A DNA stretch of 64,000 bases. Origin: Leucobacter sp. CX169 (GTDB taxonomy: Bacteria > Actinomycetota > Actinomycetes > Actinomycetales > Microbacteriaceae). Position 1 is the first letter of the stretch, and every line of letters begins with the position of its first letter. Location of the stretch: positions 2,356,001 through 2,420,000 of the forward strand of contig NZ_CP071051.1 in assembly GCF_017161405.1 (NCBI RefSeq). Direction: 5' to 3'. Positions 1 through 64,000 of the stretch are shown here, piece after piece. The translations under genes and the position numbers were made by a program. Under the pieces are notes generated by a model. It did no database searches, was not told the DNA's origin, and saw only the letters and a list, made by a program, of their open reading frames with translations.

Positions 1-1195
1 CGAAGCAGAGCGCGCCCGAGCTCGTCTCGAGCTCCCAGCGCCTGCGCACCTCGGGCTCGTCGCTGAACACGTACGCCCCGAGCGGCTTGTCGCGGCCCAC
101 GACGAAGTCGATCGCGTCGCTGAGGCCACTGACCTCGACCAGGGGCAAGATCGGGCCGAAAATCTCGTCCGTCATGACGGACGAGTCGCGAGCCACGCCG
201 CCCAGCACGGTCGGCTCGATGAAGCGCGTCGCCGCATCGCTGCGGCCGCCCGCCAACACGGTGCCGTCCGACAGATACCCCGTGAGCCGCGTGAAGTGGC
301 TGTCGGTCACGATACGGCCATAGTCGGGGTTTCTCTCAGCCGCGTTGCCATAGAGCTCGTGAATCGCTTCCACGAGCAACGGGCCGAGCGCGCGCAACAC
401 TGCCGCGGTGCCGAGCACGTAGTCGGGCGCGACGCAGGTCTGGCCGGCGTTCATGTACTTCGCCCAGGCGATTCGCTTCGCCGCTTCGGCGAGCGGGACC
501 GAAGCATCGACGTACACCGGCGACTTTCCGCCCAGCTCGAGCGTGATTGGGGTGAGGTGCTCGGCGGCCGCCCGCGCCACGATCCGACCCACCCGGCCGT
601 TGCCGGTGTAGAAGATGTGGTCGAACCGCTCCGCGAGCAGTGCGGTCGCGGCCGCGGCATCGCCCGTGACGACCGATACCGCGCGCCGGTCAACGTACTC
701 GGGCAGCCGTCGCGCGATGACCTCGGCGGTCGCGGGGGCCAGCTCGCTCGGCTTCAGGATCGCGGCGTTACCGGCCGCCAGCGCACCGATGAGGGGCGAG
801 AGGCCGAGCATAAGCGGGTAGTTCCACGGCGCGATGATCAGCGCAAGGCCGAGCGGCTCGGGGCGCACGCGGGCGCTCGCGGGCTGGATCGCCAGCGGGA
901 CGGCCACCCGGCGCGGGCGGGTCCAAGCCGCGAGATGCTGCAGCGTGTGCGAGATCTCGCTGAGCAGAAACCCGATCTCGGTGAGCTGCGCCTCTGTGCC
1001 TGACTTGCCCAGGTCTTCCCTCAGCGCGCGCTCAAACTCGTCGCCGCACTCGAGCAGCATGCGACGCATTCCGTCGAGCTGGGCGCGACGCCACGCGAGC
1101 GGCCGAGTCAGGCCGCTCGCGAAGCTCTCGCGCAGCGAGTGTACGAGTTCGGGAATTCCGGTGGTGGCATGGGCCTGGGGCGTCATGCCACCCAT
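1..1195 (-). CDS. Aldehyde dehydrogenase family protein (3' end beyond window)
   Basis: NAD(P)-dependent oxidation of an aldehyde to the acid; the substrate cannot be told from sequence. About 398 residues are visible and the C-terminus lies before base 1. The active-site pattern is intact: the general-base Glu in LELGGKSP is near residue 220 and the catalytic Cys in NAGQTC near residue 254, a spacing of 34 as usual for the family. The N-terminus carries PWNYPLML and LKPSE, the cofactor-binding segment. The ATG at 1195 sits one base after the stop of the upstream small membrane protein, so it may be translated with the pit group; an in-frame ATG at 1186 is an alternative start. The lack of a long N-terminal extension favours the class 3 (fatty aldehyde/coniferyl aldehyde) type, which is inference. 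Confidence 0.9.
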   Translation of the reverse strand, partial: MGGMTPQAHATTGIPELVHSLRESFASGLTRPLAWRRAQLDGMRRMLLECGDEFERALREDLGKSGTEAQLTEIGFLLSEISHTLQHLAAWTRPRRVAVPLAIQPASARVRPEPLGLALIIAPWNYPLMLGLSPLIGALAAGNAAILKPSELAPATAEVIARRLPEYVDRRAVSVVTGDAAAATALLAERFDHIFYTGNGRVGRIVARAAAEHLTPITLELGGKSPVYVDASVPLAEAAKRIAWAKYMNAGQTCVAPDYVLGTAAVLRALGPLLVEAIHELYGNAAERNPDYGRIVTDSHFTRLTGYLSDGTVLAGGRSDAATRFIEPTVLGGVARDSSVMTDEIFGPILPLVEVSGLSDAIDFVVGRDKPLGAYVFSDEPEVRRRWELETSSGALCF

Positions 1196-1196
1196 G

Positions 1197-1490
1197 CTAG
1201 CCGTGTAGGGCAGGAACGATCAGATAGATTCCACCGAGTACGCAGGCCGCCGAGAGTGCGAAGCACGTGTAGGCAGCGATCGTTGCCCAGCGGGGCCGGT
1301 CATGGTCGTCGACGTCGTCGTCCTCGTCGTCGCGCGACGGTCCGCTCGGGGCGAAGGTGCCATCCGGCTGGGGCGCTGGCGGGGTCGGAACCGCAAGGAA
1401 GCGAATCCCGAACGAGTACAACGAGACCACGACGAGCGCGGATACCAGCGCGGCGACAAACACTGCGACAAATGCCATCCAGTCGATCAT
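1197..1490 (-). CDS. Small two-helix membrane protein downstream of pit
   Basis: 97 residues, no recognised family. A hydrophobic segment at about residues 5-30 and another at about 68-92 flank a hydrophilic, proline-rich then strongly acidic middle (DDEDDDVDD around residues 53-62). The start codon overlaps the stop of the phosphate transporter gene by one base (TGATG), so the two are almost certainly translationally coupled. The position suggests an accessory membrane protein for the phosphate transporter, but no function can be assigned from sequence. Confidence 0.75.
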   Translation of the reverse strand: MIDWMAFVAVFVAALVSALVVVSLYSFGIRFLAVPTPPAPQPDGTFAPSGPSRDDEDDDVDDHDRPRWATIAAYTCFALSAACVLGGIYLIVPALHG

Positions 1491-2791
1491 CAGCGCTTCT
1501 CCTGCTCTTGCTCAGCGGCGCGCGCTTCATCAGCGGCAACTCCCGCGGCTTCCTTGGCGGCCTTGTCCTCGCGCACCGCGGTCTGCGCCAGCGAGGTGAG
1601 GGGCGGAATCGTCCCGGTCTCAGTCGGCACGCGGCGAATCTTGCGCTTGCGAATGCGGACCGCGTAGCCCGACTCCGCCACGTCCGAGATGGCGTTGGTG
1701 TGGTCGACCTTGTTTCGCGCTGAACGCCAGAAGATGAACAGGATCGCGGCGAGGCCGAGGACCGAGTCGATGACAATGCCGACCGTGCCGAGGTGGGCGA
1801 TCAACGCGGCCACCGCGCCGACCGCAGCGGCGGAGGGCAGCGTGAAGAGCCAGCCGAGGCCGATCTTGCCGACGGTGCGCCAGCGCACGCTGGAGCCCTT
1901 GCGGCCGAGGCCCGAGCCGATGACCGAGCCCGAGGCCACCTGGGTGGTGGAGAGCGCGAAACCGAGGTGGCTGGAGGCCAGGATCGTGGCGGCCGTGGAG
2001 GTTTCCGCGGCGAAACCCTGGGCGGGCTTGACCTGGGTGAGCCCTGCCCCGAGCGTGCGGATGATGCGCCAGCCGCCCGAGTAGGTGCCGATTGCGATGG
2101 CGAGGGCACACGAGATGACGACCCACAGGTGCGGGCCGGTGCCCGCCTCCTGGAGGCCGGCGGCGACGAGCGTCAGGGTAATGATGCCCATCGTCTTCTG
2201 CGCGTCGTTCGTGCCGTGCGCCAGCGCAATGAGCGACGAGGACGCAATCTGGGCGTAGCGGAAGCGGCCGCGGCCGTCCTTGCGACCGTCGTTGCGCTTC
2301 GTGATGCGGTACGCGACCTTCGTGGCGATGAACGCGACGAGGCCCGCGGTGAGCGGGGCCGCGAGCGCCGGGATGATGACCTTGGATAGGAAGACGCCCC
2401 CATCGATCGCGGCGAAACCTGCGCCGACGATCGCGGCGCCGATCAGGCCGCCGAAGAGGGCGTGCGACGAGCTCGAGGGCAGGCCGTACAACCAGGTCAA
2501 CAGGTTCCAGATGATCGCGCCGATGAGGCCGGCGAAGATCATCTCTGGTGAGATGAGCACGCCTCCCTCGCCCTCGCGGATGATGCCGCTCGAGATCGTC
2601 TTCGCCACTTCGGTGGAGAGGAACGCGCCGACAAGATTCAGGATCGCAGCCAGGAGAACAGCCGTCTTCGCCTTCAACGCGCCCGTTGCGATCGGCGTCG
2701 CCATAGCGTTCGCCGTGTCGTGGAAGCCGTTCGTGAAGTCGAAGAAGAGAGCTAGTCCAATGACCAGTATCACGATAAGAGTGAGTTCCAC
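1490..2791 (-). CDS. pit: Inorganic phosphate transporter, PiT family
   Basis: Low-affinity phosphate permease of the inner membrane (metal phosphate/proton symport is typical of the family). The 433-residue protein is very hydrophobic and has the two family signatures: DFTNGFHDTANAMAT in the first helix and ALAHGTNDAQKTMG in the second half. A charged stretch (KRNDGRKDGRGR) lies between the halves, and the C-terminal tail is charged and coiled-coil-like (AAKEAAGVAADEARAAEQE). The GTG at 2791 is chosen because the hydrophobic first helix begins there and AAAGA lies upstream; the frame stays open further upstream but adds only basic residues. PHO-box-like repeats lie upstream at 2843-2875, suggesting control by phosphate. 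Confidence 0.93.
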   Translation of the reverse strand: MELTLIVILVIGLALFFDFTNGFHDTANAMATPIATGALKAKTAVLLAAILNLVGAFLSTEVAKTISSGIIREGEGGVLISPEMIFAGLIGAIIWNLLTWLYGLPSSSSHALFGGLIGAAIVGAGFAAIDGGVFLSKVIIPALAAPLTAGLVAFIATKVAYRITKRNDGRKDGRGRFRYAQIASSSLIALAHGTNDAQKTMGIITLTLVAAGLQEAGTGPHLWVVISCALAIAIGTYSGGWRIIRTLGAGLTQVKPAQGFAAETSTAATILASSHLGFALSTTQVASGSVIGSGLGRKGSSVRWRTVGKIGLGWLFTLPSAAAVGAVAALIAHLGTVGIVIDSVLGLAAILFIFWRSARNKVDHTNAISDVAESGYAVRIRKRKIRRVPTETGTIPPLTSLAQTAVREDKAAKEAAGVAADEARAAEQEQEKR

Positions 2792-2842
2792 CGGCGTCTT
2801 TCGTTTGAGGTGCCTGGGGGTCCGGATCGAAGTCACGAATTC

Positions 2843-2875
2843 GTTTACGAAAACGTCACCGTGTGTTCACCCGGA
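2843..2875. promoter_or_regulatory. PHO-box-like direct repeats upstream of pit
   Basis: Three adjoining 11-base units begin GTTTACG, CGTCACC and GTTCACC. This is the spacing and core expected for RegX3/PhoP-type PHO boxes in actinobacteria. The site lies about 50 bases from the pit start. Similar repeats occur before phoU and pstS in this window. Pattern match only. Confidence 0.5.
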
Positions 2876-3057
2876 TGGGGTTGCAACCGAAATGATCCAG
2901 GCAAATCGTTTCATCTCACTCGGCGCAGGTCAAGTCAGCGCTCAGACGGCGGCGCGCCGCGCGGAATAGACTCGGGTTCAAGGCGTTGTAGTCGGCGAAG
3001 AACGCCGAAAACCGCGCGATCACGTTCAGCAAACACCCAGCCCCGACGGAGGCCCTC

Positions 3058-3318
3058 TTGAGCACCTCGTATATCCCCGAAGCCGGCAGCATCACCATGT
3101 TCTCCACCACGTGGTGCGGCTACTGCCGACGACTGAAGACGCAGCTGGATCGCGAGGGGATCGGCTACACCGAGATCAACATCGAAGAGGTGCCGGGAAC
3201 GGCAGAGCTCGTCGAGTCGATCAACAACGGTAACCAGGTTGTCCCCACGGTGCTCTACCCGGACGGCACCTCGGCAACGAACCCGTCACTCAAGGACGTG
3301 CAGGCGGCGCTCGCCTAA
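3058..3318 (+). CDS. mrx1: Mycoredoxin / glutaredoxin-like protein
   Basis: 86-residue thioredoxin-fold protein with the redox motif CGYC at residues 20-23 (TTWCGYC) and the cis-proline segment VVPTVLYPDG near 61-70. Proteins of this size in mycothiol-producing actinobacteria reduce mycothiol mixed disulfides; mshD in this same window shows that the organism makes mycothiol. The start is TTG, chosen because a GGAGG sits six bases upstream and the protein then has the usual length. It is a single gene, divergent from pit and convergent with phosphofructokinase. Confidence 0.85.
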   Translation: MSTSYIPEAGSITMFSTTWCGYCRRLKTQLDREGIGYTEINIEEVPGTAELVESINNGNQVVPTVLYPDGTSATNPSLKDVQAALA

Positions 3319-3327
3319 CCGCCTCAC

Positions 3328-4362
3328 CTAGCCGAACAGGCGCCGGACCTCGGTGTATCGATCCGCGGGAACTGTTTTGAGTTCGCCCACCGCCTCGGCG
3401 AGCGGGATGAGGCGCATGCGGTCGCCATCGAGCGCCACCATGGTGCCCCAGTCCTCACTGGAGACGGCCTCAGCCGAGGCGAAGCCGACCCGGGTCGCGA
3501 GCACGCGGTCGAACGCGGTCGGCACCCCACCGCGCTGCACGTGGCCGAGCACGGTCGCTCGGGTCTCGATGCCGGTGCGCTCCTCGATGAGCGGCGCGAG
3601 CACCTCTGAGATGCCGCCGAGGCGCGGGCGCCCAAAGCCGTCGAGCCCCTGGCGGGTGACGGACGTTTCGCCCGCGAGCGTGAACCCCTCGGCCACCACC
3701 ACGAGCGACGAGCGCCCCCGCTCCCCCACGTGGGTGATCCACGCGCAAATGTCCTCGATGGACTCGGGGAACTCCGGAATCAGGGTGACCTGCGCGCCGC
3801 CAGCCATCGCCGAGTGGAGCGCGATCCAGCCGGCATCGCGGCCCATCACCTCCAGCAGCATGCAGCGGCGGTGCGACTCCCCCGTCGTGCGCAGCCGGTC
3901 GATTGCCTCGGTCGCGATCGAAACGGCGGTGTCGAAGCCGAACGTGTAATCCGTGCCGCTGATGTCGTTGTCGATCGTCTTGGGCATTCCGATCACCCTG
4001 ATCCCGGCGCTGTCGAGCAGCCGGGCGACGGTCTGCGTGCCGTTGCCGCCGATCAGGATCAGGCCGTCGAGGCCGTACTCTTCCATCTGGTCGCGCAGGG
4101 CGTCGTACTCCGCCTCCGTACCGCCTCTGCTCTCGAACGGCGGCACCCGGCTCGTGCCGAGCATGACCCCACCCATGGGAGAAAGGCCCCGTACCGCGAG
4201 GCGGTCGAGCGTGACCCAGTCCCCCTCGTGGAAGCCGCGCCAGCCGTCCAGGAAGCCGATCATCTCGAACCCGAGCCCGTCGACGCCGCGCAGCACCGCG
4301 CCGCGAATGGCGGCGTTCATGCCGGGGCTGTCGCCACCTGAACAGATCACACCAAGCTTCAT
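3328..4362 (-). CDS. pfkA: 6-phosphofructokinase
   Basis: Phosphorylates fructose 6-phosphate to fructose 1,6-bisphosphate in glycolysis. 344 residues. Visible motifs: GVICSGGDSPGMNA at 4-17 (nucleotide loop), GGNGT at 105-109, PKTIDND at 127-133 with the catalytic Asp, and MGRDAGW at 173-179. The residue after GGN is Gly, which in the family favours ATP, whereas Lys in PKTIDND is the residue typical of pyrophosphate enzymes. This mixed pair is known from actinobacterial group III enzymes that use ATP, so ATP is the better guess. It is a monocistronic gene convergent with the mycoredoxin. Confidence 0.93.
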   Translation of the reverse strand: MKLGVICSGGDSPGMNAAIRGAVLRGVDGLGFEMIGFLDGWRGFHEGDWVTLDRLAVRGLSPMGGVMLGTSRVPPFESRGGTEAEYDALRDQMEEYGLDGLILIGGNGTQTVARLLDSAGIRVIGMPKTIDNDISGTDYTFGFDTAVSIATEAIDRLRTTGESHRRCMLLEVMGRDAGWIALHSAMAGGAQVTLIPEFPESIEDICAWITHVGERGRSSLVVVAEGFTLAGETSVTRQGLDGFGRPRLGGISEVLAPLIEERTGIETRATVLGHVQRGGVPTAFDRVLATRVGFASAEAVSSEDWGTMVALDGDRMRLIPLAEAVGELKTVPADRYTEVRRLFG

Positions 4363-4435
4363 TGCGTTTCCTCCTGTGCCGCGTCCACGGACTGCCCAGA
4401 CTATCGCGGGCGAGGCTCGCGAGGCGAGACGCGAA

Positions 4436-4469
4436 GAGGCGGCCGTCCCGTGTCGGGAACAGCCGCCTC
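4436..4469 (-). terminator. Hairpin after the SNF2 helicase gene
   Basis: GAGGCGGC pairs with GCCGCCTC, and an inner CCCG-TGT-CGGG pairs as well, giving one broken stem. It lies 18 bases past the stop of the helicase gene and before phosphofructokinase. No clear T tract follows, which is common in high-GC actinobacteria. Confidence 0.55.
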
Positions 4470-4486
4470 TGTGTTCGGAGTCGGAA

Positions 4487-6595
4487 CTACGCTCGCGCGC
4501 GAATCGCGGTCCGGAGCACGTGCATGATCGCCTCGAGCTGCACCGAATCGGCGTCGTCGGGGCGGGCCTCCGCGCCGTCGAGCGCCCGACCGGCGAGCCC
4601 GGCCTTGCGGTCGATCAGCTCGGCGATCTTCGCGTCGATGGTCTGCGCCGCGACAATGCGCCACGCGGTGACCGGTTCTTCCTGTCCGATGCGGTGCACG
4701 CGGTCGATCGCCTGCGTCTGCTCGGCGTCGGTCCAGCTGAGCTCGGCAAGGACGACGTCCGACGCGGCCTGCAGATTCACCCCGACACCTGCGGCGGTGA
4801 GCGAGCACACCGCGATCGAGACGCTGGGATCCTGGTTGAACGCGTCAATCTGTGTCTGCCGGAACGTTGCACTCTGGTCGCCCCGGATCGCGACGGTCTT
4901 GAGGCCGCGCTCGGCGAACAGGGCCTCGGCGCGATCCATGACGTCGATGTGCTTCGCGAAGAAGACCACCTTGCCGACCGAGTGCGCCAGCTGGGCGGTG
5001 TAGTCCGCCGCCAGCCCGGCCTTCGCCTGGCCGATCCGGCGCACCATCGTAAAGACGTTGGTGCCCGACTGCGCGTTTGACTCTTCGAGCTCCTGCGCCG
5101 AGATCATGCGGATGATCGATTCGTCGGTGAGCTCACGGCCGAGCTTGCCGCCCTTCGCCCGGTCAAAGCGCTCAAGCAGCTTGCGGGAGAGCTCGCGCTC
5201 GGCCTCGCGGATGCCGCGGCCCATGTCGTCGTCAAGCTCGACCGGCAGGTCGACCACGCGCTTTGCGGGGAGGTCGGCGGCCACATCGATCTTGCGGCGA
5301 CGGACAATGCCGAGCTCGATCACGCTCTCGCGCGCTGCCGGGTAGAAGCCGGGGTCGGCCGGCGTGTAGCCGTTCGACTCGAGCGCTGCGAGCAGCTGAG
5401 GGCCGGGCTTGTCGGCGTCCGTCCACCCCAGGAAGCGCCAGATGGCGCGGAAATCGTCGATGTCGTTGATCAGCGGCGTGCCGGTCAGGGCCATGAGCAG
5501 TGGGTTCCCACCGGGGGTGTTCGCGCGGATGCGGTCGGCGATCGCAAGCACGTTACGCGAGCGCTGCGACTGCACGTTCTTGATCATGTGCGCCTCGTCG
5601 ACGACCATGCCGCGGAACCCGAAGCGGGAGATCCAGCTCAGGTGACGGTCGAGGATCTCGTAGTTCACGATGAAGACGTCTGCGAACGCATCGATGTCCT
5701 GGCCGTCGCCGTGAATGACCGTGGCGCGACGCTGCGGCGTCCAGCGCTGTACTTCGCGGGCCCAGTTCATCTTCACGACGTTCGGGACGACCACGAGCAG
5801 GGGGTATGCGTTCGCGACCGAGGCGGCGATGACCGACTGCGCGGTCTTCCCAAGGCCCGGCTCGTCGGCGAGCAAGTAGCTCCGGTGACCGGCGCGCACC
5901 GACTCAAGGAATCGTGCCTGGTGCGGCATGAGCTCCTGGCCGCGCGGGGCAAGGCGATCGGGCAGCATCGGCTCGGGCAGCGTCATGCACGCCTTTGCCC
6001 CACCCTGCTCGAAGGACTTGAGGAGCGGCCCAAGCAGCTCCCAGTTCGCGAGGCGCACGACCGGGGTCGGCAGTACCGCGGGCGCCGGGTGCGGCTCAAG
6101 AAACGGGTTTGAGCGGCGGCGGGCCTCGATGCCGGCGGGCTCGACCTGACGCTCCGCCAGCTCGGGAGGCACGATCGGGGCCACCACCTCGGGGGCCGTC
6201 TCTTCCACGGGCAGCTCGACGCCAGCCGACGTCAGCATCTTCCGCTTCAGCGCGCGGGTCGCCTCGGTAATGGGCGCTGCGGGCTCGAGCAGGGTGATGA
6301 GCGAGGTGTCGCGCGCGGCCGTCTTCGCCAGGATTGACGCGACGCCGTCGAGGCGCTTCAGCGTCTCGGCGCGCTCCGCGTCGGTCAGGTCCTCCGCCGT
6401 CTTTGCCCGAGCGCGTTCCTCACGCATGAGCAGCGCGATGACGTGAAACTTGGTGCGGTTTGCGGGGGTGGCCTTGCCACGTTGGGCAGAAGCCTCTACC
6501 TCGCGCACGGCGCGCGCAAGCAGCGGGATGATGCCCTCGTTGTGGGTGTGGCGGCGCTTGCCCGAGTTCGAGCGCGCGGCGGTCGACGATGCCAT
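4487..6595 (-). CDS. SNF2-family DEAH-box helicase/ATPase
   Basis: 702-residue Swi2/Snf2-type DNA translocase. Residues 1-200 are a charged, partly coiled N-terminal region of unknown role. The ATPase core follows: QELMPHQ near 220, Walker A DEPGLGK at 244-250, DEAH at 333-336, TGTP at 371-374, and the C-terminal RecA lobe ending in motif VI (QAIDRVHRIGQ, 628-638). The ATG at 6595 is chosen because AGGAG lies five to six bases upstream; the frame is open a little further. No nuclease or methylase domain is present and no restriction or defence partner is adjacent, so a stand-alone chromatin or repair-type translocase is likely. The exact role is not known. Confidence 0.9.
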   Translation of the reverse strand: MASSTAARSNSGKRRHTHNEGIIPLLARAVREVEASAQRGKATPANRTKFHVIALLMREERARAKTAEDLTDAERAETLKRLDGVASILAKTAARDTSLITLLEPAAPITEATRALKRKMLTSAGVELPVEETAPEVVAPIVPPELAERQVEPAGIEARRRSNPFLEPHPAPAVLPTPVVRLANWELLGPLLKSFEQGGAKACMTLPEPMLPDRLAPRGQELMPHQARFLESVRAGHRSYLLADEPGLGKTAQSVIAASVANAYPLLVVVPNVVKMNWAREVQRWTPQRRATVIHGDGQDIDAFADVFIVNYEILDRHLSWISRFGFRGMVVDEAHMIKNVQSQRSRNVLAIADRIRANTPGGNPLLMALTGTPLINDIDDFRAIWRFLGWTDADKPGPQLLAALESNGYTPADPGFYPAARESVIELGIVRRRKIDVAADLPAKRVVDLPVELDDDMGRGIREAERELSRKLLERFDRAKGGKLGRELTDESIIRMISAQELEESNAQSGTNVFTMVRRIGQAKAGLAADYTAQLAHSVGKVVFFAKHIDVMDRAEALFAERGLKTVAIRGDQSATFRQTQIDAFNQDPSVSIAVCSLTAAGVGVNLQAASDVVLAELSWTDAEQTQAIDRVHRIGQEEPVTAWRIVAAQTIDAKIAELIDRKAGLAGRALDGAEARPDDADSVQLEAIMHVLRTAIRARA

Positions 6596-6780
6596 GGATC
6601 TCCTGGTTGGCGGGATCGCGGGCCCGAGAGGGCCCTGCGAGCGGTGAGGCGCGTCCCGAGCCAGACGGCGTGAGTTCATTGCGAATAACGCGAACGCACG
6701 GGTGGCACGAAGAAAGCGTGTGGGCTGGGCCTCGAGATGATCCTAACAGGATGACAAGCGTGTGTTGCTAGCGTGAACCC

Positions 6781-7407
6781 ATGCACCCGAGCACTTTCGC
6801 CCTGATCCGGCACGGCCAGACCGACTGGAACCTCGCTGGACGGGTCCAGGGCCGCACCGAAGTGCCGCTGAACGCGGCAGGAATCGCACAAGCGCAAGCG
6901 GTGGCCGAGCATATCGCGGCTCCCTGGGCCGGGCCCGGCGCCCCGACGGCGCAGGGCACGGTGGAGTGGGACGCCGTGGAGTGGGGCGCCGTCCTCACCT
7001 CCCCGCTTGCTCGAGCGCGCGACACTGCCCGCATCATTGCCGCGCGCCTACAGTTGGAAACTCCGGTCGAGCACGCGGGACTCCTTGAGCGCAATTTTGG
7101 GGTCGCTGAGGGCCTCGCGGGGGCCGAACTCGTCGCGGCCCGCGCGGGCGGCGAGTACCCGGGATCGGAGCCGCGAGCGGCTGTCGCGCTTCGGGCCGCC
7201 GCAGTGCTCGAGTCCTTACACGCGGAGGCGCCCGGGTCCGCGGCGATCGTGGTGAGCCACGGCGCCTGCCTACGCTTGCTCCTCGGACACCTCCTCGGCC
7301 ACCAGATTGCCCCACTCGACAACGCGACGCTCACTGTGCTCCAACGCGACGACTCGGGCTGGTCGCTTTGCACCTTCAATGAGCCGCCTCGCGGCGCGAT
7401 CAGCTAG
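6781..7407 (+). CDS. Histidine phosphatase family protein
   Basis: 208-residue phosphoglycerate-mutase-like phosphatase. The catalytic LIRHGQTDWN motif is at residues 8-17, with TSPLARARDTA further on and the second catalytic His in VVSHGACLR. The substrate is unknown; relatives include cobalamin-pathway phosphatases and broad phosphatases. No cofactor-synthesis neighbours are present. Its TAG stop overlaps the TAG stop of convergent ribF in a shared CTAG at 7404-7407. Confidence 0.85.
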   Translation: MHPSTFALIRHGQTDWNLAGRVQGRTEVPLNAAGIAQAQAVAEHIAAPWAGPGAPTAQGTVEWDAVEWGAVLTSPLARARDTARIIAARLQLETPVEHAGLLERNFGVAEGLAGAELVAARAGGEYPGSEPRAAVALRAAAVLESLHAEAPGSAAIVVSHGACLRLLLGHLLGHQIAPLDNATLTVLQRDDSGWSLCTFNEPPRGAIS

Positions 7408-8366
7408 CTCCGGCCCGAAAGGGGCGCGCCCATCAGCTCGCGCGTCAGACGCACATCTTCGTTCATCACCGCAATCAGGGCGTCGATCCCCTCGAACGCG
7501 ACCATCCCGCGAATGCGGTGCGCGAATCGCACTTCCATGGACTTGCCGTAGAGGTCGCCCGAGAAATCCAGCAAGAATGCTTCGACCCTGGACTGCCCCT
7601 CCGGGGTAAACGTCGGGTTGTTGCCGACCGAGATCGCAGCAACATAGGTTTCGCCATCGATAGTCACATAGCCCGCGTATACCCCATCGGCGGGCACGAG
7701 CCCCTCGATCTCGCCGCCGAGATTCGCGGTGGGGAAACCGAGCTCGCGGCCACGGGCGTCGCCGTGCACGACCTCGCCTCGAACCGCGACCTCGCGACCG
7801 AGCATGGCTCCGGCGCCGGCGACATCCCCCGCAACGATGGCTTCGCGGATCCTGGTCGATGAGACGCGCTCGCCAGCTGGGGTGCCCACCTCGTCGATGA
7901 TCTCCACGGTGAACCCGAATCGGCGACCGAACGCTTCCAGCTGCACCGTATCGCCAGCCCCGCGATTGCCAAAGTGGAAATCGGCGCCCACAATGACGTG
8001 CTTCGCGGCAAGGGTTCCGGCGAGCACGCGCTCTGCGTACTCCTCCGCTGAGGTCTGGGCGAACTGGGGCGTGAAGTCCACCATCGCTACGACGTCGATG
8101 CCGGCCCGGCCGATCTCCTCAATGCGCTGCGTGGGGCTCATGACCGGTACCGGGCACAGCTCGGGGCGCAACAGGCTCAGCGGGTTGTGCGAAAACGTAA
8201 AGACGAGCGATTCGAGACCGCGCTCGCTGGCGGCCGTGCGAAGTCGCGCGAACACGCTGCGGTGCCCGAGGTGCACGCCGTCGAACTTACCGATGGCTAC
8301 CGCCGTGCCGCGCGGGAAGTCAGCGGCGTCGAGCTCGTCAAGCGAGCGGAAAATACGGAGCGTCAC
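7404..8366 (-). CDS. ribF: Bifunctional riboflavin kinase / FAD synthetase
   Basis: Makes FMN and then FAD from riboflavin and ATP. 320 residues. The N-terminal adenylyltransferase domain shows AIGKFDGVHLGHRSVF (residues 23-38), a (H/G)xGH nucleotidyltransferase signature, and VSSTRIREAI near 166-175. The C-terminal kinase domain shows GRELGFPTANL and DGVYAGYV. The GTG at 8366 is used: AGAGG lies about six bases upstream, and it overlaps the stop of the upstream membrane protein gene (GTGA). ribF followed on the chromosome by truB is a common arrangement. No FMN riboswitch is visible. Confidence 0.95.
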   Translation of the reverse strand: MTLRIFRSLDELDAADFPRGTAVAIGKFDGVHLGHRSVFARLRTAASERGLESLVFTFSHNPLSLLRPELCPVPVMSPTQRIEEIGRAGIDVVAMVDFTPQFAQTSAEEYAERVLAGTLAAKHVIVGADFHFGNRGAGDTVQLEAFGRRFGFTVEIIDEVGTPAGERVSSTRIREAIVAGDVAGAGAMLGREVAVRGEVVHGDARGRELGFPTANLGGEIEGLVPADGVYAGYVTIDGETYVAAISVGNNPTFTPEGQSRVEAFLLDFSGDLYGKSMEVRFAHRIRGMVAFEGIDALIAVMNEDVRLTRELMGAPLSGRS

Positions 8367-8851
8367 GACGCCTCTGCCGGGGACGTGCGCGACAGCCAGA
8401 TGAGCCCGAGCACGGGCAACACGAGCGGGATAAACAGGTAGCCCGCGCCGAACCACGACCAGACGGACGGGTGGGCGAACCACTGCGGGGCAAGAAAACT
8501 CAGCGCGCCAACGACGAGCACCCCGGCGAGCTCAAAGCTCAGCGCGGCCCAGGCGACGCGTCGCCAGGCAGCACCGCGCCGCGTCAGCGCGATCGTCGCA
8601 ACAATGTAGACGACGCCCGCGAGGGCGGACAGCAGGTACGCGACCGGTGCCTCGTCGAACTTGCGCACGATTTGAAAGAGCGAGCGGAACGTCGCCGCGA
8701 GCGCCAGGATCAGGTAGACCGCCACCAACACACGCCCGAGCCCCGTGATGCGCGTGCTCGGCGCGGCAGAGCCCTGCGCCACGTCGCTCACGGGCGCGCT
8801 CAGGTGCGGCGCCTCGGCGCCGGCGGCTGCAGAAAAAGTCGGGTCAGACAC
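8363..8851 (-). CDS. Conserved four-helix membrane protein, function unknown
   Basis: 162 residues. After a polar N-terminal region of about 38 residues there are four hydrophobic stretches, near residues 41-60, 71-92, 98-122 and 130-155, ending in a short polar tail. I do not recognise a family. It lies between the next membrane protein and ribF and overlaps ribF by four bases (GTGA), so it is co-translated with ribF. Confidence 0.7.
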   Translation of the reverse strand: MSDPTFSAAAGAEAPHLSAPVSDVAQGSAAPSTRITGLGRVLVAVYLILALAATFRSLFQIVRKFDEAPVAYLLSALAGVVYIVATIALTRRGAAWRRVAWAALSFELAGVLVVGALSFLAPQWFAHPSVWSWFGAGYLFIPLVLPVLGLIWLSRTSPAEAS

Positions 8852-8872
8852 GCAGGTCAGTCTACCGCCGCG

Positions 8873-9232
8873 CTACCCCGCCCAAATCGAGAGCATACGC
8901 AGCGTCATCACCGCGACCGCGACATTCACCACGGCGAGCACCAGGTTGGCCCAGGGGGTGCGGTCAATCAGCGCCCAGACGACCGCACCAATCGGCAGCG
9001 CGAACGCGACGATGAGGTAGAGCCAAAACTCGAGCGGGTCTCCCACCGACGGGTTGCCTGCCAGCGGGGCAACAATCGACCAGACCACTTGGACGAACAA
9101 CAAGAGCGCCACCAAGAGCGTCGCGCCCAGCGAGATGTCATTCGGCGAGCTCTTGCGCGCGAACAACACGATGCCGACGAGGGCCGCAATCGCCGCCACC
9201 CCGACGATCGCGAACGCGAATCCCGCGATCAC
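8873..9232 (-). CDS. Conserved small membrane protein, function unknown
   Basis: 119 residues with four hydrophobic stretches separated by short loops (ARKSSPND, AGNPSVGDP, DRTPW). It overlaps the end of truB by four bases (ATGA at 9229-9232) and is followed 21 bases later by the next membrane protein gene, so truB, this gene, the next one and ribF look like one operon. No function can be assigned. Confidence 0.7.
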   Translation of the reverse strand: MIAGFAFAIVGVAAIAALVGIVLFARKSSPNDISLGATLLVALLLFVQVVWSIVAPLAGNPSVGDPLEFWLYLIVAFALPIGAVVWALIDRTPWANLVLAVVNVAVAVMTLRMLSIWAG

Positions 9233-10146
9233 TGGGCGCCGCCCGTCGGGAAGTTGACGACGACTCGCGTTGCCCCGCGCCGGATCTTCACGAGGCCCAC
9301 GAGGCGACCGTCGGGCGCCATCGCGCCGACAACCGGGGCGTCATCCGCGTCGGGCACCGCCAACGATTTGCCCTGACTCAGGTCAGTGGTCTGCTGCTCG
9401 GTGAGGTTGATGGTGGGAAACAGGGTCGCGGCGATCGCGGCCGGGCTGTGCAGCGCAGGCGACTCGCCAGAGACCAGCTGCTCCATCGAAATCGCGTCCT
9501 CCACCGAGAACGGGCCGACCGCGGTGCGGCGAAGCGCAACGAGGTGGCCCCCAACGCCGAGCGCCTTGCCGAGATCCCGGGCGAGGGCGCGAATGTAGGT
9601 ACCTGAGGAGCAACGGACGGTCGCGTCGATATCGATGGCGGGCTCGCCGCTCGGAAGCGTTGCCGGGCGCGGCTGACCGAGGGAGAACTCGTGCACCGTG
9701 ACGGGCCGTTGCTTGAGTTCGACTTCCTCGCCGGCGCGCACCAGGTCGTAGGCGCGTTTCCCATCCACCTTGATCGCGCTGACCGCACTCGGGGACTGCA
9801 TGATCGCGCCGGTCAAGGGCGCTACCGCCTGCATGATTGCGGCGGCGTCGACACGCGCCAGCACTTCAGGGTCGGCGAGCTCGAGCACATCGCCCTCGCG
9901 GTCGTCAGTGACGGTGGTCGCACCGAGGCGAATCGTCGTAACGTACGTTTTATCGAGCCCGACCATGTAGGTGAGGAGGCGGGTCGCCGGGCCGGCCCCG
10001 AGCGTGAGCAGGCCGGTCGCCATGGGGTCGAGCGTCCCGGCGTGGCCGACCTTCTTCGTCCCCAACGCGCGGCGTGATCTCGCGACCACGTCATGACTCG
10101 TCCAGCCCTCCGCCTTATCGACGAACAGGATCCCGTTCGGTAACAC
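9229..10146 (-). CDS. truB: tRNA pseudouridine(55) synthase
   Basis: Converts U55 of tRNA to pseudouridine. 305 residues. Motifs: GILFVDKAEGWTSHDVV at the start, KVGHAGTLDPMATGLL with the catalytic Asp near residues 38-45, and SGTYIRALARDLG in the second half. A C-terminal PUA-like region follows (GRLVGLVKI). The GTG at 10146 is preferred because a GGAGGGAGG lies a few bases upstream and the protein then begins exactly with the family N-terminus; the frame is open far upstream but that part is antisense to mutY. Confidence 0.95.
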   Translation of the reverse strand: MLPNGILFVDKAEGWTSHDVVARSRRALGTKKVGHAGTLDPMATGLLTLGAGPATRLLTYMVGLDKTYVTTIRLGATTVTDDREGDVLELADPEVLARVDAAAIMQAVAPLTGAIMQSPSAVSAIKVDGKRAYDLVRAGEEVELKQRPVTVHEFSLGQPRPATLPSGEPAIDIDATVRCSSGTYIRALARDLGKALGVGGHLVALRRTAVGPFSVEDAISMEQLVSGESPALHSPAAIAATLFPTINLTEQQTTDLSQGKSLAVPDADDAPVVGAMAPDGRLVGLVKIRRGATRVVVNFPTGGAQ

Positions 10147-10200
10147 TCGCCCTCCCTCCAGGCCGCGCGATGTGCGACCCATCAAGCCTAGACTGGACCG

Positions 10201-11100
10201 ATGCCAGAGCCCGCACCCATCAGCCGCCGCGCCGAGGTCGCCGAGGCCCTGATCAACTGGTTCGGCGAGACTGCACGGGATCTGCCCTGGCGTCGACCCG
10301 AAACCACGCCCTGGGCGTCGCTCGTGTCGGAGTTCATGCTGCAACAGACCCAGGTCGAGCGGGTCATCCCCCGCTACCTCTCGTGGATCGAACGCTGGCC
10401 GACCCCGTCCGCGCTCGCCGCAGATCCCGCAGGCGACGCCGTGCGCGCCTGGGACCGGCTGGGCTACCCACGCCGCGCGCTTTGGCTGCACCGGGCCGCA
10501 AGCGAGATCGCCGAACGTCACGGGGACATCGTGCCGCGAGACATCGCAGCGCTCGAGGCGCTGACCGGCATCGGCCCGTACACCGCCCGAGCCGTCGCCG
10601 TCTTCGCCTACGGCGAGCGGCACCCGGTCGTCGACACGAACACTCGGCGGGTGCTGGCGCGCGCGGTGCACGGCATTGCTGCGGCCGGAATGCCCAAGGC
10701 AACTGACCTCGACGACATGGCGGCGATCCTGCCGGAAGGGCTCGCCGAGGCCGCAACGGTGAACGCGGCCGCTATGGAGCTGGGCGCCGTGGTCTGCACT
10801 GCGCGGCAGCCTCGGTGCGACGAGTGCCCGATCGCGCAGTGGTGCGAGTGGCGCGGCGCCGGCTACCCCGACAACGCGCCGGTGAAGCGCCCGAAGCAGG
10901 CAGCCTTCGCGGGGAGCGACCGGCAGGCCCGGGGCGCCATCATGGCGGTCGCCCGCCAGGCGCACGCGGCGGTCCCGCGGGCACGGGCGCTGGCGGCGGT
11001 CGAGCGGCCGGCGGATCCGGCTCAACCGCTGCGCGCCCTCGAGTCGCTCGTCGCCGATGGGTTACTTGTGGACGGCCCCGACGGGCTCACACTCCCGTAG
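10201..11100 (+). CDS. mutY: A/G-specific adenine DNA glycosylase
   Basis: Removes adenine mispaired with 8-oxoguanine. 299 residues. Catalytic Glu44 is in SEFMLQQTQ, the helix-hairpin-helix LTGIGPYTARAV is at 121-132, and the catalytic Asp145 is in VVDTNTRR. Four cysteines at 199, 206, 209 and 215 match the C-x6-C-x2-C-x5-C 4Fe-4S cluster. The protein stops soon after the cluster, so the C-terminal NUDIX-like domain that reads 8-oxoguanine in longer relatives is missing; short forms are usual in actinobacteria. It is divergent from truB. Confidence 0.93.
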   Translation: MPEPAPISRRAEVAEALINWFGETARDLPWRRPETTPWASLVSEFMLQQTQVERVIPRYLSWIERWPTPSALAADPAGDAVRAWDRLGYPRRALWLHRAASEIAERHGDIVPRDIAALEALTGIGPYTARAVAVFAYGERHPVVDTNTRRVLARAVHGIAAAGMPKATDLDDMAAILPEGLAEAATVNAAAMELGAVVCTARQPRCDECPIAQWCEWRGAGYPDNAPVKRPKQAAFAGSDRQARGAIMAVARQAHAAVPRARALAAVERPADPAQPLRALESLVADGLLVDGPDGLTLP

Positions 11101-11126
11101 GCCGCGCGGTCGCGCGGAAACGACGA

Positions 11127-11158
11127 ACGGGTGGGACGGCGTGTGCCGTCCCACCCGT
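11127..11158. terminator. Bidirectional terminator between mutY and rbfA
   Basis: Perfect 14-base stem (ACGGGTGGGACGGC paired with its complement) with a GTGT loop. It lies between the two convergent genes and can serve both. Confidence 0.8.
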
Positions 11159-11176
11159 CATCGTTACCCCGCTTGG

Positions 11177-11746
11177 TTAAGAGCGGGCGTCGTCGTCGTC
11201 GTCGTCAAGATCGTCGTCTTCGTCGAGGTCGTCGTCTTCGTCGAGGTCGTCGTCTTCGTCGAGGTCGTCGTCTTCCTCGCCGGCCTCGTCGAGATCGTCG
11301 AAGTCATCGTCGTCGTCATCGTCGTCGTCATCGTCAGAGGTGACGTACGGGTTCGCGTCGCCCGCGTACTGGGCACCGACCGCAAGCGCCTGGGTCTCGG
11401 CGTCGCGCTTGCGCGCTTCCTCCAAGAGAGCCGCCATCTGGTTGGCGCTTTCCGGCAGCGCGTCAGCGATGAACTCGAGCGTCGGTGTGAGCCGAATCTT
11501 GAGTCCCTTGCCGACCTCGCGGCGGAGCATTCCGGTCGCGGCCTTCAACGCTGCGCCCGTGTCCGCGCGCTCCTTGTCGTCTCCGTAGACCGTGTAGAAC
11601 ACGCTCGCGTGCTGCAGATCTCCGGTGACGCGCACGTCGGTAATCGTCACGAAACCAAGCCGAGGATCCCGCAGGCCCTTTTCGAGCCGCGTCGCAATAA
11701 TCTGCTGGATTCGCTCAGCAACCTTGCCTACCCGTGGGTTTGCCAT
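11177..11746 (-). CDS. rbfA: Ribosome-binding factor A with long acidic tail
   Basis: Binds the 30S subunit during 16S rRNA maturation. 189 residues, against roughly 120-150 usually. Residues 1-110 are the KH-like RbfA fold (MANPRVGKVAERIQQ, DPRLGFVTITDV, ASVFYTVYG). From about residue 137 the protein is nearly all Asp/Glu, with a run of Asp followed by a DDDLDE unit repeated several times. The tail is encoded by an 18-base tandem repeat, so its length probably varies between strains. It lies downstream of infB, the classical nusA-infB-rbfA order. Confidence 0.93.
   Translation of the reverse strand: MANPRVGKVAERIQQIIATRLEKGLRDPRLGFVTITDVRVTGDLQHASVFYTVYGDDKERADTGAALKAATGMLRREVGKGLKIRLTPTLEFIADALPESANQMAALLEEARKRDAETQALAVGAQYAGDANPYVTSDDDDDDDDDDDFDDLDEAGEEDDDLDEDDDLDEDDDLDEDDDLDDDDDDARS
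11213..11275 (-). repeat. 18-base tandem repeat in the rbfA acidic tail
   Basis: The 18-base unit GTCGTCTTCGTCGAGGTC (plus-strand reading) occurs three times in exact tandem with a partial fourth copy. It encodes the DDDLDE repeats. Units are multiples of three, so copy-number change would keep the frame. Confidence 0.85.
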
Positions 11747-11765
11747 ATTTGTACCCTACTCGTAG

Positions 11766-11801
11766 CCGCGGGGTCGGGGCGCGAACGCCCCGACCCCGCG
11801 G
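11766..11801 (-). terminator. Strong hairpin between infB and rbfA
   Basis: A perfect 16-base stem (CCGCGGGGTCGGGGCG and complement) with a CGAA loop, between the infB stop and the rbfA start. It could end or reduce transcription entering rbfA, or protect the infB message 3' end. Confidence 0.75.
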
Positions 11802-11817
11802 AGGACAATGCCGTGCG

Positions 11818-14559
11818 TTAGCCGCGCGGCTTCTCGACCATTTCGGTGGTCTCGATCTCGTCACCGATACGAATATCGTTGAACTTGCCGAGGCCGATGC
11901 CACACTCGAAGTCAGTCTTGACCTCGGTCACGTCGTCCTTAAAGCGACGCAGCGACTCGATGGCCAGGCCATCCGCAATCACGACGCCGTCGCGAATAAC
12001 GCGAGCCTTCGCGTTGCGAGTGATGACGCCGCTGCGGACGATGACACCCGCGACGTTGCCGAACTTCGAGGAAGAGAACACCTCGCGGATCTCGGCGACG
12101 CCCGAACGGACCTCTTCGTACTCGGGCTTGAGCATGCCGGTAAGGGCTGCCTCAATGTCATCGAGTGCGTTGTAGATCACGTTGTAGAAGCGGACATCGA
12201 TACCCTCGCGGGCTGCCTTCTCGCGGGCCTTGACGTCCGGGCGGACGTTGAAGCCGATGACGATCGCGTTGTCGATCGTCGCCAGGTCCACATCGGACTC
12301 GGTGATCGCGCCGACACCGCGGTGCAGGATGCGCAGCTGGACCGAATCGTCGACCTCGATCTTCATGAGCGACTCTTCAAGTGCCTCAACAGCACCCGAC
12401 ACGTCACCCTTGATGATGAGGTTGAGCGACTCAACCTTGCCGTCCTCGAGGGCCTTCGTGAAGTCCTCAAGGCTGATGCGCTTGCGGGCCTTCGCGAGCT
12501 GAGCGTTACGCTCGGCCGCTTCGCGCTTCTCAGCGATCTGACGGGCGGTGCGATCCTCAGAGGTCACGAGGAAGGTGTCGCCGGCGCGGGGCACCGAGGA
12601 CAGGCCCTGCACGAGGACGGGACGCGAAGGCGTCGCTTCCGCGACGGGCTCGCCGTTCTCGTCGACCATCGCGCGGACGCGGCCGTAGGCCGTTCCGGCA
12701 ACGATTGCGTCTCCGACACGGAGCGTGCCCGACTGGATGAGCACGGTTGCAACCGCACCGCGGCCCTTGTCGAGACGAGCCTCAATGGCAACACCGCGAG
12801 CAGCCTTGTCCGGGTTCGCGCGCATGTCGAGACCAGCGTCTGCCGTGAGCAACACGGCGTCGAGCAGCTCGTCGATACCGACGTTGTTCTTGGCCGACAC
12901 GTCGACGAACATGACGTCTCCGCCATACTCCTCTGCAAGCAGGTTGAACTCGGTGAGCTGCTGACGCACCTTCGCCGGGTTTGCACCCTCCTTGTCGATC
13001 TTGTTGACCGCGACGACAACGGGCACGCCAGCCGACTGTGCGTGGTTCAACGCCTCAATCGTCTGGGGCATGATGCCGTCGTCTGCCGCGACCACGAGGA
13101 TCGCGATGTCGGTGACCTGCGCACCACGGGCACGCATGGCGGTGAACGCCTCGTGGCCCGGAGTATCAATGAAGGTGATCGCGCGAGGCTTGCCCTCGTG
13201 CTCAGCCCACACCTGGTAGGCACCGATGTGCTGGGTGATGCCGCCGGCCTCGCCGCCGCCGACGTTCGCCTTGCGGATCGCGTCGAGCAGTCGGGTCTTA
13301 CCGTGATCGACGTGACCCATAACGGTGACGACCGGGGGACGAGGCTGCAGGACGTCGTCGCCCTCTTCCTCGAGCTCGGCCTCCAGGTCGATGTCGAAGC
13401 CCTCGAGCAGCTCGCGGTCTTCGTCCTCGGGCGAGACGATCTGGATCTTGAAGCCCAGCTCGTCACCGAGGATCTCGAACGTTGCCTGGTCGAGCGACTC
13501 GGTCGCGGTTGCCATCTCACCGAGATGGAACAGCACCGTGATCAGGTTCGATGCGCTCGTACCAATCTTCTCAGCGAAGTCCGCGAGCGATGCGCCGCGG
13601 CGCAGGCGAACCTGCGTCGTGCCGTCGCCACGGGGTACGCTCACGCCGCCGAGCGACGGAGCTTCCCGCATCTCGAACTCTTGGCGCTTCGCGCGCTTCG
13701 ACTTCCGAGCCTTGCTCTTGGAGCCGCCACGGCCGAATGCGCCTGCCGTGCCAGCACCGCGTCCACCGCGGCCACCGCCGGGACGGGGCGGGCCGAAGCC
13801 ACCGGGACGGGGTGCGCCTGCACCTGCTCCGGGACCGGTGCCACCGGGACGGCCTGCGCCACCACCGGCACCGCCGGGACGACCAGCGCCAGCCGGACGG
13901 CCGGGGCCACCGGGACGACCCGTGCCGGCTGCGCCAGCTGCGGGACGCGCGGGGCGCGGGATGTTCCCCGGCGTGGGCTTGCGGCCCATGCCCTGGTTCG
14001 CTGCGAACGGGTTGTTGCCCGGACGCGGCGGGCGGGGAATGCCCATGCCCTGGCTCGTGGCGAAGGGGTTGTTGCCGGGGCGCGGGGCGCCGGGCTTGCC
14101 GGCAGCTGCCTTCGCGTCGCCAGCAGGCTTCGCCTCGGCCGCCTTCGCGTCGCCAGCCTCAGCCTTGGCCTCGGGCTTCGCGGCCGCAGGCTTTGCGGCC
14201 TTGTCGGCGGCGGGAGCCTTCGCTGCGGGAGCCGGTGCCTCGGGAGCCTTGACCTCGGGTGCGGGTGCAGCCTCGGGCTCGGGTGCCGGCTTCGGAGCCG
14301 GCTTGGGGCCGGGCTTCATACCGGGCTTTGCCGTCGTGGCGGGCTTCGCCGCCGCCGCGGGCTTCGCCGGCGCGTCGTCGGTCTTGGCATGCACGAGGCC
14401 CTCAGCCTCAAGTGCTGCCTTCAGCTTGCGCGCAACGGGCGGCGCAATGCTGGACGAGGACGCCTTGACGAACTCGCCCATTTCTTTCAGCTTGGCCAGA
14501 GCGACCTTGCTGTCGACGCCGAGCTCGGCGGCGATTTCGTGAACACGTGGGTTTGCCAC
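11818..14559 (-). CDS. infB: Translation initiation factor IF-2
   Basis: GTPase that places initiator tRNA on the 30S subunit. 913 residues. Order: N-terminal IF2-N fold ([16 protein letters not shown]), a linker of about 250 residues rich in Ala/Lys and then Pro/Gly/Arg, a second IF2-N-like region ([12 protein letters not shown]), the G domain with [18 protein letters not shown] and NKID, then domains II to IV. The start is GTG with AGGAGAA just upstream. The linker is low-complexity and GC-rich, as usual in actinobacteria. It lies downstream of ylxR and nusA. Confidence 0.97.
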
Positions 14560-14636
14560 ATTTCTCCTGTCTAACGTTCACGCCAGACAGGGCGAGAACG
14601 GGTAATTATTGGACGGGCCTCATTATGAGCCGCTCA

Positions 14637-14894
14637 TTAGTTGTCCATGAGTGATTTCAGCCTGTTCTGTAGGGGACTGGTATCGAGTTTCCCCGAAGAT
14701 CGCAGTGCACGCGAAAAGGCTCCGCGCTTCACTGCTTGTTCCACACACTGCACGGTCGGGTGCACCCAAGCACCACGACCCGGGAGCACCGCACGATCAT
14801 CAGGCAAAACCTGACCATCACGCTGCACTACGCGCAGAAGCTCCGCACGATTTGCTCGCGCATGACATCCGACGCAGCTGCGGACCGGATCCAT
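14637..14894 (-). CDS. ylxR: YlxR (DUF448) family RNA-binding protein
   Basis: About 85 residues between nusA and infB, where this family always sits. The signature MDPVRSCVGCHARA at the start and the later GRGAWVHP and AFSRALR segments match. In other bacteria YlxR is a nucleoid or RNase P associated protein; the role here is inferred. The ATG at 14894 gives the normal family start; an upstream in-frame GTG at 14927 would add 11 residues but lies inside an inverted repeat. Confidence 0.9.
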   Translation of the reverse strand: MDPVRSCVGCHARANRAELLRVVQRDGQVLPDDRAVLPGRGAWVHPTVQCVEQAVKRGAFSRALRSSGKLDTSPLQNRLKSLMDN

Positions 14895-14925
14895 ACTACC
14901 AGCACCTTTCCTGATTGATTCAGAC

Positions 14926-14960
14926 ACCGGATCCGCGAGGGGCTGCCACGCGGATCCGGT
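14926..14960 (-). terminator. Inverted repeat between nusA and ylxR
   Basis: A 12-base perfect stem (ACCGGATCCGCG and complement) with an 11-base loop lies in the short gap between the nusA stop and the ylxR start. It may be an attenuator or partial terminator within the nusA-infB operon. There is no T tract. Confidence 0.5.
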
Positions 14961-14980
14961 GCGGGGAGAACGCAGCCTGG

Positions 14981-15973
14981 TTAGGAATCCATGACCGAAT
15001 CGGGCTGAATATCAATCTTTGCGCCGGTCAGCTTTGCCGCGAGTCGCGCGTTCTGACCTTCCTTGCCGATCGCCAGCGAAAGCTGGAAGTCGGGCACGAG
15101 TGCGCGCACCTGCTTGAGCGACTGATCGATGACAAACGCCTCGGTCACCTTTGCCGGCGAGAGCGCGTTTGCGACGAACTTCGGAAGGTCGGGCGAGTAG
15201 TCGATGATGTCGATCTTCTCTTCGCCGAGCTCGGCCATGACGGCGCGCACGCGGCGACCCATCTCGCCGATGCAGGTGCCCTTTGCGTTGATGCTGGCGT
15301 CGTGCGAGCGCACGGCGACCTTGCTGCGGTGGCCTGCCTCGCGGGCGAGCGAGACGATCTCGACGACGCCCGAAGCGATCTCGGGGACCTCGAGGGCGAA
15401 CAGGCGACGAACGAGCCCGGGGTGCGTGCGCGACAGCACGACCTGCGGGCCCTTGGGGCCCTTGGCGACGCTCGTGACGTACACGCGAATGCGGGTGCCG
15501 TGCGCGTATGACTCGCCGGGCACCTGCTCCTCGGGAGGAATGATGCCCTCGACGACGCCCAGGTCGACGTTCACCATGCGGGGGTTCGGGCCCTGCTGCA
15601 CGACGCCCGAAAGAATGTCGCCTTCCTTGCCCTTGAACTCGCCGAGCACGGCGTCATCGGCGAGCTCGCGCAGGCGCTGGTTGATGACCATCTTGGCGGC
15701 GCTCGCGGCGATCCGACCGAAGTCGTCCGTCTTGACCGGCGACTCGCCAATGATTGCGTCGTCTTCGTCACGCTCGGTGAGCATGATGTCGATGTCACCC
15801 GTCTTGCGGTTGAGCTCGACGCGCACGTCTTCGGGAGGCGTGGTGAAGCCGCGCTCGACCGCGTGCTTCAGGTATGCCGAGTGGATGGCCTGTTCGATGA
15901 TCTCGGCGAGTTCCTCGAAGGGGATCTCTTGCTCGCGTTCCAGTCCACGCAGAGTGGCGAGGTCGATGTGCAC
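14981..15973 (-). CDS. nusA: Transcription termination/antitermination factor NusA
   Basis: Binds RNA polymerase and RNA to control pausing, termination and antitermination. 330 residues, the short actinobacterial form without C-terminal acidic repeats. N-terminal domain to about residue 105, S1 domain around 115-185 (VVQQGPNPRMVNVDLG), then two KH domains (KVAVRSHD and GKEGQNARLAAKLTG). The start is GTG with AAGGAGG five bases upstream. The usual rimP gene directly upstream is missing; a LOG-family gene is there instead. Confidence 0.96.
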   Translation of the reverse strand: MHIDLATLRGLEREQEIPFEELAEIIEQAIHSAYLKHAVERGFTTPPEDVRVELNRKTGDIDIMLTERDEDDAIIGESPVKTDDFGRIAASAAKMVINQRLRELADDAVLGEFKGKEGDILSGVVQQGPNPRMVNVDLGVVEGIIPPEEQVPGESYAHGTRIRVYVTSVAKGPKGPQVVLSRTHPGLVRRLFALEVPEIASGVVEIVSLAREAGHRSKVAVRSHDASINAKGTCIGEMGRRVRAVMAELGEEKIDIIDYSPDLPKFVANALSPAKVTEAFVIDQSLKQVRALVPDFQLSLAIGKEGQNARLAAKLTGAKIDIQPDSVMDS

Positions 15974-16078
15974 AATGGCCTCCTTATTCAGATGTTGGGT
16001 GGACCGCCGACGCGGTCAACAGTCCAGGGTACCGCACTTATCCGGGTGGTTCGGGGCGCGCACCCGAGGTTTGCGCGC

Positions 16079-17146
16079 CTACCCCGGCGTCTGCGTCTCC
16101 TGGGTGCCGAGATCCGGCGCCGTCGACAGCTCGTTGATCGCGCGAATGAGCCGAAACAGGTCTCCGACGCGTCTGCGGGCAGGGGTGAGCCGAATACGCG
16201 GTTGTTCGAGCGCGTCGCCATCGGCCCGTTCCGTCCGCATCGGTTCCGCACGCTCGATCGCGCCGCTCGCAAGCATCCCCGCGAATCGCTCGTTGAGCCC
16301 CGCCAGGTCGGCGTCACTCGGTGTGCGGCGCAGTCGGATCACCAGGCGATCCCCCACCCAGCGCAGCGAGTGGTAGTTCCGCCAGAATCCGGTGATCTCA
16401 GCGACGGCCGCGTCCACCGAGTCGGTGACGAGTACGCGGTCGAAATCGCCCGGCGAGATGTATCGGCCGCCCTCGAGCTCCGCCTCAACGAACTCTTGTA
16501 GCCGCGTCCAGAAGCTGCCGCCCGGCCGGTCGAGCAGCACAATCGGCACCGGCTCGGCCTTGCCCGTCTGTTGCAGGGTCAGCAGCTCGAACATCTCGTC
16601 GAGCGTGCCAAAGCCTCCTGGCAGGCAAACGAACCCGCTCGATTCCTTCACGAGCATGAGCTTGCGCGTAAAGAAGTACTTCATGGTGACGTGATGACTC
16701 GAGCCCGTCACCGAGTCGCTCGGCAGCTCTTCAAACGGCAACCTGATCGACACTCCGAGCGCCCGGTCGGGGCCCGCGCCCGAGGCGGCAGCTTCCATGA
16801 TGCCGGGGCCGGCCCCCGTGACCGCCATCCACCCGCGCTCGGACAGACGCGCGGTGACGTCGTGCGCCTGCTGGTACAGCGGATCATCGTGGGCGGTGCG
16901 CGCCGAACCGAACACGGTGACCTTCGGGACGCCGGTGTGCGCCTCGAAGAGCCGAAACGCCTCGCGCATCTCGTCGAGCGCCGCCGAGGAGATTTTGAGG
17001 TCGAGTTTGCTCGCACCGTCCCCGCCGAACCCGAGGCTCGTCGCCACCATGCGCTCGATCACCTCGTGATTGGCGACGATTCCTGCGTCCGCGACCAGCT
17101 GCGCGATGGCCTCGTCATTTCCGGGGTGCACGATCGGAGTACTCAT
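16079..17146 (-). CDS. LOG-family Rossmann-fold protein (TIGR00730 type)
   Basis: 355 residues. The central Rossmann fold carries the family marks VTVFGSART near residue 75, GWMAVTGAGPGIMEA near 105 and VCLPGGFGTLDEMFELLTL near 170; PGGxGTxxE is the nucleotide-monophosphate phosphoribohydrolase signature shared with cytokinin-activating LOG enzymes. It is longer than simple LOG proteins at both ends, with an N-terminal helical region and a C-terminal region of unknown role. The ATG at 17146 is chosen as the first start that excludes Arg-rich upstream translation. The actual substrate is unknown. Confidence 0.85.
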   Translation of the reverse strand: MSTPIVHPGNDEAIAQLVADAGIVANHEVIERMVATSLGFGGDGASKLDLKISSAALDEMREAFRLFEAHTGVPKVTVFGSARTAHDDPLYQQAHDVTARLSERGWMAVTGAGPGIMEAAASGAGPDRALGVSIRLPFEELPSDSVTGSSHHVTMKYFFTRKLMLVKESSGFVCLPGGFGTLDEMFELLTLQQTGKAEPVPIVLLDRPGGSFWTRLQEFVEAELEGGRYISPGDFDRVLVTDSVDAAVAEITGFWRNYHSLRWVGDRLVIRLRRTPSDADLAGLNERFAGMLASGAIERAEPMRTERADGDALEQPRIRLTPARRRVGDLFRLIRAINELSTAPDLGTQETQTPG

Positions 17147-17362
17147 GCCCCGAGTCTGGCACTTGTGCGGCAAACGCGCGCGGGGGCGGCCCACCTCTGC
17201 ACCCAGAGAGGCTGTCCAGTCGCGTCACGGAGCTTCTCCCCCGTCGCGCCCCGAGTTGTCGGAGCGATCTGAGATCCCGGAGTGAATATTGCCGGAAACC
17301 GCCTCCGAGAACTCGAATCGCTCCGGGAACGTCGGCGGGAGCGGAGTGGCGCCCACATTACG

Positions 17363-17399
17363 GCTGCGGCCCCGATCCGGACAGGATCAGGGCCGCAGC
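17363..17399 (-). terminator. Terminator after proS
   Basis: A 16-base stem with one G-U type mismatch (GCTGCGGCCCCGATCC against GGATCAGGGCCGCAGC) and a five-base loop, starting 15 bases beyond the proS stop. Confidence 0.75.
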
Positions 17400-17413
17400 T
17401 CGCGCGTCAGTGG

Positions 17414-19180
17414 CTACGAAGCCAGCCAGGCCTCGACATCGCCGAGGGCGACCTTGTCCTTGGTGCCAGCGGCACGGTCCCAGACCTCGGCAAAGCCCTC
17501 GCTCGCGTCGCGCCCAACGACCACCACGCGGGGCACCCCGAGCAGCTCGGCGTCGCCGAACTTCACGCCCGGCGAGACCTTCGGGCGGTCATCGAACAGG
17601 ACGTCGACGCCGGCGGCGGTGAGCGAAGCTGCCAGCGACTCGGCGATCTCGATGATCGCCGGATCCTTGCCGGTGGCTACCAGGTGTACGTCAAACGGCG
17701 CCACTGCGCGCGGCCAGATGAGGCCGCGGTCGTCGTGGTGCAGCTCCGCGAGGATCGCCATGATGCGGGTGATGCCGATGCCGTACGAACCCATCGTGAC
17801 GGTGACGAGCTTGCCGTTCTCGTCGAGCACCTTCAGGCCGAGCGCCTCGGCGTACTTGCGTCCGAGCTGGAAGACGTGGCCGATCTCCATGCCGCGCGCG
17901 GTCTCGATCGGGCCCGAGCCGTCGGGCGCCGGGTCTCCCTCGCGCACGTCGCCCACGTCGATGGTGCCGTCGCCGACGAAGTCGCGCCCGGCGACGAGGC
18001 CGGCGACGTGCTTGCCGTCGATGTTCGCGCCGGTCACCCAGGCGGTGCCCGGGACGACGCGGGGGTCGAGCAGGTAACGCAGGCCGGTGGTGCCCGTCTC
18101 GCCGAGCACGGGTGCGCCCTCTGCGCCCGGGCCGATGTAGCCCTTGACGAGCAGCGGGTGCTTCGCGAATTCTTCGGCCGAGGTCGCCGCGACCTCGCAG
18201 CCGGGGAAGGCGACCTCGAGACGCTTACCGTCGACCTCGCGGTCGCCGGGCAGGCCGATGACCACGATCTCCTTGGTGCCGTCGATCGCGGTGACCGTCA
18301 TGACGACGTTCTTCAGCGTGTCCGCGGCGGTCCAGGCGCGCCCCTCAGGGTGGGGCAGGCTGGCGTTGATCTCGGCGACCAGGGTGTCGATCGTCGGGGT
18401 GTTCGGGGTGTCGAGGATGGCCGGCGCCGGCAGGCCCTCGATCGAGCGCGCCTCGGGCACGGGCGTCGTGTACGCCTCGACGTTGGCGGCGTAGCCGCCC
18501 GCGGAACGCACGAAGGTGTCCTCGCCGATAGCGATCGGCAGCAGGAACTCTTCGCTGCGCGAGCCACCCATGGCGCCCGCGTCTGCCGAGACGATGACGT
18601 AGTCGAGGCCGAGCCGGGTGAAGATGCGCTCGTAGGCGTCGCGCTGCGCCTGGTAGCTCGCGTCGAGTCCGGCATCGGTGACATCGAACGAGTACGCGTC
18701 CTTCATGGTGAACTCGCGACCGCGCAGCAGGCCCGCGCGGGGGCGCGCCTCGTCGCGGTACTTGTCCTGAATCTGGTACAACGACAGCGGCAGGTCCTTG
18801 TAGGAGTTGACGATGTCGTTCACGAGCAGCGTGAACGCTTCCTCGTGCGTGGGCGCAAGCAGGTAGTCGGCGCCGTGCCGATCCTTCAGGCGGAAGAGGG
18901 CGTCGCCGTACTCTTCCCAACGGCCGGTCGCCTCGTACGGCTCACGCGGCAGCAGCGCCGGGAAGTGGACCTCGTGGGCGCCTGCGTTGGCCATCTCTTC
19001 GCGCACGATCTGCTCGAGCTTTGCCTTGACCCGAAGGCCCAGCGGCAGCCAGGCGAACACGCCCGGTGCCTGACGGCGAATATAGCCGGCGCGCACGAGC
19101 AGGCGGTGGCTCGCGACTTCGGCATCGGAGGGATCCTCGCGGAGGGTCTTCAGGAAGTAGTTACTGAGGCGGGTTAGCAC
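17414..19180 (-). CDS. proS: Prolyl-tRNA synthetase
   Basis: Charges tRNA-Pro. 588 residues, the bacterial type with an editing insertion between motifs 2 and 3. Class II motifs: motif 1 around [15 protein letters not shown], motif 2 in [18 protein letters not shown], and motif 3 in [14 protein letters not shown]. The C-terminal anticodon domain starts near DVHLVATG. The ATG at 19180 gives the standard [15 protein letters not shown] start. It is divergent from the mannosyltransferase gene with only 34 bases between the starts. Confidence 0.97.
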
Positions 19181-19214
19181 CCCTCCATCGTAGACCCGCG
19201 CCTAGGGTGGGTGT

Positions 19215-20750
19215 GTGCCTGCGCTCACCCGAACCCTTCGCCGCGTGCCGGGCTGGGTCTGGCCCGTCGCGGTGCTGGCGCTTGCGGCGGCACTCCGCCT
19301 GATCGACCTGGGCCGACCCGGCACCCTCGTCTTCGACGAGCTGTACTACGTGCGCGACGCCGTGAGCCAGCTTACGCACGGATACCCCACGACCTGGCCC
19401 GACGATGACCCGGCGTTCGGCGGCGAGCGCAGCCGTTCGTTCATGGACGCCCCGGGGCTCGCCGTGCATCCGCCGCTCGGGAAGTGGCTGATCGGGCTCG
19501 GTATGCTCGCGCTCGGGGGCGGCGACCCGCTCGGGGCCGGGATCGACTCAGGCTGGGGGTGGCGCATCGCGGCCGCGGTCGCGGGCATCATCACCGTCGC
19601 GCTGACGATGCGGATCGCCCAGCTGCTGACGGGAAGCCTTGCCACCGCGACGCTCGCCGGCCTCTTCCTCGCGATCGACGGTGTGCACGTCGTGCTCAGT
19701 CGGGTGTCGCTGCTCGACGGCTTCCTCACGCTGCTCGTCACGGCGGGCGTGCTCTGCATGGTGCACGACCACCAGTCGCTTTCCGCCGCCTGGCGCCGCG
19801 GCGGGCGCTGGGTGCAGTGGCGACGTCCGTGGCTACTCGCGGCCGGGGTGGTGTTTGGCTTGGCGGCCGGCGTGAAATGGTCCGGGATGTTCGCGCTGGC
19901 CGCGTTCCTGCTCCTGACGGTCGTCCGCGACGCGCTGGTGCGCGCGCGGCTGCACCCGGTCGGCCGCGCGCCGCGCCCCGTCCTCGGCGCCACGCTCCAG
20001 ACCCTCGTCACGGGGGCCATCGCGCTCCCCGCCGCCGCCGCGGCATACCTCGCCACCTGGTTGGGCTGGATCCTGACCCCGGGCGGCTGGGCCCGGCAGG
20101 ACGGCAGCAACTGGTTCGTCGCCCTCTGGCAATTCCACGTCGAGACCATCGCGTGGCATGAAACTCTGTCTGCACCGCACCCCTACCGCTCGGACCCGTG
20201 GACGTGGCCGCTCGGCCTGCGCCCCACCGCGATGTACTCCGAGGAGCTGCCGGGTGGCCTTATCTCGGTCATCTCCCCCATTCCGAACCCCATCGTCACC
20301 TGGGCGGGCGTCGCGGCCCTCATCGCGCTCGCGGTGCTGGTGGTGCGCGCCGCGATTCGGGCGCTCCGGCCACGCGAGGGCTCGGGGCCGTGGCCGCGCT
20401 GGCAGGCGCTGACCGCGAGCCCCCTGCTGGCGGCCGCGTCGTTCGCGCTCGTGGGGTATCTCTCGGGCTGGCTCCCATGGGTGCTCACGGTGTCACGCTC
20501 GGCGGTGTTCCAGTTCTACGCCGTCGTGCTCACGCCGTTCTCCGCGCTCGCGCTGGCCCTCGCGCTCGCCGCCTGGGTCGCCCCCCGCGTCGGCCGCTCC
20601 CCCGAGGATCTCCGCGGGCGCCGCATCGCCGCCGGGATCCTGGTGGGGGCGGCGCTCGCGGCGACCGCATTCTTCTTCCCGCTCTGGACCGGGATGCCGA
20701 TCGACCGAGGCTACTGGCAGCTCCACCTCTGGCTGCCGGGGTGGCGGTAA
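19215..20750 (+). CDS. pmt: Polyprenyl-phosphate-mannose: protein mannosyltransferase (PMT)
   Basis: 511-residue multi-spanning GT39-type glycosyltransferase that transfers mannose from polyprenyl-phosphate mannose to Ser/Thr of secreted proteins. The first external loop has the catalytic-type acidic pair in FDELYYVRDAVS (near residues 40-50), and HPPLGKWLIGLG follows. About ten membrane helices are visible, with the conserved loop around LRPTAMYSEELPGG in the second half. The start is GTG at 19215. In actinobacteria this gene is often monocistronic as here. Confidence 0.9.
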   Translation: MPALTRTLRRVPGWVWPVAVLALAAALRLIDLGRPGTLVFDELYYVRDAVSQLTHGYPTTWPDDDPAFGGERSRSFMDAPGLAVHPPLGKWLIGLGMLALGGGDPLGAGIDSGWGWRIAAAVAGIITVALTMRIAQLLTGSLATATLAGLFLAIDGVHVVLSRVSLLDGFLTLLVTAGVLCMVHDHQSLSAAWRRGGRWVQWRRPWLLAAGVVFGLAAGVKWSGMFALAAFLLLTVVRDALVRARLHPVGRAPRPVLGATLQTLVTGAIALPAAAAAYLATWLGWILTPGGWARQDGSNWFVALWQFHVETIAWHETLSAPHPYRSDPWTWPLGLRPTAMYSEELPGGLISVISPIPNPIVTWAGVAALIALAVLVVRAAIRALRPREGSGPWPRWQALTASPLLAAASFALVGYLSGWLPWVLTVSRSAVFQFYAVVLTPFSALALALALAAWVAPRVGRSPEDLRGRRIAAGILVGAALAATAFFFPLWTGMPIDRGYWQLHLWLPGWR

Positions 20751-20770
20751 GCGGAAGGCGGAAGGGCCGA

Positions 20771-21463
20771 CTACAGCAGCCGCCGCGCCAGCGCCCAGGC
20801 GGTGAGCTCGTGCCGGTTCGAGAGCTGCAGCTTGCGCAGCACCCGCGAGACGTGCGTCTCGACCGTCTTGACCGAGAGGAAAAGCTCCGCCGCGACCTCC
20901 TTGTAGGCGTAGCCACGGGCGATCATGCGCATGACTTCCTGCTCGCGCGCGGTCAGCCGGTCGAGCTCGTCGTCGGCGTCCGCGATCTCGCCGCCGCCCG
21001 CACCGAAGGCGTCGAGCACGAACCCGGCGAGGCGCGGCGAAAACACCGCGTCGCCCCCGTGCACCCGCCGGGCAGCCTCGGCCACCTCCCGGCCCGAGGC
21101 CGTCTTGGTGAGGTACCCGCGGGCCCCCGAGCGAATCACGCGGACGACGTCGTCCGCGGCGTCAGAGACGCTGAGGGCGAGAAACTTCGTGGCCGCCGCG
21201 GCGGGGTTGGCGGCGAGCCGCTGCACCACCTCGGCACCCCCGCCGCCCGCTCCACCCGGCAGGTGCACGTCGAGCAGCACGACGTCCGGGCGCAGCTCCG
21301 GGATGACGGCCACGGCCTCATCGACCGTCGCCGCCTCGCCGAGCACCTCGAGGGCGTCGCCGAGCTCGGCCCGCAGGCCGGCCCGGAAGATCTGGTGGTC
21401 ATCGACGATCACGACGCGGATGCGCGCGGCGCCGGGAGCCCCAGGGGTGTGCTCGTTACTCAT
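20771..21463 (-). CDS. LuxR/NarL-type response regulator
   Basis: 230 residues. The receiver domain has RVVIVDDH near residue 16 and the phospho-acceptor Asp in VVLLDVHLPGG near residue 65; Lys in GYLTKTAS completes the pocket. The HTH (LTAREQEVMRMIARGYAYKEVAAELF) occupies the C-terminal 60 residues. Its start overlaps the stop of the PspC-containing kinase gene by four bases (ATGA), so they form a two-component pair. Likely targets include the divergent PspC gene at 22995, by context only. Confidence 0.92.
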   Translation of the reverse strand: MSNEHTPGAPGAARIRVVIVDDHQIFRAGLRAELGDALEVLGEAATVDEAVAVIPELRPDVVLLDVHLPGGAGGGGAEVVQRLAANPAAAATKFLALSVSDAADDVVRVIRSGARGYLTKTASGREVAEAARRVHGGDAVFSPRLAGFVLDAFGAGGGEIADADDELDRLTAREQEVMRMIARGYAYKEVAAELFLSVKTVETHVSRVLRKLQLSNRHELTAWALARRLL

Positions 21464-22881
21464 GGCTGCTCCTGATGGTCGGTGTCGATCGGACCAGTTT
21501 CCGCCGCGCGCTCCCGCGGCAGCGCAAGCCTGACGGTCGTGCCGGTGCCGCCAGGGCCTGGCAGGATCCGGGCGGTGCCACCCGCCCGCGCCATCCGCCC
21601 GAGGATCGATGCGCGCACCCCCATCCTCCCATCGGGTAGGCCCGCGGCGTCGGTCTCGGCGGAGAGCCCGGCTGGGCCGAAGCCTGGAAGAACCGTTCCG
21701 AGACCGGGCCCGCGATCGGTGACATCGATGGCGTAGATGGTGGGCGTGACTTCGAGGTACACCGTGACGTCGCCGCCGGCGTGCCTGGCCGCGTTCAGCA
21801 TGGCCTCGCGCGCGGCGCCAAGCAGCGAGTCGGGCACCTGCGCGCCCGCGGCCCCCACCGGGACGAGTTCGAAACGCACGGCGTGCTCCGACTCGAGCGC
21901 GACGGCGTGCGCCCGGAGCGCCGCCTCGGCCGGCTGGGTGCTCTCGCCGCCATCGCTCGAGTCTGCGCCGCGAAACAGCCAGTCGCGCAGCTCCTGCTCT
22001 TGTCGGCGTGCCAGCCGCGACACGTCCGACCCCGGCCCGGACTGCTGCTGAATGAGCGCGAGGGTCTGCAGCACCGAGTCGTGCAGGTGCGCCGCGATCT
22101 CGGCCCGCTCGGCCTCACGGGCGCGCCCGGCGCGCTCGGCGAGCAGGTCACGGTTCAGCCGCACGAGCCACGGCGCGAGCGCGAGCGCGACACCGGCGAG
22201 CACGGCGACGGCCGCCGCGACGATCGTCCACAGGTTGGGCTCTCGCGCGGTGATGAAAAACATGAGTACGCCGGCGGCGACGAGCGCGAGCGCGCCCAGC
22301 AGTCGAATGAACGGGCTGCGCCCGGGCCCACCGCCGTCGGCGATCTGCCACCAGGCCAGTCCCACGCCGGCGAGCACCACCATGCCGGGCAGGATCACCT
22401 CGAGCGGAATGCGCACCCCCAGTTGCACGAGCACGAGGGCGACGCCGGCGACGGTGAGGCAGCCACCCAGCAGGATCTCGGCGATCGGCAGCCGCCCGCC
22501 GCGGGACGAGGCACGGGGGCCGGCGCCCCGCTCGGGCTCGGGCGCGTCAGCGAATGTCCTCGGCTGCGCAGGGTCCCGCGGAGCGGAGTCCCCGAACGCG
22601 GGATCTCGCTGCGCGTGCGGGGCGGGAGCCTGCGGTGCGGGGGCGGGCCGGGTAAGGGCGTCGCGCAGCGGAGCCAAGACGCTCGGCCCGCCCTCCCCCT
22701 GCGCCTCGGGCACCAGAATCCACAGCCAGACGTACAGCACGAGGCCCAGCCCGCCGAGCAGGGTCAGCAGCACTGTGCCGACGCGGACGCCGGCCACCGG
22801 CAGGCCCGTGTGCTCGGCGAAGCCGGCGCAGACCCCACCGATGATGCGGCCCTCGCGCTCGCGATGCATAACTGAACTCAC
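21460..22881 (-). CDS. PspC-domain sensor histidine kinase
   Basis: 473 residues. An N-terminal PspC domain (IIGGVCAGFAEHTGLPVAGVRVG) is followed by a membrane helix, a polar Pro-rich linker, four more hydrophobic segments, and a HisKA_3-type dimerisation helix with the phospho-acceptor His in AAHLHDSVLQTLALI. The ATPase lobe has NAARHAGG and DRGPG. The GTG at 21460-22881 end is preferred as start because GGATAG lies upstream; ATG at 22869 is an alternative. PspC domains sense cell-envelope stress in related systems, so an envelope signal is likely. It forms an operon with the response regulator. Confidence 0.9.
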   Translation of the reverse strand: MSSVMHREREGRIIGGVCAGFAEHTGLPVAGVRVGTVLLTLLGGLGLVLYVWLWILVPEAQGEGGPSVLAPLRDALTRPAPAPQAPAPHAQRDPAFGDSAPRDPAQPRTFADAPEPERGAGPRASSRGGRLPIAEILLGGCLTVAGVALVLVQLGVRIPLEVILPGMVVLAGVGLAWWQIADGGGPGRSPFIRLLGALALVAAGVLMFFITAREPNLWTIVAAAVAVLAGVALALAPWLVRLNRDLLAERAGRAREAERAEIAAHLHDSVLQTLALIQQQSGPGSDVSRLARRQEQELRDWLFRGADSSDGGESTQPAEAALRAHAVALESEHAVRFELVPVGAAGAQVPDSLLGAAREAMLNAARHAGGDVTVYLEVTPTIYAIDVTDRGPGLGTVLPGFGPAGLSAETDAAGLPDGRMGVRASILGRMARAGGTARILPGPGGTGTTVRLALPRERAAETGPIDTDHQEQP

Positions 22882-22994
22882 GCCCCTATCCAAGCACTCG
22901 CGCCTCCGCCTCGGGGTCTCCCTTGGCAATGATCAGGGGCGCGTCAGGGCAAACCCCGATGGCGGCCACCCTGCTCCCGCGGGACACTCGACCT

Positions 22995-24575
22995 ATGGAT
23001 ACGAACGAGACCACGCCGGAGGGCACGGGCACCGACCCCGCGGCCGAGCCAACCGCGCAGCAGGCGCCCCAGCAAGATCAGCCCCGCCCCGCGGGCGAGG
23101 GTTTCTTCAACTGGCTACGCGGCTTGGGCGTCAGCCGCCCGAACGAACGGTGGTTCGGCGGCGTAGCGGCCGGAATCGCGGAGCGCGCCGGCATCGACCC
23201 GCTGATCGTGCGCGGCATTTTTGTCGCGCTCGCGATCGTGGGCGGCCCCGGGATCCTGCTCTACGCGATCGGCTGGTTCTTGCTCCCCGACGCACGCGGA
23301 CGCATCGAAGCAGAGCAGCTGTTTCGCGGCAACAGCAATGGCACGAGCATTACGCTCGCCGTCGTCATCGGCCTGTTCGTCATCTCACCGATCTTCACCG
23401 GAGTCGGCGGCCTGTTCACAGGCGGCATCGGCGGCTGGGGCGTCTGGGGCGTGCTCGGCATGCCGGAGTGGCTGATCGTGCTCTTCACCGTGCTGTGGTG
23501 GCTTGTCCTCTCCGCCGCAGTCGTCTGGATCACCCTGCTCATCATCGCCCGGAGAAATCCGCACCTGTCGCGCGAGGAGGCCGAGCAGCGCGCCGCCGAA
23601 TGGGGCAACCGCTTCGGCCAGCGCGCGACGGAGTGGGGAAACCAGGTGGGCGACAAGGCCACCCAGTGGGGCAACAGCTTCAGTGAGAAGGCCAGCACCT
23701 GGGGCCAGCCCACCGAGAAGCAGGAAACCGCCCAGGCACCGGGCACAGCGGGTGCCGCCAGCGCACAGCCTTCCCATTGGGGCGCCCAGGCGGGCGCCAG
23801 TGTGGCCGGCGTCGCCGCGCAGGTCAACGACTGGACGGCTCGGGATATCGCTGAGCACCGCCGCACCCGACTCGATCCGGCGCACACCATCCTGACGCTC
23901 GGCGTCGCGTTGCTCGCCGCGGGTGCGGCGGCGGCATTGGCGGTCACGGCCGGGGCGGCACCGCTGCTTGCCGGAATCGTCGCGGCCGTCGCGGTGCTCG
24001 GGCTCTCCCTGATCGTCGCGGGGTTGCGCGGCCGACGCAGCGGCTGGATCGGATTCTGGTCGTTCGCCGGCGTCGTCGCCATGCTGTGGGTCGCGTTTAT
24101 TCCGGCGAACACGCAGTTCGTCCCCTTCGGTGACATCGACACCCGGGTCACCTCCCTCGAATCGGGCACCCGCGCGGGCGTGGGTCTGCTCGCGGGCGAC
24201 AGCACGGTCGACCTACGCGGGCTCGACGAGACCGGGGGCATACTTGACGTCTGGGTAGTCGCCGGCACCGCCGAGATCCTGCTGCCGGACCGCACCATCC
24301 CGGTGCGCGTCGAGGCGCGCACCCTGGCGGGGCAGCAGATCACGATCGACCGCGCGGGCAACGAGACACGTCTGTCGAGCCCGCTGCTCGCGCAGACGAC
24401 CGGCATCGCCGCCCGCCCGGGCGACTCCACGCCGGTCACCACCGTCCGCGTCTGGATGTTCGCGGGCAATACGACGATCGACGGGGTGTCCGCTCAGTCG
24501 ATCACCTCGGACACCGCGGCGACCGCGTCCGCGCGCGAGCTGAGCGCGACGATGATTCTGGAGGACGCACGATGA
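22995..24575 (+). CDS. PspC-domain membrane protein
   Basis: About 526 residues. A polar N-terminus is followed by a PspC domain (RWFGGVAAGIAERAGIDPLIVRGIF near residues 45-70), membrane helices, a linker with several WGN/WGQ repeats (EWGNRFGQRATEWGNQVGD and relatives, roughly residues 195-240), more helices, and a C-terminal beta-rich domain like the DUF4097/LiaF-type region. It is divergent from the PspC kinase operon with about 113 bases between starts, so it is probably a target or partner of that system in envelope-stress response. Role inferred. Confidence 0.85.
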   Translation: MDTNETTPEGTGTDPAAEPTAQQAPQQDQPRPAGEGFFNWLRGLGVSRPNERWFGGVAAGIAERAGIDPLIVRGIFVALAIVGGPGILLYAIGWFLLPDARGRIEAEQLFRGNSNGTSITLAVVIGLFVISPIFTGVGGLFTGGIGGWGVWGVLGMPEWLIVLFTVLWWLVLSAAVVWITLLIIARRNPHLSREEAEQRAAEWGNRFGQRATEWGNQVGDKATQWGNSFSEKASTWGQPTEKQETAQAPGTAGAASAQPSHWGAQAGASVAGVAAQVNDWTARDIAEHRRTRLDPAHTILTLGVALLAAGAAAALAVTAGAAPLLAGIVAAVAVLGLSLIVAGLRGRRSGWIGFWSFAGVVAMLWVAFIPANTQFVPFGDIDTRVTSLESGTRAGVGLLAGDSTVDLRGLDETGGILDVWVVAGTAEILLPDRTIPVRVEARTLAGQQITIDRAGNETRLSSPLLAQTTGIAARPGDSTPVTTVRVWMFAGNTTIDGVSAQSITSDTAATASARELSATMILEDAR

Positions 24576-24904
24576 ACACCGAACCCATCCCCGCCGCCCC
24601 GCACTCCGGCGGCCAGGCGAACGCCGACGGCCAGGCACAGCCCGTCGGGCGAACACCGGCCCCCGGTCCGGATCCTGCGAGGCCAGCCGAAGCACAACCC
24701 CGCGGTCCGCGCCCGGTGCGCAGCGGCCCCATCGTGTGGGGCGCACTCGTGCTCGTTGCCTGCGCGTTCGTCGCGCAGCAGGTGCTCGCCCCCGGCACGC
24801 TCGACGCCACCGCCTGGGTAACCGCGATCGTCCTCGGGCTCGGCGTGCTCCTGCTCGTGGCGGGCATCGCCGCCGTCGTGAATCAGTCGCGCCGGGACCG
24901 CTAG
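24572..24904 (+). CDS. Small membrane protein coupled to the PspC gene
   Basis: 110 residues. A Pro/Gln/Gly-rich soluble N-terminus of about 50 residues is followed by two hydrophobic helices (WGALVLVACAFVAQQVL and AIVLGLGVLLLVAGIAAVV) and a basic tail. It overlaps the end of the PspC gene by four bases (ATGA). No family recognised; a role with the PspC protein is inferred only from coupling. Confidence 0.7.
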   Translation: MNTEPIPAAPHSGGQANADGQAQPVGRTPAPGPDPARPAEAQPRGPRPVRSGPIVWGALVLVACAFVAQQVLAPGTLDATAWVTAIVLGLGVLLLVAGIAAVVNQSRRDR

Positions 24905-26410
24905 CTACGCGAGCGGGTGGGTAACCGGGGACGCGATCCAGTGCAGCGGAATGCTGATCGCGACCCGGGTACCGCCGCCCTCGTGCGGGCCCCACTCAAT
25001 CGAGCCGCCGAGCTCGCCCTGGATGAGGGTGCGCACGATCTGGGTGCCGAGACCGTCGCCGACGGTGCCACCGGGAAGTCCGGTGCCGGTGTCGGTGACC
25101 TGGACGAGCAGGCGCTCCTCGTTGCGCTCGGCGACGATGGCGACCTCGCCCTCCATCCCGGCGAGGCCGTGCTCCACAGCGTTCGTGACGATTTCGGTGA
25201 GCGCGAGCGCGAGCGGGGTCGCATACTCCGAGGGGAGCTCGCCGAAGCGACCCTCCCGGCGCAGGTGCACGGTCGTGTTGTGAATGCTGGCGACCTCGGC
25301 CGCAAGGCCGACCACTCGGTCGAATACCTCGTCGAAGCTGACGATCTGTGAGAGCCCGGTCGCGAGGGTGTCGTGCACGACCGCGATCGCGGCGACGCGG
25401 CGCATCGCCTGGCTGAGCGCCTCCTTAGCGTCCTCGCTGCGGGCACGACGCGCCTGCACGCGCAGCAGAGACGCCACGGTCTGCAGGTTGTTCTTCACCC
25501 GGTGATGGATCTCGCGAATCGTCGCGTCCTTGGTGATGAGTTCCTGCTCCTGCTGGCGCAGGTCGGTGATGTCGCGCGTCAGCACGATGCCGCCGGAGCG
25601 CGCATTCTCGAGCGTGACCGGGATCGAGCGGAGCGTCACGACCCTGCCGAGCGCCTCAATGTCCGAGCGCTTGGCAACCTTGCCCTGCGTGATGAGCGGC
25701 AGCGATTCGTTCGTGTCGAACTGACCGCGCACGACCTCGTGCACGACGTCCGAGAAGTTCTCGCCCTCCATCTCGTCGCGGTAGCCGAGCATCGTGAAGG
25801 TGGTCTGGGTGTTGGGACTCGCAAACGTAATCTCGCCCGAAGGGTCAACGCGCACCAGGCCGTCGGCGGCGCGCGGGGCACCCCGCTCACGGCCTCGGGA
25901 GCTCGCGGTAGTGGGGAACAGCCCCAGCTGGATCATCGCGAAGAGGTCATCGGCGCACTCACGAAACGCCGCTCCAATGCGCGAGGCACTCTGGCCGTCG
26001 TTCAGGCTCGTGTGGACGGTCGCGACCGCGATCGGCCCGACCTGTTCGCCCGTCTCGAGATCCTTTCGGCTCACGGAATACGCCGTGAGCTTCATGGGGT
26101 TCTCCTCGTACCACGCAGGGGAGGTCGACACGGCCGCGGCCCCGGTGCGCACGGTTTCCTCGACGAGCTCTCGCCAGTCGTCGCGCAGCAGGTCGCCGAG
26201 CACGTCCCGGTAGAACAGCGTGACTGAGCCGGCGGGGCGGCTGTGCGCGACGGCGATGTAGTCGCCGTCAATCGTCGGCGCCCACAACACCACGTCGCCG
26301 AGGGCAAGGTCAGCAAGCAGCTGCCAGTCGGCAGTCAGCAGCTCGAGCCAGTCGACATCGATGTCGGGGAGTTCGGCATAGCGGGACACAAGATTACGCA
26401 GCGTGGACAC
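24905..26410 (-). CDS. pdtaS: Sensor histidine kinase, PdtaS-like
   Basis: 501 residues, soluble. The N-terminal domain opens MSTLRNLVSRYAELPDIDVDW with WQLLADLALGDVVLW, matching the GAF-type N-domain of mycobacterial PdtaS. A PAS-like domain follows (DGLVRVDPSGEITFAS), then a HisKA_2 helix with the phospho-acceptor His in EIHHRVKNNLQTVASLL, and the ATPase lobe with TNAVEHG and DTGTGLPGG. PdtaS partners with PdtaR, an RNA-binding ANTAR response regulator, but no such gene is in this window. Its stop is beside the stop of the convergent membrane protein gene. Confidence 0.85.
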   Translation of the reverse strand: MSTLRNLVSRYAELPDIDVDWLELLTADWQLLADLALGDVVLWAPTIDGDYIAVAHSRPAGSVTLFYRDVLGDLLRDDWRELVEETVRTGAAAVSTSPAWYEENPMKLTAYSVSRKDLETGEQVGPIAVATVHTSLNDGQSASRIGAAFRECADDLFAMIQLGLFPTTASSRGRERGAPRAADGLVRVDPSGEITFASPNTQTTFTMLGYRDEMEGENFSDVVHEVVRGQFDTNESLPLITQGKVAKRSDIEALGRVVTLRSIPVTLENARSGGIVLTRDITDLRQQEQELITKDATIREIHHRVKNNLQTVASLLRVQARRARSEDAKEALSQAMRRVAAIAVVHDTLATGLSQIVSFDEVFDRVVGLAAEVASIHNTTVHLRREGRFGELPSEYATPLALALTEIVTNAVEHGLAGMEGEVAIVAERNEERLLVQVTDTGTGLPGGTVGDGLGTQIVRTLIQGELGGSIEWGPHEGGGTRVAISIPLHWIASPVTHPLA

Positions 26411-26598
26411 GGGGCAAGCCTAGCGCGGCACCTGGACACCGAGCAGCGTCCGCGCACTCCGGGCACGAACGCACGTTGACCTTGCACTACCGTGTGCGAT
26501 TACTGTGTGCAGACAAGTACCCAGCAATGGCGCCGGGTCGGTCTCCGGGGCGATCGAATTAATTGGACCTGACCGGCGCGTTCTCCGAAAGGAACCCA

Positions 26599-27045
26599 AT
26601 GACCGCCCCACCCCAGACTTCCGCAACCATTCGTGAACGCCGTCCCCGCACGGGCACGCCCATCATCCATCCGCGCCATGTCGCAGTGCCGGATGACCCG
26701 CCGCTGCCGGGCACGATCACGGTGCACCTGATTCGCAATCTCGCGGTCTGCGCGGTGGAGGCGCTCGATGGCGTCCGCCCGATTGAGCAGTTCTCGGCGT
26801 GGATTACGCACGAGGTCGCCGTCGCCCTCACCCTCCGCCGCCAACTGCGCCAGGAGCGACACGCGAGCTACCGAGACCGGCGCCGGCGGGTCCCCGCGCC
26901 CGGCGCCGTGCAGCTGAGTCAGCCGGCGGCCGGCGTGATCGAAGCGGCGATCGTCATCACGAGCGAGGGGCACAGCTTCGCGGTCGCGATGCGGCTCGAG
27001 TGGCTGCGCGGGCGCTGGCGAGCGACCCACTTGACCGTGCTGTAA
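26599..27045 (+). CDS. Rv3235-like (DUF6459-type) protein
   Basis: 148 residues. A basic, disordered-looking N-terminus is followed by a compact domain: LIRNLAVCAVEALDGVRPIEQFSAWIT, then RRQLRQERHASYRD, and a closing beta hairpin ending in RWRATHLTVL. This resembles the Rv3235 family, usually found near secA in actinobacteria; function unknown. The ATG at 26599 has AAAGGA six bases upstream. Confidence 0.75.
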   Translation: MTAPPQTSATIRERRPRTGTPIIHPRHVAVPDDPPLPGTITVHLIRNLAVCAVEALDGVRPIEQFSAWITHEVAVALTLRRQLRQERHASYRDRRRRVPAPGAVQLSQPAAGVIEAAIVITSEGHSFAVAMRLEWLRGRWRATHLTVL

Positions 27046-27098
27046 CGCACGACAGCACCGGATCCCTGCGCGAGGCGAGGATCCGGTGCTGTCGTGCG
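27046..27098. terminator. Bidirectional terminator
   Basis: A perfect 20-base stem (starting CGCACGACAGCACCG) closes a 13-base loop, directly after the stop of the Rv3235-like gene. It lies between convergent genes and also serves rlmB. Confidence 0.85.
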
Positions 27099-27133
27099 TG
27101 CGTTGCCGCGGGTCGAACCCCGGGCCGCAAGGA

Positions 27134-28153
27134 CTACTTCGCTGGGCGCGCGCGCTCGGCGCGGAGCTTCGACACTTCGTAGAGCGCGACGCTCGCCGCG
27201 ATGCCGGCGTTCAACGACTCGGTCGCTGCATTGATGGGCACCGAGACAATGGCGTCACAGTGCTCGGTCACGAGGCGGGACAGGCCCTTGCCCTCGCTGC
27301 CGATCACGATCAGCAGCGGGCGGTCGGCCAGGTCCAGGCCGGGCAGCGAGACGTCGCCGTCGCCGTCCATGCCCACGACGAAGACGCCGCGGTCCTTGAA
27401 CGTCTTGATGGTCTGCGTGAGGTTCGCGGCCATAGCCACCGGCACCCGAGCTGCGGCTCCGGCCGACGTCTTCCATGCAGAGGCCGTGAGGCCGACCGAG
27501 CGGCGCTGCGGCACGATGACGCCCTGGCCGCCAAACGCGGCGACGGAACGAATGATCGCGCCGAGGTTGCGGGGGTCCGTGATGCCATCGAGCGCGACGA
27601 GCAGCGGGGTCTGGTTGCGATCGAGGACCTGGTCGAGCAGCTCCTCCGGGTGCGCGTACTTGTACGGCGGAACCTTAAGAACGATGCCCTGGTGCACCGA
27701 GTCGCGCGACACCATGCGGTCCATCTCGGCGCGCATGATCTCGAGCACCGGGATGTTGCGGCCCACGGCCAGGCCCAGGATCTCGCGCATGCGCTCGTCC
27801 ATTTCGACCTTCGCCGCGACGTAGAGCGCGGTCGAGGGGGTGCGCGTACGCAGTGCCTCAAGCACCGCATTGCGGCCGGTGACCAACTCAATGTCTTCGC
27901 TGCGCTTGCCGCTGCCTCCGCGCTGGCTGCGCTCGCCGCTCGGGCGTCCGCCCTTGCGCGGATCCTTGCCGCCGGCTGCGACGTAGCGCTCCCGCGCCAG
28001 CTTCGCCTTGCCCTTGACGTGGTAGGTGCGGTCTTCCGCCTTCGGCGTCGGTCCGCGGCCCTCGAGCGCCTGACGCCCCTGGCCTCCTGAACCGACGGCC
28101 TTGCCGCGACTCTTCTTGCGGACAGCGCCGCCGCGCCCGTGCTTGCTACTCAT
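27134..28153 (-). CDS. rlmB: 23S rRNA 2'-O-ribose methyltransferase (TrmH/RlmB family)
   Basis: 339 residues. Residues 1 to about 85 are a basic, Gly/Lys-rich extension. An L30e-like substrate-binding domain follows ([16 protein letters not shown]), then the SPOUT methyltransferase with a trefoil knot: [33 protein letters not shown] and [19 protein letters not shown]. Family members methylate G2251 of 23S rRNA. It overlaps cysS by four bases (ATGA) in the conserved order cysS-rlmB. Confidence 0.93.
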
Positions 28154-29589
28154 GTGAGACTCCAGTGGGTTCCATTTTGGGTGTCTTCCAAGGCGATCCC
28201 TGCCGCCAAGAGGCGGTCGCGGATCGCGTCGCCGGTCGCAAAGTCGCGGGCGGCGCGAGCCGTCCGTCGCTCAGCGATAAGTTCAGTGACGAGCGCGTCC
28301 AGCGCCCGGTCGGAGCCCGCGTCGGACGACTTCGTCCAGAGCGGATCGCGCGGGTCGATACCGAGCACGTCGAGCATTGCGACGACCTCGTCTGCGCGCT
28401 CAGCGGCCAATTCTTTGTCGCCGGCGTCGAGCGCGGTGTTCCCCGCGCGAATCGTCTGGTGCAGCGCCGCGAGGGCGAGCGGGGTGGCGAAGTCGTCGAC
28501 CATCGCCGCGACAAACTCAGCGGGGAGCTCTGCCAGGCGCGCCCGTCCGCCCCGAGGGGCGGCGACGGTACCGAGCACACGCTCGGCACGCTCGAGGAAC
28601 GCCTCGATGCGCTCAAACGCCGCGGCCGCCTCGACGAGTGCATCGGGCTGATAGTCGAGGACCGAGCGATAGTGCGCCGAGCCGAGGAAGTACCGCAGCA
28701 CGACGGGCCGCGCTTGCGCCAGCAGGTCGTGGGCGAAGAGCGAGTTGCCGAGCGACTTCGACATCTTCTGGCCGCCGGTGTTCACGAGGCCGTTGTGCAC
28801 CCAGTACCGGGCGAACGCATCGCCCGCCGCGGTCGACTGCGCCAGCTCGTTCTCGTGGTGGGGGAAGCGCAGGTCGAGCCCACCGCCGTGGATGTCGAAC
28901 TCGCCGCCGAGGTAGCGCGCGGCCATCGCCGAGCACTCGATGTGCCAGCCGGGGCGGCCGAGGCCCCAGGGCGACGGCCAGGCCGCGCTTTCGGGCTCGT
29001 GTGCGCGGTGCGCTTTCCACAGCGCAAAGTCGCGCGGGTCGCGCTTGCCGACCGGCTCGCTGTCGGCTGCGGCTTCCATCTGGTCGGCGCGCTGGCGAGT
29101 CAACTCGCCGTACTGCGGCCAGCTGCCGGTGTCGAAGTAGACGCTCGCGCTGCCGTCGGCCGCGGGGTAGGCATGACCGCGCTCGATCAGCCGCTCGATC
29201 AGCTCGACCATCTGCGCAATGTTCGCGGTGGCGCGTGGCTCGTAGGTCGGCGCCGTCACACCGATCGCGTCGTAGGCGGCGGTGAACTCGCGCTCAACAC
29301 GGTAGGCGAGCGCCCACCATTCTTCGGGCTCGCCGGCCTCGGCCGATGCCTTCGCGCGATCGAGGATCTTGTCGTCGATGTCGGTCACGTTCCGAATCAG
29401 CGTGACCTGCAACCCGGTCGCGGCAAACCAGCGGCGCATCTGGTCGTACACGAGCGCGCTGCGCAGGTGGCCGATATGCGGCGCCGACTGCACGGTGGGA
29501 CCACACACGTAGAGACCGACCTCGCCCGGAATCCGGGGGTCAAAGTCAACGACCTCTTGCCGTCTGGAGTCGTAAATCCGTTGTTGCAC
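28150..29589 (-). CDS. cysS: Cysteinyl-tRNA synthetase
   Basis: Charges tRNA-Cys. 479 residues. The zinc Cys lies in [15 protein letters not shown], which also holds the HIGH signature, and KMSKSLGN is the second class I signature. WHIECSAMA and HHENELAQS supply the other zinc ligands. Absence of the inositol-ligase type of N-terminus distinguishes it from the mycothiol enzyme MshC. GTG at 29589 is chosen because the family N-terminus starts there; the upstream open frame is Arg/Pro-rich. It lies between ispF and rlmB. Confidence 0.95.
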
Positions 29590-29599
29590 GGGTGCAAGC

Positions 29600-30127
29600 C
29601 TACGCGGTCGCGCTGGCGTTACCTGCGATTTTCCCCGCGGGGGCGCCACCAGGATCCGCCCCAATCAATGCCGTGGCGAGCGCCGCGAGGCCCTCGCCGC
29701 GTCCGGTGAAGCCCAGACCATCGGTCGTCGTGGCCCCAATACTGACCGGAGCACCCACGAGCGCGGTCATCGCCGCCTGCGCCTCGGCGCGGCGCGGGGA
29801 GAATCGCGGGTGCTCCCCCACGATCTGCACGGTCACGTTGATGGGGCGCCAGCCGTGCTGGGCCAGGAGCGCGAGGGTGTCCGTCACGAAGACGGCGCTG
29901 CGCGCCCCCGCGTACTGCGGGTCAGCGGTGCCAAACCGCGAGCCGATGTCACCCAGGCCAGCCGCCGAGAGGAGGGCGTCGACGATCGCGTGACAGACCG
30001 CGTCACCGTCGCTGTGGCCCGCGAGGCCGGGTTCGCCGGGCCAATCGAGCCCGGCGAGGCGCAGCGGCGACGCCGGGTCAAACGCGTGCACATCGACGCC
30101 GCTGCCGACGCGGATCTCGGGGGTCAT
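29600..30127 (-). CDS. ispF: 2-C-methyl-D-erythritol 2,4-cyclodiphosphate synthase
   Basis: Fifth enzyme of the MEP isoprenoid pathway. 175 residues, the usual size. The metal site is formed by [10 protein letters not shown] near the start and [24 protein letters not shown] and the C-terminal [15 protein letters not shown] are also present. It overlaps the end of ispD by four bases (ATGA), so both are coupled. Confidence 0.96.
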
Positions 30128-30912
30128 CGGTCCTCCCCGTCACGGACAGCGCTCGTCGAGTCCGCTCGCCCAACCGAGGCCTGCCACAGCGCCTCCAGGA
30201 GGGCGGCGTCGGCGGCGGTCGTGAGCTTGTGCGCACGCAGCTCGCCGGGGACGACGCGGACGTGAGCGCCAGCGAGTTGTACCACCTCGGCGTCGTCGGT
30301 GGGAAGCGCGTGGCCCGAGCCGCGCGCCCCCAGACCCGCATGCGCCGCCTCGAGCAGTTCGCGCGGAAAGCCCTGCGGGGTCTGCACGGCGACCAGATCG
30401 GCGCGCGAGACGGTCTCCTGGACGATGCCGTCAGCCGTGACCCGCTTGAGCGTGTCGGCGACCGGGCTGCCGGGCACGACGGCCTCGCCGGTGCGGTGCA
30501 CCTCGGCGGCGACGCGCACGAACAGCGCGCCAGAAGTGAGGGGGCGAGCGGCGTCGTGCACGAGCACGGTGTCGATCGACGGCACGAGCGCCTCGATCCC
30601 GAAGCGCACCGATTCGTGACGCTCACGGCCCCCAGCCACGACCGCCACATGCCAGCCGTGCGCCTCGGCCGGGCTGGCGGCAACGAGTTCCAGTACTTCG
30701 GCGGCGCGATCCTGCGGAACCACCAGCACGAGTTGGCCGCCACCGGGGAGCGAGGCCACCGTGCAGAGAGCATGCTCAAGCAGCGAGCGCCCGCCAATGC
30801 TCGTAAAAGCTTTGGGGACGCTCGCGCCGAGTCGTTCGCCTCGGCCGGCCGCGACCACGATCACGCCCAAGCGGGCGAGCGGGTGCGGACCTGTGGCCGT
30901 CGGTTGTGTCAC
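30124..30912 (-). CDS. ispD: 2-C-methyl-D-erythritol 4-phosphate cytidylyltransferase
   Basis: Third enzyme of the MEP pathway: joins CTP and MEP. 262 residues. The nucleotide-binding loop VVAAGRGERLGASVPKAF is at about residues 18-35; VLVHDAARPLTS and VQTPQGFPRELL are diagnostic. It lies between carD and ispF, the same order as in mycobacteria. Confidence 0.96.
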   Translation of the reverse strand: MTQPTATGPHPLARLGVIVVAAGRGERLGASVPKAFTSIGGRSLLEHALCTVASLPGGGQLVLVVPQDRAAEVLELVAASPAEAHGWHVAVVAGGRERHESVRFGIEALVPSIDTVLVHDAARPLTSGALFVRVAAEVHRTGEAVVPGSPVADTLKRVTADGIVQETVSRADLVAVQTPQGFPRELLEAAHAGLGARGSGHALPTDDAEVVQLAGAHVRVVPGELRAHKLTTAADAALLEALWQASVGRADSTSAVRDGEDR

Positions 30913-30935
30913 GGGTGCCCGAGGAAGCGAAGCTA

Positions 30936-31418
30936 CTAGGAGGCCAGTACTTCGTCGAGTACCGCGCCCGCGCGCTCCTCGTCGGTCTTCTCGGCAAGTG
31001 CCAGCTCAGACACGAGAATCTGGCGCGCCTTCGCAAGCATGCGCTTCTCTCCAGCCGAGAGGCCGCGATCCTGATCGCGGCGCCACAGGTCGCGCACGAC
31101 CTCCGACACCTTGATGACGTCGCCGGAGGCGAGCTTCTCAAGGTTCGCCTTGTACCGGCGCGACCAGTTGGTCGGCTCTTCCGTGAACGGGGTGCGGAGC
31201 ACCTCGAAGACGCGCTCGAGCCCTTCCTGGTCGATGACGTCACGAACGCCGACGAGGTCGCAGTTCTCCGCGGGTACCTCAATGGTCAGATCGCCCTGGT
31301 TCACCTGCAGCTTCAGGAAGAGCTTCTCTTCACCGCCGAGCTTGCGCTTCTTGACCTCAATGATCTTCGCCGCGCCGTGGTGGGGGTAGACAACAGTCTC
31401 GCCAACCTCAAATTGCAT
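30936..31418 (-). CDS. carD: CarD-family RNA polymerase-binding regulator
   Basis: 160 residues. The N-terminal Tudor-like RNA polymerase interaction domain begins [19 protein letters not shown]; the C-terminal helical DNA-binding domain includes [13 protein letters not shown] and [13 protein letters not shown]. CarD stabilises open promoter complexes, especially at rRNA promoters, and is essential in mycobacteria. The ATG at 31418 has GGAG about eight bases upstream. Confidence 0.95.
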
Positions 31419-31474
31419 CGAGTGAGCTCCTTTAACAGTCCAGCCCCTAGAATACCACACTCGACACGCCTTAG

Positions 31475-31488
31475 TTAGGGTATCCTAA
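31475..31488. promoter_or_regulatory. TTAGG-GTAT-CCTAA palindrome between carD and the lipoprotein gene
   Basis: An AT-rich palindrome in a GC-rich divergent promoter region. The TATCCT inside could be a -10 element for the plus-strand lipoprotein gene, and the half-sites resemble those of DtxR/IdeR iron boxes, though the spacing is shorter than the 19-base consensus. Which of these applies cannot be decided. Confidence 0.3.
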
Positions 31489-31582
31489 GCTGCACACCAT
31501 TCGCCACGGGAGATAGAATCAATCTGACTGTCATCCGCAGGGTGACTGACCCTGGAAAAGCACCAGCTTCGGAGGACCCACG

Positions 31583-32164
31583 TTGAACACCCGGATCGTC
31601 TCGTCTGTCGCGCTTGCGGCCGTCATCGCCCTTGGCGCGACTGGCTGCAGCCTGATCGCACACCAGGGCACCCTGACCCCCTACGCCCCGAGCGATGGCA
31701 TCGATGCGAATGCTGGCGCCGTCGAGGTGCGCAACCTTCTCCTCGTCGTCTCCGAGGAGAACGGCGTCCTGAACACCGTCTTCACGGCTGTGAACTCGAG
31801 CGACAGCGTGCAGCAGCTCTCAATGACGATCGTCTCGAGCGACAGCCAGCAGACGGTGCACACCTTCGAGATCGAGCCTGGCACTACCAAGTTCGGCGAT
31901 CCCAGCTCGGATCTTGACCTTGCAATCGTGCAGGATCCGGCCGCACGCGCCGGCGCCCTGGCGAGCGTCTACCTGCAGTCGGGCAACTCGACCGAGGTCC
32001 AGCGCGACGTCCCCATTCTTGACGGCACCCTGGCGGAGTACGCAAACTACGTCTTGACCGCAGCCCAGCTGAAGGCCGCACTGCCCGCGACCGACGATTT
32101 GACCGGCGAAGAGGTCCCCGAGACCGACGTCGAGGCGGCCACGACCACCCCGGCCGCCGAGTAG
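31583..32164 (+). CDS. LpqE-like lipoprotein
   Basis: 193 residues. A signal peptide (VALAAVIALGATGC) ends in a lipobox with the lipidated Cys near residue 22. The rest is beta-rich with no catalytic motif (NLLLVVSEENGVLNTVFTAVN) and ends in an acidic/Thr-rich tail. The start is TTG with GGAGG nine bases upstream. In mycobacteria the lipoprotein LpqE lies divergent from carD in the same place, so it is probably the counterpart; the role is unknown. Confidence 0.8.
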   Translation: MNTRIVSSVALAAVIALGATGCSLIAHQGTLTPYAPSDGIDANAGAVEVRNLLLVVSEENGVLNTVFTAVNSSDSVQQLSMTIVSSDSQQTVHTFEIEPGTTKFGDPSSDLDLAIVQDPAARAGALASVYLQSGNSTEVQRDVPILDGTLAEYANYVLTAAQLKAALPATDDLTGEEVPETDVEAATTTPAAE

Positions 32165-32188
32165 CCTCCGCTTTTCGGCAGTAGCGCG

Positions 32189-32227
32189 ACAGAGCCCCGC
32201 TCGCCCTTCTGGGCGGCGGGGCTCTGT
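32189..32227. terminator. Bidirectional terminator
   Basis: A 12-base outer stem (ACAGAGCCCCGC and complement) and an inner CGCCC-TTCT-GGGCG stem, between the lipoprotein gene and regX3, which converge on it. Confidence 0.85.
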
Positions 32228-32237
32228 TCGTGTGTGG

Positions 32238-32927
32238 CTAGTTGAAGCGGTAGCCGACGCCGCGCACCGTGCTCAGCAAAGTGGGCGAGCTCGGCGACTC
32301 TTCGATGCGCGAGCGGATGCGCTTGATGTGCACGTCGAGGGTCTTCGTGTCGCCGTAGTAGTTGCTACCCCAGACGCGGTCGATCAGCTGGCCGCGGGTG
32401 AGCACGCGGCCAGCATTCTGCATGAGCAGCTCCAGCAGCTCGAACTCCCGCAGCGGCATCGCCACTTCCTCGCCGCGCACCGTCACTGAGTGCCGGTCGG
32501 TGTCGAGCCGAATATCGGCCACCTCAAGCACGCCGGCTTGGTCCAGCGGCGCCTCCGGCTCGATGCCCCGCCGTCTGAGCGCGGCCCGGATCCGCGCGAG
32601 CAGCTCGCGGGTCGAGTACGGCTTCGTGATGTAGTCGTCGGCGCCGAGTTCAAGCCCGACGACGATGTCGATCTCGCTGTCCTTCGCCGTCAGCATGACG
32701 ATGGGGACCTGCGAGCGTGCCCGAATCGAACGGCACACCTCGGTGCCTGGCAGCCCCGGCAACATGAGATCGAGCAGCACCAGGTCGAACGTCTCCTCAC
32801 CAAACGCCTGGACGGCGAGGTTGCCGTCGCCGACCACGCGCACGGAGTACCCCTCCCGCTCCAGCAGATACGCGAGTGGCTGCGAGATCGACTCCTCGTC
32901 CTCGACGAGCAGGATTCGCTGTGTCAT
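32238..32927 (-). CDS. regX3: Phosphate-responsive response regulator RegX3
   Basis: 229-residue OmpR-type regulator. The receiver domain has acidic pocket residues in LLVEDEES, the phospho-acceptor Asp in LVLLDLMLPG and Lys in DDYITKPYS. The winged-helix domain ends SNYYGDTKTLDVHIKRIRSRIE and STVRGVGYRFN. It overlaps the senX3 stop by four bases, and phoU is divergent from senX3, the arrangement of the phosphate system SenX3-RegX3. It probably recognises the PHO-box repeats described at 2843, 34273 and 47411. Confidence 0.92.
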   Translation of the reverse strand: MTQRILLVEDEESISQPLAYLLEREGYSVRVVGDGNLAVQAFGEETFDLVLLDLMLPGLPGTEVCRSIRARSQVPIVMLTAKDSEIDIVVGLELGADDYITKPYSTRELLARIRAALRRRGIEPEAPLDQAGVLEVADIRLDTDRHSVTVRGEEVAMPLREFELLELLMQNAGRVLTRGQLIDRVWGSNYYGDTKTLDVHIKRIRSRIEESPSSPTLLSTVRGVGYRFN

Positions 32928-34213
32928 GAGTTCTCCCCCAGTTCGCTCGGTGCGGCCCCGAGGCGCGCACCCGTGATCCCTGTCGGCTCGTCACCCTGCG
33001 CGGTGAGCGCGGGTCGTGCCGACTTCGCAGTCTTTCCGGGCTTGCGCCCCGACTTCTTTGCCTTCTTAGAACGCTTGCCTCGCCCCTCGTCGCCCCCCTC
33101 GGCGAGCGGGAAGGTGAGCGAAAAGCTCGAGCCCACCCCGGGCTGTGACCAGGCGTCGACATCGCCGCCGTGGCTCCGCAGCGTGTGCCGGACGATGCTC
33201 AGGCCGAGGCCAGTGCCGCCCTCGTCGCGACTGCGGCCGTCGTCGACGCGGAAGAATCGCTCAAAGACGCGCGGCAAGTGCTCCGCGGCGATGCCCTTGC
33301 CCTGATCGGTGACCGTCACGACCAGCGCGCGGCCCTCAAACTCCATGCCGATCCCGACTCGACCGCCGGGCGGCGAATGCTCGATCGCGTTGGAGAGCAG
33401 GTTCGCCACTGCCACACCGAGGGCGCTCGGGCGCCCCAGCATCACGGCGGCGCGCGCGGCGTCGGCGGCGTCGGACTCGATGACGACGAGCTCCACCCGG
33501 CGCTCCCCCGCGAGGATGCGGTGGGCGTCCACTTCCTGGCGCACGAGCGCGCGCAGGTCGACCCGCTCGCGCTGTTCGGGCAGCAAGGTCGACTGCGCCT
33601 CGGACAGGCGGATCACGTCGCGGGCGAGCTCGGCGAGGCGACGCGATTCCTTGATGAGCTTCTTCGAGAAGGTGCGGACCATCGCGGGGTCGTCCGCCGC
33701 CTCCTGCACGGCCTCCGAGAGGAGACCGATCGCGCTGATGGGGGTCTTCAGTTCGTGGCTGATGTTCGTAATGAAGTCGCGACGCATGGCGTTCACGCGC
33801 TGTTCTTCGCCCTGATCGTCGGCGAGCACCACGACGAAGCGGTCGCCGAGGGGGAACACCCGCAGCCAGATCGCGTCGTCGCCGTCGCCGGGCTCACGGG
33901 TATAGGGCAGGCCCGTGGCCAGCACCTCGCGGGCGCGCCCCAGAAACTCGGGGGTGAGGAGCTGCTCACCGGTGATCGTCTCGTGCTCGCGCGCCGGCCG
34001 GTTCGCGAAGACGGGCGAGAGCGAGGCGTCCAGGATGACGCCGAACCCGCGGAGTTCTTCGAGGATCTTGATGGCGACCGGCGGGATCTCCGGGTGCATC
34101 GCGGCCGCGCGGCGGCGAGCAAGCGAACGGGCGATGACCACGGTGCCAACGGCGAGGACGCCGAAGACAACGCCGAGCCCGACCGAGAGCAACACGAGGA
34201 GGGACGGTGACAT
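32924..34213 (-). CDS. senX3: Sensor histidine kinase SenX3
   Basis: 429 residues. One N-terminal membrane helix (LLVLLSVGLGVVFGVLAVG), a PAS-like domain (LRGFGVILDASLSPVFANRPA), a HisKA helix with the phospho-acceptor His in FITNISHELKTPISAIG, and the ATPase lobe with LLSNAIEHSP, DQGKGIA and GGTGLGLSIV. The C-terminal 60 residues are Lys/Arg-rich and probably disordered. It works with RegX3 and PhoU in phosphate sensing; the single short helix is usual for SenX3. Confidence 0.9.
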   Translation of the reverse strand: MSPSLLVLLSVGLGVVFGVLAVGTVVIARSLARRRAAAMHPEIPPVAIKILEELRGFGVILDASLSPVFANRPAREHETITGEQLLTPEFLGRAREVLATGLPYTREPGDGDDAIWLRVFPLGDRFVVVLADDQGEEQRVNAMRRDFITNISHELKTPISAIGLLSEAVQEAADDPAMVRTFSKKLIKESRRLAELARDVIRLSEAQSTLLPEQRERVDLRALVRQEVDAHRILAGERRVELVVIESDAADAARAAVMLGRPSALGVAVANLLSNAIEHSPPGGRVGIGMEFEGRALVVTVTDQGKGIAAEHLPRVFERFFRVDDGRSRDEGGTGLGLSIVRHTLRSHGGDVDAWSQPGVGSSFSLTFPLAEGGDEGRGKRSKKAKKSGRKPGKTAKSARPALTAQGDEPTGITGARLGAAPSELGENS

Positions 34214-34272
34214 GCCTCCATGCTAGGCCGCGGGCTGTACCGTTCCGGCAGGATCTCGCAACCCGGGCGAGT

Positions 34273-34294
34273 GTTCAGCTATCGTTCACCTGGG
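34273..34294. promoter_or_regulatory. PHO-box-like direct repeat between senX3 and phoU
   Basis: Two adjoining 11-base units beginning GTTCAGC and GTTCACC lie in the divergent promoter region, about 95 bases before phoU. Same core and spacing as at the pstS promoter. It fits autoregulation by RegX3. Confidence 0.55.
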
Positions 34295-34386
34295 GGCCGG
34301 ATCGAATTCACTCTGGCCAGGAAAGATTGCGGGTGCGAGGGCTGCGAATGCGCCGTTGCACCATCCGCCGAGAAGGGAACCGTCGC

Positions 34387-35028
34387 GTGCGCGAAGTATT
34401 TCAACAGGAACTGCGCGAGGTACAGGATCGCCTCGTCGAGATTTCCGAGCTTGTCGAGGTCGCCATCCAGCGCGCGACCACCGCATTTCGCGAGTCCGAC
34501 GTTACGCTCGCTGAGGCCGTCATCGACGCGGACGACGAGATCGACCGCCTTGCGACCGACCTGGACGAGCTCACCATCACGATCCTCGCCCGGCAGCAGC
34601 CGGTCGCCTCAGACCTGCGCCTCGTCGTGGGGGCGCTGCGCATGAGCGCCTCGCTCGAGCGCATGGGCGACATCGCCCAGCACATCGCGCAGCTCGCCCG
34701 CTACCGCTTCCCCGAGAGCGCGATCCCGAAGGGACTGACGAAGATCTTCTCGAAGATGGGCGATCTCGATGTGGCGATGGCCGCGAAGCTCACCCAGCTG
34801 CTGCGCGAGCAGGATCCCCGCATCATCGGCGAGATCCGCGACCTGGACGATCAGCTCGACGAGTTGCACGCCCGCGTGTTCGAGAAGGTGCTCAGCGACG
34901 ACCTCCGCGCCGACCGCACGAACGTCGTGGATGCGACGCTCGCCAGCCGCTACCACGAGCGCTTTGGCGATCACGCGGTGAGCGTCACCAAGAAGGTGAA
35001 CTACTTCCTGAGCGGCGACTGGTCGTAG
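34387..35028 (+). CDS. phoU: Phosphate transport regulator PhoU
   Basis: 213 residues, two repeated three-helix bundles. The conserved metal-binding patterns appear in both halves: EAVIDADDEIDRLATDLDE and RLVVGALRMSASLERMGDIAQHIAQLA, then ELHARVFEKVL and ASRYHERFGDHAVSVTKKVNY. PhoU links Pst transporter state to the kinase SenX3. The GTG at 34387 is chosen because AAGGGA lies about eight bases upstream and the family N-terminus follows. It is monocistronic and ends in a strong terminator. Confidence 0.95.
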   Translation: MREVFQQELREVQDRLVEISELVEVAIQRATTAFRESDVTLAEAVIDADDEIDRLATDLDELTITILARQQPVASDLRLVVGALRMSASLERMGDIAQHIAQLARYRFPESAIPKGLTKIFSKMGDLDVAMAAKLTQLLREQDPRIIGEIRDLDDQLDELHARVFEKVLSDDLRADRTNVVDATLASRYHERFGDHAVSVTKKVNYFLSGDWS

Positions 35029-35040
35029 TCAACCGCCCAC

Positions 35041-35080
35041 GAGAAAGCGGCCGGCACCCGAGGGTGCCGGCCGCTTTCTC
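35041..35080. terminator. Terminator between phoU and gpmA
   Basis: A perfect 19-base stem (GAGAAAGCGGCCGGCACCC and complement) with a two-base centre lies 13 bases after the phoU stop and 14 before the gpmA stop, so it serves both convergent genes. TTTCTCGTTG on the plus strand and the mirrored A/T-rich base give a modest T tract. Confidence 0.9.
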
Positions 35081-35094
35081 GTTGCAGCTCTGGG

Positions 35095-35838
35095 CTAGGC
35101 CTTGCCCTGCGAGGCAACGGCCGCGGCGCCCGCGGCAGCAGCCTCGGGGTCGAGGTAGCGCCCCGGTCCGGTCGGCACGAAGTTGTCGTCGAGTTCGTAC
35201 ACGAGCGGGATTCCCGTCGGGATGTTCAGGCCCGCGATGTCCTCGTCGGAGATGCCCTCAAGGTGCTTGACGAGCGCGCGCAGCGAGTTGCCGTGCGCCG
35301 TGACGAGTACCGTGTGGCCGGCCGCGAGGTCGGGCTGAATCTCGCCCTCCCAGTACGGGATGAGGCGGTCGATAACGTCCTTCAGGCACTCGGTGCGCGG
35401 CTGCTCCCCGTCGATGCCGACGTAGCGCGGGTCACCCGCCTGCGACCACTCGCTCGAGTCGTCGAGCACGGGCGGGGGCGTGTCGAACGAACGACGCCAG
35501 AGCATGAACTGCTCCTCGCCGAACTCCTCGAGGGTCTGCGCCTTGTCCATGCCCTGCAGCGCGCCGTAGTGACGCTCGTTCAGGCGCCACGAGCGGCGCA
35601 CCGGGATCCAGAGGCGATCGGCGGTCTCGAGGGCGAGGTTCGACGTCTGGATCGCGCGACTGAGCACCGAGGTGTGCAGCACGTCAGGCAGGATCCCGGC
35701 CTCGGCGAGCAACGTGCCGGCGCGGCCGGCCTCGCTGCGTCCGCGCTCCGTGAGGCGCACGTCCACCCAACCGGTGAACAGGTTCTTTTCGTTCCATTCG
35801 CTCTGGCCGTGGCGCAGCAGAATCAGGGTGTGGCTCAT
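35095..35838 (-). CDS. gpmA: 2,3-bisphosphoglycerate-dependent phosphoglycerate mutase
   Basis: Interconverts 3- and 2-phosphoglycerate in glycolysis. 247 residues. The catalytic His is in [18 protein letters not shown], followed by [25 protein letters not shown] and the second His in [11 protein letters not shown]. The size and the long insertion mark it as a true mutase, not a small phosphatase like the gene at 6781. The ATG at 35838 is chosen as the family start. Confidence 0.95.
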
Positions 35839-35876
35839 GCCTCCAGCGTAGCCGAAATGGCACGCCCGCTCGTCAG

Positions 35877-36998
35877 CTACAGGCAGCGCAGGCGAGGAAT
35901 CTCGCGGGTCGCGCCCGCGTCGGCCGGCACGATCTCCTCCTGGGAGCAGACGATCGGGGCGAGGCCCTCGGGGCGGATCTCCACCGCCGCGTCGATCGGG
36001 GTGGACCGTTTGAGGAGCGCGAGCGCCACCCCGCCCCACTCGTAGTGGTTCGCGGCGCGGGTGATGCGCCCGATGGGGCGTGCGTCGGCGTCTGCCCCCG
36101 CGAGGAACACGAGCGAGCCGTGCGGCGGGAGCGCCCCCTCCGAGCCATCCAGGAACAGGAGGGCGAGGCGCCGCGGCGGGTGACCGAGATTGTGTACCTT
36201 CGCCACGGTCTCTTGACCTCGGTAGCAGCCCTTGGTCAGGTGCACTGCGCTGCGCAGCCAGTCGAACTCGTGCGGGATCGCGCGCTCGTCGACCTCGCCG
36301 TGACGGCTCGGGCGCCAGGCCCGCACCTCCAGCGCATCAAGGGACAGCAGGCCAGCGGCGAGCAGGGCACCGGCGCGCACCAAGTCCGCGACCGCGCCGG
36401 CCGAGGCCCGCTCGAAGAGGAGATGGTGAGCACTCCAGTCGGCGCCGGGATGCACCTCAGGGACCGCGTACTGGTGACCGCCGCGCGCCACCTCGGCCCA
36501 GGGGTCTCGCCACTCGGCGAGCAGGCCGGGAACGCCGCGGAGGGCGGCGAGCGCCGGGCCCTCGGATCCGGCCGGAGTGTTCGCGAAGGCGACGTAGGCG
36601 ATCGTCTCTGCGGAGACGTCGGCGACCTCAACGCGCAGCGCGAACCGCATGCGAGTGAGAAAGTCGGTGAGGGCGGGCGCCTCGTCCTCGTCCACCAGCA
36701 GCCAGGCGCGCTCCCCGTCGTCCACCACACGAATGGCGTGCAGAATGCGACCGTTCGGGTCGAGGAGCAGCGTCTCAGCGCTGTCTCCCGCGGCCAGGTC
36801 GGTCAACCGCTGACTGGTCATCGAGTCCAGCCAGCGCAGACGGTCGGGGCCCGAAACGCGAACGGCGCCGCGGTGCCCCAGCTCTACTGCCGCGCGGCCC
36901 TCAGCGAGCGCGCGCTGCTCAATGAGCGGAGAGCCGAAGTGAGCCGGCGCTCCCGCCTCGGTGAGGACGGCGCCGGGTAGATCCGCGAATCCGGGCAT
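35877..36998 (-). CDS. ygfZ: Folate-binding protein YgfZ/GcvT-like
   Basis: 373 residues, a GcvT-like fold. The diagnostic motif [17 protein letters not shown] is in the C-terminal half; the first half contains [29 protein letters not shown]. In other bacteria YgfZ supports assembly of certain iron-sulfur proteins using tetrahydrofolate. The start codon overlaps the stop of the nitrobindin-like gene by one base (TGATG), so they are coupled. Confidence 0.93.
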
Positions 36999-37615
36999 CA
37001 GACGCGCGCGAGTCGAGCGGACGCGTGACTGCGCAGCTCTTGCCCGAGCGCGGCGATGTCCCACGCCCACAGGAGGTGATTGTCGACGAGTCCGTACATG
37101 CGGGTCGACGCGGTGAGCTCCTTGGTGCCAGCGCCGCGGACGACCGCGTCGGAGGCGAGGTCGATGCGGGGGCCGCGGATCGTGCCGAGGTAGAGCTCCG
37201 CCATTCCGGTCGAGTGGGCGATCGAGACGCGAAGGTCAAACGAGCCCTCAGCATTGCGCAGTTCCTCGACATCGTCCGCCGTCGCCGTGTGGGGAGGTGC
37301 AGTCGGGGGCAAGAGCCCGGGGCCGGGATCGCTGGCGCCCAGCGGGCGGGCGAGTTCCCAGAAGCCGACTTCGCTCGCGAGCGAGCGCACGGCCTGCTCG
37401 GCCTCGTCGGTACCGGCGGAACCCAGCAGCCACGCGCTCGAGCCGTAGTTCAGTACCGGGGTGCCATCGTGAGAGAAACTCACCCGGTGGCCGAACTCGG
37501 CCGAGAGGTGCTCGCCGTCGACTTCGTAGTCAATGACGCCGACACCCTCCCAGACGCCGAGCAGCCACGACAGGGGCACAAGCTCAGCGGGAAGGTCGGT
37601 GGGAATCTCGATCAT
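36998..37615 (-). CDS. Nitrobindin-like (FABP/DUF1794) heme-binding protein
   Basis: 205 residues. A ten-strand beta barrel is expected: the GxWxGxG-type motif is LLGVWEGVGV near residues 17-26, and the C-terminal strands include STRMYGLVDNHLLWAWDI. Family members bind heme b and can isomerise peroxynitrite. The ATG at 37615 is chosen because GGAGG lies six bases upstream. In many actinobacteria this gene sits beside ygfZ, as here. Confidence 0.88.
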   Translation of the reverse strand: MIEIPTDLPAELVPLSWLLGVWEGVGVIDYEVDGEHLSAEFGHRVSFSHDGTPVLNYGSSAWLLGSAGTDEAEQAVRSLASEVGFWELARPLGASDPGPGLLPPTAPPHTATADDVEELRNAEGSFDLRVSIAHSTGMAELYLGTIRGPRIDLASDAVVRGAGTKELTASTRMYGLVDNHLLWAWDIAALGQELRSHASARLARV

Positions 37616-37670
37616 GGTGTCCTCCCGGCGCGACCGCGTGGCGGGCGCGAAATCGAATGGGCGCGAACGC

Positions 37671-37778
37671 TTAGCGCTGGCCCGCGAAAAGCTTGTACAC
37701 CACGACGCCGGCGATCCACATGATGGAAAGCGAAGCGAGTCCCAGCAGTCCGATGAAGAAAAGTTCAAGTGCGAGCAT
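37671..37778 (-). CDS. 35-residue single-helix membrane peptide
   Basis: A very small ORF: MLALELFFIGLLGLASLSI then MWIAGVVVYKLFAGQR, ending in TAA. The whole peptide is hydrophobic with a basic C-terminus, as for a single membrane helix. AGGA lies eight bases before the ATG. It lies in line between the membrane protein at 37791 and the nitrobindin-like gene. No relatives are recognised; it is likely real because of the ribosome site and the clean hydrophobic pattern. Confidence 0.6.
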   Translation of the reverse strand: MLALELFFIGLLGLASLSIMWIAGVVVYKLFAGQR

Positions 37779-37790
37779 GGTCACATCCTA

Positions 37791-38138
37791 TCAGCGGGAC
37801 TGGGCGATGATCAGTCCGACGATGTCAATCAACGCGATGATGACGGTGGCCCCCGCAACGCTAAACGCGGTGCGGGTGATAAAGCCCTCGCGCTGCGCGG
37901 TGCCCAGTTGCAGGGCGAACGTGACGAGCACGCTCGCGCCAACGGCGAGGGCGAGCCACTCGAAGCGCGAGGCTTCAGGCGCAAGCACCGAGACCAGGAT
38001 GCCGCAGACCGCAGCGAAGCCCCAGGCGAAGAACATGCGACCAAAGTGCCATTTGTCGACCGGCGAAACGGGCACGGCTGGCTCGTTCGGGGCGGCGCCG
38101 CCGCCGCCAGCGGCCGGGTCAGGCGCGGGGTTCGTCAT
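37791..38138 (-). CDS. Small three-helix membrane protein, function unknown
   Basis: 115 residues. The Pro/Gly/Ala-rich N-terminus is followed by three hydrophobic stretches: FFAWGFAAVCGILVSVLA, ALAVGASVLVTFALQL and VAGATVIIALIDIVGLIIA. No family recognised. It is followed 12 bases later by the 35-residue peptide gene and is divergent from glnR. Confidence 0.7.
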   Translation of the reverse strand: MTNPAPDPAAGGGGAAPNEPAVPVSPVDKWHFGRMFFAWGFAAVCGILVSVLAPEASRFEWLALAVGASVLVTFALQLGTAQREGFITRTAFSVAGATVIIALIDIVGLIIAQSR

Positions 38139-38229
38139 AGCGCCATTCTGTCATGACGTGGGATCGCGCGCCTGTGCTCGCTAGAATCGACGAGCGCCGA
38201 CAACCGATCGGCAACGGAAGGAGCAGCGC

Positions 38230-38895
38230 ATGCGCCTCCTCGCCCTGAGTGACGGCGACCCGAGCGTTCCGCTGCCCGCCCTCGCGCTCCTTCCCCACTC
38301 GCTGCGCCAGCTCCCGCTCGACGCCTCGCGCGCGGTCGATCTTGTCGATGTCGACGCGATCATTGTCGACGCGACCGGCGACCTGGTGCGCGCGCGCAGC
38401 GTGTGCTTCGCCCTGCGCGCCGCGGTCGCGGCTCCGGTCATCGTCGTCATGCCCGAAACCGCGCTCGCGATCCTGTCGCCCGAGTGGGGCGTCGCCGAGC
38501 TGATCCTGGCCGGGGCCGGCCCGGCAGAAATCGAGGCCCGGCTGCGGCTCGCGGCCTCACGCGAGACCCTGGCCGAGCCGCCCGCCGAGGTGCAGCAGGG
38601 GGGCGTCATCGTCGACGAGGCGAACTTCACAGCACGCCTGCACGGGCGTACCCTGGACTTGACCTACAAGGAGTTTGAGCTCCTGCGGTTTCTCGCATCG
38701 CACCCGGATCGAGTGTTTACCCGAGAGCAGTTGCTCAGCGAAGTGTGGGGCACCGACTACTACGGCGGAACCCGCACGGTGGACGTGCACGTGCGTCGGC
38801 TGCGCGCGAAGCTCGGCGAGCACGATTCACTGATCGGCACCGTCCGCAACGTCGGCTATGGGTTTACCGGATCGGAGAACGATGATGCTGAGTGA
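38230..38895 (+). CDS. glnR: GlnR-type winged-helix response regulator
   Basis: 221 residues. The receiver-like N-terminus is degenerate: no DD pair at the start, and no proper phosphorylation pocket apart from IIVDATGDL, as in the orphan nitrogen regulator GlnR. The C-terminal winged helix is well kept (DLTYKEFELLRFLASHPDRVFTR and YGGTRTVDVHVRRLRAKLG). In actinobacteria glnR is followed by mshD, as here, which supports the call. It would control nitrogen assimilation genes elsewhere in the genome. Confidence 0.85.
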   Translation: MRLLALSDGDPSVPLPALALLPHSLRQLPLDASRAVDLVDVDAIIVDATGDLVRARSVCFALRAAVAAPVIVVMPETALAILSPEWGVAELILAGAGPAEIEARLRLAASRETLAEPPAEVQQGGVIVDEANFTARLHGRTLDLTYKEFELLRFLASHPDRVFTREQLLSEVWGTDYYGGTRTVDVHVRRLRAKLGEHDSLIGTVRNVGYGFTGSENDDAE

Positions 38896-39817
38896 GCGCA
38901 CGCTGCGCGCAGGCGCCGCCGAGGATCAGGTCGCGGCCGAGCGGATTATTGCCGCCGCGACGAGAAACGACGGGCAGTCGCCCCTCTCTGACGAGGCGCG
39001 GCTGGCCGCGGCCCACGGCACCCGGCACGCGCTCTTGTTCGCCGAGGACGACACTCCCGTCGCGCTCGGCGTCGTCGGCGGCGGTGAGATCGACCTCGTC
39101 GTCGCGCCCGAGCACCGCGGGCGCGGGATCGGCTCGTCGGCCCTCGCCACGTTGCTCGACCTTGCGGGCGCCGGGCGCCTAGTCGCTTGGTCACACGGCG
39201 AGAACCCCGCGGCAGACCTCATCCTGATGCGGGCCGGCTTCTCCCCCGCACGCACGCTGCTGCGGCTCGCCCTCGATCCCGCCGCGCTTCCCCAGCCCGA
39301 CGCCGATCCGGGCTTGCCCGAGGGCTTTTCCATGCGCACATACCGGCCGCACAGCGAGGACGAGTCGAACGACGCCGCCGACTGGGTGCGGGTCAACGCG
39401 CTGGCGTTCGCGGACCATCCCGAACAGGGCTCCCTCACGATCGATGACTTCCTGGCGCGCACCGGCGAGCCCTGGTTCGCCGCCGACGATCTCCTGCTCG
39501 CGCACGACGCGACAGGCGAGCTGGCAGGATCCGCCTGGGTGAAGACCACCCGCAGTAGCACCCCCAGCCCGGGCACCACCCCGCTCGTCGAGACCGAGCT
39601 CTACGCCATCGGCGTGCGGCCCGACGTGGCCGGGATAGGGCTCGGCGGCGCGCTGAACCGGGCTGCGCTCGCGCGCATGGCGGCGCACCACCCCAGTCGG
39701 GTCACGCTCTACGTCGAGGGCGAGAACGAGCCCGCCCTGGCGATGTATCGAAACGCCGGATACACCGAAAGTTCACGCAGCCAACAGTGGTCGCGGGACC
39801 TTTCCTCCCACTCCTAG
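38882..39817 (+). CDS. mshD: Mycothiol synthase
   Basis: Last step of mycothiol synthesis: acetylates the Cys amino group of Cys-GlcN-inositol. 311 residues formed by two GNAT domains. The first has [16 protein letters not shown], the second [21 protein letters not shown]; both are acetyl-CoA loops. The ATG at 38882 follows GGAGA and overlaps the end of glnR by 14 bases; ATG at 38885 is equally possible. With the mycoredoxin at 3058 it shows that this organism uses mycothiol. Confidence 0.92.
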
Positions 39818-39842
39818 CCCCCTCGGGTGCCAGAATGGGGGA

Positions 39843-41975
39843 ATGACGGAGCAGAACTCGGTAACACCGGCGGACATACCCACGACCCCGCTCCCGGCTG
39901 ACCGGTACCTCGACCGCGAGCTCAGCTGGCTCGCCTTCAACCAGCGCGTGCTCGAGCTCGCGGAGGATCCGACCGTGCCGCTGCTGGAGCGGGCGAATTT
40001 TCTCGCCATCTTTGCGTCAAACCTTGACGAGTTCTTCATGGTGCGCGTCGCCGGCCTCAAGCGCCGCATCGTCACCGGTCTCGCCGTGCCGACAAACGTC
40101 GGCCGCCTGCCCGCCGACGTGCTCGCCGACATCATCTCCACTGCCGAGGCGCTGCAGCAGCGTCACGCGCGCTGCTACCGCGAGCAGGTCCGCCCGGCAC
40201 TCGCCGAGGCAGGCATTAAGATCGCCGACTGGGACGAGCTCGACGAGGCCGACCAGGCGATCCTGACGGAGTACTACGAGCAGCACATTTACCCTGTGCT
40301 GATGCCGCTCGCGGTCGATCCCGCCCACCCGTTCCCGTACATCTCGGGGCTCTCGCTCAACCTATCGATCCGCGTGCTGAACCCCGGCAACGATAAGGTC
40401 GAGTTTGCGCGCCTCAAGGTGCCGCAGATGATCCCCCGGTACGTCCGGGTCGACCGCCGGGAGTCCGTCGACGCCGTGCGATTCATCCCGCTCGAGGCGC
40501 TCATCGCCAATCAGCTTGACGGGCTCTTCCCGGGCATGGAGGTGCTCGATCACCACGTGTTCCGCGTCACGCGCAACGAGGACGTAGAGATCGAAGAGGA
40601 TGAGACCGAGAACCTCATCCAGGCACTCGAGAAGGAGTTGCTGCGCCGTCGCTTCGGCCCGCCCATCCGGCTCGAGATCTCGAACGACATGGACCCGGCG
40701 ACGCTCGAATTGCTCGTGCGAGAGTTCGACATCGACGAGTACCAGGTCTACACGCTGCCTTCACCCCTCGATCTCAGCGGACTGTTCGCGCTGTCCGGGC
40801 TCGATCGTCCCGACCTGAAGTACTCGCCGCACATTCCGGTCACTCACCCGAAGTTCCGGCCGAGCACACCGAGCGAACGCCCCGACATTCTCGGCGCCAT
40901 CGCGCGTCGCGAGGTGCTCGTGCACCACCCGTACGAGTCGTTCGCGACGAGTGTGCAGGCCTTCCTCGAGCAGGCCGCCACCGACCCCAACGTGCTCGCG
41001 ATCAAGCAGACCCTGTACCGCACCTCGGGCGACAGCCCCATCGTGGCGTCACTGATCAAGGCGGCCGAGGCGGGCAAGCAGGTGCTCGCGCTCGTCGAGA
41101 TCAAGGCCCGCTTCGACGAAGAGGCGAATATCACCTGGGCGCGCAAGCTCGAGCGTGCCGGCGTCCACGTCGTCTACGGGCTCGTGGGGCTGAAGACACA
41201 CTGCAAGCTCGTGCACGTCATTCGCGAAGAACAAGGACGCCTCGCGCACTACTGCCACATCGGCACCGGCAACTACAACCCGAAGACCAGCCGCGTGTAC
41301 GAGGACTTCGGCCTGTTCACCTCGTCCGAAGAGGTCGGTCGCGACGTCACCAAGCTGTTCAACGTGCTCTCGGGGTACGCGATCGAGAAGACCTACGACC
41401 GCCTCCTCGTCGCTCCCCTGCAGCTGCGTTCGGGCCTGCTCGAGCGGATCGAGCGCGAGGCGGCTGCCGCCCGCGCGGGCCTCCCGTCCGGCATCAAGAT
41501 CAAGACGAACTCCATGGTCGATGAAGAGACCATTGACGCGCTGTACCGAGCCAGCCAGTCCGGCGTGCCCATCGACATCTGGGTGCGCGGCATCTGCTCG
41601 ATCCGGGCCGGTGTGCCCGGCCTGTCCGAGACCATCCGCGTGCGCTCGGTGCTCGGCCGCTATCTCGAGCACTCGCGCATCTTCTCGTTTGAGAACGGCG
41701 GCGAACAGGACACCTACATCGGCAGCGCCGACCTCATGCACCGCAACCTCGACCGTCGCATCGAGGTGCTCGTGCGCATCGTGGACCGCGAGCACCTGGC
41801 GCGCATCGGCCGCTTCTTCGAGTTCGCGTTCAGTAACGACGTGTCGTCCTGGCGCATGCTGCCCGACGCCAGCTGGCAGCGACGCGTCATCAGCGACGAG
41901 GGCGAAACTCTGCCCGACCTGCAAGATCTTGTGATGGCCGATCGCACCGAGGCCCGCTCGCGGCGGAACCGATGA
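39843..41975 (+). CDS. ppk: Polyphosphate kinase
   Basis: Makes polyphosphate from ATP reversibly. 710 residues, PPK1 type. Order: N domain ([20 protein letters not shown]), head domain, and two phospholipase-D-like catalytic domains. The catalytic region shows [30 protein letters not shown], and the second domain has [17 protein letters not shown] and [12 protein letters not shown]. It overlaps the downstream mutT1 gene by four bases (ATGA), the same pair as in mycobacteria. It may be phosphate-controlled, but no PHO box is seen near its start. Confidence 0.96.
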
Positions 41976-42925
41976 GTGGGGCGCTGCTCGCCGCGGGCAC
42001 AGTGTGCTGGCGGCGGGTGACACTGCCCGACGGCGGCGAAGAAATCATGGTGCTGCTCGTGCACCGCACGAAGCAGCGCGACGTCTCGTTCCCCAAGGGC
42101 AAGCTCGACCGCGGCGAGAGCATGCCGCAGGCGGCCGTGCGCGAGACGCTCGAAGAGACCGGGCTTGCGGTGGCGCTCGGAGCGAACCTCGGCACAATCC
42201 ACTACACCCTTCCGAGCGGGGTCGAGAAGACGGTGCAGTACTGGGCCGCCGAGGCGACGGAAGCGTCGGTCCAGGCGTCCACCTTCGTCCCGAATAAGGA
42301 GATCGCCGCCCTCGAGTGGCTGCCCCTCAAGAAGGTTGCGAAGAAGCTCAGCTATGCGGCGGATCGCGAACTCTTCTCAGTGTTCGAACGGCTCGCGGCC
42401 CGAGACGCGATCGACACCTTTGCGGTGATCCTGCTGCGCCATGCAAAGGCGGTGCCACGCAGCGAGGCGCACCCGGAGGACCGTCTGCGCCCGCTCGCCG
42501 ACGCGGGCGAGGAACAGGCCGAGAACCTCGTCCCGTCGCTCGCCGCGTTTGGCCCAGCACGCATTCTCTCGTCGAGCGCCGAGCGCTGCATGCGCACCGT
42601 CGCGCCCCTTGCGCACTACCTGCGCAAGGGCGTCCGCGTGCACGAAGGGCTCAGCCAGGACGCGTGGGAGGCCGGCGAACAGGACGAACTCCGCCAGGTC
42701 GTCGGCAAGGTGATCCGGCGCGGCAAGAACACGCTCCTCTGCACGCACCAGCCCGTGCTTCCGGATGTCGCGCGCGAGCTCGTGCTGGCCACCGGCAGCT
42801 TGCCCGGCGGCTACCTGCGCGAGGCCACCCAGCTCCCGCCGGGCGGATTCTCCGTCTTCCACTTCTCCAAGCGCCACCCGGGCGCCGGCATTCTTTCGGT
42901 CGAGGTCTACCCCGTTGAGCACTAA
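41972..42925 (+). CDS. mutT1: NUDIX hydrolase fused to histidine phosphatase (MutT1-like)
   Basis: 317 residues in two domains. Residues 1-140 are a NUDIX hydrolase with the complete box [20 protein letters not shown] followed by TGL. Residues 150-317 are a histidine-phosphatase-like domain with [10 protein letters not shown] and [17 protein letters not shown]. Mycobacterial MutT1, with the same two domains and also beside ppk, removes 8-oxo-dGTP and diadenosine polyphosphates. The downstream gene starts inside its last codons. Confidence 0.92.
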
Positions 42926-43826
42926 TTCCACGCCCCCACAGCTTCCCCTCGGCGTGGTCGTGAACCCGCACTCTGCCCTCGGCCGGGGTCGACGTGCGGG
43001 GCGCCGCGTCGCCGAGCTGCTCGCCTCACGCGGCCTCCCGGTCACCGTGTTGTCCGGCGGCGACCAGGCGGAGTGCGCGCTCGCGATCCGTCGCGCCGCG
43101 CCCAATGTCCGCGGTTTTCTTCTCGTCGGCGGCGACGGGCTGCTGAGCATGTTCTTGCAGATCCCTGAGGCACGCGAGAAGCCGTTCGCGATCATCCCCG
43201 CTGGCAGCGGCAACGACTTCGCGCGCGAGTTCGGGGTCCCGCGACATAAACCCGCGAAAGCGCTGAAGCGGGCGCTGCGCGCCGAGGCCCGGCCGCGCCA
43301 CGTGGACGCGCTCGTCGTGACCCCCGCGAACGGCGTCGAGCGGTGGGTTGGGTGCGGGTTCTCACTCGGATTCGACGCCCGGATCAATCGCCGCGCCAAC
43401 GCGATTCGAATGCCGATCGGACCGCTGCGCTACCAACTCGCGCTGCTCGCGGAGGTGCTCGCCGGAGGGTCACGCACATTCGAGCTTGAGATTGACGGCG
43501 CGAAGCGGCGCTACCCCGGGCTCCTCACGACCGTTATGAATACGCGGACCCTTGGCGGTGGCATCCCGGTCACCCCGGGCGCCGACCCTGAGGACGGCCA
43601 ATTGGACGTCATCTCGGTGGATCAGGTCACCCGGCGGCGCCTCCTGTCAGTGCTCGGCCTGCTCGCCCAGGGTAAGCACCCCGGCTTGCCGGAGGTGACG
43701 ATCGAACGCGGCAGCGCGGTCACGCTCGCGTCGCCCGGCGAGATCGGCTACGCCGACGGCGAGCTCGTGGGCGAGGGCCCCTTCGACATTCGTGTCGCCG
43801 TCGGGGCCCTCACGGTCTGGGCCTAG
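42915..43826 (+). CDS. Diacylglycerol kinase-family lipid kinase
   Basis: 303 residues of the DAGK/YegS type. GVVVNPHSALGRGR starts the domain; VGGDGLLSMFLQIP is the GGDG nucleotide loop and IIPAGSGNDFAREFG is the second signature. The lipid substrate is unknown. The TTG at 42915 is chosen because GAGG lies upstream and the family N-terminus follows; it overlaps the mutT1 stop by 11 bases. The stop TAG lies inside the CCTAGG target of the IS481-family insertion, which left it unchanged. Confidence 0.88.
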   Translation: MSTNSTPPQLPLGVVVNPHSALGRGRRAGRRVAELLASRGLPVTVLSGGDQAECALAIRRAAPNVRGFLLVGGDGLLSMFLQIPEAREKPFAIIPAGSGNDFAREFGVPRHKPAKALKRALRAEARPRHVDALVVTPANGVERWVGCGFSLGFDARINRRANAIRMPIGPLRYQLALLAEVLAGGSRTFELEIDGAKRRYPGLLTTVMNTRTLGGGIPVTPGADPEDGQLDVISVDQVTRRRLLSVLGLLAQGKHPGLPEVTIERGSAVTLASPGEIGYADGELVGEGPFDIRVAVGALTVWA

Positions 43827-43873
43827 GTGTACCCGGCCATGACGTTGGTGACACTTTAGGTCTTGTGAAAAGG

Positions 43874-43930
43874 GAGAACCTCCTGGCTTAGTGGAGATGT
43901 TGAAGTCATCCGCATAGCCAGGAGGTTCTC
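43874..43930 (+). promoter_or_regulatory. Hairpin that hides the transposase ribosome site
   Basis: Two 15-base arms, 43874-43888 (GAGAACCTCCTGGCT) and 43916-43930, are exact complements. The right arm contains AGGAGG and ends at the TTG start codon. In RNA entering from the upstream gene the ribosome site would be paired; transcripts starting inside the element would lack the left arm. Confidence 0.7.
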
Positions 43931-44905
43931 TTGTCTTACGTTAATGCCCGACTGACTGTTCGCGGCAGAGCGTTGCTCATTGAACGCGTCATTGGTTCCC
44001 ATCGTCCCGTCGCTCATGTCGCCAAAGAACTCGGCATTTCCCGGCAATGCGCGCATCGCTGGGTTCGCAGATACAAAGACGAGGGCCCTGCGGGACTGCT
44101 GGATCGCTCGTCTCGGCCACGGTGTTCGCCGACCCGGACGAGTCCGGATCGTGAACAGGTCGTGCTCGAGTCCCGCTCTCGACTTCGCGCAGGCCCGTTG
44201 CGCATCGCTGCAGACACCGGTGTTCCTGCCCGAACCGTGTCACGCGTGTTAGCACGCCACCACGTCCCGCCGCTGAGCTGGTGTGATCCGATGACCGGCG
44301 AACTCATTCGGGCCTCTCGCGCCACGGAGAACCGTTACGAGTATGAGCGGCCTGGCGAGATGGTCCATGTTGATGTGAAGAAACTCGGCCGCATCCCCGA
44401 CGGTGGTGGCTGGCGAGCCGACCTGACCCAAACCCGCCGCAATCACGTCACCGGCCACCAGGGGGTCGGGTTCGACTATGTCCACGCCGTGATCGATGAC
44501 CACAGTCGCCTCGCTTACGCCGAGATCCATTCCGACGAGAAAGGCGTCACCGCTGCCGGCGTATTGCTGCGAGCTGCAGCGTTCTTCGCGGCATGCGGTA
44601 TCCCCGCGATCAAGCGGGTCCTTTCGGACAACGCGTTCGCCTACCGGAAATCGGCCGCGTTCAAGGACGCCGTCGCCGAGCTTGGCGCAGTTCAACGTTT
44701 CATCAAGCCCCATTGCCCCTGGACGAACGGCAAAGTTGAACGCCTCAACCGCACCCTGCAAACCGAGTGGGCCTATAGGCAGGTCTTCACCAGCAATGAC
44801 GAACGATCGGCCGCTCTTGCGCCCTGGTTGGACTTCTACAACACTAAACGCATCCACACCGGCATCGGAGCAACACCCATCAGCCGAGTGTCACCAACGT
44901 CATGA
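43931..44905 (+). CDS. IS481-family transposase
   Basis: 324 residues. An N-terminal helix-turn-helix (RPVAHVAKELGISRQCAHRWVRRY) is followed by an integrase core with the DDE triad: Asp in VHVDVKKLG, Asp in VLSDNAFAY and Glu in NGKVERLNRTL. The family ending YNTKRIHTGIGATPISR is present. The start is TTG directly behind AGGAGG. The stop codon lies within the right inverted repeat. Probably an active enzyme. Confidence 0.93.
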   Translation: MSYVNARLTVRGRALLIERVIGSHRPVAHVAKELGISRQCAHRWVRRYKDEGPAGLLDRSSRPRCSPTRTSPDREQVVLESRSRLRAGPLRIAADTGVPARTVSRVLARHHVPPLSWCDPMTGELIRASRATENRYEYERPGEMVHVDVKKLGRIPDGGGWRADLTQTRRNHVTGHQGVGFDYVHAVIDDHSRLAYAEIHSDEKGVTAAGVLLRAAAFFAACGIPAIKRVLSDNAFAYRKSAAFKDAVAELGAVQRFIKPHCPWTNGKVERLNRTLQTEWAYRQVFTSNDERSAALAPWLDFYNTKRIHTGIGATPISRVSPTS

Positions 44906-44915
44906 CGCAGTACAC

Positions 44916-45959
44916 CTAGGCGTTCGGCATCACCACTGCCCGGCCCGACAGCTTGCCGTCGTGCAGGTCGTGGTACGCCTGGAGCGCCTGATCCATGGGA
45001 TAGCGCTTCACGCTGGGCGTGATTTGCCCCGCGCGGTACAACGCGGCGACCTCGTAGAGCTCTTCGATCGTGCCCCAGTAGGTGTTCGTGAGCTCGGCCT
45101 CGTAGGGGTTCGAGTAGAAGTCCCAGGTGGTGGGGCCCCCTGCGACGCCGACGACTGTGATGCGTCCCTGACGGCGGACGACCTGCTGCGCCACCTTGAT
45201 GGTGGCCGTGATGCCGACGAAGTCGAACACCGCGTCGACGCCCTGGCCCCCGGTGAGCGCGCGAATCCGCTCGGCCTGGTCGGCGCCTCCCGGCACCGTC
45301 ACCGCGCCGTTTGCCTCGGCCTCGGCCATCGCCTCAGGCTTCACATCGGTCGCGATGACCGTCGCACCCGTGAGCGCCTTCAAGATCTGCACCGCGATCT
45401 GACCGAGGCCGCCGAGTCCGATCACCAAGGCGGTTTTCCCGCCACCCGCCAGCTTCGGCAGGGACAGTTTGATCGCGTGATACGGCGTCAGGCCCGCGTC
45501 AGCGAGCGGCGCGGCATCGACCGGATCAGCGTCCCCCAGTGGCACGAGGTTGCGCGCGGGCACCGTCATGTACTCGGCCATCCCGCCGTCACGACCGAGC
45601 CCCGTCGCGAGATAGGGTTGCGTCGCCGCATTGTGGCAATAGGTGTCTTGACCGCGCGAACAGGCCGGGCAGGCACCGCACCCGATGGGACCGTAAACGA
45701 GGTAGGCCTCGCCCTGCGTGATGCCGGTGACGCCCTCACCCAGCTCTTCGACCCAGCCGGCGTTCTCGTGGCCCAGCGTGTAGCTCGGGGCCAACTGCGT
45801 GCCCATGCTCTCGTCGAACTGTTCAAAAATCGCGACATCCGAGTGACAGGCACCCGCGCCGGCGATCTTCAAAAGAACCTCGCCGGGGCCGGGAGTCGGC
45901 CGCTCAACCTCTTCGATTGAGGGAAACGTCTTCCACGCAGTGAAACGCACAGCCTTCAT
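44916..45959 (-). CDS. Zinc-dependent alcohol dehydrogenase
   Basis: 347 residues, medium-chain family. Catalytic zinc ligands: Cys in GACHSDVAIF near residue 38 and GHE near 63; structural zinc cysteines in GCGACPACSRGQDTYC near 93-108. The Rossmann fold GLGGLGQIAVQILKAL binds NAD(P), and TDVKPE at the end of the second strand suggests NAD. Likely an alcohol dehydrogenase of broad range. The stop codon sits inside the IS481-family target duplication and is unchanged. Confidence 0.92.
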   Translation of the reverse strand: MKAVRFTAWKTFPSIEEVERPTPGPGEVLLKIAGAGACHSDVAIFEQFDESMGTQLAPSYTLGHENAGWVEELGEGVTGITQGEAYLVYGPIGCGACPACSRGQDTYCHNAATQPYLATGLGRDGGMAEYMTVPARNLVPLGDADPVDAAPLADAGLTPYHAIKLSLPKLAGGGKTALVIGLGGLGQIAVQILKALTGATVIATDVKPEAMAEAEANGAVTVPGGADQAERIRALTGGQGVDAVFDFVGITATIKVAQQVVRRQGRITVVGVAGGPTTWDFYSNPYEAELTNTYWGTIEELYEVAALYRAGQITPSVKRYPMDQALQAYHDLHDGKLSGRAVVMPNA

Positions 45960-46096
45960 GATTCCTCCTCAGGACGCATGCACTGCCGGTGGCACCGAAG
46001 GAGCGCCAGAAAGCGACACTGCGTGCGTCTTCACCGTATCGGGTGAGCCCGACCGTTTCGTCAGAGAAGTGGGTGGCAGCGCGAGGCGCGGCAGAG

Positions 46097-47344
46097 CTAC
46101 CCCGCCGACTCGGCCGGGGCAACCGCGGGGAGGGGCGGATCCTGCGAGAGCAGCAACTCGTGCACGCCCGCGCCTTCCGCGCCCATCGCATTCACCGTCG
46201 CGCGCGTGCGCTCGCGCACATCCGCGTCGAAGTCGGGCGACTGGCAGACCCCCTGCGGGGCGTCACTCGCGACTGAGCACCACTTGTACCCGCCGTTTTG
46301 CAGGTTGGTCGCCGGCGCCCACGCGAGGTCGTTCGTCGTCCAGGTGCCGTCCGCCTGCTTCGCGAACTGGATGCGCAGCAGCAGGAACTCATTGTTCACC
46401 CGGTTCTCGTAGGGCGCGGACTCGCTGATGCCGTTGCCGGTGCCGTACGCGATGAACTTGCCGTTGTAGGGCTCGATTGGCTGGATCGAGTGGGTGTGGT
46501 GGTTGTAGACGAAGTCGAACAGGCCGCTGTCCATGAGCGCGTGCGCGTTACCGGTCTGCTGTACGTCGGGAACGGTCGAGTACTCGGTACCCGCGTGCTG
46601 CACACCGATCACGAGGTCGGCGCCGAGATCGCGTGCGCGCTGCGCCTTCTCGATCGAGCGCTCGGGCGCGAGCGGGTAGTCGACCTGCCAGGCCGCCTCG
46701 GGCTCGAAGCCGTTGAGCGAGAAGGTGGAGGTGATGAACGCGATCTTCGCGCCGTTCGCCTCAACGATCAGGATCTCGTTGGCCTCGGCTTCGGAACGAT
46801 AGGAGCCGGTGTGCTTGATGCCGTTCGCATCGAGCGTGTCGAGTGTGCGGTTCAGGCCTTCCGTTCCCATGTCGATCGTGTGGTTGCTGGCGGTCGTGCA
46901 CACGTCGTAGCCGAGCTGGGCGGCGGCAACCGCGAGCTCGGGGGGAGTATTGAAGATCGGGTAGCCCGTGAAGACGCCACCGAGGGCACCGAGCGGGGTC
47001 TCCTGCTGGCAGACTGACACGTCGCTGCGGTCGAGGTACGGCTTCTGCCCCTCGAGCAGCGGGAACAGGTCGTAGTTTCGCCCCTCAGCCGTCGTCGGGA
47101 TCGCAAACGGGCGCCAGAGGCCCGGGTGGAACAGCATGTCACCTGTGATCGTCAGCGTCGTGCAGTGATCCGTCGGGCAGGCGGGGCCTGCGCCCGGCTG
47201 CGGCTCCGGCTCGGGGGCGGGTGGCGGGGTGGGGGCCGCTGTCGGCTGGGGCTTCGGAGCCGGATCGGGCTCGGCCTGGCAGGCCGACAGCCCGAACAAC
47301 AGGGTGACGGCGGCGAGGGCCGCGAGGGTCTTCCGAATGCGCAT
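46097..47344 (-). CDS. CapA-family lipoprotein
   Basis: 415 residues. The signal peptide LAALAAVTLLFGLSAC ends in a lipobox Cys near residue 22, followed by a Pro/Glu-rich linker. The CapA domain (PGA_cap, metallophosphatase-like fold) begins TLTITGDMLFHP and contains CTTASNHTIDMG and VQHAGTEYSTVPDVQQ, and FVYNHHTHSIQPIE. Members are linked to poly-gamma-glutamate capsule synthesis, but no capB or capC gene is near, so the role here is open. It is divergent from pstS, sharing the PHO-box region. Confidence 0.85.
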   Translation of the reverse strand: MRIRKTLAALAAVTLLFGLSACQAEPDPAPKPQPTAAPTPPPAPEPEPQPGAGPACPTDHCTTLTITGDMLFHPGLWRPFAIPTTAEGRNYDLFPLLEGQKPYLDRSDVSVCQQETPLGALGGVFTGYPIFNTPPELAVAAAQLGYDVCTTASNHTIDMGTEGLNRTLDTLDANGIKHTGSYRSEAEANEILIVEANGAKIAFITSTFSLNGFEPEAAWQVDYPLAPERSIEKAQRARDLGADLVIGVQHAGTEYSTVPDVQQTGNAHALMDSGLFDFVYNHHTHSIQPIEPYNGKFIAYGTGNGISESAPYENRVNNEFLLLRIQFAKQADGTWTTNDLAWAPATNLQNGGYKWCSVASDAPQGVCQSPDFDADVRERTRATVNAMGAEGAGVHELLLSQDPPLPAVAPAESAG

Positions 47345-47410
47345 TTCCCCATGCTATCTGTGCGCAGGATCCGCGCGGTCGCGGTCCACTGCACCATTTC
47401 GGCGCCGTTC

Positions 47411-47432
47411 GTTCACCCTCCGTTTACCTCCA
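47411..47432. promoter_or_regulatory. PHO-box-like direct repeat upstream of pstS
   Basis: Two adjoining 11-base units start GTTCACC and GTTTACC, about 75 bases before the pstS start, in the 162-base divergent region with the capA-like gene. This is the best match in the window to the actinobacterial PHO-box pattern. Confidence 0.65.
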
Positions 47433-47506
47433 GGCGAGACACTCGTCATGTCGGATGCTTAGCGTTTCAACCGAGGCAGTTCCGCCTCTCCCCACACGCA
47501 ATCGAA

Positions 47507-48616
47507 ATGGACACCTCTTCCGTGAAGATTTCTCCCGTTCTTAAGGCTGTTGCAATCGGCGGCCTGGCCGCCCTGGCGCTCTCCTCGTGCGCCGCGAACG
47601 AGTCGGCCACCCCCGACTCGTCGGCCGCGGCCTCGACCCTCTCCGGCGAGCTCGTCGGCGCCGGTGCATCGTCGCAGGATGCCGCACAGCAGGCATGGAT
47701 CGCGGGCTTCCAGACCGCGCACGAGAAGGTCACCGTCAACTACGACCCGTCCGGCTCGGGCGCCGGCCGCGAGACCTTCCAGCAGGGCGCCAGCGCGTTC
47801 GCCGGCTCGGATCGCGCGTTCAAGACCGACGAGATCACCGCCGGCCCCTTCCAGGGGTGCGCCGCAGGCTCGGGCATCGTCGAGATCCCCGCCTACATCT
47901 CCCCCATCGCAGTGATCTTCAACCTCGACGGCGTGGACTCGCTGAACTTGGACGCGGCCACCGTCGCCAACATCTTCACCGGCAAGATCACCAACTGGAA
48001 CGACCCGGCGATCGCCGCGCAGAACGCCGACGCAACGCTGCCCGACCTGGCGATCACCGCTGTGCACCGCTCGGACAAGTCGGGCACGACCGGCAACTTC
48101 ACCGACTACCTGTCGGCCGCGGCCCCCGAGGCGTGGACCGACGGATCGGTCGAGGAGTGGCCGCTCGCGAGCGGCGAGGCTGCCCAGGGCACCTCGGGTG
48201 TCGTTGACGCCGTCACGAACGGCGTGGGCACCATCGGCTATGCCGACGCATCGCGCGCCGGTGAACTCGGCACCGTGAAGATCAAGGTCGGCGACGAGTT
48301 CATCGCGTACTCGCCCGAGGCAGCAGCCTCGATCGTCGACGTTTCTCCGATCGAGGAGGGCCGCACCGCGAACGACCTCGCGATCGCGATCGACCGCACC
48401 TCGACCGAGGCAGGCGTCTACCCGATCGTCCTCGTGAGCTACCTCATCGGGTGCGAGGAGTACGCGACGGCCGGCAACGCCGAGCTGGTGCGCGAGTACT
48501 TCACCTACGTGACGAGCGAGGACGGCCAGAAGGTCGCCGCTGATGCCGCCGGCAGCGCGCCGATCTCGGCCGACCTGCGCAGCAAGGTCGAGCCCGCCAT
48601 CGCGGCGATCAAGTAG
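47507..48616 (+). CDS. pstS: Phosphate ABC transporter substrate-binding lipoprotein
   Basis: 369 residues. The signal peptide VAIGGLAALALSSC ends in a lipobox Cys. Phosphate-binding segments are visible: GAGASSQDAAQQAW, NYDPSGSGAGRETFQQG, FAGSDRAF, HRSDKSGTTGNF and TSGVVDAVTNGVGTIGYAD. It delivers phosphate to the PstCAB pump outside the membrane. ATG at 47507 and GTG at 47522 are both possible starts; neither has a clear ribosome site. It leads the pstS-C-A-B operon and is followed by a strong hairpin. Confidence 0.95.
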   Translation: MDTSSVKISPVLKAVAIGGLAALALSSCAANESATPDSSAAASTLSGELVGAGASSQDAAQQAWIAGFQTAHEKVTVNYDPSGSGAGRETFQQGASAFAGSDRAFKTDEITAGPFQGCAAGSGIVEIPAYISPIAVIFNLDGVDSLNLDAATVANIFTGKITNWNDPAIAAQNADATLPDLAITAVHRSDKSGTTGNFTDYLSAAAPEAWTDGSVEEWPLASGEAAQGTSGVVDAVTNGVGTIGYADASRAGELGTVKIKVGDEFIAYSPEAAASIVDVSPIEEGRTANDLAIAIDRTSTEAGVYPIVLVSYLIGCEEYATAGNAELVREYFTYVTSEDGQKVAADAAGSAPISADLRSKVEPAIAAIK

Positions 48617-48623
48617 TCGACTC

Positions 48624-48651
48624 GGGGGCGGGGCGTTCGCGCCCCGCCCCC
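48624..48651 (+). terminator. Stable TTCG hairpin between pstS and pstC
   Basis: A perfect 12-base stem (GGGGGCGGGGCG and complement) with a TTCG loop lies seven bases after the pstS stop. It has no T tract, so partial termination or 3' end protection is likely, giving more PstS than PstCAB. Confidence 0.65.
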
Positions 48652-48720
48652 GGATCCTGCACCGCACCTCGCTTTCCCCTGGCCCACCGCCCTACCGTCC
48701 GAGAGAAGGATCACCACTCG

Positions 48721-49659
48721 ATGACCGTCTTGCCCGCGAAACGATCGGCCACTGGCCGCCTCGGCGATCGCGTTTTCTCGCGTTCGGCGGTGTTTGCGGG
48801 GAGCATGATCCTCGTCACGCTCGCCGCGGTCGCGCTCTTCCTCATCGTGCAGAGCGTCCCGGCCTTCTTCGCCACCGGTGAAACCGCCTCCGTGCTCACC
48901 AGCAACTTCTGGTCCTACGTCGGGCCGCTCGTCTTCGGCACTGTCTGGGCCGCGGTCCTCGCCCTCGCGATCTCGCTGCCGCTTGCCATCGGCATCGCCC
49001 TCTTCATCTCGCACTACGCGCCTCGCCGCCTCGCGCAGGCGCTCGGCTACATTGTCGACCTGCTGGCCGCCGTCCCCTCCGTCGTCTTTGGCCTGTGGGG
49101 CATCGGCGTGCTGGCACCGGCCGTGCAGCCCATCTACTCCTGGCTCGTAGAGAACATGGGGTGGTTCCCGCTCTTCGCCGGCCCCGTCTCGGGCACCGGC
49201 CGCACCATCCTCACGGCGTCCGTCGTGCTCGCCGTCATGATCCTGCCCATCATGACCGCTATCTGCCGCGAGATCTTCCTGCAGGCCCCCGTGCTGCACG
49301 AGGAGGCCGCGCTCGCGCTCGGCGCCACCCGCTGGGAGATGATCCGCCTCGCCGTCCTGCCGTTCGGCCGCGCCGGCATCGTGTCGGCCGCCATGCTCGG
49401 CCTCGGCCGCGCGCTCGGCGAGACGATGGCCGTGGCCATGGTGCTCTCCGCGACCGGCACCGTGTCACTCGCCCTGCTCACCTCGCAGAACCCCTCGACG
49501 ATCGCCGCCAACATCGCGCTCACCTTCCCCGAGGCGTACGGCGAGAACGTGAACGTATTGATCGCGACGGGCCTCATCTTGTTCGTTGTCACCTTCCTCG
49601 TGAACGCGGGCGCCCGCGCGATCGTGAACCGCCGCAAAGAGTTCTCGGGAGCTAACTGA
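48721..49659 (+). CDS. pstC: Phosphate ABC transporter permease PstC
   Basis: 312 residues, about six membrane helices. The inner-membrane EAA loop that contacts the ATPase is EEAALALGATRWEMIRLAVLP. LGRALGETMAVAMVL is typical of PstC. It is followed directly by pstA, whose ATG overlaps its stop by one base. RBS GAGAAGGA lies before the ATG at 48721. Confidence 0.95.
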   Translation: MTVLPAKRSATGRLGDRVFSRSAVFAGSMILVTLAAVALFLIVQSVPAFFATGETASVLTSNFWSYVGPLVFGTVWAAVLALAISLPLAIGIALFISHYAPRRLAQALGYIVDLLAAVPSVVFGLWGIGVLAPAVQPIYSWLVENMGWFPLFAGPVSGTGRTILTASVVLAVMILPIMTAICREIFLQAPVLHEEAALALGATRWEMIRLAVLPFGRAGIVSAAMLGLGRALGETMAVAMVLSATGTVSLALLTSQNPSTIAANIALTFPEAYGENVNVLIATGLILFVVTFLVNAGARAIVNRRKEFSGAN

Positions 49660-50759
49660 TGACCTCATTCGATACGCTCACTCGCGACAACTCCTCGCGC
49701 ACCTCAGGCGGCTCGCTGCTCGCCAGCAACCGTCTGCCCCGCGGCACCGCCTGGGTCGTACTCGCCATCGCCCTCGCCGTCTCGTTCGCCCTGTTCGGCC
49801 TGCTCGCCGCCGCGAACGGATCGGCGCTCAGCGTGCCGGGCGCCTCGGTCGTCGGCGTGCTGCTGTACCTCGCCTCGCTCACCCTCATCTCAGGCCTCGT
49901 CGAGGGGCGCCGTCAGGCGGTCGACCGCCTGGTCACCGGGCTTGTAACCTCAGCGTTCGTGCTTGCCATGGTGCCGCTCGTGTCGGTCGCCATCACGGTG
50001 GTCAGTAACGGCGTGAACCGCATGGACCCCGAGTTCTTCAACTCGTCGATGCGCAATGTCACCGGCGAGGGCGGCGGCGCGCTGCACGCCATGGTCGGCA
50101 CGCTGCTGATCACGCTCGCGGCAACCGTCATCTCGGTGCCTGTCGGCCTCATGACCTCGATCTACCTCGTCGAGTACGGCCGCGGCCGGCTCGCCAAGCT
50201 CATCACCTTCCTCGTCGACGTCATGACGGGTATTCCATCCATCGTCGCCGGCCTCTTCGCCTATGCCGCGTTCGCGATCTTCCTCGGCCCGGGTGCTCGG
50301 CTCGGCATCGCCGGTGCCGTCGCGCTCGCGGTGCTGATGACCCCGGTCGTCGTGCGCTCGAGCGAGGAGATGCTGCGGCTCGTCCCGAACGAGCTGCGCG
50401 AGGCCGCCTACGCGCTCGGCGTGCCCAAGTGGCTCACGATCGTCAAGGTCGTGCTGCCGACCGCGATCGCCGGCATTACGACGGGCGTCATGCTCGCCAT
50501 CGCCCGTGTGATCGGCGAGACTGCCCCGCTCTTGATCGCCGCCGGCTTCACCGCGAGCATGAACTACAACCTGTTCGCCGACCGCATGCAGTCGCTGCCG
50601 GTCTACGTCTACACGCAGTATGCGAACCAGGGAAACCCGGCGTTCGCCTTCCTCGACCGCGCCTGGGCCGCGGCCCTCGTGCTCATTCTCATCGTGATGG
50701 CGCTCAACCTGATTGCGCGCCTCGTGGCGAAGGTATTCGCCCCCAAGACCGGGCGCTAG
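49659..50759 (+). CDS. pstA: Phosphate ABC transporter permease PstA
   Basis: 366 residues, longer than the usual 280-300 by an N-terminal extension with two extra hydrophobic segments. The permease core has LVEYGRGRLAKLITFLVDVMTG, the EAA loop LREAAYALGVPKWLTIVKVVLP and ARVIGETAPLL. It pairs with PstC to form the phosphate channel. The start overlaps the pstC stop (TGATG). Confidence 0.95.
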   Translation: MTSFDTLTRDNSSRTSGGSLLASNRLPRGTAWVVLAIALAVSFALFGLLAAANGSALSVPGASVVGVLLYLASLTLISGLVEGRRQAVDRLVTGLVTSAFVLAMVPLVSVAITVVSNGVNRMDPEFFNSSMRNVTGEGGGALHAMVGTLLITLAATVISVPVGLMTSIYLVEYGRGRLAKLITFLVDVMTGIPSIVAGLFAYAAFAIFLGPGARLGIAGAVALAVLMTPVVVRSSEEMLRLVPNELREAAYALGVPKWLTIVKVVLPTAIAGITTGVMLAIARVIGETAPLLIAAGFTASMNYNLFADRMQSLPVYVYTQYANQGNPAFAFLDRAWAAALVLILIVMALNLIARLVAKVFAPKTGR

Positions 50760-50786
50760 CCCACCACTTCAAGCAAAGGATCACAC

Positions 50787-51566
50787 ATGTCGAAGCGCAT
50801 CGAGGTCAAAGATCTCAACGTCTACTACAGCAAGTTCCTGGCTGTCGAGGATGTCTCTCTCGCGATCGAGCCGCGCTCGGTCACCGCCTTCATCGGCCCC
50901 TCGGGCTGCGGCAAGTCGACCTTCCTGCGCACGCTGAACCGCATGCACGAGGTCATCCCCGGAGCCCGCGTGCAGGGTGAGGTGCTGCTCGACGGCGACG
51001 ATCTGTACGGTCCCGGGGTCGACCCCGTGCTCGTGCGCCGCCAGGTCGGCATGGTATTCCAGCGCCCAAACCCGTTCCCGACCATGTCGATTCGCGAGAA
51101 TGTGCTGGCAGGGGTGCGCCTGAACAACTCGCGCATCTCGAAGAGCGACGCCGACGACCTCGTCGAGAAGTCCCTCTCGGGCGCGAACCTCTGGAACGAG
51201 GTCAAGGATCGGCTCGACAAGCCCGGCTCGGGCCTCTCCGGCGGCCAGCAGCAGCGCCTCTGCATCGCCCGCGCCATCGCGGTCTCCCCCGATGTACTGC
51301 TGATGGACGAGCCCTGCTCGGCCCTCGACCCGATCTCGACCCTCGCGATCGAGGACCTGATCGACGATCTCAAGAAGGAATACACGATCGTCATCGTGAC
51401 GCACAACATGCAGCAGGCATCGCGCGTCTCAGACCGGACTGCGTTCTTCAACATCGCAGGCACCGGCAAGCCCGGCAAGCTCATCGAGTACGACGATACG
51501 ACGAAGATCTTCTCGACGCCCTCAGTGCAGTCGACCGAGGACTACGTGTCGGGCCGCTTCGGCTAG
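50787..51566 (+). CDS. pstB: Phosphate ABC transporter ATP-binding protein
   Basis: 259 residues. Walker [10 protein letters not shown] near 34-42, Q-loop in [12 protein letters not shown], signature [16 protein letters not shown], Walker [14 protein letters not shown] and the switch His in IVTHNMQQA. It powers phosphate uptake. It is the last gene of the operon, with AAAGGA before the ATG and a terminator 12 bases after the stop. Confidence 0.97.
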
Positions 51567-51578
51567 ACAGTTCTGCAG

Positions 51579-51617
51579 CAAACGGCCAGCGCGTCCTTAC
51601 GGGCGGCTGGCCGTTTG
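51579..51617 (+). terminator. Terminator of the pst operon
   Basis: A 12-base perfect stem (CAAACGGCCAGC and complement) with a 15-base loop starts 12 bases after the pstB stop. Confidence 0.8.
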
Positions 51618-51980
51618 CGTTGGGAGGGGCGCGCGGCGCGGTGCGGCGCGGCGCGGCCTGGCGCGGCGCGTAAATCATGTCGGAAACGCGAAACGTGTCG
51701 GAGACCCTCGCCCGAGGCGGTGCAGCATGATTGCCATTTCCGACTTGATTCACAAGGCCGGGCTGCGCCACGGCAGGACCTGCCACAGACACGACGTCAG
51801 AATCCGCCGGCTGCGGCACAGGACCCGCCAGACGCGCGGGAACGAAGAGGGCCAGGCCACGGAAACGCCTCTCGGCGGAAGGCCGCTCGCAGCGGCGAAA
51901 ATTGGAGCCCGGGGTTACCGTGGCCCGGCAGCATCAATTGTAGCGCCGAGCATTCCGCCTTGCTGACTGCCCGCTGAACC
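51618..51980. other. Gene-free stretch with GC-only low-complexity run
   Basis: No convincing gene. Bases 51629-51672 are almost purely G and C, built of GCGGCGCG-like units. A 79-codon plus-strand frame begins at 51727 but its product is Arg-rich and unlike any family. Otherwise nothing recognised. Confidence 0.6.
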
Positions 51981-52634
51981 CTACGCGTGCATCGCGGTGG
52001 CGCGCAGCTCCTGCGGGAACTCAGTGGTGCGATCGCCCAAGAGCGCCATGCGGTAGGTCATGCGCGCCGCCTGCTCGAGATTCTGTGCCTTGCGGAACGC
52101 GTCGTCGGGGTCGGTGCTGAGCACCGAGCAGCCGTGGTTGCCGAGCACGATGGCGTCGCAGCCGCGCATCGCCTCGGACGCGGCCTCGGCGAGCGCCTCG
52201 GATCCGTTCGGGAAGAACGGGATCCGCCCGATCTTCGGCACGTAGGCGACGTGGTCGAGGATGTGCTGGCGGATGGGGAGCCCGAGCTCGTCGAGCATGA
52301 CCGAGTACTCGGGGTGCAGGTGCATCACGACGGTCGCGTCAGGGCGCACCGCGTACACGCCGTGGTGCAGGCGCCACTCGCTCGAGGGCTTGGGGCCGTC
52401 CAGATGCTCGCCGCTCGCCGAGAGCAGCGCGAAGGTGTCGCGGGTGAGCGCGTCGAAGAAGGTGCCCGTGGCGGTCACGATGATCTCGCCGGTCTCGGGG
52501 TCGCGCGCCGAGAGGTTCCCGGCGCTGCCCACCACCAGCCCGCGCTCGACCGACGCTCGCCCGATCGCACAGAATCGTTCGATGACGCGGTCCCACTTGG
52601 GATCTGAAATACCTGCTGCAGCTGCCCTATTCAC
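51981..52634 (-). CDS. Class II aldolase/adducin family protein
   Basis: 217 residues. The zinc site of L-fuculose-phosphate-type aldolases is seen in VVMHLHPEYSVM (two His near residues 103-105) and a later His in IVLGNHGCSVL; VGSAGNLSARD near residue 36 is the phosphate-binding loop. The substrate is not known; members include sugar-phosphate aldolases and decarboxylases. It runs in the same direction as the hypothetical gene at 52697, 62 bases downstream of it. Confidence 0.88.
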   Translation of the reverse strand: MNRAAAAGISDPKWDRVIERFCAIGRASVERGLVVGSAGNLSARDPETGEIIVTATGTFFDALTRDTFALLSASGEHLDGPKPSSEWRLHHGVYAVRPDATVVMHLHPEYSVMLDELGLPIRQHILDHVAYVPKIGRIPFFPNGSEALAEAASEAMRGCDAIVLGNHGCSVLSTDPDDAFRKAQNLEQAARMTYRMALLGDRTTEFPQELRATAMHA

Positions 52635-52696
52635 ATCTCGATGCTACCGCTGGTGTGTGATGTCGAGCGCCCGGCAGGATCCTGCCGCTGGTCGCG

Positions 52697-53350
52697 CTAT
52701 GCGAGCGTGCCGGAGCGCCAGCGCCGGGCGCCCGCGTGCAGGTCGCGCGCGAACTCGTCGTAGCGCAGGGCGCGCGTGGTGAGGGCGCCCGCGTGCTGGT
52801 CGTCATGCGGGTCGCGGGAGTCCGCGAGCGCCGCCGCCCCCAGCGAGAGCAGCTTGCAGGTGCTCGCGGCGCGATCAAGCGCGGCCGCGAAGTCGCCAGT
52901 AAACACCCCGCGCAGGATCGTGTCGCACAGCCCGACAACGGCCTCGGGAGATGCGGGGGTCTCGATCCCGGCCACGATCGGGTCGATCATGTGCGCGGCT
53001 CGCTCCGCTCCCAGGCGGAAGAGCTCGGCCGTGCCCTCTGGGTCGCCGGTCGCGATCCTGCGCAAGAGGTAGAGGCGCCAGAGCACCCCGGCGAGGGAAT
53101 GCGGGCCCGAGTCAGCCCACATCTCGGCGATGTCGTCGATGCCGGGCGCGTCGCTTAAGCGTTCGATCGGGTCGGCAATCGCGATGACGCGGGCCACGAT
53201 CTCGGGGTCGGCGACGCTGCGCACGCGATCGAGCAGGGCCCAGGCCGTCTCCTGCGCCAGGCGCAGCGTGACCGCGGGGTCTTTCGCGCCGATAATCCAA
53301 TCGAACTGCGCGCTCGGCTGCAGGATCGGGCGGAGATGTTCGCGAGACAC
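52697..53350 (-). CDS. Hypothetical protein upstream of the class II aldolase
   Basis: 217 residues, predicted all-helical and soluble, Ala/Leu/Arg-rich, without signal peptide or membrane helix. No catalytic motif is recognised. Repeated patterns such as AALDRAAST and ELFRLGAERAAHM suggest a helical repeat fold. Codon use fits the chromosome. ATG at 53350 gives MSREHLRPILQPSAQFDW; no clear ribosome site. It may be in an operon with the aldolase. Confidence 0.7.
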   Translation of the reverse strand: MSREHLRPILQPSAQFDWIIGAKDPAVTLRLAQETAWALLDRVRSVADPEIVARVIAIADPIERLSDAPGIDDIAEMWADSGPHSLAGVLWRLYLLRRIATGDPEGTAELFRLGAERAAHMIDPIVAGIETPASPEAVVGLCDTILRGVFTGDFAAALDRAASTCKLLSLGAAALADSRDPHDDQHAGALTTRALRYDEFARDLHAGARRWRSGTLA

Positions 53351-53490
53351 TGGCTTCCCATCTGTTGAACGGTGCTGGAGTCAGCCGATTCTATGCCTCG
53401 TGGCTGCATTCCCGTCGGGTGTACATGGCCGCCCGCCAAACCTCATAGAATGGTGAGGTCCGTTCGTGCGTCAGCGCGAAACGGAATGTT

Positions 53491-53566
53491 GGGCCTGTAG
53501 CTCAGTTGGTAGAGCATCGGACTTTTAATCCGCGGGTCGCGGGTTCGAGCCCCGCCGGGCCCACCA
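53491..53566 (+). tRNA. tRNA-Lys (anticodon TTT)
   Basis: Complete cloverleaf: acceptor GGGCCTG with CGGGCCC, D arm GCTCAGTTGGTAGAGC, anticodon loop CTTTTAA, T arm GCGGGTTCGAGCCCCGC and encoded CCA end. The 3' part is the likely attachment site of the island that follows. Confidence 0.96.
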
Positions 53567-53599
53567 ATCAGCACAAGGGGAAGACCCCCATCAGGGCGG

Positions 53600-53790
53600 C
53601 TAGCCGTTTTCGACCTGCACCTTATTTTGCACCTTATCCCGATACCGGCTCGCAGCCTGCTCGGCCAGCGCAAGCTTCTGCTCGGCGATTGCGTGGGTGT
53701 AGGTCGAGAGCGTCATGCTCGGGTTGTTACCCATCATTTCCGCCACGCTCGCGATGTCTGCACCGTCGGCATAAACGTGAAAGGTTGAGC
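53600..53790 (-). pseudogene. C-terminal remnant of a tyrosine integrase
   Basis: Reading the minus strand towards the tRNA gives YADGADIASVAEMMGNNP, then SMTLSTYTHAIAEQK, and a stop at 53600. This is the last part of a phage-type tyrosine recombinase, with the nucleophile Tyr in STYTH. The frame closes with TAA at 53816 and similarity fades before that, so most of the enzyme, including the Arg and His residues, is gone. Its end lies 33 bases from the tRNA-Lys gene, the typical layout of a tRNA-inserted element. Confidence 0.75.
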
Positions 53791-54036
53791 CATCACCACA
53801 GTCGAGTTCGATCGCTTAGGGTTCGGCGACGCTGGCGAGGTTTTCGCGCGTAGGCCAGGTCCCTGAGGTCTGGTCTCGACCGGAGTACAGCTTCCACGCC
53901 GCTCAACTCACAGGACCCGGTGTGTCGCGTCTACGGTATCGCGGGCGGGTCTACGACTCGAAAAGCGATATGGCTCCTGCGCCACAGAACAAGAACAAGT
54001 AGACGGGACTGCTGCAGCTTTGCTTGTCTCGGGTTG

Positions 54037-54900
54037 TTAGGCCGCGAGTGCGACGTTTGTGATCATTTCATACTCGATCGGGGCGAGTCAGCCAAGGCTG
54101 CGCTGGCGGCGGCGCCGGTGGTAGGTGCCCTCGATCCAGTGCACCATCGCGAGCCGCAGTTCGGCCTTGGTCGCCCAGCGTTTCCGGTTCAGGACGTTCT
54201 TCTGCAGCAGCGCGAAGAAGGACTCCATCGCGGCGTTGTCACCACACGCGCCGACCCGCCCCATCGACCCGGTCAGCCCGGCCTGGGTGAGGGCGTGGAC
54301 GAACTTCCGGGACCGGAACTGCAATCCGCGGTCCGAATGCACCACAGTGCCCTGCGGGTCACGCCGTGCGACCGCAGAGACCGCCAGAGACGCCTGCATG
54401 CGGTCATCAATGGCGTAGCCGACGATCCGGTTGGAATAGACATCTTTGATCGCGCAGAGGTAAAGCTTGCCCTCACCGGTCCAGTGCTCGGTGATGTCTG
54501 TCAGCCAGAGCTCGTTCGGGCGGGCCGCGGTGAAGCGGCGCTCGACGAAGTCGTCGTGCACCGGCGGGCCAGCCTTCCTGTTCACGCCGCGCTTCTTCGC
54601 GAGCACGCTCCAGATCCGCTGCTGCGAGCACGCCTTCCACACGGTCCGCTCCGACACGCTCACACCGCTTGCGCGGAGCTCGTCGGCGATGAACCCGTAG
54701 CCGAACTCGGGGTCGTCCTTGTGGACGTCGTAGGCGGCGTTGATCAGGTGCGCCTGGTCCCAGTCGCGTTGCGAGACGGGCTCTTTCTCCCAGGCGTAGA
54801 ACGCCTGTTTGCTGAAGCCCAACACCCGGCAGGTCACCACGACGGGCACCGGGCAGGGTGCACTCGTCGCGGCCAGTTCACGGACCAGCGGGTAGATCAT
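54037..54900 (-). pseudogene. IS3 element A orfB with premature TGA
   Basis: Integrase-type DDE transposase: Asp in LWLTDITEHW, Asp in VVHSDRGLQ and Glu in NAAMESFFALLQK are all present. The frame reads ...RRRRQRSLG, then TGA at 54088-54090, then continues LAPIEYEMITNVALAA to a TAA at 54037. In element B the same position is CGA (Arg in LGRLTPIEFE). The shortened product has 270 residues. A single C to T change explains it; loss of function is likely but not proven because the triad is upstream. Confidence 0.8.
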
Positions 54901-55181
54901 TTGGGGAGGATGTCACGCGCCAGATACGCCGCCGCGCGGCGCAGCACCTCGTTCTCCTGCTCCAGCAGCCGGTTCCGTTTGCGCAACTCGCGCAGCTCGG
55001 CCGCCTCCTCGGAGGTGGTGCCAGGCCTGGCACCCTCGTTGACTTCGGCGGTCTTGACCCAGCTCTGGACACAGGACTCGCTGATCCCGAAGTCCTTCGC
55101 GATCTGCTTGAACGAGGCCTCTCGTTTCCGGGCAATCGCGACGACGTCCTGACGGAACTCCGCGGGGTATGGCTTAGGCAT
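54897..55181 (-). CDS. IS3 element A orfA (HTH transposase subunit)
   Basis: 94 residues. A helix-turn-helix (SFKQIAKDFGISESCVQSWV) is followed by a leucine zipper-like helix (ELRELRKRNRLLEQENEVL). It starts MPKPYPAEFRQDVV and ends overlapping orfB by four bases. Confidence 0.9.
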   Translation of the reverse strand: MPKPYPAEFRQDVVAIARKREASFKQIAKDFGISESCVQSWVKTAEVNEGARPGTTSEEAAELRELRKRNRLLEQENEVLRRAAAYLARDILPK

Positions 55182-55247
55182 AAATACATCCTTCTAGCGG
55201 TGACGAATCACCGCAGGTTAGGAGTCAACCGAAGCTGCAGCAGTCCC

Positions 55248-55581
55248 AGTTCCATCAGAGAGAGGGATCATGGCCCGGTCGACCAACGCCGCCTCCTCCT
55301 GGCAGATCAACTCAACCAGGGTGCCCTTCGGCGCTCATCGTGTCGGCGAAGCCCTTCATCAGTGGTTGCCGGGGGCAGGTTCACCCACCGGTGCACTGAC
55401 TCATGGGGCGACAACGACCTGGCAAGCATCGACCGAGGACGCAGCAGCAAACCTAGGGCGCCTTATGAACCGCCGGGTGCAGCGCAAGGGGATTGCAGGG
55501 AAAGCTATATTGGCCACCAATTTCTAGTGCAATAATGACCTTTGCCAGTTGGCAATTTTGTCCTCGGCTGGAGGGCACACG
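55248..55581. other. Gene-free stretch between IS3 element A and the LuxR leader
   Basis: Short frames exist on both strands, none with a recognisable product. A GGAGGG just before position 55576 belongs to the leader ORF at 55582. Base composition is lower in GC than the chromosome. Confidence 0.5.
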
Positions 55582-55689
55582 ATGACGTGGGCAGATGGGT
55601 ACGCGCTATGGAATCCGCTTCAGGGCAGCCGATTACTTCTGATCGAAGCAGGCCTTTCGGGCTATCCTCGACTGCGACCGCTCCGGTGA
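55582..55689 (+). CDS. 35-residue leader ORF coupled to the LuxR-type gene
   Basis: MTWADGYALWNPLQGSR then LLLIEAGLSGYPRLRPLR. It has a strong GGAGGG six bases before the ATG, and its TGA overlaps an in-frame ATG of the regulator (TGATG at 55687-55691). The regulator itself has no good ribosome site at earlier starts. It may be a leader that couples translation, or the remains of an N-terminus cut off by a frameshift. Confidence 0.45.
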   Translation: MTWADGYALWNPLQGSRLLLIEAGLSGYPRLRPLR

Positions 55690-57728
55690 TGTTCGCCTAC
55701 GCGAGCCACTTTTTGCTGTTCCACCGCGTCACAGAACACAGCATCTCGCTGTTGCAGACGGCCTTCCCGCGACGCTTCTCTGCTGAGCGTGACCGACCTG
55801 CACTGGAGGCCGGGCATTTCGTGGGCGCCAGCCTACTCGAGCGATTTGCGGAGGCTGGGTATCTCGAACCGGCGGATCGAGCTGACCATCGTGGCCAAGA
55901 GACGTGGGTCGTTCCCACGGAAATAAGGGAGATTTTGCAACATGAGTTACTTCGGTACGGGCCGACGAGACATGAATCGGAACTCACCCAGGGCGGATCT
56001 GGGGTTGAAGCCGCGCTGCTCTCGTGTCGGCGGCACCTCATCGAGCCCCTGCGTTCGGCCGCCGCGGACACGGCGTCCGGGGAGCCCCTGATTGGGGAGC
56101 TCGCCGTGCAGTTGCGCTTCGCATCGGAGTGGTCCGGCCTGCAGGAACTTTGGTATCGCTACGGCATGCGTGTAATGGTCACGGATCCGGTCGCCATTCA
56201 CGAGGCATTCGGTTCAATACCCGAGCCGAAATTGCATGACTACCCCGGTCTGTGGCTCGCTCACGTCTACGTTGAATCGACCTCAGTCATGCAGCGAGTG
56301 CGGAGTCTTCCCGCGGGGGAAAACCTCGATCTGATTGTTGAGCGGCTTTCGCTGCAGGTTACCGAATGCACTGCCACTTTGGGGCCTCGATGGCACAGCA
56401 TGGGAACGGCTGATGCCCGTCTGCATGTCGGGATCAATTGGATGCGGTTCCAGCGGCTGCGGGGTGACTTTACCGGAGCACTCACAACCCTCGATGAACT
56501 ACGGCAGTTGCTTCCAGACAACGAATCAACGGGCATCTCCGCATCGGATCGCAACCGGGCGTTCTTTCGCCTCGAGCAGGGGATCCTGTACTTCTTTGTG
56601 GATCGACTGCCCGAAGCGTTGGAGGCGCTGCGCGAATCGACTTTGCTCTGGCAGCGCCCGGGGTATGGCGACTACATACCGGCGTTTGCGTGGGCGCTGA
56701 TGGGGTTGATCTACGAACTGCGCGGCCCGAGAGTGCAAGCTGTGGAGTGTCTCGCTCAGGCGCAGGCCATCTTCGGTGAAGTCTGGGATTTCGAGTACGT
56801 GTCGGTTCTAACAATGACCGTAGAGGCGATGCTGGCACTTGACCGACTTGATATCGAGCGCGCACAGGTACTGCTTGAACGGCTGGAATTCGCGGCGCCT
56901 CGCTCTGAACTGTGGCCTGTCGTAATGCTCACCCAGCAGTGGGCTGAGTTGCTGTCGGGTGACCTCGCGGCGGCGGCACGAGCACAGACGCGACTGAGTG
57001 AGCGGGCAACCGGATCAGGCCGATTGAGCCCGTTCGCCGTGAGCATCGTCCACCGTGTTCGTGTCGTGGGGCTACTGGCTCTGGGACAGGCTCAGCGGGC
57101 CCGCGGCTACCTTGAGCGTCAGGCAGATACTCCTGTTCCGCCCTCGCACGAGAGCTGGGCGGGCCTGATGCTCGCCGCTGGGCGCATCGATCTGGTGCTG
57201 CGCCACGTTGATATCGCGCTGAACGATCCGCGCGCCTCTGATCGTGATCGCGCCGCGGCGCACCTGATGGGTGCCGCGGGACATCTGGCGCTCGGCGACG
57301 AACCTGCTGCGGATCGTGCGTGCCACCTCGCAACGCGTGAAATGGCTCTCGCCTGCTCGTTGGTTCCGCTCGCGGCGTTGCCGTCCAGTGTTCGCGCCGA
57401 GCTCGCGGCAAGATGCGCGAAGACACCGGGGTGGAGCGGACTGCTGGAACGTCTCGAGTTGGATCCGGAGGAAGTAGGGCAGCGGATCGCGGCGATTGGG
57501 GGCGATGCTTCTGAGACAGCGTTGCTCGTCGACTTGACGTCTCGCGAAGCGGATCTGCTCCGGCTGATCGATCAAGGTCTGACGCAGGCTGACATGGCCC
57601 TGCGCTTGCACGTTGCGCTCACGACAGTCAAGAAGCAAGTCGCTGCGCTCTATCGCAAGTTGGGCGCCGACTCTCGGGCAGGGGCGCTCGAGAAGGCGTA
57701 CCGTATCGGCTTGTTCGACGGCCGCTGA
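55689..57728 (+). CDS. Large LuxR-family transcriptional regulator
   Basis: 679 residues if started at the ATG coupled to the leader; the frame is open to 55542 with ATG 55608 possible. The C-terminal 65 residues are a LuxR HTH (LTSREADLLRLIDQGLTQADMALRLHV and TTVKKQVAALYRKLG). The middle 400 residues are helical with TPR-like patterns, as in MalT-type regulators, but no Walker A motif or NTPase domain is seen. Its codon use and base composition are less GC-rich than the chromosome. It lies upstream of the split sortase gene in the same direction and may control the sortase and surface protein. Confidence 0.8.
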   Translation: MFAYASHFLLFHRVTEHSISLLQTAFPRRFSAERDRPALEAGHFVGASLLERFAEAGYLEPADRADHRGQETWVVPTEIREILQHELLRYGPTRHESELTQGGSGVEAALLSCRRHLIEPLRSAAADTASGEPLIGELAVQLRFASEWSGLQELWYRYGMRVMVTDPVAIHEAFGSIPEPKLHDYPGLWLAHVYVESTSVMQRVRSLPAGENLDLIVERLSLQVTECTATLGPRWHSMGTADARLHVGINWMRFQRLRGDFTGALTTLDELRQLLPDNESTGISASDRNRAFFRLEQGILYFFVDRLPEALEALRESTLLWQRPGYGDYIPAFAWALMGLIYELRGPRVQAVECLAQAQAIFGEVWDFEYVSVLTMTVEAMLALDRLDIERAQVLLERLEFAAPRSELWPVVMLTQQWAELLSGDLAAAARAQTRLSERATGSGRLSPFAVSIVHRVRVVGLLALGQAQRARGYLERQADTPVPPSHESWAGLMLAAGRIDLVLRHVDIALNDPRASDRDRAAAHLMGAAGHLALGDEPAADRACHLATREMALACSLVPLAALPSSVRAELAARCAKTPGWSGLLERLELDPEEVGQRIAAIGGDASETALLVDLTSREADLLRLIDQGLTQADMALRLHVALTTVKKQVAALYRKLGADSRAGALEKAYRIGLFDGR

Positions 57729-57794
57729 GAGATGCGCGTCACCTGAACCGTCCCGGGTTTCGTGCCGCATGCTTTCTGGTTCAAGGAACCGACG

Positions 57795-57919
57795 ATGCCC
57801 AAGAATTTCCCTCCAAGAACCGCGACCGCGCAGTTCGGATGACGCTCGATCGGCTTGACGAGTACCACTCGGCCGCTATTGCGCACGTGGCTCTGGCGAA
57901 GGTACCAATCTCGGTGTAA
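57795..57919 (+). pseudogene. Fragment of an IS3-family orfA with frameshift
   Basis: MPKNFPP in one frame is followed, after a frame change, by RDRAVRMTLDRLDEY and ALAKVPISV then TAA. MPK(K/N)(Y/F)PPE..RDRAVRMTLDRLDEY is the start of many IS3 orfA proteins. No orfB or ends are left nearby. It shows that a third IS3-type element once lay here. Confidence 0.65.
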
Positions 57920-58264
57920 AAATCACTGCTGAGCGAGACTTGCGATGTGGTGTGGGGGCAGACTGAAACGGCTGGCTCGTTTGACGCTGCGGCCACTTGG
58001 CCCACCATTTCCTCGCCTTGAAAGGATCGCTATTTCATGCACACTGCCACTAGCAGTGCACCGAAAATGGTGAAGTTCGGTCGCTCGGATCGACCCTGTA
58101 ATCCCTGCGCAGTTCGCAGGCCATCTCGCGCCAAGGCCCCCGGTAGCTGTTGAAACCGGCCGCTAACTCGCGACCCCTAAGCTGCGGTGGCCGCGGCGTG
58201 ATTCCCCCTCATGGCGCGGCCACCGCGATTCTCTCAGTACAAACATTTGTGAACAGAGAACCAA
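57920..58264. other. Gene-free region before the sortase gene
   Basis: No gene recognised. It contains an inverted repeat GGTGGCCGCGGCG...GCGCGGCCACCGCG around 58185-58232 that could be a terminator or operator, and then the promoter region of the sortase, with an A-rich stretch just before the ATG at 58265. Confidence 0.5.
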
Positions 58265-58526
58265 ATGTCTCTCGTTGAAACCCTCAAGAAGCGGTGGTGG
58301 ATCGTCGCCGGCGGAGCCGTTGTAGTGCCTGCGACCGCGGCACTGCTCTCCGTCATGATCGCCGCTCAAAACGCTGCCAACGAGGCGAATGTAGGCGAGA
58401 ATGCTCCGTTATTACCCACCCATGAGCAGATCATGAGGGGTGAGGGTGACGACGAGATACGTGCGCCGACGACCAACACAGTCAACATCGAGTCGACCGA
58501 AACGATGCCGTATCACGCGGTCTGGA
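58265..58526 (+). pseudogene. Sortase gene, 5' part (split by IS3 element B)
   Basis: Encodes the first 87 residues: a short basic N-terminus, one membrane helix (WWIVAGGAVVVPATAALLSV) and a linker ending HAVW. In the present sequence the frame runs only a few codons into the element (ARG-Val then TGA). Joining base 58526 to 59824 restores the frame with the 3' part: HAVWNPPDEGEMFWQI. The combined product would have 198 residues. Confidence 0.8.
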
Positions 58527-58595
58527 GGGTCTGATGCAGGAACTGGTGACATCAAACATGGCTAGCCGAGAGGGCTGGCCTGGAAGGATGTCATC

Positions 58596-58889
58596 ATGCC
58601 CAAGCCGTTCCCCAAGGAGTTCCGCGACGACGTCGTCCGGGTCGCGCAGAACCGCGACCCAGACGTCTCCCTCGCGCAGATCGCGAAGGACTTCGGCGTC
58701 CATGTCGGAACTCTCGACAAGTGGATGCGTCAAGCCCGCATCGAAGCCGGCGAACAGCCGGGTGAGACGAAGCAGGATTCCGCCGAGCTGCGCGAGCTCC
58801 GTAAGCGCAATCGCCTCCTCGAGCAGGAGGTCGAGGTGCTGCGTCGCGCGACCGCGTATCTGTCCCAGGCTCATCTGCCGGGAAAATGA
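58596..58889 (+). CDS. IS3 element B orfA
   Basis: 97 residues. HTH in VSLAQIAKDFGVHVGTLDKWM and a coiled-coil helix ELRELRKRNRLLEQEVEVL. AAGGA lies upstream of the ATG. It is related to orfA of element A but clearly different in sequence, so the two elements are not copies of each other. Overlaps orfB by ATGA. Confidence 0.93.
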   Translation: MPKPFPKEFRDDVVRVAQNRDPDVSLAQIAKDFGVHVGTLDKWMRQARIEAGEQPGETKQDSAELRELRKRNRLLEQEVEVLRRATAYLSQAHLPGK

Positions 58890-59788
58890 TGTACCCGCTC
58901 GTGAGCGAGCTCGCCGCCGACGGAATCCCTGTCGTGGTGTCGTGCCGGGTCTTGAAGCTCGCTCGCCAGCCCTACTACCGCTGGCTACGTGATCCTGTGA
59001 CAAGCCGGGAGCTCGAGGAGGCGTATCGGGCGAACGCGCTGTTCGACGCGCACCGCGACGACCCGGAGTTCGGGTATCGGCTCCTCGCCGACGAGGCCCG
59101 CGAGGAGGGCCAGGCGATGTCGGATCGGACCGCGTGGCGGATCGCATCATCGAATGGCTGGTGGAGTGTGTTCGGGAAGAAGCGGAGCAAGAACGGCAAG
59201 AAGTCTGGCCCCGCCGTTCACGACGATCTCTGCGTCGTCATCGACGAGCACGGGCGTGAGCGTCACCGGTTCGTGGCGTCCCGGCCGAACCAGCTCTGGC
59301 TGACCGACATTACGGAACACAAAACGAGCGAAGGTCGGCTCTATCTTTGCGCGGTCAAAGACGCCTTCAGCGGTCGGATCGTGGGTTACTCGATCGACTC
59401 GAGAATGAAGGCATCACTCGCGGTCCGAGCTGTCCGCAACGCCGTCCGGATGCGCGGAAACGTGAACGGCTGTATCGTCCATTCAGACAGAGGATCGCAA
59501 TTCCGAAGCAGGAAACTGCGCCGCGAACTTGCCGTCCATAATCTCGTCGGATCGATGGGCAGAGTCGCTTCCTGCGGCGACAACGCGGCAATGGAATCGT
59601 TCTTCAGCCTGCTGCAGAAAAACGTCCTGAACCGACGTTCCTGGGCCACGCGCGAACAGCTACGCATCGCGATCGTGACCTGGATCGAGCGGACCTATCA
59701 CCGCAGGCGTCGCCAGGTCCGTCTGGGCCGTTTGACGCCGATCGAGTTCGAGACCATCATGAACAACGACCTGGCCCTCGCGGCCTAA
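58886..59788 (+). CDS. IS3 element B orfB transposase
   Basis: 300 residues with an intact DDE triad: Asp in LWLTDITEHK, Asp in IVHSDRGSQ and Glu in NAAMESFFSLLQK. The full C-terminal part LGRLTPIEFETIMNN is present, unlike in element A. Starts ATG within the orfA stop, suggesting translational coupling in place of the programmed frameshift common in the family. Confidence 0.93.
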   Translation: MMYPLVSELAADGIPVVVSCRVLKLARQPYYRWLRDPVTSRELEEAYRANALFDAHRDDPEFGYRLLADEAREEGQAMSDRTAWRIASSNGWWSVFGKKRSKNGKKSGPAVHDDLCVVIDEHGRERHRFVASRPNQLWLTDITEHKTSEGRLYLCAVKDAFSGRIVGYSIDSRMKASLAVRAVRNAVRMRGNVNGCIVHSDRGSQFRSRKLRRELAVHNLVGSMGRVASCGDNAAMESFFSLLQKNVLNRRSWATREQLRIAIVTWIERTYHRRRRQVRLGRLTPIEFETIMNNDLALAA

Positions 59789-59823
59789 CTAGAACTGTCA
59801 CCAGTTCCTGCATCAGACCCGGA

Positions 59824-60158
59824 ATCCGCCCGATGAGGGTGAAATGTTCTGGCAGATCGTTGATGGAGCGAACGGATACCCGGAGGATGGTGGCACCGAC
59901 TATGTCATTGCACACTCCTGCACGAGCGGTGACTGCGCCGGCGACCCGGTAAGAAAACTCGCCATGGGCGACACCTTCACATATCGGGGAGTCCTGTTTG
60001 TTGTGCTGACGACAATAGAGGCGGAACAGGACGCGATCAGCGGGATGGATATTTGGCAGCACCAGCCTGACCGTCTGGTCCTGATCACATGCCCACTGGG
60101 CGACGAGTCGGGCGAGCTCGACAGTAACTTCGTCGTCATCGCTCAGCCTGCCGCCTAA
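59824..60158 (+). pseudogene. Sortase gene, 3' part with catalytic Cys
   Basis: Continues the split sortase: EMFWQIVDGANGYPEDGG, the catalytic His in DYVIAHSCTSGDC, LAMGDTFTYRG, and the catalytic Cys in RLVLITCPLGDESG, ending VVIAQPAA. Sortases cut the LPxTG-like signal and join the surface protein to the cell wall. The third catalytic residue, Arg, is expected shortly before VVIA; here the residue seems to be Asn (DSNFVVIA). Alone this part lacks the membrane anchor. An internal ATG at 59844 could start a short soluble piece. Confidence 0.8.
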
Positions 60159-60371
60159 CTTTCTGCGTGAGCTGGTCTACGGACGAGTTCCTTGCAACGC
60201 AGGCGTAGGTAGATATGGTTCCGTTCAGCATGGCGCTACGCGCCAACGCCCCATCCAGGAGCATTCCCTCGCCCGACACCCCGTGGTTGCCCCTCCCCCA
60301 TTGGTGTTTCGATCGGCGGAGGCGCATCTCTGTGTGGGCAATCGGGGGCGGGTCACACAAAGAAAAGAGAT

Positions 60372-60403
60372 TCCCCCACCGTCACCCTGTTGACAGTGGG
60401 GGA
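60372..60403 (-). terminator. Terminator of the surface protein gene
   Basis: TCCCCCAC pairs with GTGGGGGA and an inner GTCA pairs with TGAC. On the minus strand the stem is followed by AATCTCTTTTCTTTG, a T-rich run, which fits a rho-independent terminator for the gene ending at 60444. Confidence 0.75.
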
Positions 60404-60443
60404 TTCTTACCTGGCGGTCAAATGGCCGACAGGGATCCTGCGA

Positions 60444-63400
60444 TTATCCTTCGTTTCGGGCTCCTTCTTTCGCCTCCCGCTTACGCCGCATCACCAACAG
60501 TGCGCCAGCGGCAACCATCAGGCTGCCCAGGGCGAACAGGAACACTGGAATCTCACTGCCGGTGTGAACCAGAGGAGTGCCGCCAGCGGTCGGAGGCTGC
60601 GGAACCAACGGGGTCTCCGGAACCACTGGGGTCTCGGGGATCGGATCGGAGATCGGAGTCGACCAAGTCGATACTGCCGTGACCGGGTCGCCCTTCCACC
60701 TCGGCGTACCCGTCACTGATCCCACGTTGGTGTAGCTTTCGCTGTCACCCACTGAACCAGTACCCATGCACTCCATCGACTCGCCGACCTCAAGGGTGTC
60801 CTGCGGGCAGGTCACCACGACACCTTGATCGTCCGTGACAATCACGTTCTCAAGCGGTTGACCACCCGTGTTCACGACCGTGTACGTCCACGTCAGTTCG
60901 GCATCCTTCTCGACCCGGTCACCGATGGCAACATCCACAGCGTCCTTAATGATGCCGACCGTGACCGGCGGGAAGCCGAGCGGTACAGTCCACGGATCCG
61001 CATCGTCGACGGGCTCGCCAGAGACTGTGCCGACCGCATCGACCTCCATCAGGTTCGTGTACTCGTCGTCCGAACCGATAGAGCCGGATCCGGTGCACAC
61101 CATCGCTTCGTTCACGTCGAGCGTGTCCTGCGGGCAGGTCACCACGACACCCTGGTCATCAGTGACGACGATGTCTTCCAGCGGCTCCTCGCCATTGTTA
61201 GTGACCGTGTACTGCCAGTCGACAACATGGAAGGCGGGAGTGAACTCGCCCTCGACCGCGTTCAGCGCACCCTTGACACCGACAATGCTCGGCACAGGGT
61301 AGCGCACCTGAATGGTCCAGGGGTCGTCATCCGTGACCGGAGTGTCCGTGAGAGTTGTGATGCCCCTGACCGTGCCGATGTTCGTGTAGCCGGGACCCGC
61401 GCCTATGCTTCCCGAACCAGCGCAGATCATGTTCGCGCCGACCGCGAGCTCCGTTGCGGGGCAAATCACGGCCACTCCCTGGTCGTCGACCAGCTCGATG
61501 TCTCCGATCGGCTCCTCGCCGTTGTTGGTGACGAGGTACTCCCAGTCAACAACGGTTCCGGGGATCTCGGTGCCTCCCTCGGTTACTGCGGGTGCGTACT
61601 TGTCCAGCGTGATGCCGACCGTGTACGGAGTCACGTTCACGGACCAGTCGTCAATATCTGACACTGGGGTGGCCGTGTACCCGCCGACCGCGCGAGCGGT
61701 AGCGATATTGGTGTAGCGCGAACCGAAGCCGACACTACCGGTACCGGTGCACACTGTACTGTCACCCACTACGAGGGTGGCGACCGGGCATGTGACCGGC
61801 ACGTTCTGGTCATCCACCACTGTGAGGTTCACGAGCGTATCCGTGCCCGTGTTCGTGACGGTGTAGGTCCAGTCGACGAGAGTTTCTGCACCAACGGTGC
61901 TTCCCTCCGCAACGCCGGGAGCGTCCTTCACGAGATCAATGGTCGGAACGAGCGGAATGATCCGCACATCCCAGTCGTCGAGCGCGGTGACTGCGCCACC
62001 CGTGTGCAGTCCTGTACCTACCACGATGCCGGTGTTCTCGTACGGTGTCGCGGTGCCGACGTTGCCGGTGCCAAGGCAGTCCATACTGGCCCCGACAGCG
62101 AGAGTTGCTGAGGGGCAGAGGACAGCGACACCCCTGCTGTCAGTAACCACCAGGTTCTCAAGCTCCTCCGTACCGCCGTTCGTCACACGGTAGGTCCATT
62201 CAACGTCGGTGTTTGCTTCAATCAAGCTGCTCTGAGCAACTGACGCGGCAAACTTATCGAGAGACACGATCGGCTCCACTGCACGCACGGCTTCGGTGCA
62301 CTCAGGGTCCGTGCTGTTCGGCGGGCAGTTCGTCGGGACGAGTCCGACAGTGCCGACGACGCGATTGATTGCGCCCGCAGCAGGGGTAGCTGCGGTGGCT
62401 CTCATCGTAATGGTGATCGTCGCTGATGCTTCTGGACCTAGATCGCCAACCCAAACGTAGGACTGGGTTGCGCTGTCATAGGTGACGGTGCCACTCGTGG
62501 AGGTAGGCGCAGACGCCTCCTCCATGTACGGCAGGATGCCAGCCACATTGTCGACCACACGGACACCGTTTACCGCCGACGTCAGCCGGTTGGTGACGTC
62601 GATGTTGTAGGTGACGAGATCACCGATTGCGACCGGGCCTCCCGCCTGCGGGCTCGACTTCTGCACAATGACATCGGCCGGCATCGCAATACCGGTGCGT
62701 GCGGTCTCCGCAGCAACCATCGACCCGGGGCCGTTGTTCGCGCGAGATGCAACCGAGTTCCAGGCAGGAACACCGCTCTGCGTCCCTGCAGGGATCTGCA
62801 TGGAGAACGTGATGTCGATGCTCTGTCCGCCGGTCCAGTTACCCGGGAGGGTGATCTTCATGCCACGCACCGCTGAGTTACCGCCGAGCGACGCGGTGTT
62901 CGTCGTCCAATTGTTGACGCACGCAGTGAGCGCCGGGTTGACCTCGGGGCGGCACGCGTTGTCCGAGTTCGTAAACTCGACCACTGCGCCCACAGGGACA
63001 GGGGCAGTGAGACCCGAGAACACCGGGGTGAACTCACTTCCGCGCGGCTGTGTCGCCTGAGCTGCCACCGTGCCGGTGTCATTCAGGCGGGGAAACATGT
63101 CGTACATGACGATGTTGTTGAGCGTCGGCTGACCGGCGTTCTCCCAGTGGATGCGGTACTCGGCAGCGCCAGAAGGCGTGATTGCGGTCTGGTTTGCGCC
63201 GAACCAAGTCGACGTGCCCAGGTCGCGAGCGAATTTCTGTACAACAGAAGTCGCGGCAGCCTCACGGGGGAGAAACTGCGCCCAACCCGTTGCTCGACAG
63301 TTCGAGTCATCCGTTGCGAGACCATCATTGTCGATGTCGCGGGGATCACCCGGAGCGAGCGTGTTGTAGTGCAAGCAGCTCTGGACCTGAGTTGGCCCAC

Positions 63401-64000
63401 CGTTCAGCGAGGTCATCGCTTCAACGGTTTGATAACCAAACCTGTTCCCCGTGCCCACTTCAACCACCGATGTGACTGAAATGTAGGGCCACGAAGCACT
63501 CGAATCCGTCACGTCAGGTACCGCGGGGGTTCCTGCGCGAGGGATCACGAGAATTCGGGGAAGGGTCCCTGCGGCATCGTCGCCCGGGATGAACGTGATG
63601 TCGTAGTTTGCGGTGACCAGGGCATTATCCTGGTCCCTGATGGCCACCGTTGACACGTTGCCACCGGGTATCGTGTATCCGGCCGGGAGCACTGTGGTGT
63701 AGCTCGGCAGGCCAAGAGCCGGGTCAAGACCCCAGGTGCCAAAGCTGCCGCGGATGGTGCGAACACCGCTACCCGGCGACTCGGACAGGCCAATGAACGC
63801 CACTGCGGTGTTCCGCTCCTTCACGACGCCAACACCAGGCGGGGTGATGCCTTCTTCCGCCCAACCGTTCGCGCCTTCCACATCGATGACCGCACGGTTA
63901 TGCAAGTTCATGGAAGTGTCTGCCAGAGGCGTCAGTCGGGTGGTGAGATTGATGCGAATGCCACCGTCGAGAGTCAGCGGATTCAGCACCATCTTGAACC
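60444..64000 (-). CDS. Giant sortase-anchored surface protein (5' end beyond window)
   Basis: At least 1185 residues; the frame is still open at base 64000, so the N-terminus and signal peptide are outside. The N-terminal visible part has beta-sandwich adhesin-like sequence. A DUF11-type domain (VAIGDLVTYNIDVTNRL) follows, then five tandem repeats of about 108 residues, a Pro/Glu/Thr-rich wall-spanning stretch (PETPVVPETPLVPQPP), the sorting signal LVHTG (60558-60572), a hydrophobic helix and RRKR. It is the likely substrate of the split sortase, which faces it. It probably acts as an adhesin or surface fibre, by family analogy. Confidence 0.88.
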   Translation of the reverse strand, partial: FKMVLNPLTLDGGIRINLTTRLTPLADTSMNLHNRAVIDVEGANGWAEEGITPPGVGVVKERNTAVAFIGLSESPGSGVRTIRGSFGTWGLDPALGLPSYTTVLPAGYTIPGGNVSTVAIRDQDNALVTANYDITFIPGDDAAGTLPRILVIPRAGTPAVPDVTDSSASWPYISVTSVVEVGTGNRFGYQTVEAMTSLNGGPTQVQSCLHYNTLAPGDPRDIDNDGLATDDSNCRATGWAQFLPREAAATSVVQKFARDLGTSTWFGANQTAITPSGAAEYRIHWENAGQPTLNNIVMYDMFPRLNDTGTVAAQATQPRGSEFTPVFSGLTAPVPVGAVVEFTNSDNACRPEVNPALTACVNNWTTNTASLGGNSAVRGMKITLPGNWTGGQSIDITFSMQIPAGTQSGVPAWNSVASRANNGPGSMVAAETARTGIAMPADVIVQKSSPQAGGPVAIGDLVTYNIDVTNRLTSAVNGVRVVDNVAGILPYMEEASAPTSTSGTVTYDSATQSYVWVGDLGPEASATITITMRATAATPAAGAINRVVGTVGLVPTNCPPNSTDPECTEAVRAVEPIVSLDKFAASVAQSSLIEANTDVEWTYRVTNGGTEELENLVVTDSRGVAVLCPSATLAVGASMDCLGTGNVGTATPYENTGIVVGTGLHTGGAVTALDDWDVRIIPLVPTIDLVKDAPGVAEGSTVGAETLVDWTYTVTNTGTDTLVNLTVVDDQNVPVTCPVATLVVGDSTVCTGTGSVGFGSRYTNIATARAVGGYTATPVSDIDDWSVNVTPYTVGITLDKYAPAVTEGGTEIPGTVVDWEYLVTNNGEEPIGDIELVDDQGVAVICPATELAVGANMICAGSGSIGAGPGYTNIGTVRGITTLTDTPVTDDDPWTIQVRYPVPSIVGVKGALNAVEGEFTPAFHVVDWQYTVTNNGEEPLEDIVVTDDQGVVVTCPQDTLDVNEAMVCTGSGSIGSDDEYTNLMEVDAVGTVSGEPVDDADPWTVPLGFPPVTVGIIKDAVDVAIGDRVEKDAELTWTYTVVNTGGQPLENVIVTDDQGVVVTCPQDTLEVGESMECMGTGSVGDSESYTNVGSVTGTPRWKGDPVTAVSTWSTPISDPIPETPVVPETPLVPQPPTAGGTPLVHTGSEIPVFLFALGSLMVAAGALLVMRRKREAKEGARNEG
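60650..62276 (-). repeat. Five tandem ~108-residue repeats in the surface protein
   Basis: Each unit has the pattern hydrophobic-K-A/G...V(D/E)W(T/E)Y.VTN.G...L..(I/L).V.DD(Q)G V.V.CP...L.VG..M.C.G(T/S)G(S)(I/V)G...YTN. Units start near 62276, 61955, 61628, 61298 and 60971 (minus strand). Every unit has exactly two Cys, in (V/I)xCP and xxCxGxG, spaced about 13 residues, so one disulfide per unit is likely. The two nearest the C-terminus are the most alike. Confidence 0.85.

Follow-up and report, generated by a model that had tools for sequence, protein, structure and literature searches.

The window analysed here, a stretch of 64,000 nucleotides of Leucobacter sp. CX169 (NZ_CP071051.1, positions 2,356,001 to 2,420,000), carries near its right edge the minus-strand gene of a putative surface protein (open reading frame at 60444..63998), the 5′ part of which lies past that edge. 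In the whole genome, a single contig of 2,941,848 bases, the full frame comprises 1714 codons (1714 aa; G000:C1:2416444-2421588). Its N-terminus reads by eye as a signal peptide, and a Pfam search gave the domain order ahead of the C-terminal sorting signal as one DUF11 (CLIPPER) domain (62385..62675, residues 442-538 of the in-window part), which lacks the Cys pair described below, followed by five DUF7507 domains. The sorting signal (60447..60572) consists of LVHTG, a hydrophobic stretch and an RRKR tail, and its profile matches are marginal: 27.1 bits against a cut-off of 27 for NCBIfam LAVTG NF058582, 16.1 against 15.9 for TIGR01167, and 17.6 for Pfam Gram_pos_anchor PF00746, under the cut-off of 20. 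Five genes in the genome encode sortase domains. We regard the protein as probably secreted, sortase-anchored and fibrillar, with its best anchor matches marginal. The whole frame contains 26 Cys, or 24 without the two in or before the presumed signal peptide; a further Cys pair, CPPNSTDPEC (62298-62327, minus strand), lies where the DUF11 domain ends, immediately before the first DUF7507 unit.

A transposase pair on the plus strand (58596-59788), two overlapping frames with an rve integrase core in the second, lies some 650 bases beyond the gene's downstream end; we take it to be of IS3 type. In the interval that separates it from the gene, a 104-aa frame (59844-60158, plus strand) had no Pfam match at E 0.01, and farther out a 728-aa frame (55542-57728, plus strand) appears by eye to end in a LuxR-type DNA-binding domain.

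The repeat array spans 60657-62291 on the minus strand with a unit period of exactly 109 residues (327 bases), rather than the approximately 108 originally given. Read in the direction of translation, unit 1, assigned to DUF7507/CLIPPER_2 by Pfam and repeat alignment, occupies 61965..62291 (Cys codons 62115-62117 and 62076-62078), unit 2 61638..61964 (61788-61790 and 61749-61751), unit 3 61311..61637 (61461-61463 and 61422-61424), unit 4 60984..61310 (61134-61136 and 61095-61097) and unit 5 60657..60983 (60807-60809 and 60768-60770). As the original prediction had it, these are five tandem units that each hold a Cys pair at fixed places: Cys59 and Cys72 are present in all five at a spacing of 13, with CP at the first and CxGxG at the second, and the 545 repeat residues contain 10 Cys in total, all in columns 59 and 72. 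Ungapped identity between units is low (38-51 of 109 residues; 47-57% in DNA), which implies that the copies are old and that the constancy of the Cys does not stem from recent duplication. Random placement would let four more units match the Cys of unit 1 with p ~8e-16, a value that ignores common descent and so rules against coincidence only. The DDQG segment, said to precede the first Cys throughout, does so in three units, and is replaced by DDQN in unit 2 and DSRG in unit 1. Its first residue, D51, is the only invariant one in the segment and probably serves as catalytic Asp for an isopeptide bond.

The units belong to a named family. On the whole protein, Pfam DUF7507 (PF24346) scores 109.7 bits against a cut-off of 27; scored singly in the genome search, units reached 33, 31 and 30.8 bits, above the cut-off, and 24.1, below it, while one at 26.7 bits passes when counted with its neighbours. 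DUF7507 was renamed CLIPPER_2 in a 2025 survey, which built the family from predicted isopeptide domains, described its tandem use in surface proteins, and gave a reference triad of Lys72/Asp112/Asn152 (PMC12617251). Lys13 of our units is profile position 8 and would be the published Lys72 if the opening positions align ungapped; Asp51 and Asn86 were matched to the published triad by order and coupling, not by residue alignment to the reference. Pfam family, tandem position in a stalk, Lys/Asp/Asn triad and seven strands are common to the units and the published CLIPPER_2 domains, and we found no difference between them (PMC12617251). The five units are thus ordinary members of an adhesin stalk domain family that was described only recently, and both the family and disulfides inside it are already in print. 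The survey places CLIPPER_2 disulfides "at various sites"; we found no published description of the Cys59/Cys72 pair, though its supplementary tables may list disulfide sites (PMC12617251).

Whether Cys59 and Cys72 pair was approached through covariation in relatives, collected from 80 bacterial and archaeal loci (one scan of genome contigs) and from 40 genomes including the window's own. Twelve of the 40 genomes, again including the window's own, contain a similar sequence at E 0.001, none close enough to count as a strain for comparing repeat number. An iterated profile search returned 703 domain matches, of which the window's own 6 and 29 duplicates were taken out to leave 668 distinct relatives. 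The contig scan used patterns from these very units, so that Cys frequency in the sample is biased upward; such a bias cannot by itself create an all-or-none pattern. Both Cys are present in 361 relatives, neither in 272, the second only in 14 and the first only in 6, with 15 gapped, so that 633 of the 653 scorable relatives are all-or-none and 20 have a single Cys. Among 423 representatives below 60% identity (239 with both, 163 with neither, 18 with one, 3 gapped), the Cys pair is the top column pair both by MI-APC (0.453, next 0.268) and by mean-field direct coupling analysis (DCA; 6.59, next 3.54). The couplings 57-74 and 61-70 are still among the strongest by DCA once the Cys columns are dropped, and 57-74, 59-72 and 61-70 together form an antiparallel ladder (sums 131) that sets Cys59 opposite Cys72 across a hairpin. 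Of the 361 two-Cys relatives, 248 have a spacing of 13; the others range over 12-28, and their alignment is less certain. In domains without the Cys, Phe, Tyr, Ile, Val or Leu usually take the second position, and the first is mixed, led by Leu, Ala and Pro.

Repeats of one protein share ancestry, and the pair could on that ground be merely inherited from a Cys-containing ancestor, unpaired or unimportant. We hold this to be highly improbable given that the phi of 0.913 for the Cys pair exceeds the best of 720 control column pairs (0.80; median 0.06), and that a tree built without both Cys columns needs at least 24 changes per site, with 12 of the 24 inferred changes shared in branch and direction. 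The same figure, 12 of 24, also counts against strictly joint change at the two sites; most of the remaining, non-shared changes would be attributable to the 18 single-Cys leaves. Conservation of the Cys for metal binding, as a redox switch, or for links between neighbouring units or molecules is likewise quite improbable: the ladder register sets both Cys opposite each other within one hairpin, the both-or-neither pattern also holds at loci with a single domain match (e.g., L061, L065), and the unit alignment showed no other conserved His or Cys. All-or-none covariation, top coupling and hairpin register together give good, indirect support to a disulfide within the unit, and a Cys59-Cys72 bond, which the original prediction had also proposed, is very likely on these sequence grounds.

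Units 4 and 5 were modelled together by AlphaFold2 from an alignment of 88 sequences, with a mean pLDDT of 92.4 and a pTM of only 0.73. In the model's first unit the strands run 10-16, 29-38, 44-51, 56-58, 69-77, 83-94 and 100-112, and the unit is modelled as a compact beta-sandwich of about seven strands. Cys72 lies inside strand 69-77, and Cys59 directly after strand 56-58, just outside it, which counts against cross-strand pairing. Searches for solved relatives by sequence, with a profile of the five units and one of the 88 two-unit sequences, returned chance-level matches only (best E 0.3 and 0.35) and hence no template for the Cys distance. Comparing the model with PDB structures recovered Ig-like domains in general, such as integrin legs and transglutaminase C-terminal domains, with a best match of Z 10.5 over 206 residues at 5.7 angstroms and no single family picked out. 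The CLIPPER structure 9IFR was not among the best 50 matches of either fold list, which excludes nothing.

Beside the Cys pair, Lys13, Asp51 and Asn86 are invariant in all five units (in unit 1, codons 62253-62255, 62139-62141 and 62034-62036) and agree with the Lys/Asp/Asn triad known from CnaA-like isopeptide domains. Independently of the published survey (PMC12617251), DCA ranks Lys13-Asn86 fourth and Asp51-Asn86 eighth. A tally over the 602 relatives in which none of the five columns is gapped found the triad intact in 546, of which 303 have both Cys, 227 neither and 16 one, so that the two cross-links are usually encoded together; in the 56 with a broken triad the corresponding numbers are 40, 13 and 3. 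Among both-or-neither domains the pair is thus commoner where the triad is broken (40 of 53 against 303 of 530, p 0.012; p 0.068 at <60% identity), p values that are uncorrected for descent, and this excess hints at a backup role over joint use. The disulfide might take the place of the isopeptide bond as the cross-link that stabilises the stalk repeats, a reading to which both the slight excess and the conservation of the Cys pair in every unit lend themselves. We nevertheless judge replacement improbable, as all five units keep the triad, the 303 relatives combine it with the Cys pair, and the triad couplings are among the strongest in the family. The second-strongest family coupling is Tyr34-Tyr84 (DCA 3.54; relatives L020-L119); these Tyr may correspond to the "aromatic cap" that the survey describes around such bonds (PMC12617251).

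These results overturn the contrast drawn at the outset between a disulfide here and isopeptide bonds in other fibres: the units keep the isopeptide triad five times out of five, in a family built from isopeptide domains. Nor are disulfides unusual in actinobacterial surface proteins. Actinobacterial cases include FimP of Actinomyces oris, described with both kinds of bond in 2012 (PMC3485203), and A. oris pilins, which are folded oxidatively via MdbA/VKOR (PMC5478893); the survey predicts disulfides in 29.7% of isopeptide-bonded CLIPPER domains, in 34.9% of the CLIPPER_2 ones and, for Actinomycetota, in 41.3% of isopeptide domains (PMC12617251).

The oxidative folding system that a disulfide would imply was found in the genome search, bearing out that part of the original prediction. 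One VKOR gene (112.9 bits, CPWC motif) is present, and Thioredoxin_4 matches above the Pfam cut-off occur at three places; there are four DSBA matches, two of whose places are common to the Thioredoxin_4 list. A Pfam-confirmed DsbA-like protein with CRFC, whose membrane anchor was read by eye, adjoins a DsbD_TM gene; others have CPFC and CPIC, and a DSBA match (L120) whose CPWC lies close to the N-terminus appears cytosolic by eye. An oxidative folding system is therefore encoded, as expected for actinobacteria. The VKOR and DsbA-like genes adjoin neither each other nor the surface protein gene, and their presence is consistent with action on the surface protein and no proof of it.

From the observed domains, residues, covariation and redox genes we infer, with high but not complete confidence, that the repeats are CLIPPER_2 stalk units of a sortase-anchored fibre, each with a Lys13-Asn86 isopeptide bond and a Cys59-Cys72 disulfide, the latter made by a DsbA-like/VKOR system. 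Five Ig-like beta-sandwich units would form the stalk of the surface protein; within each, an isopeptide bond would arise autocatalytically between Lys13 and Asn86, promoted by Asp51, and the disulfide would staple one antiparallel beta-hairpin across its strands. The disulfide would be formed after secretion by a membrane DsbA-like oxidoreductase, itself recharged by VKOR. An isopeptide bond would shield the loop that it closes from force. The predicted disulfide loop (59-72) would be nested in the isopeptide loop (13-86), and once the isopeptide bond had formed, pulling force would run from 13 to 86 and leave the hairpin unloaded; since residues 59-72 lie inside loop 13-86, the disulfide should, to judge from residue order, carry little force. 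Its role is probably in folding, in heat or protease resistance, or as a backup for units that lack the isopeptide bond. The modest addition made here is that nesting of the two loops would point to a role in folding or stability, not to load-bearing. More tentatively, and with doubt outweighing belief, Cys59-Cys72 could mark a recurrent doubly cross-linked design, in which the disulfide would act as a folding clamp before or during isopeptide closure or as a fallback, and which bacteria and archaea would have repeatedly gained or lost as one unit.

Known systems offer partial parallels. The closely related CLIPPER domain (PF01345, DUF11), one of which precedes the five units in our protein, is CnaA-like and combines isopeptide bond and disulfide in a single domain in crystal structure 9IFR; there the disulfide sits in the last strand as a tetrapeptide motif, CTTC, whereas that of our units would be a cross-strand pair 13 residues apart (PMC12617251). 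FimP is an actinobacterial sortase-anchored surface protein, as ours probably is, and it is stabilised by both isopeptide and disulfide bonds, as predicted for ours; it differs in being a pilin with other domains, the disulfide-bearing ones CnaB-like, and other Cys positions (PMC3485203). The MdbA/VKOR system of A. oris resembles what we report in that one genome encodes VKOR, extracytoplasmic DsbA-like proteins and sortase-dependent surface proteins; by domain match our DsbA-like proteins are candidate counterparts of MdbA, and the genes here are non-adjacent (PMC5478893). The analysis corrects an attractive but wrong contrast, in which disulfides stand in for isopeptide bonds, and assigns a conserved Cys pair to a named domain family. 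If the two loops are nested as proposed, the unit is a simple two-bond system in which the shares of isopeptide bond and disulfide in folding and mechanical strength are separable; if it is not, this is one more stalk domain of an already surveyed type.

Elsewhere in the genome, two of the five sortase genes are clustered with proteins that have GramPos_pilinD1 and SpaA domains. This pilin-like cluster (L127:2667-11914; G000:C1:806666-815913) comprises a large SpaA-containing protein that also has one DUF7507 domain, a GramPos_pilinD1 pilin and the two sortases. A transposase frame at 9195-10067 of that locus, similar by eye to that in the window, stands directly ahead of a 245-aa C-terminal pilin piece with LPLTG, and the pilin therefore looks truncated.
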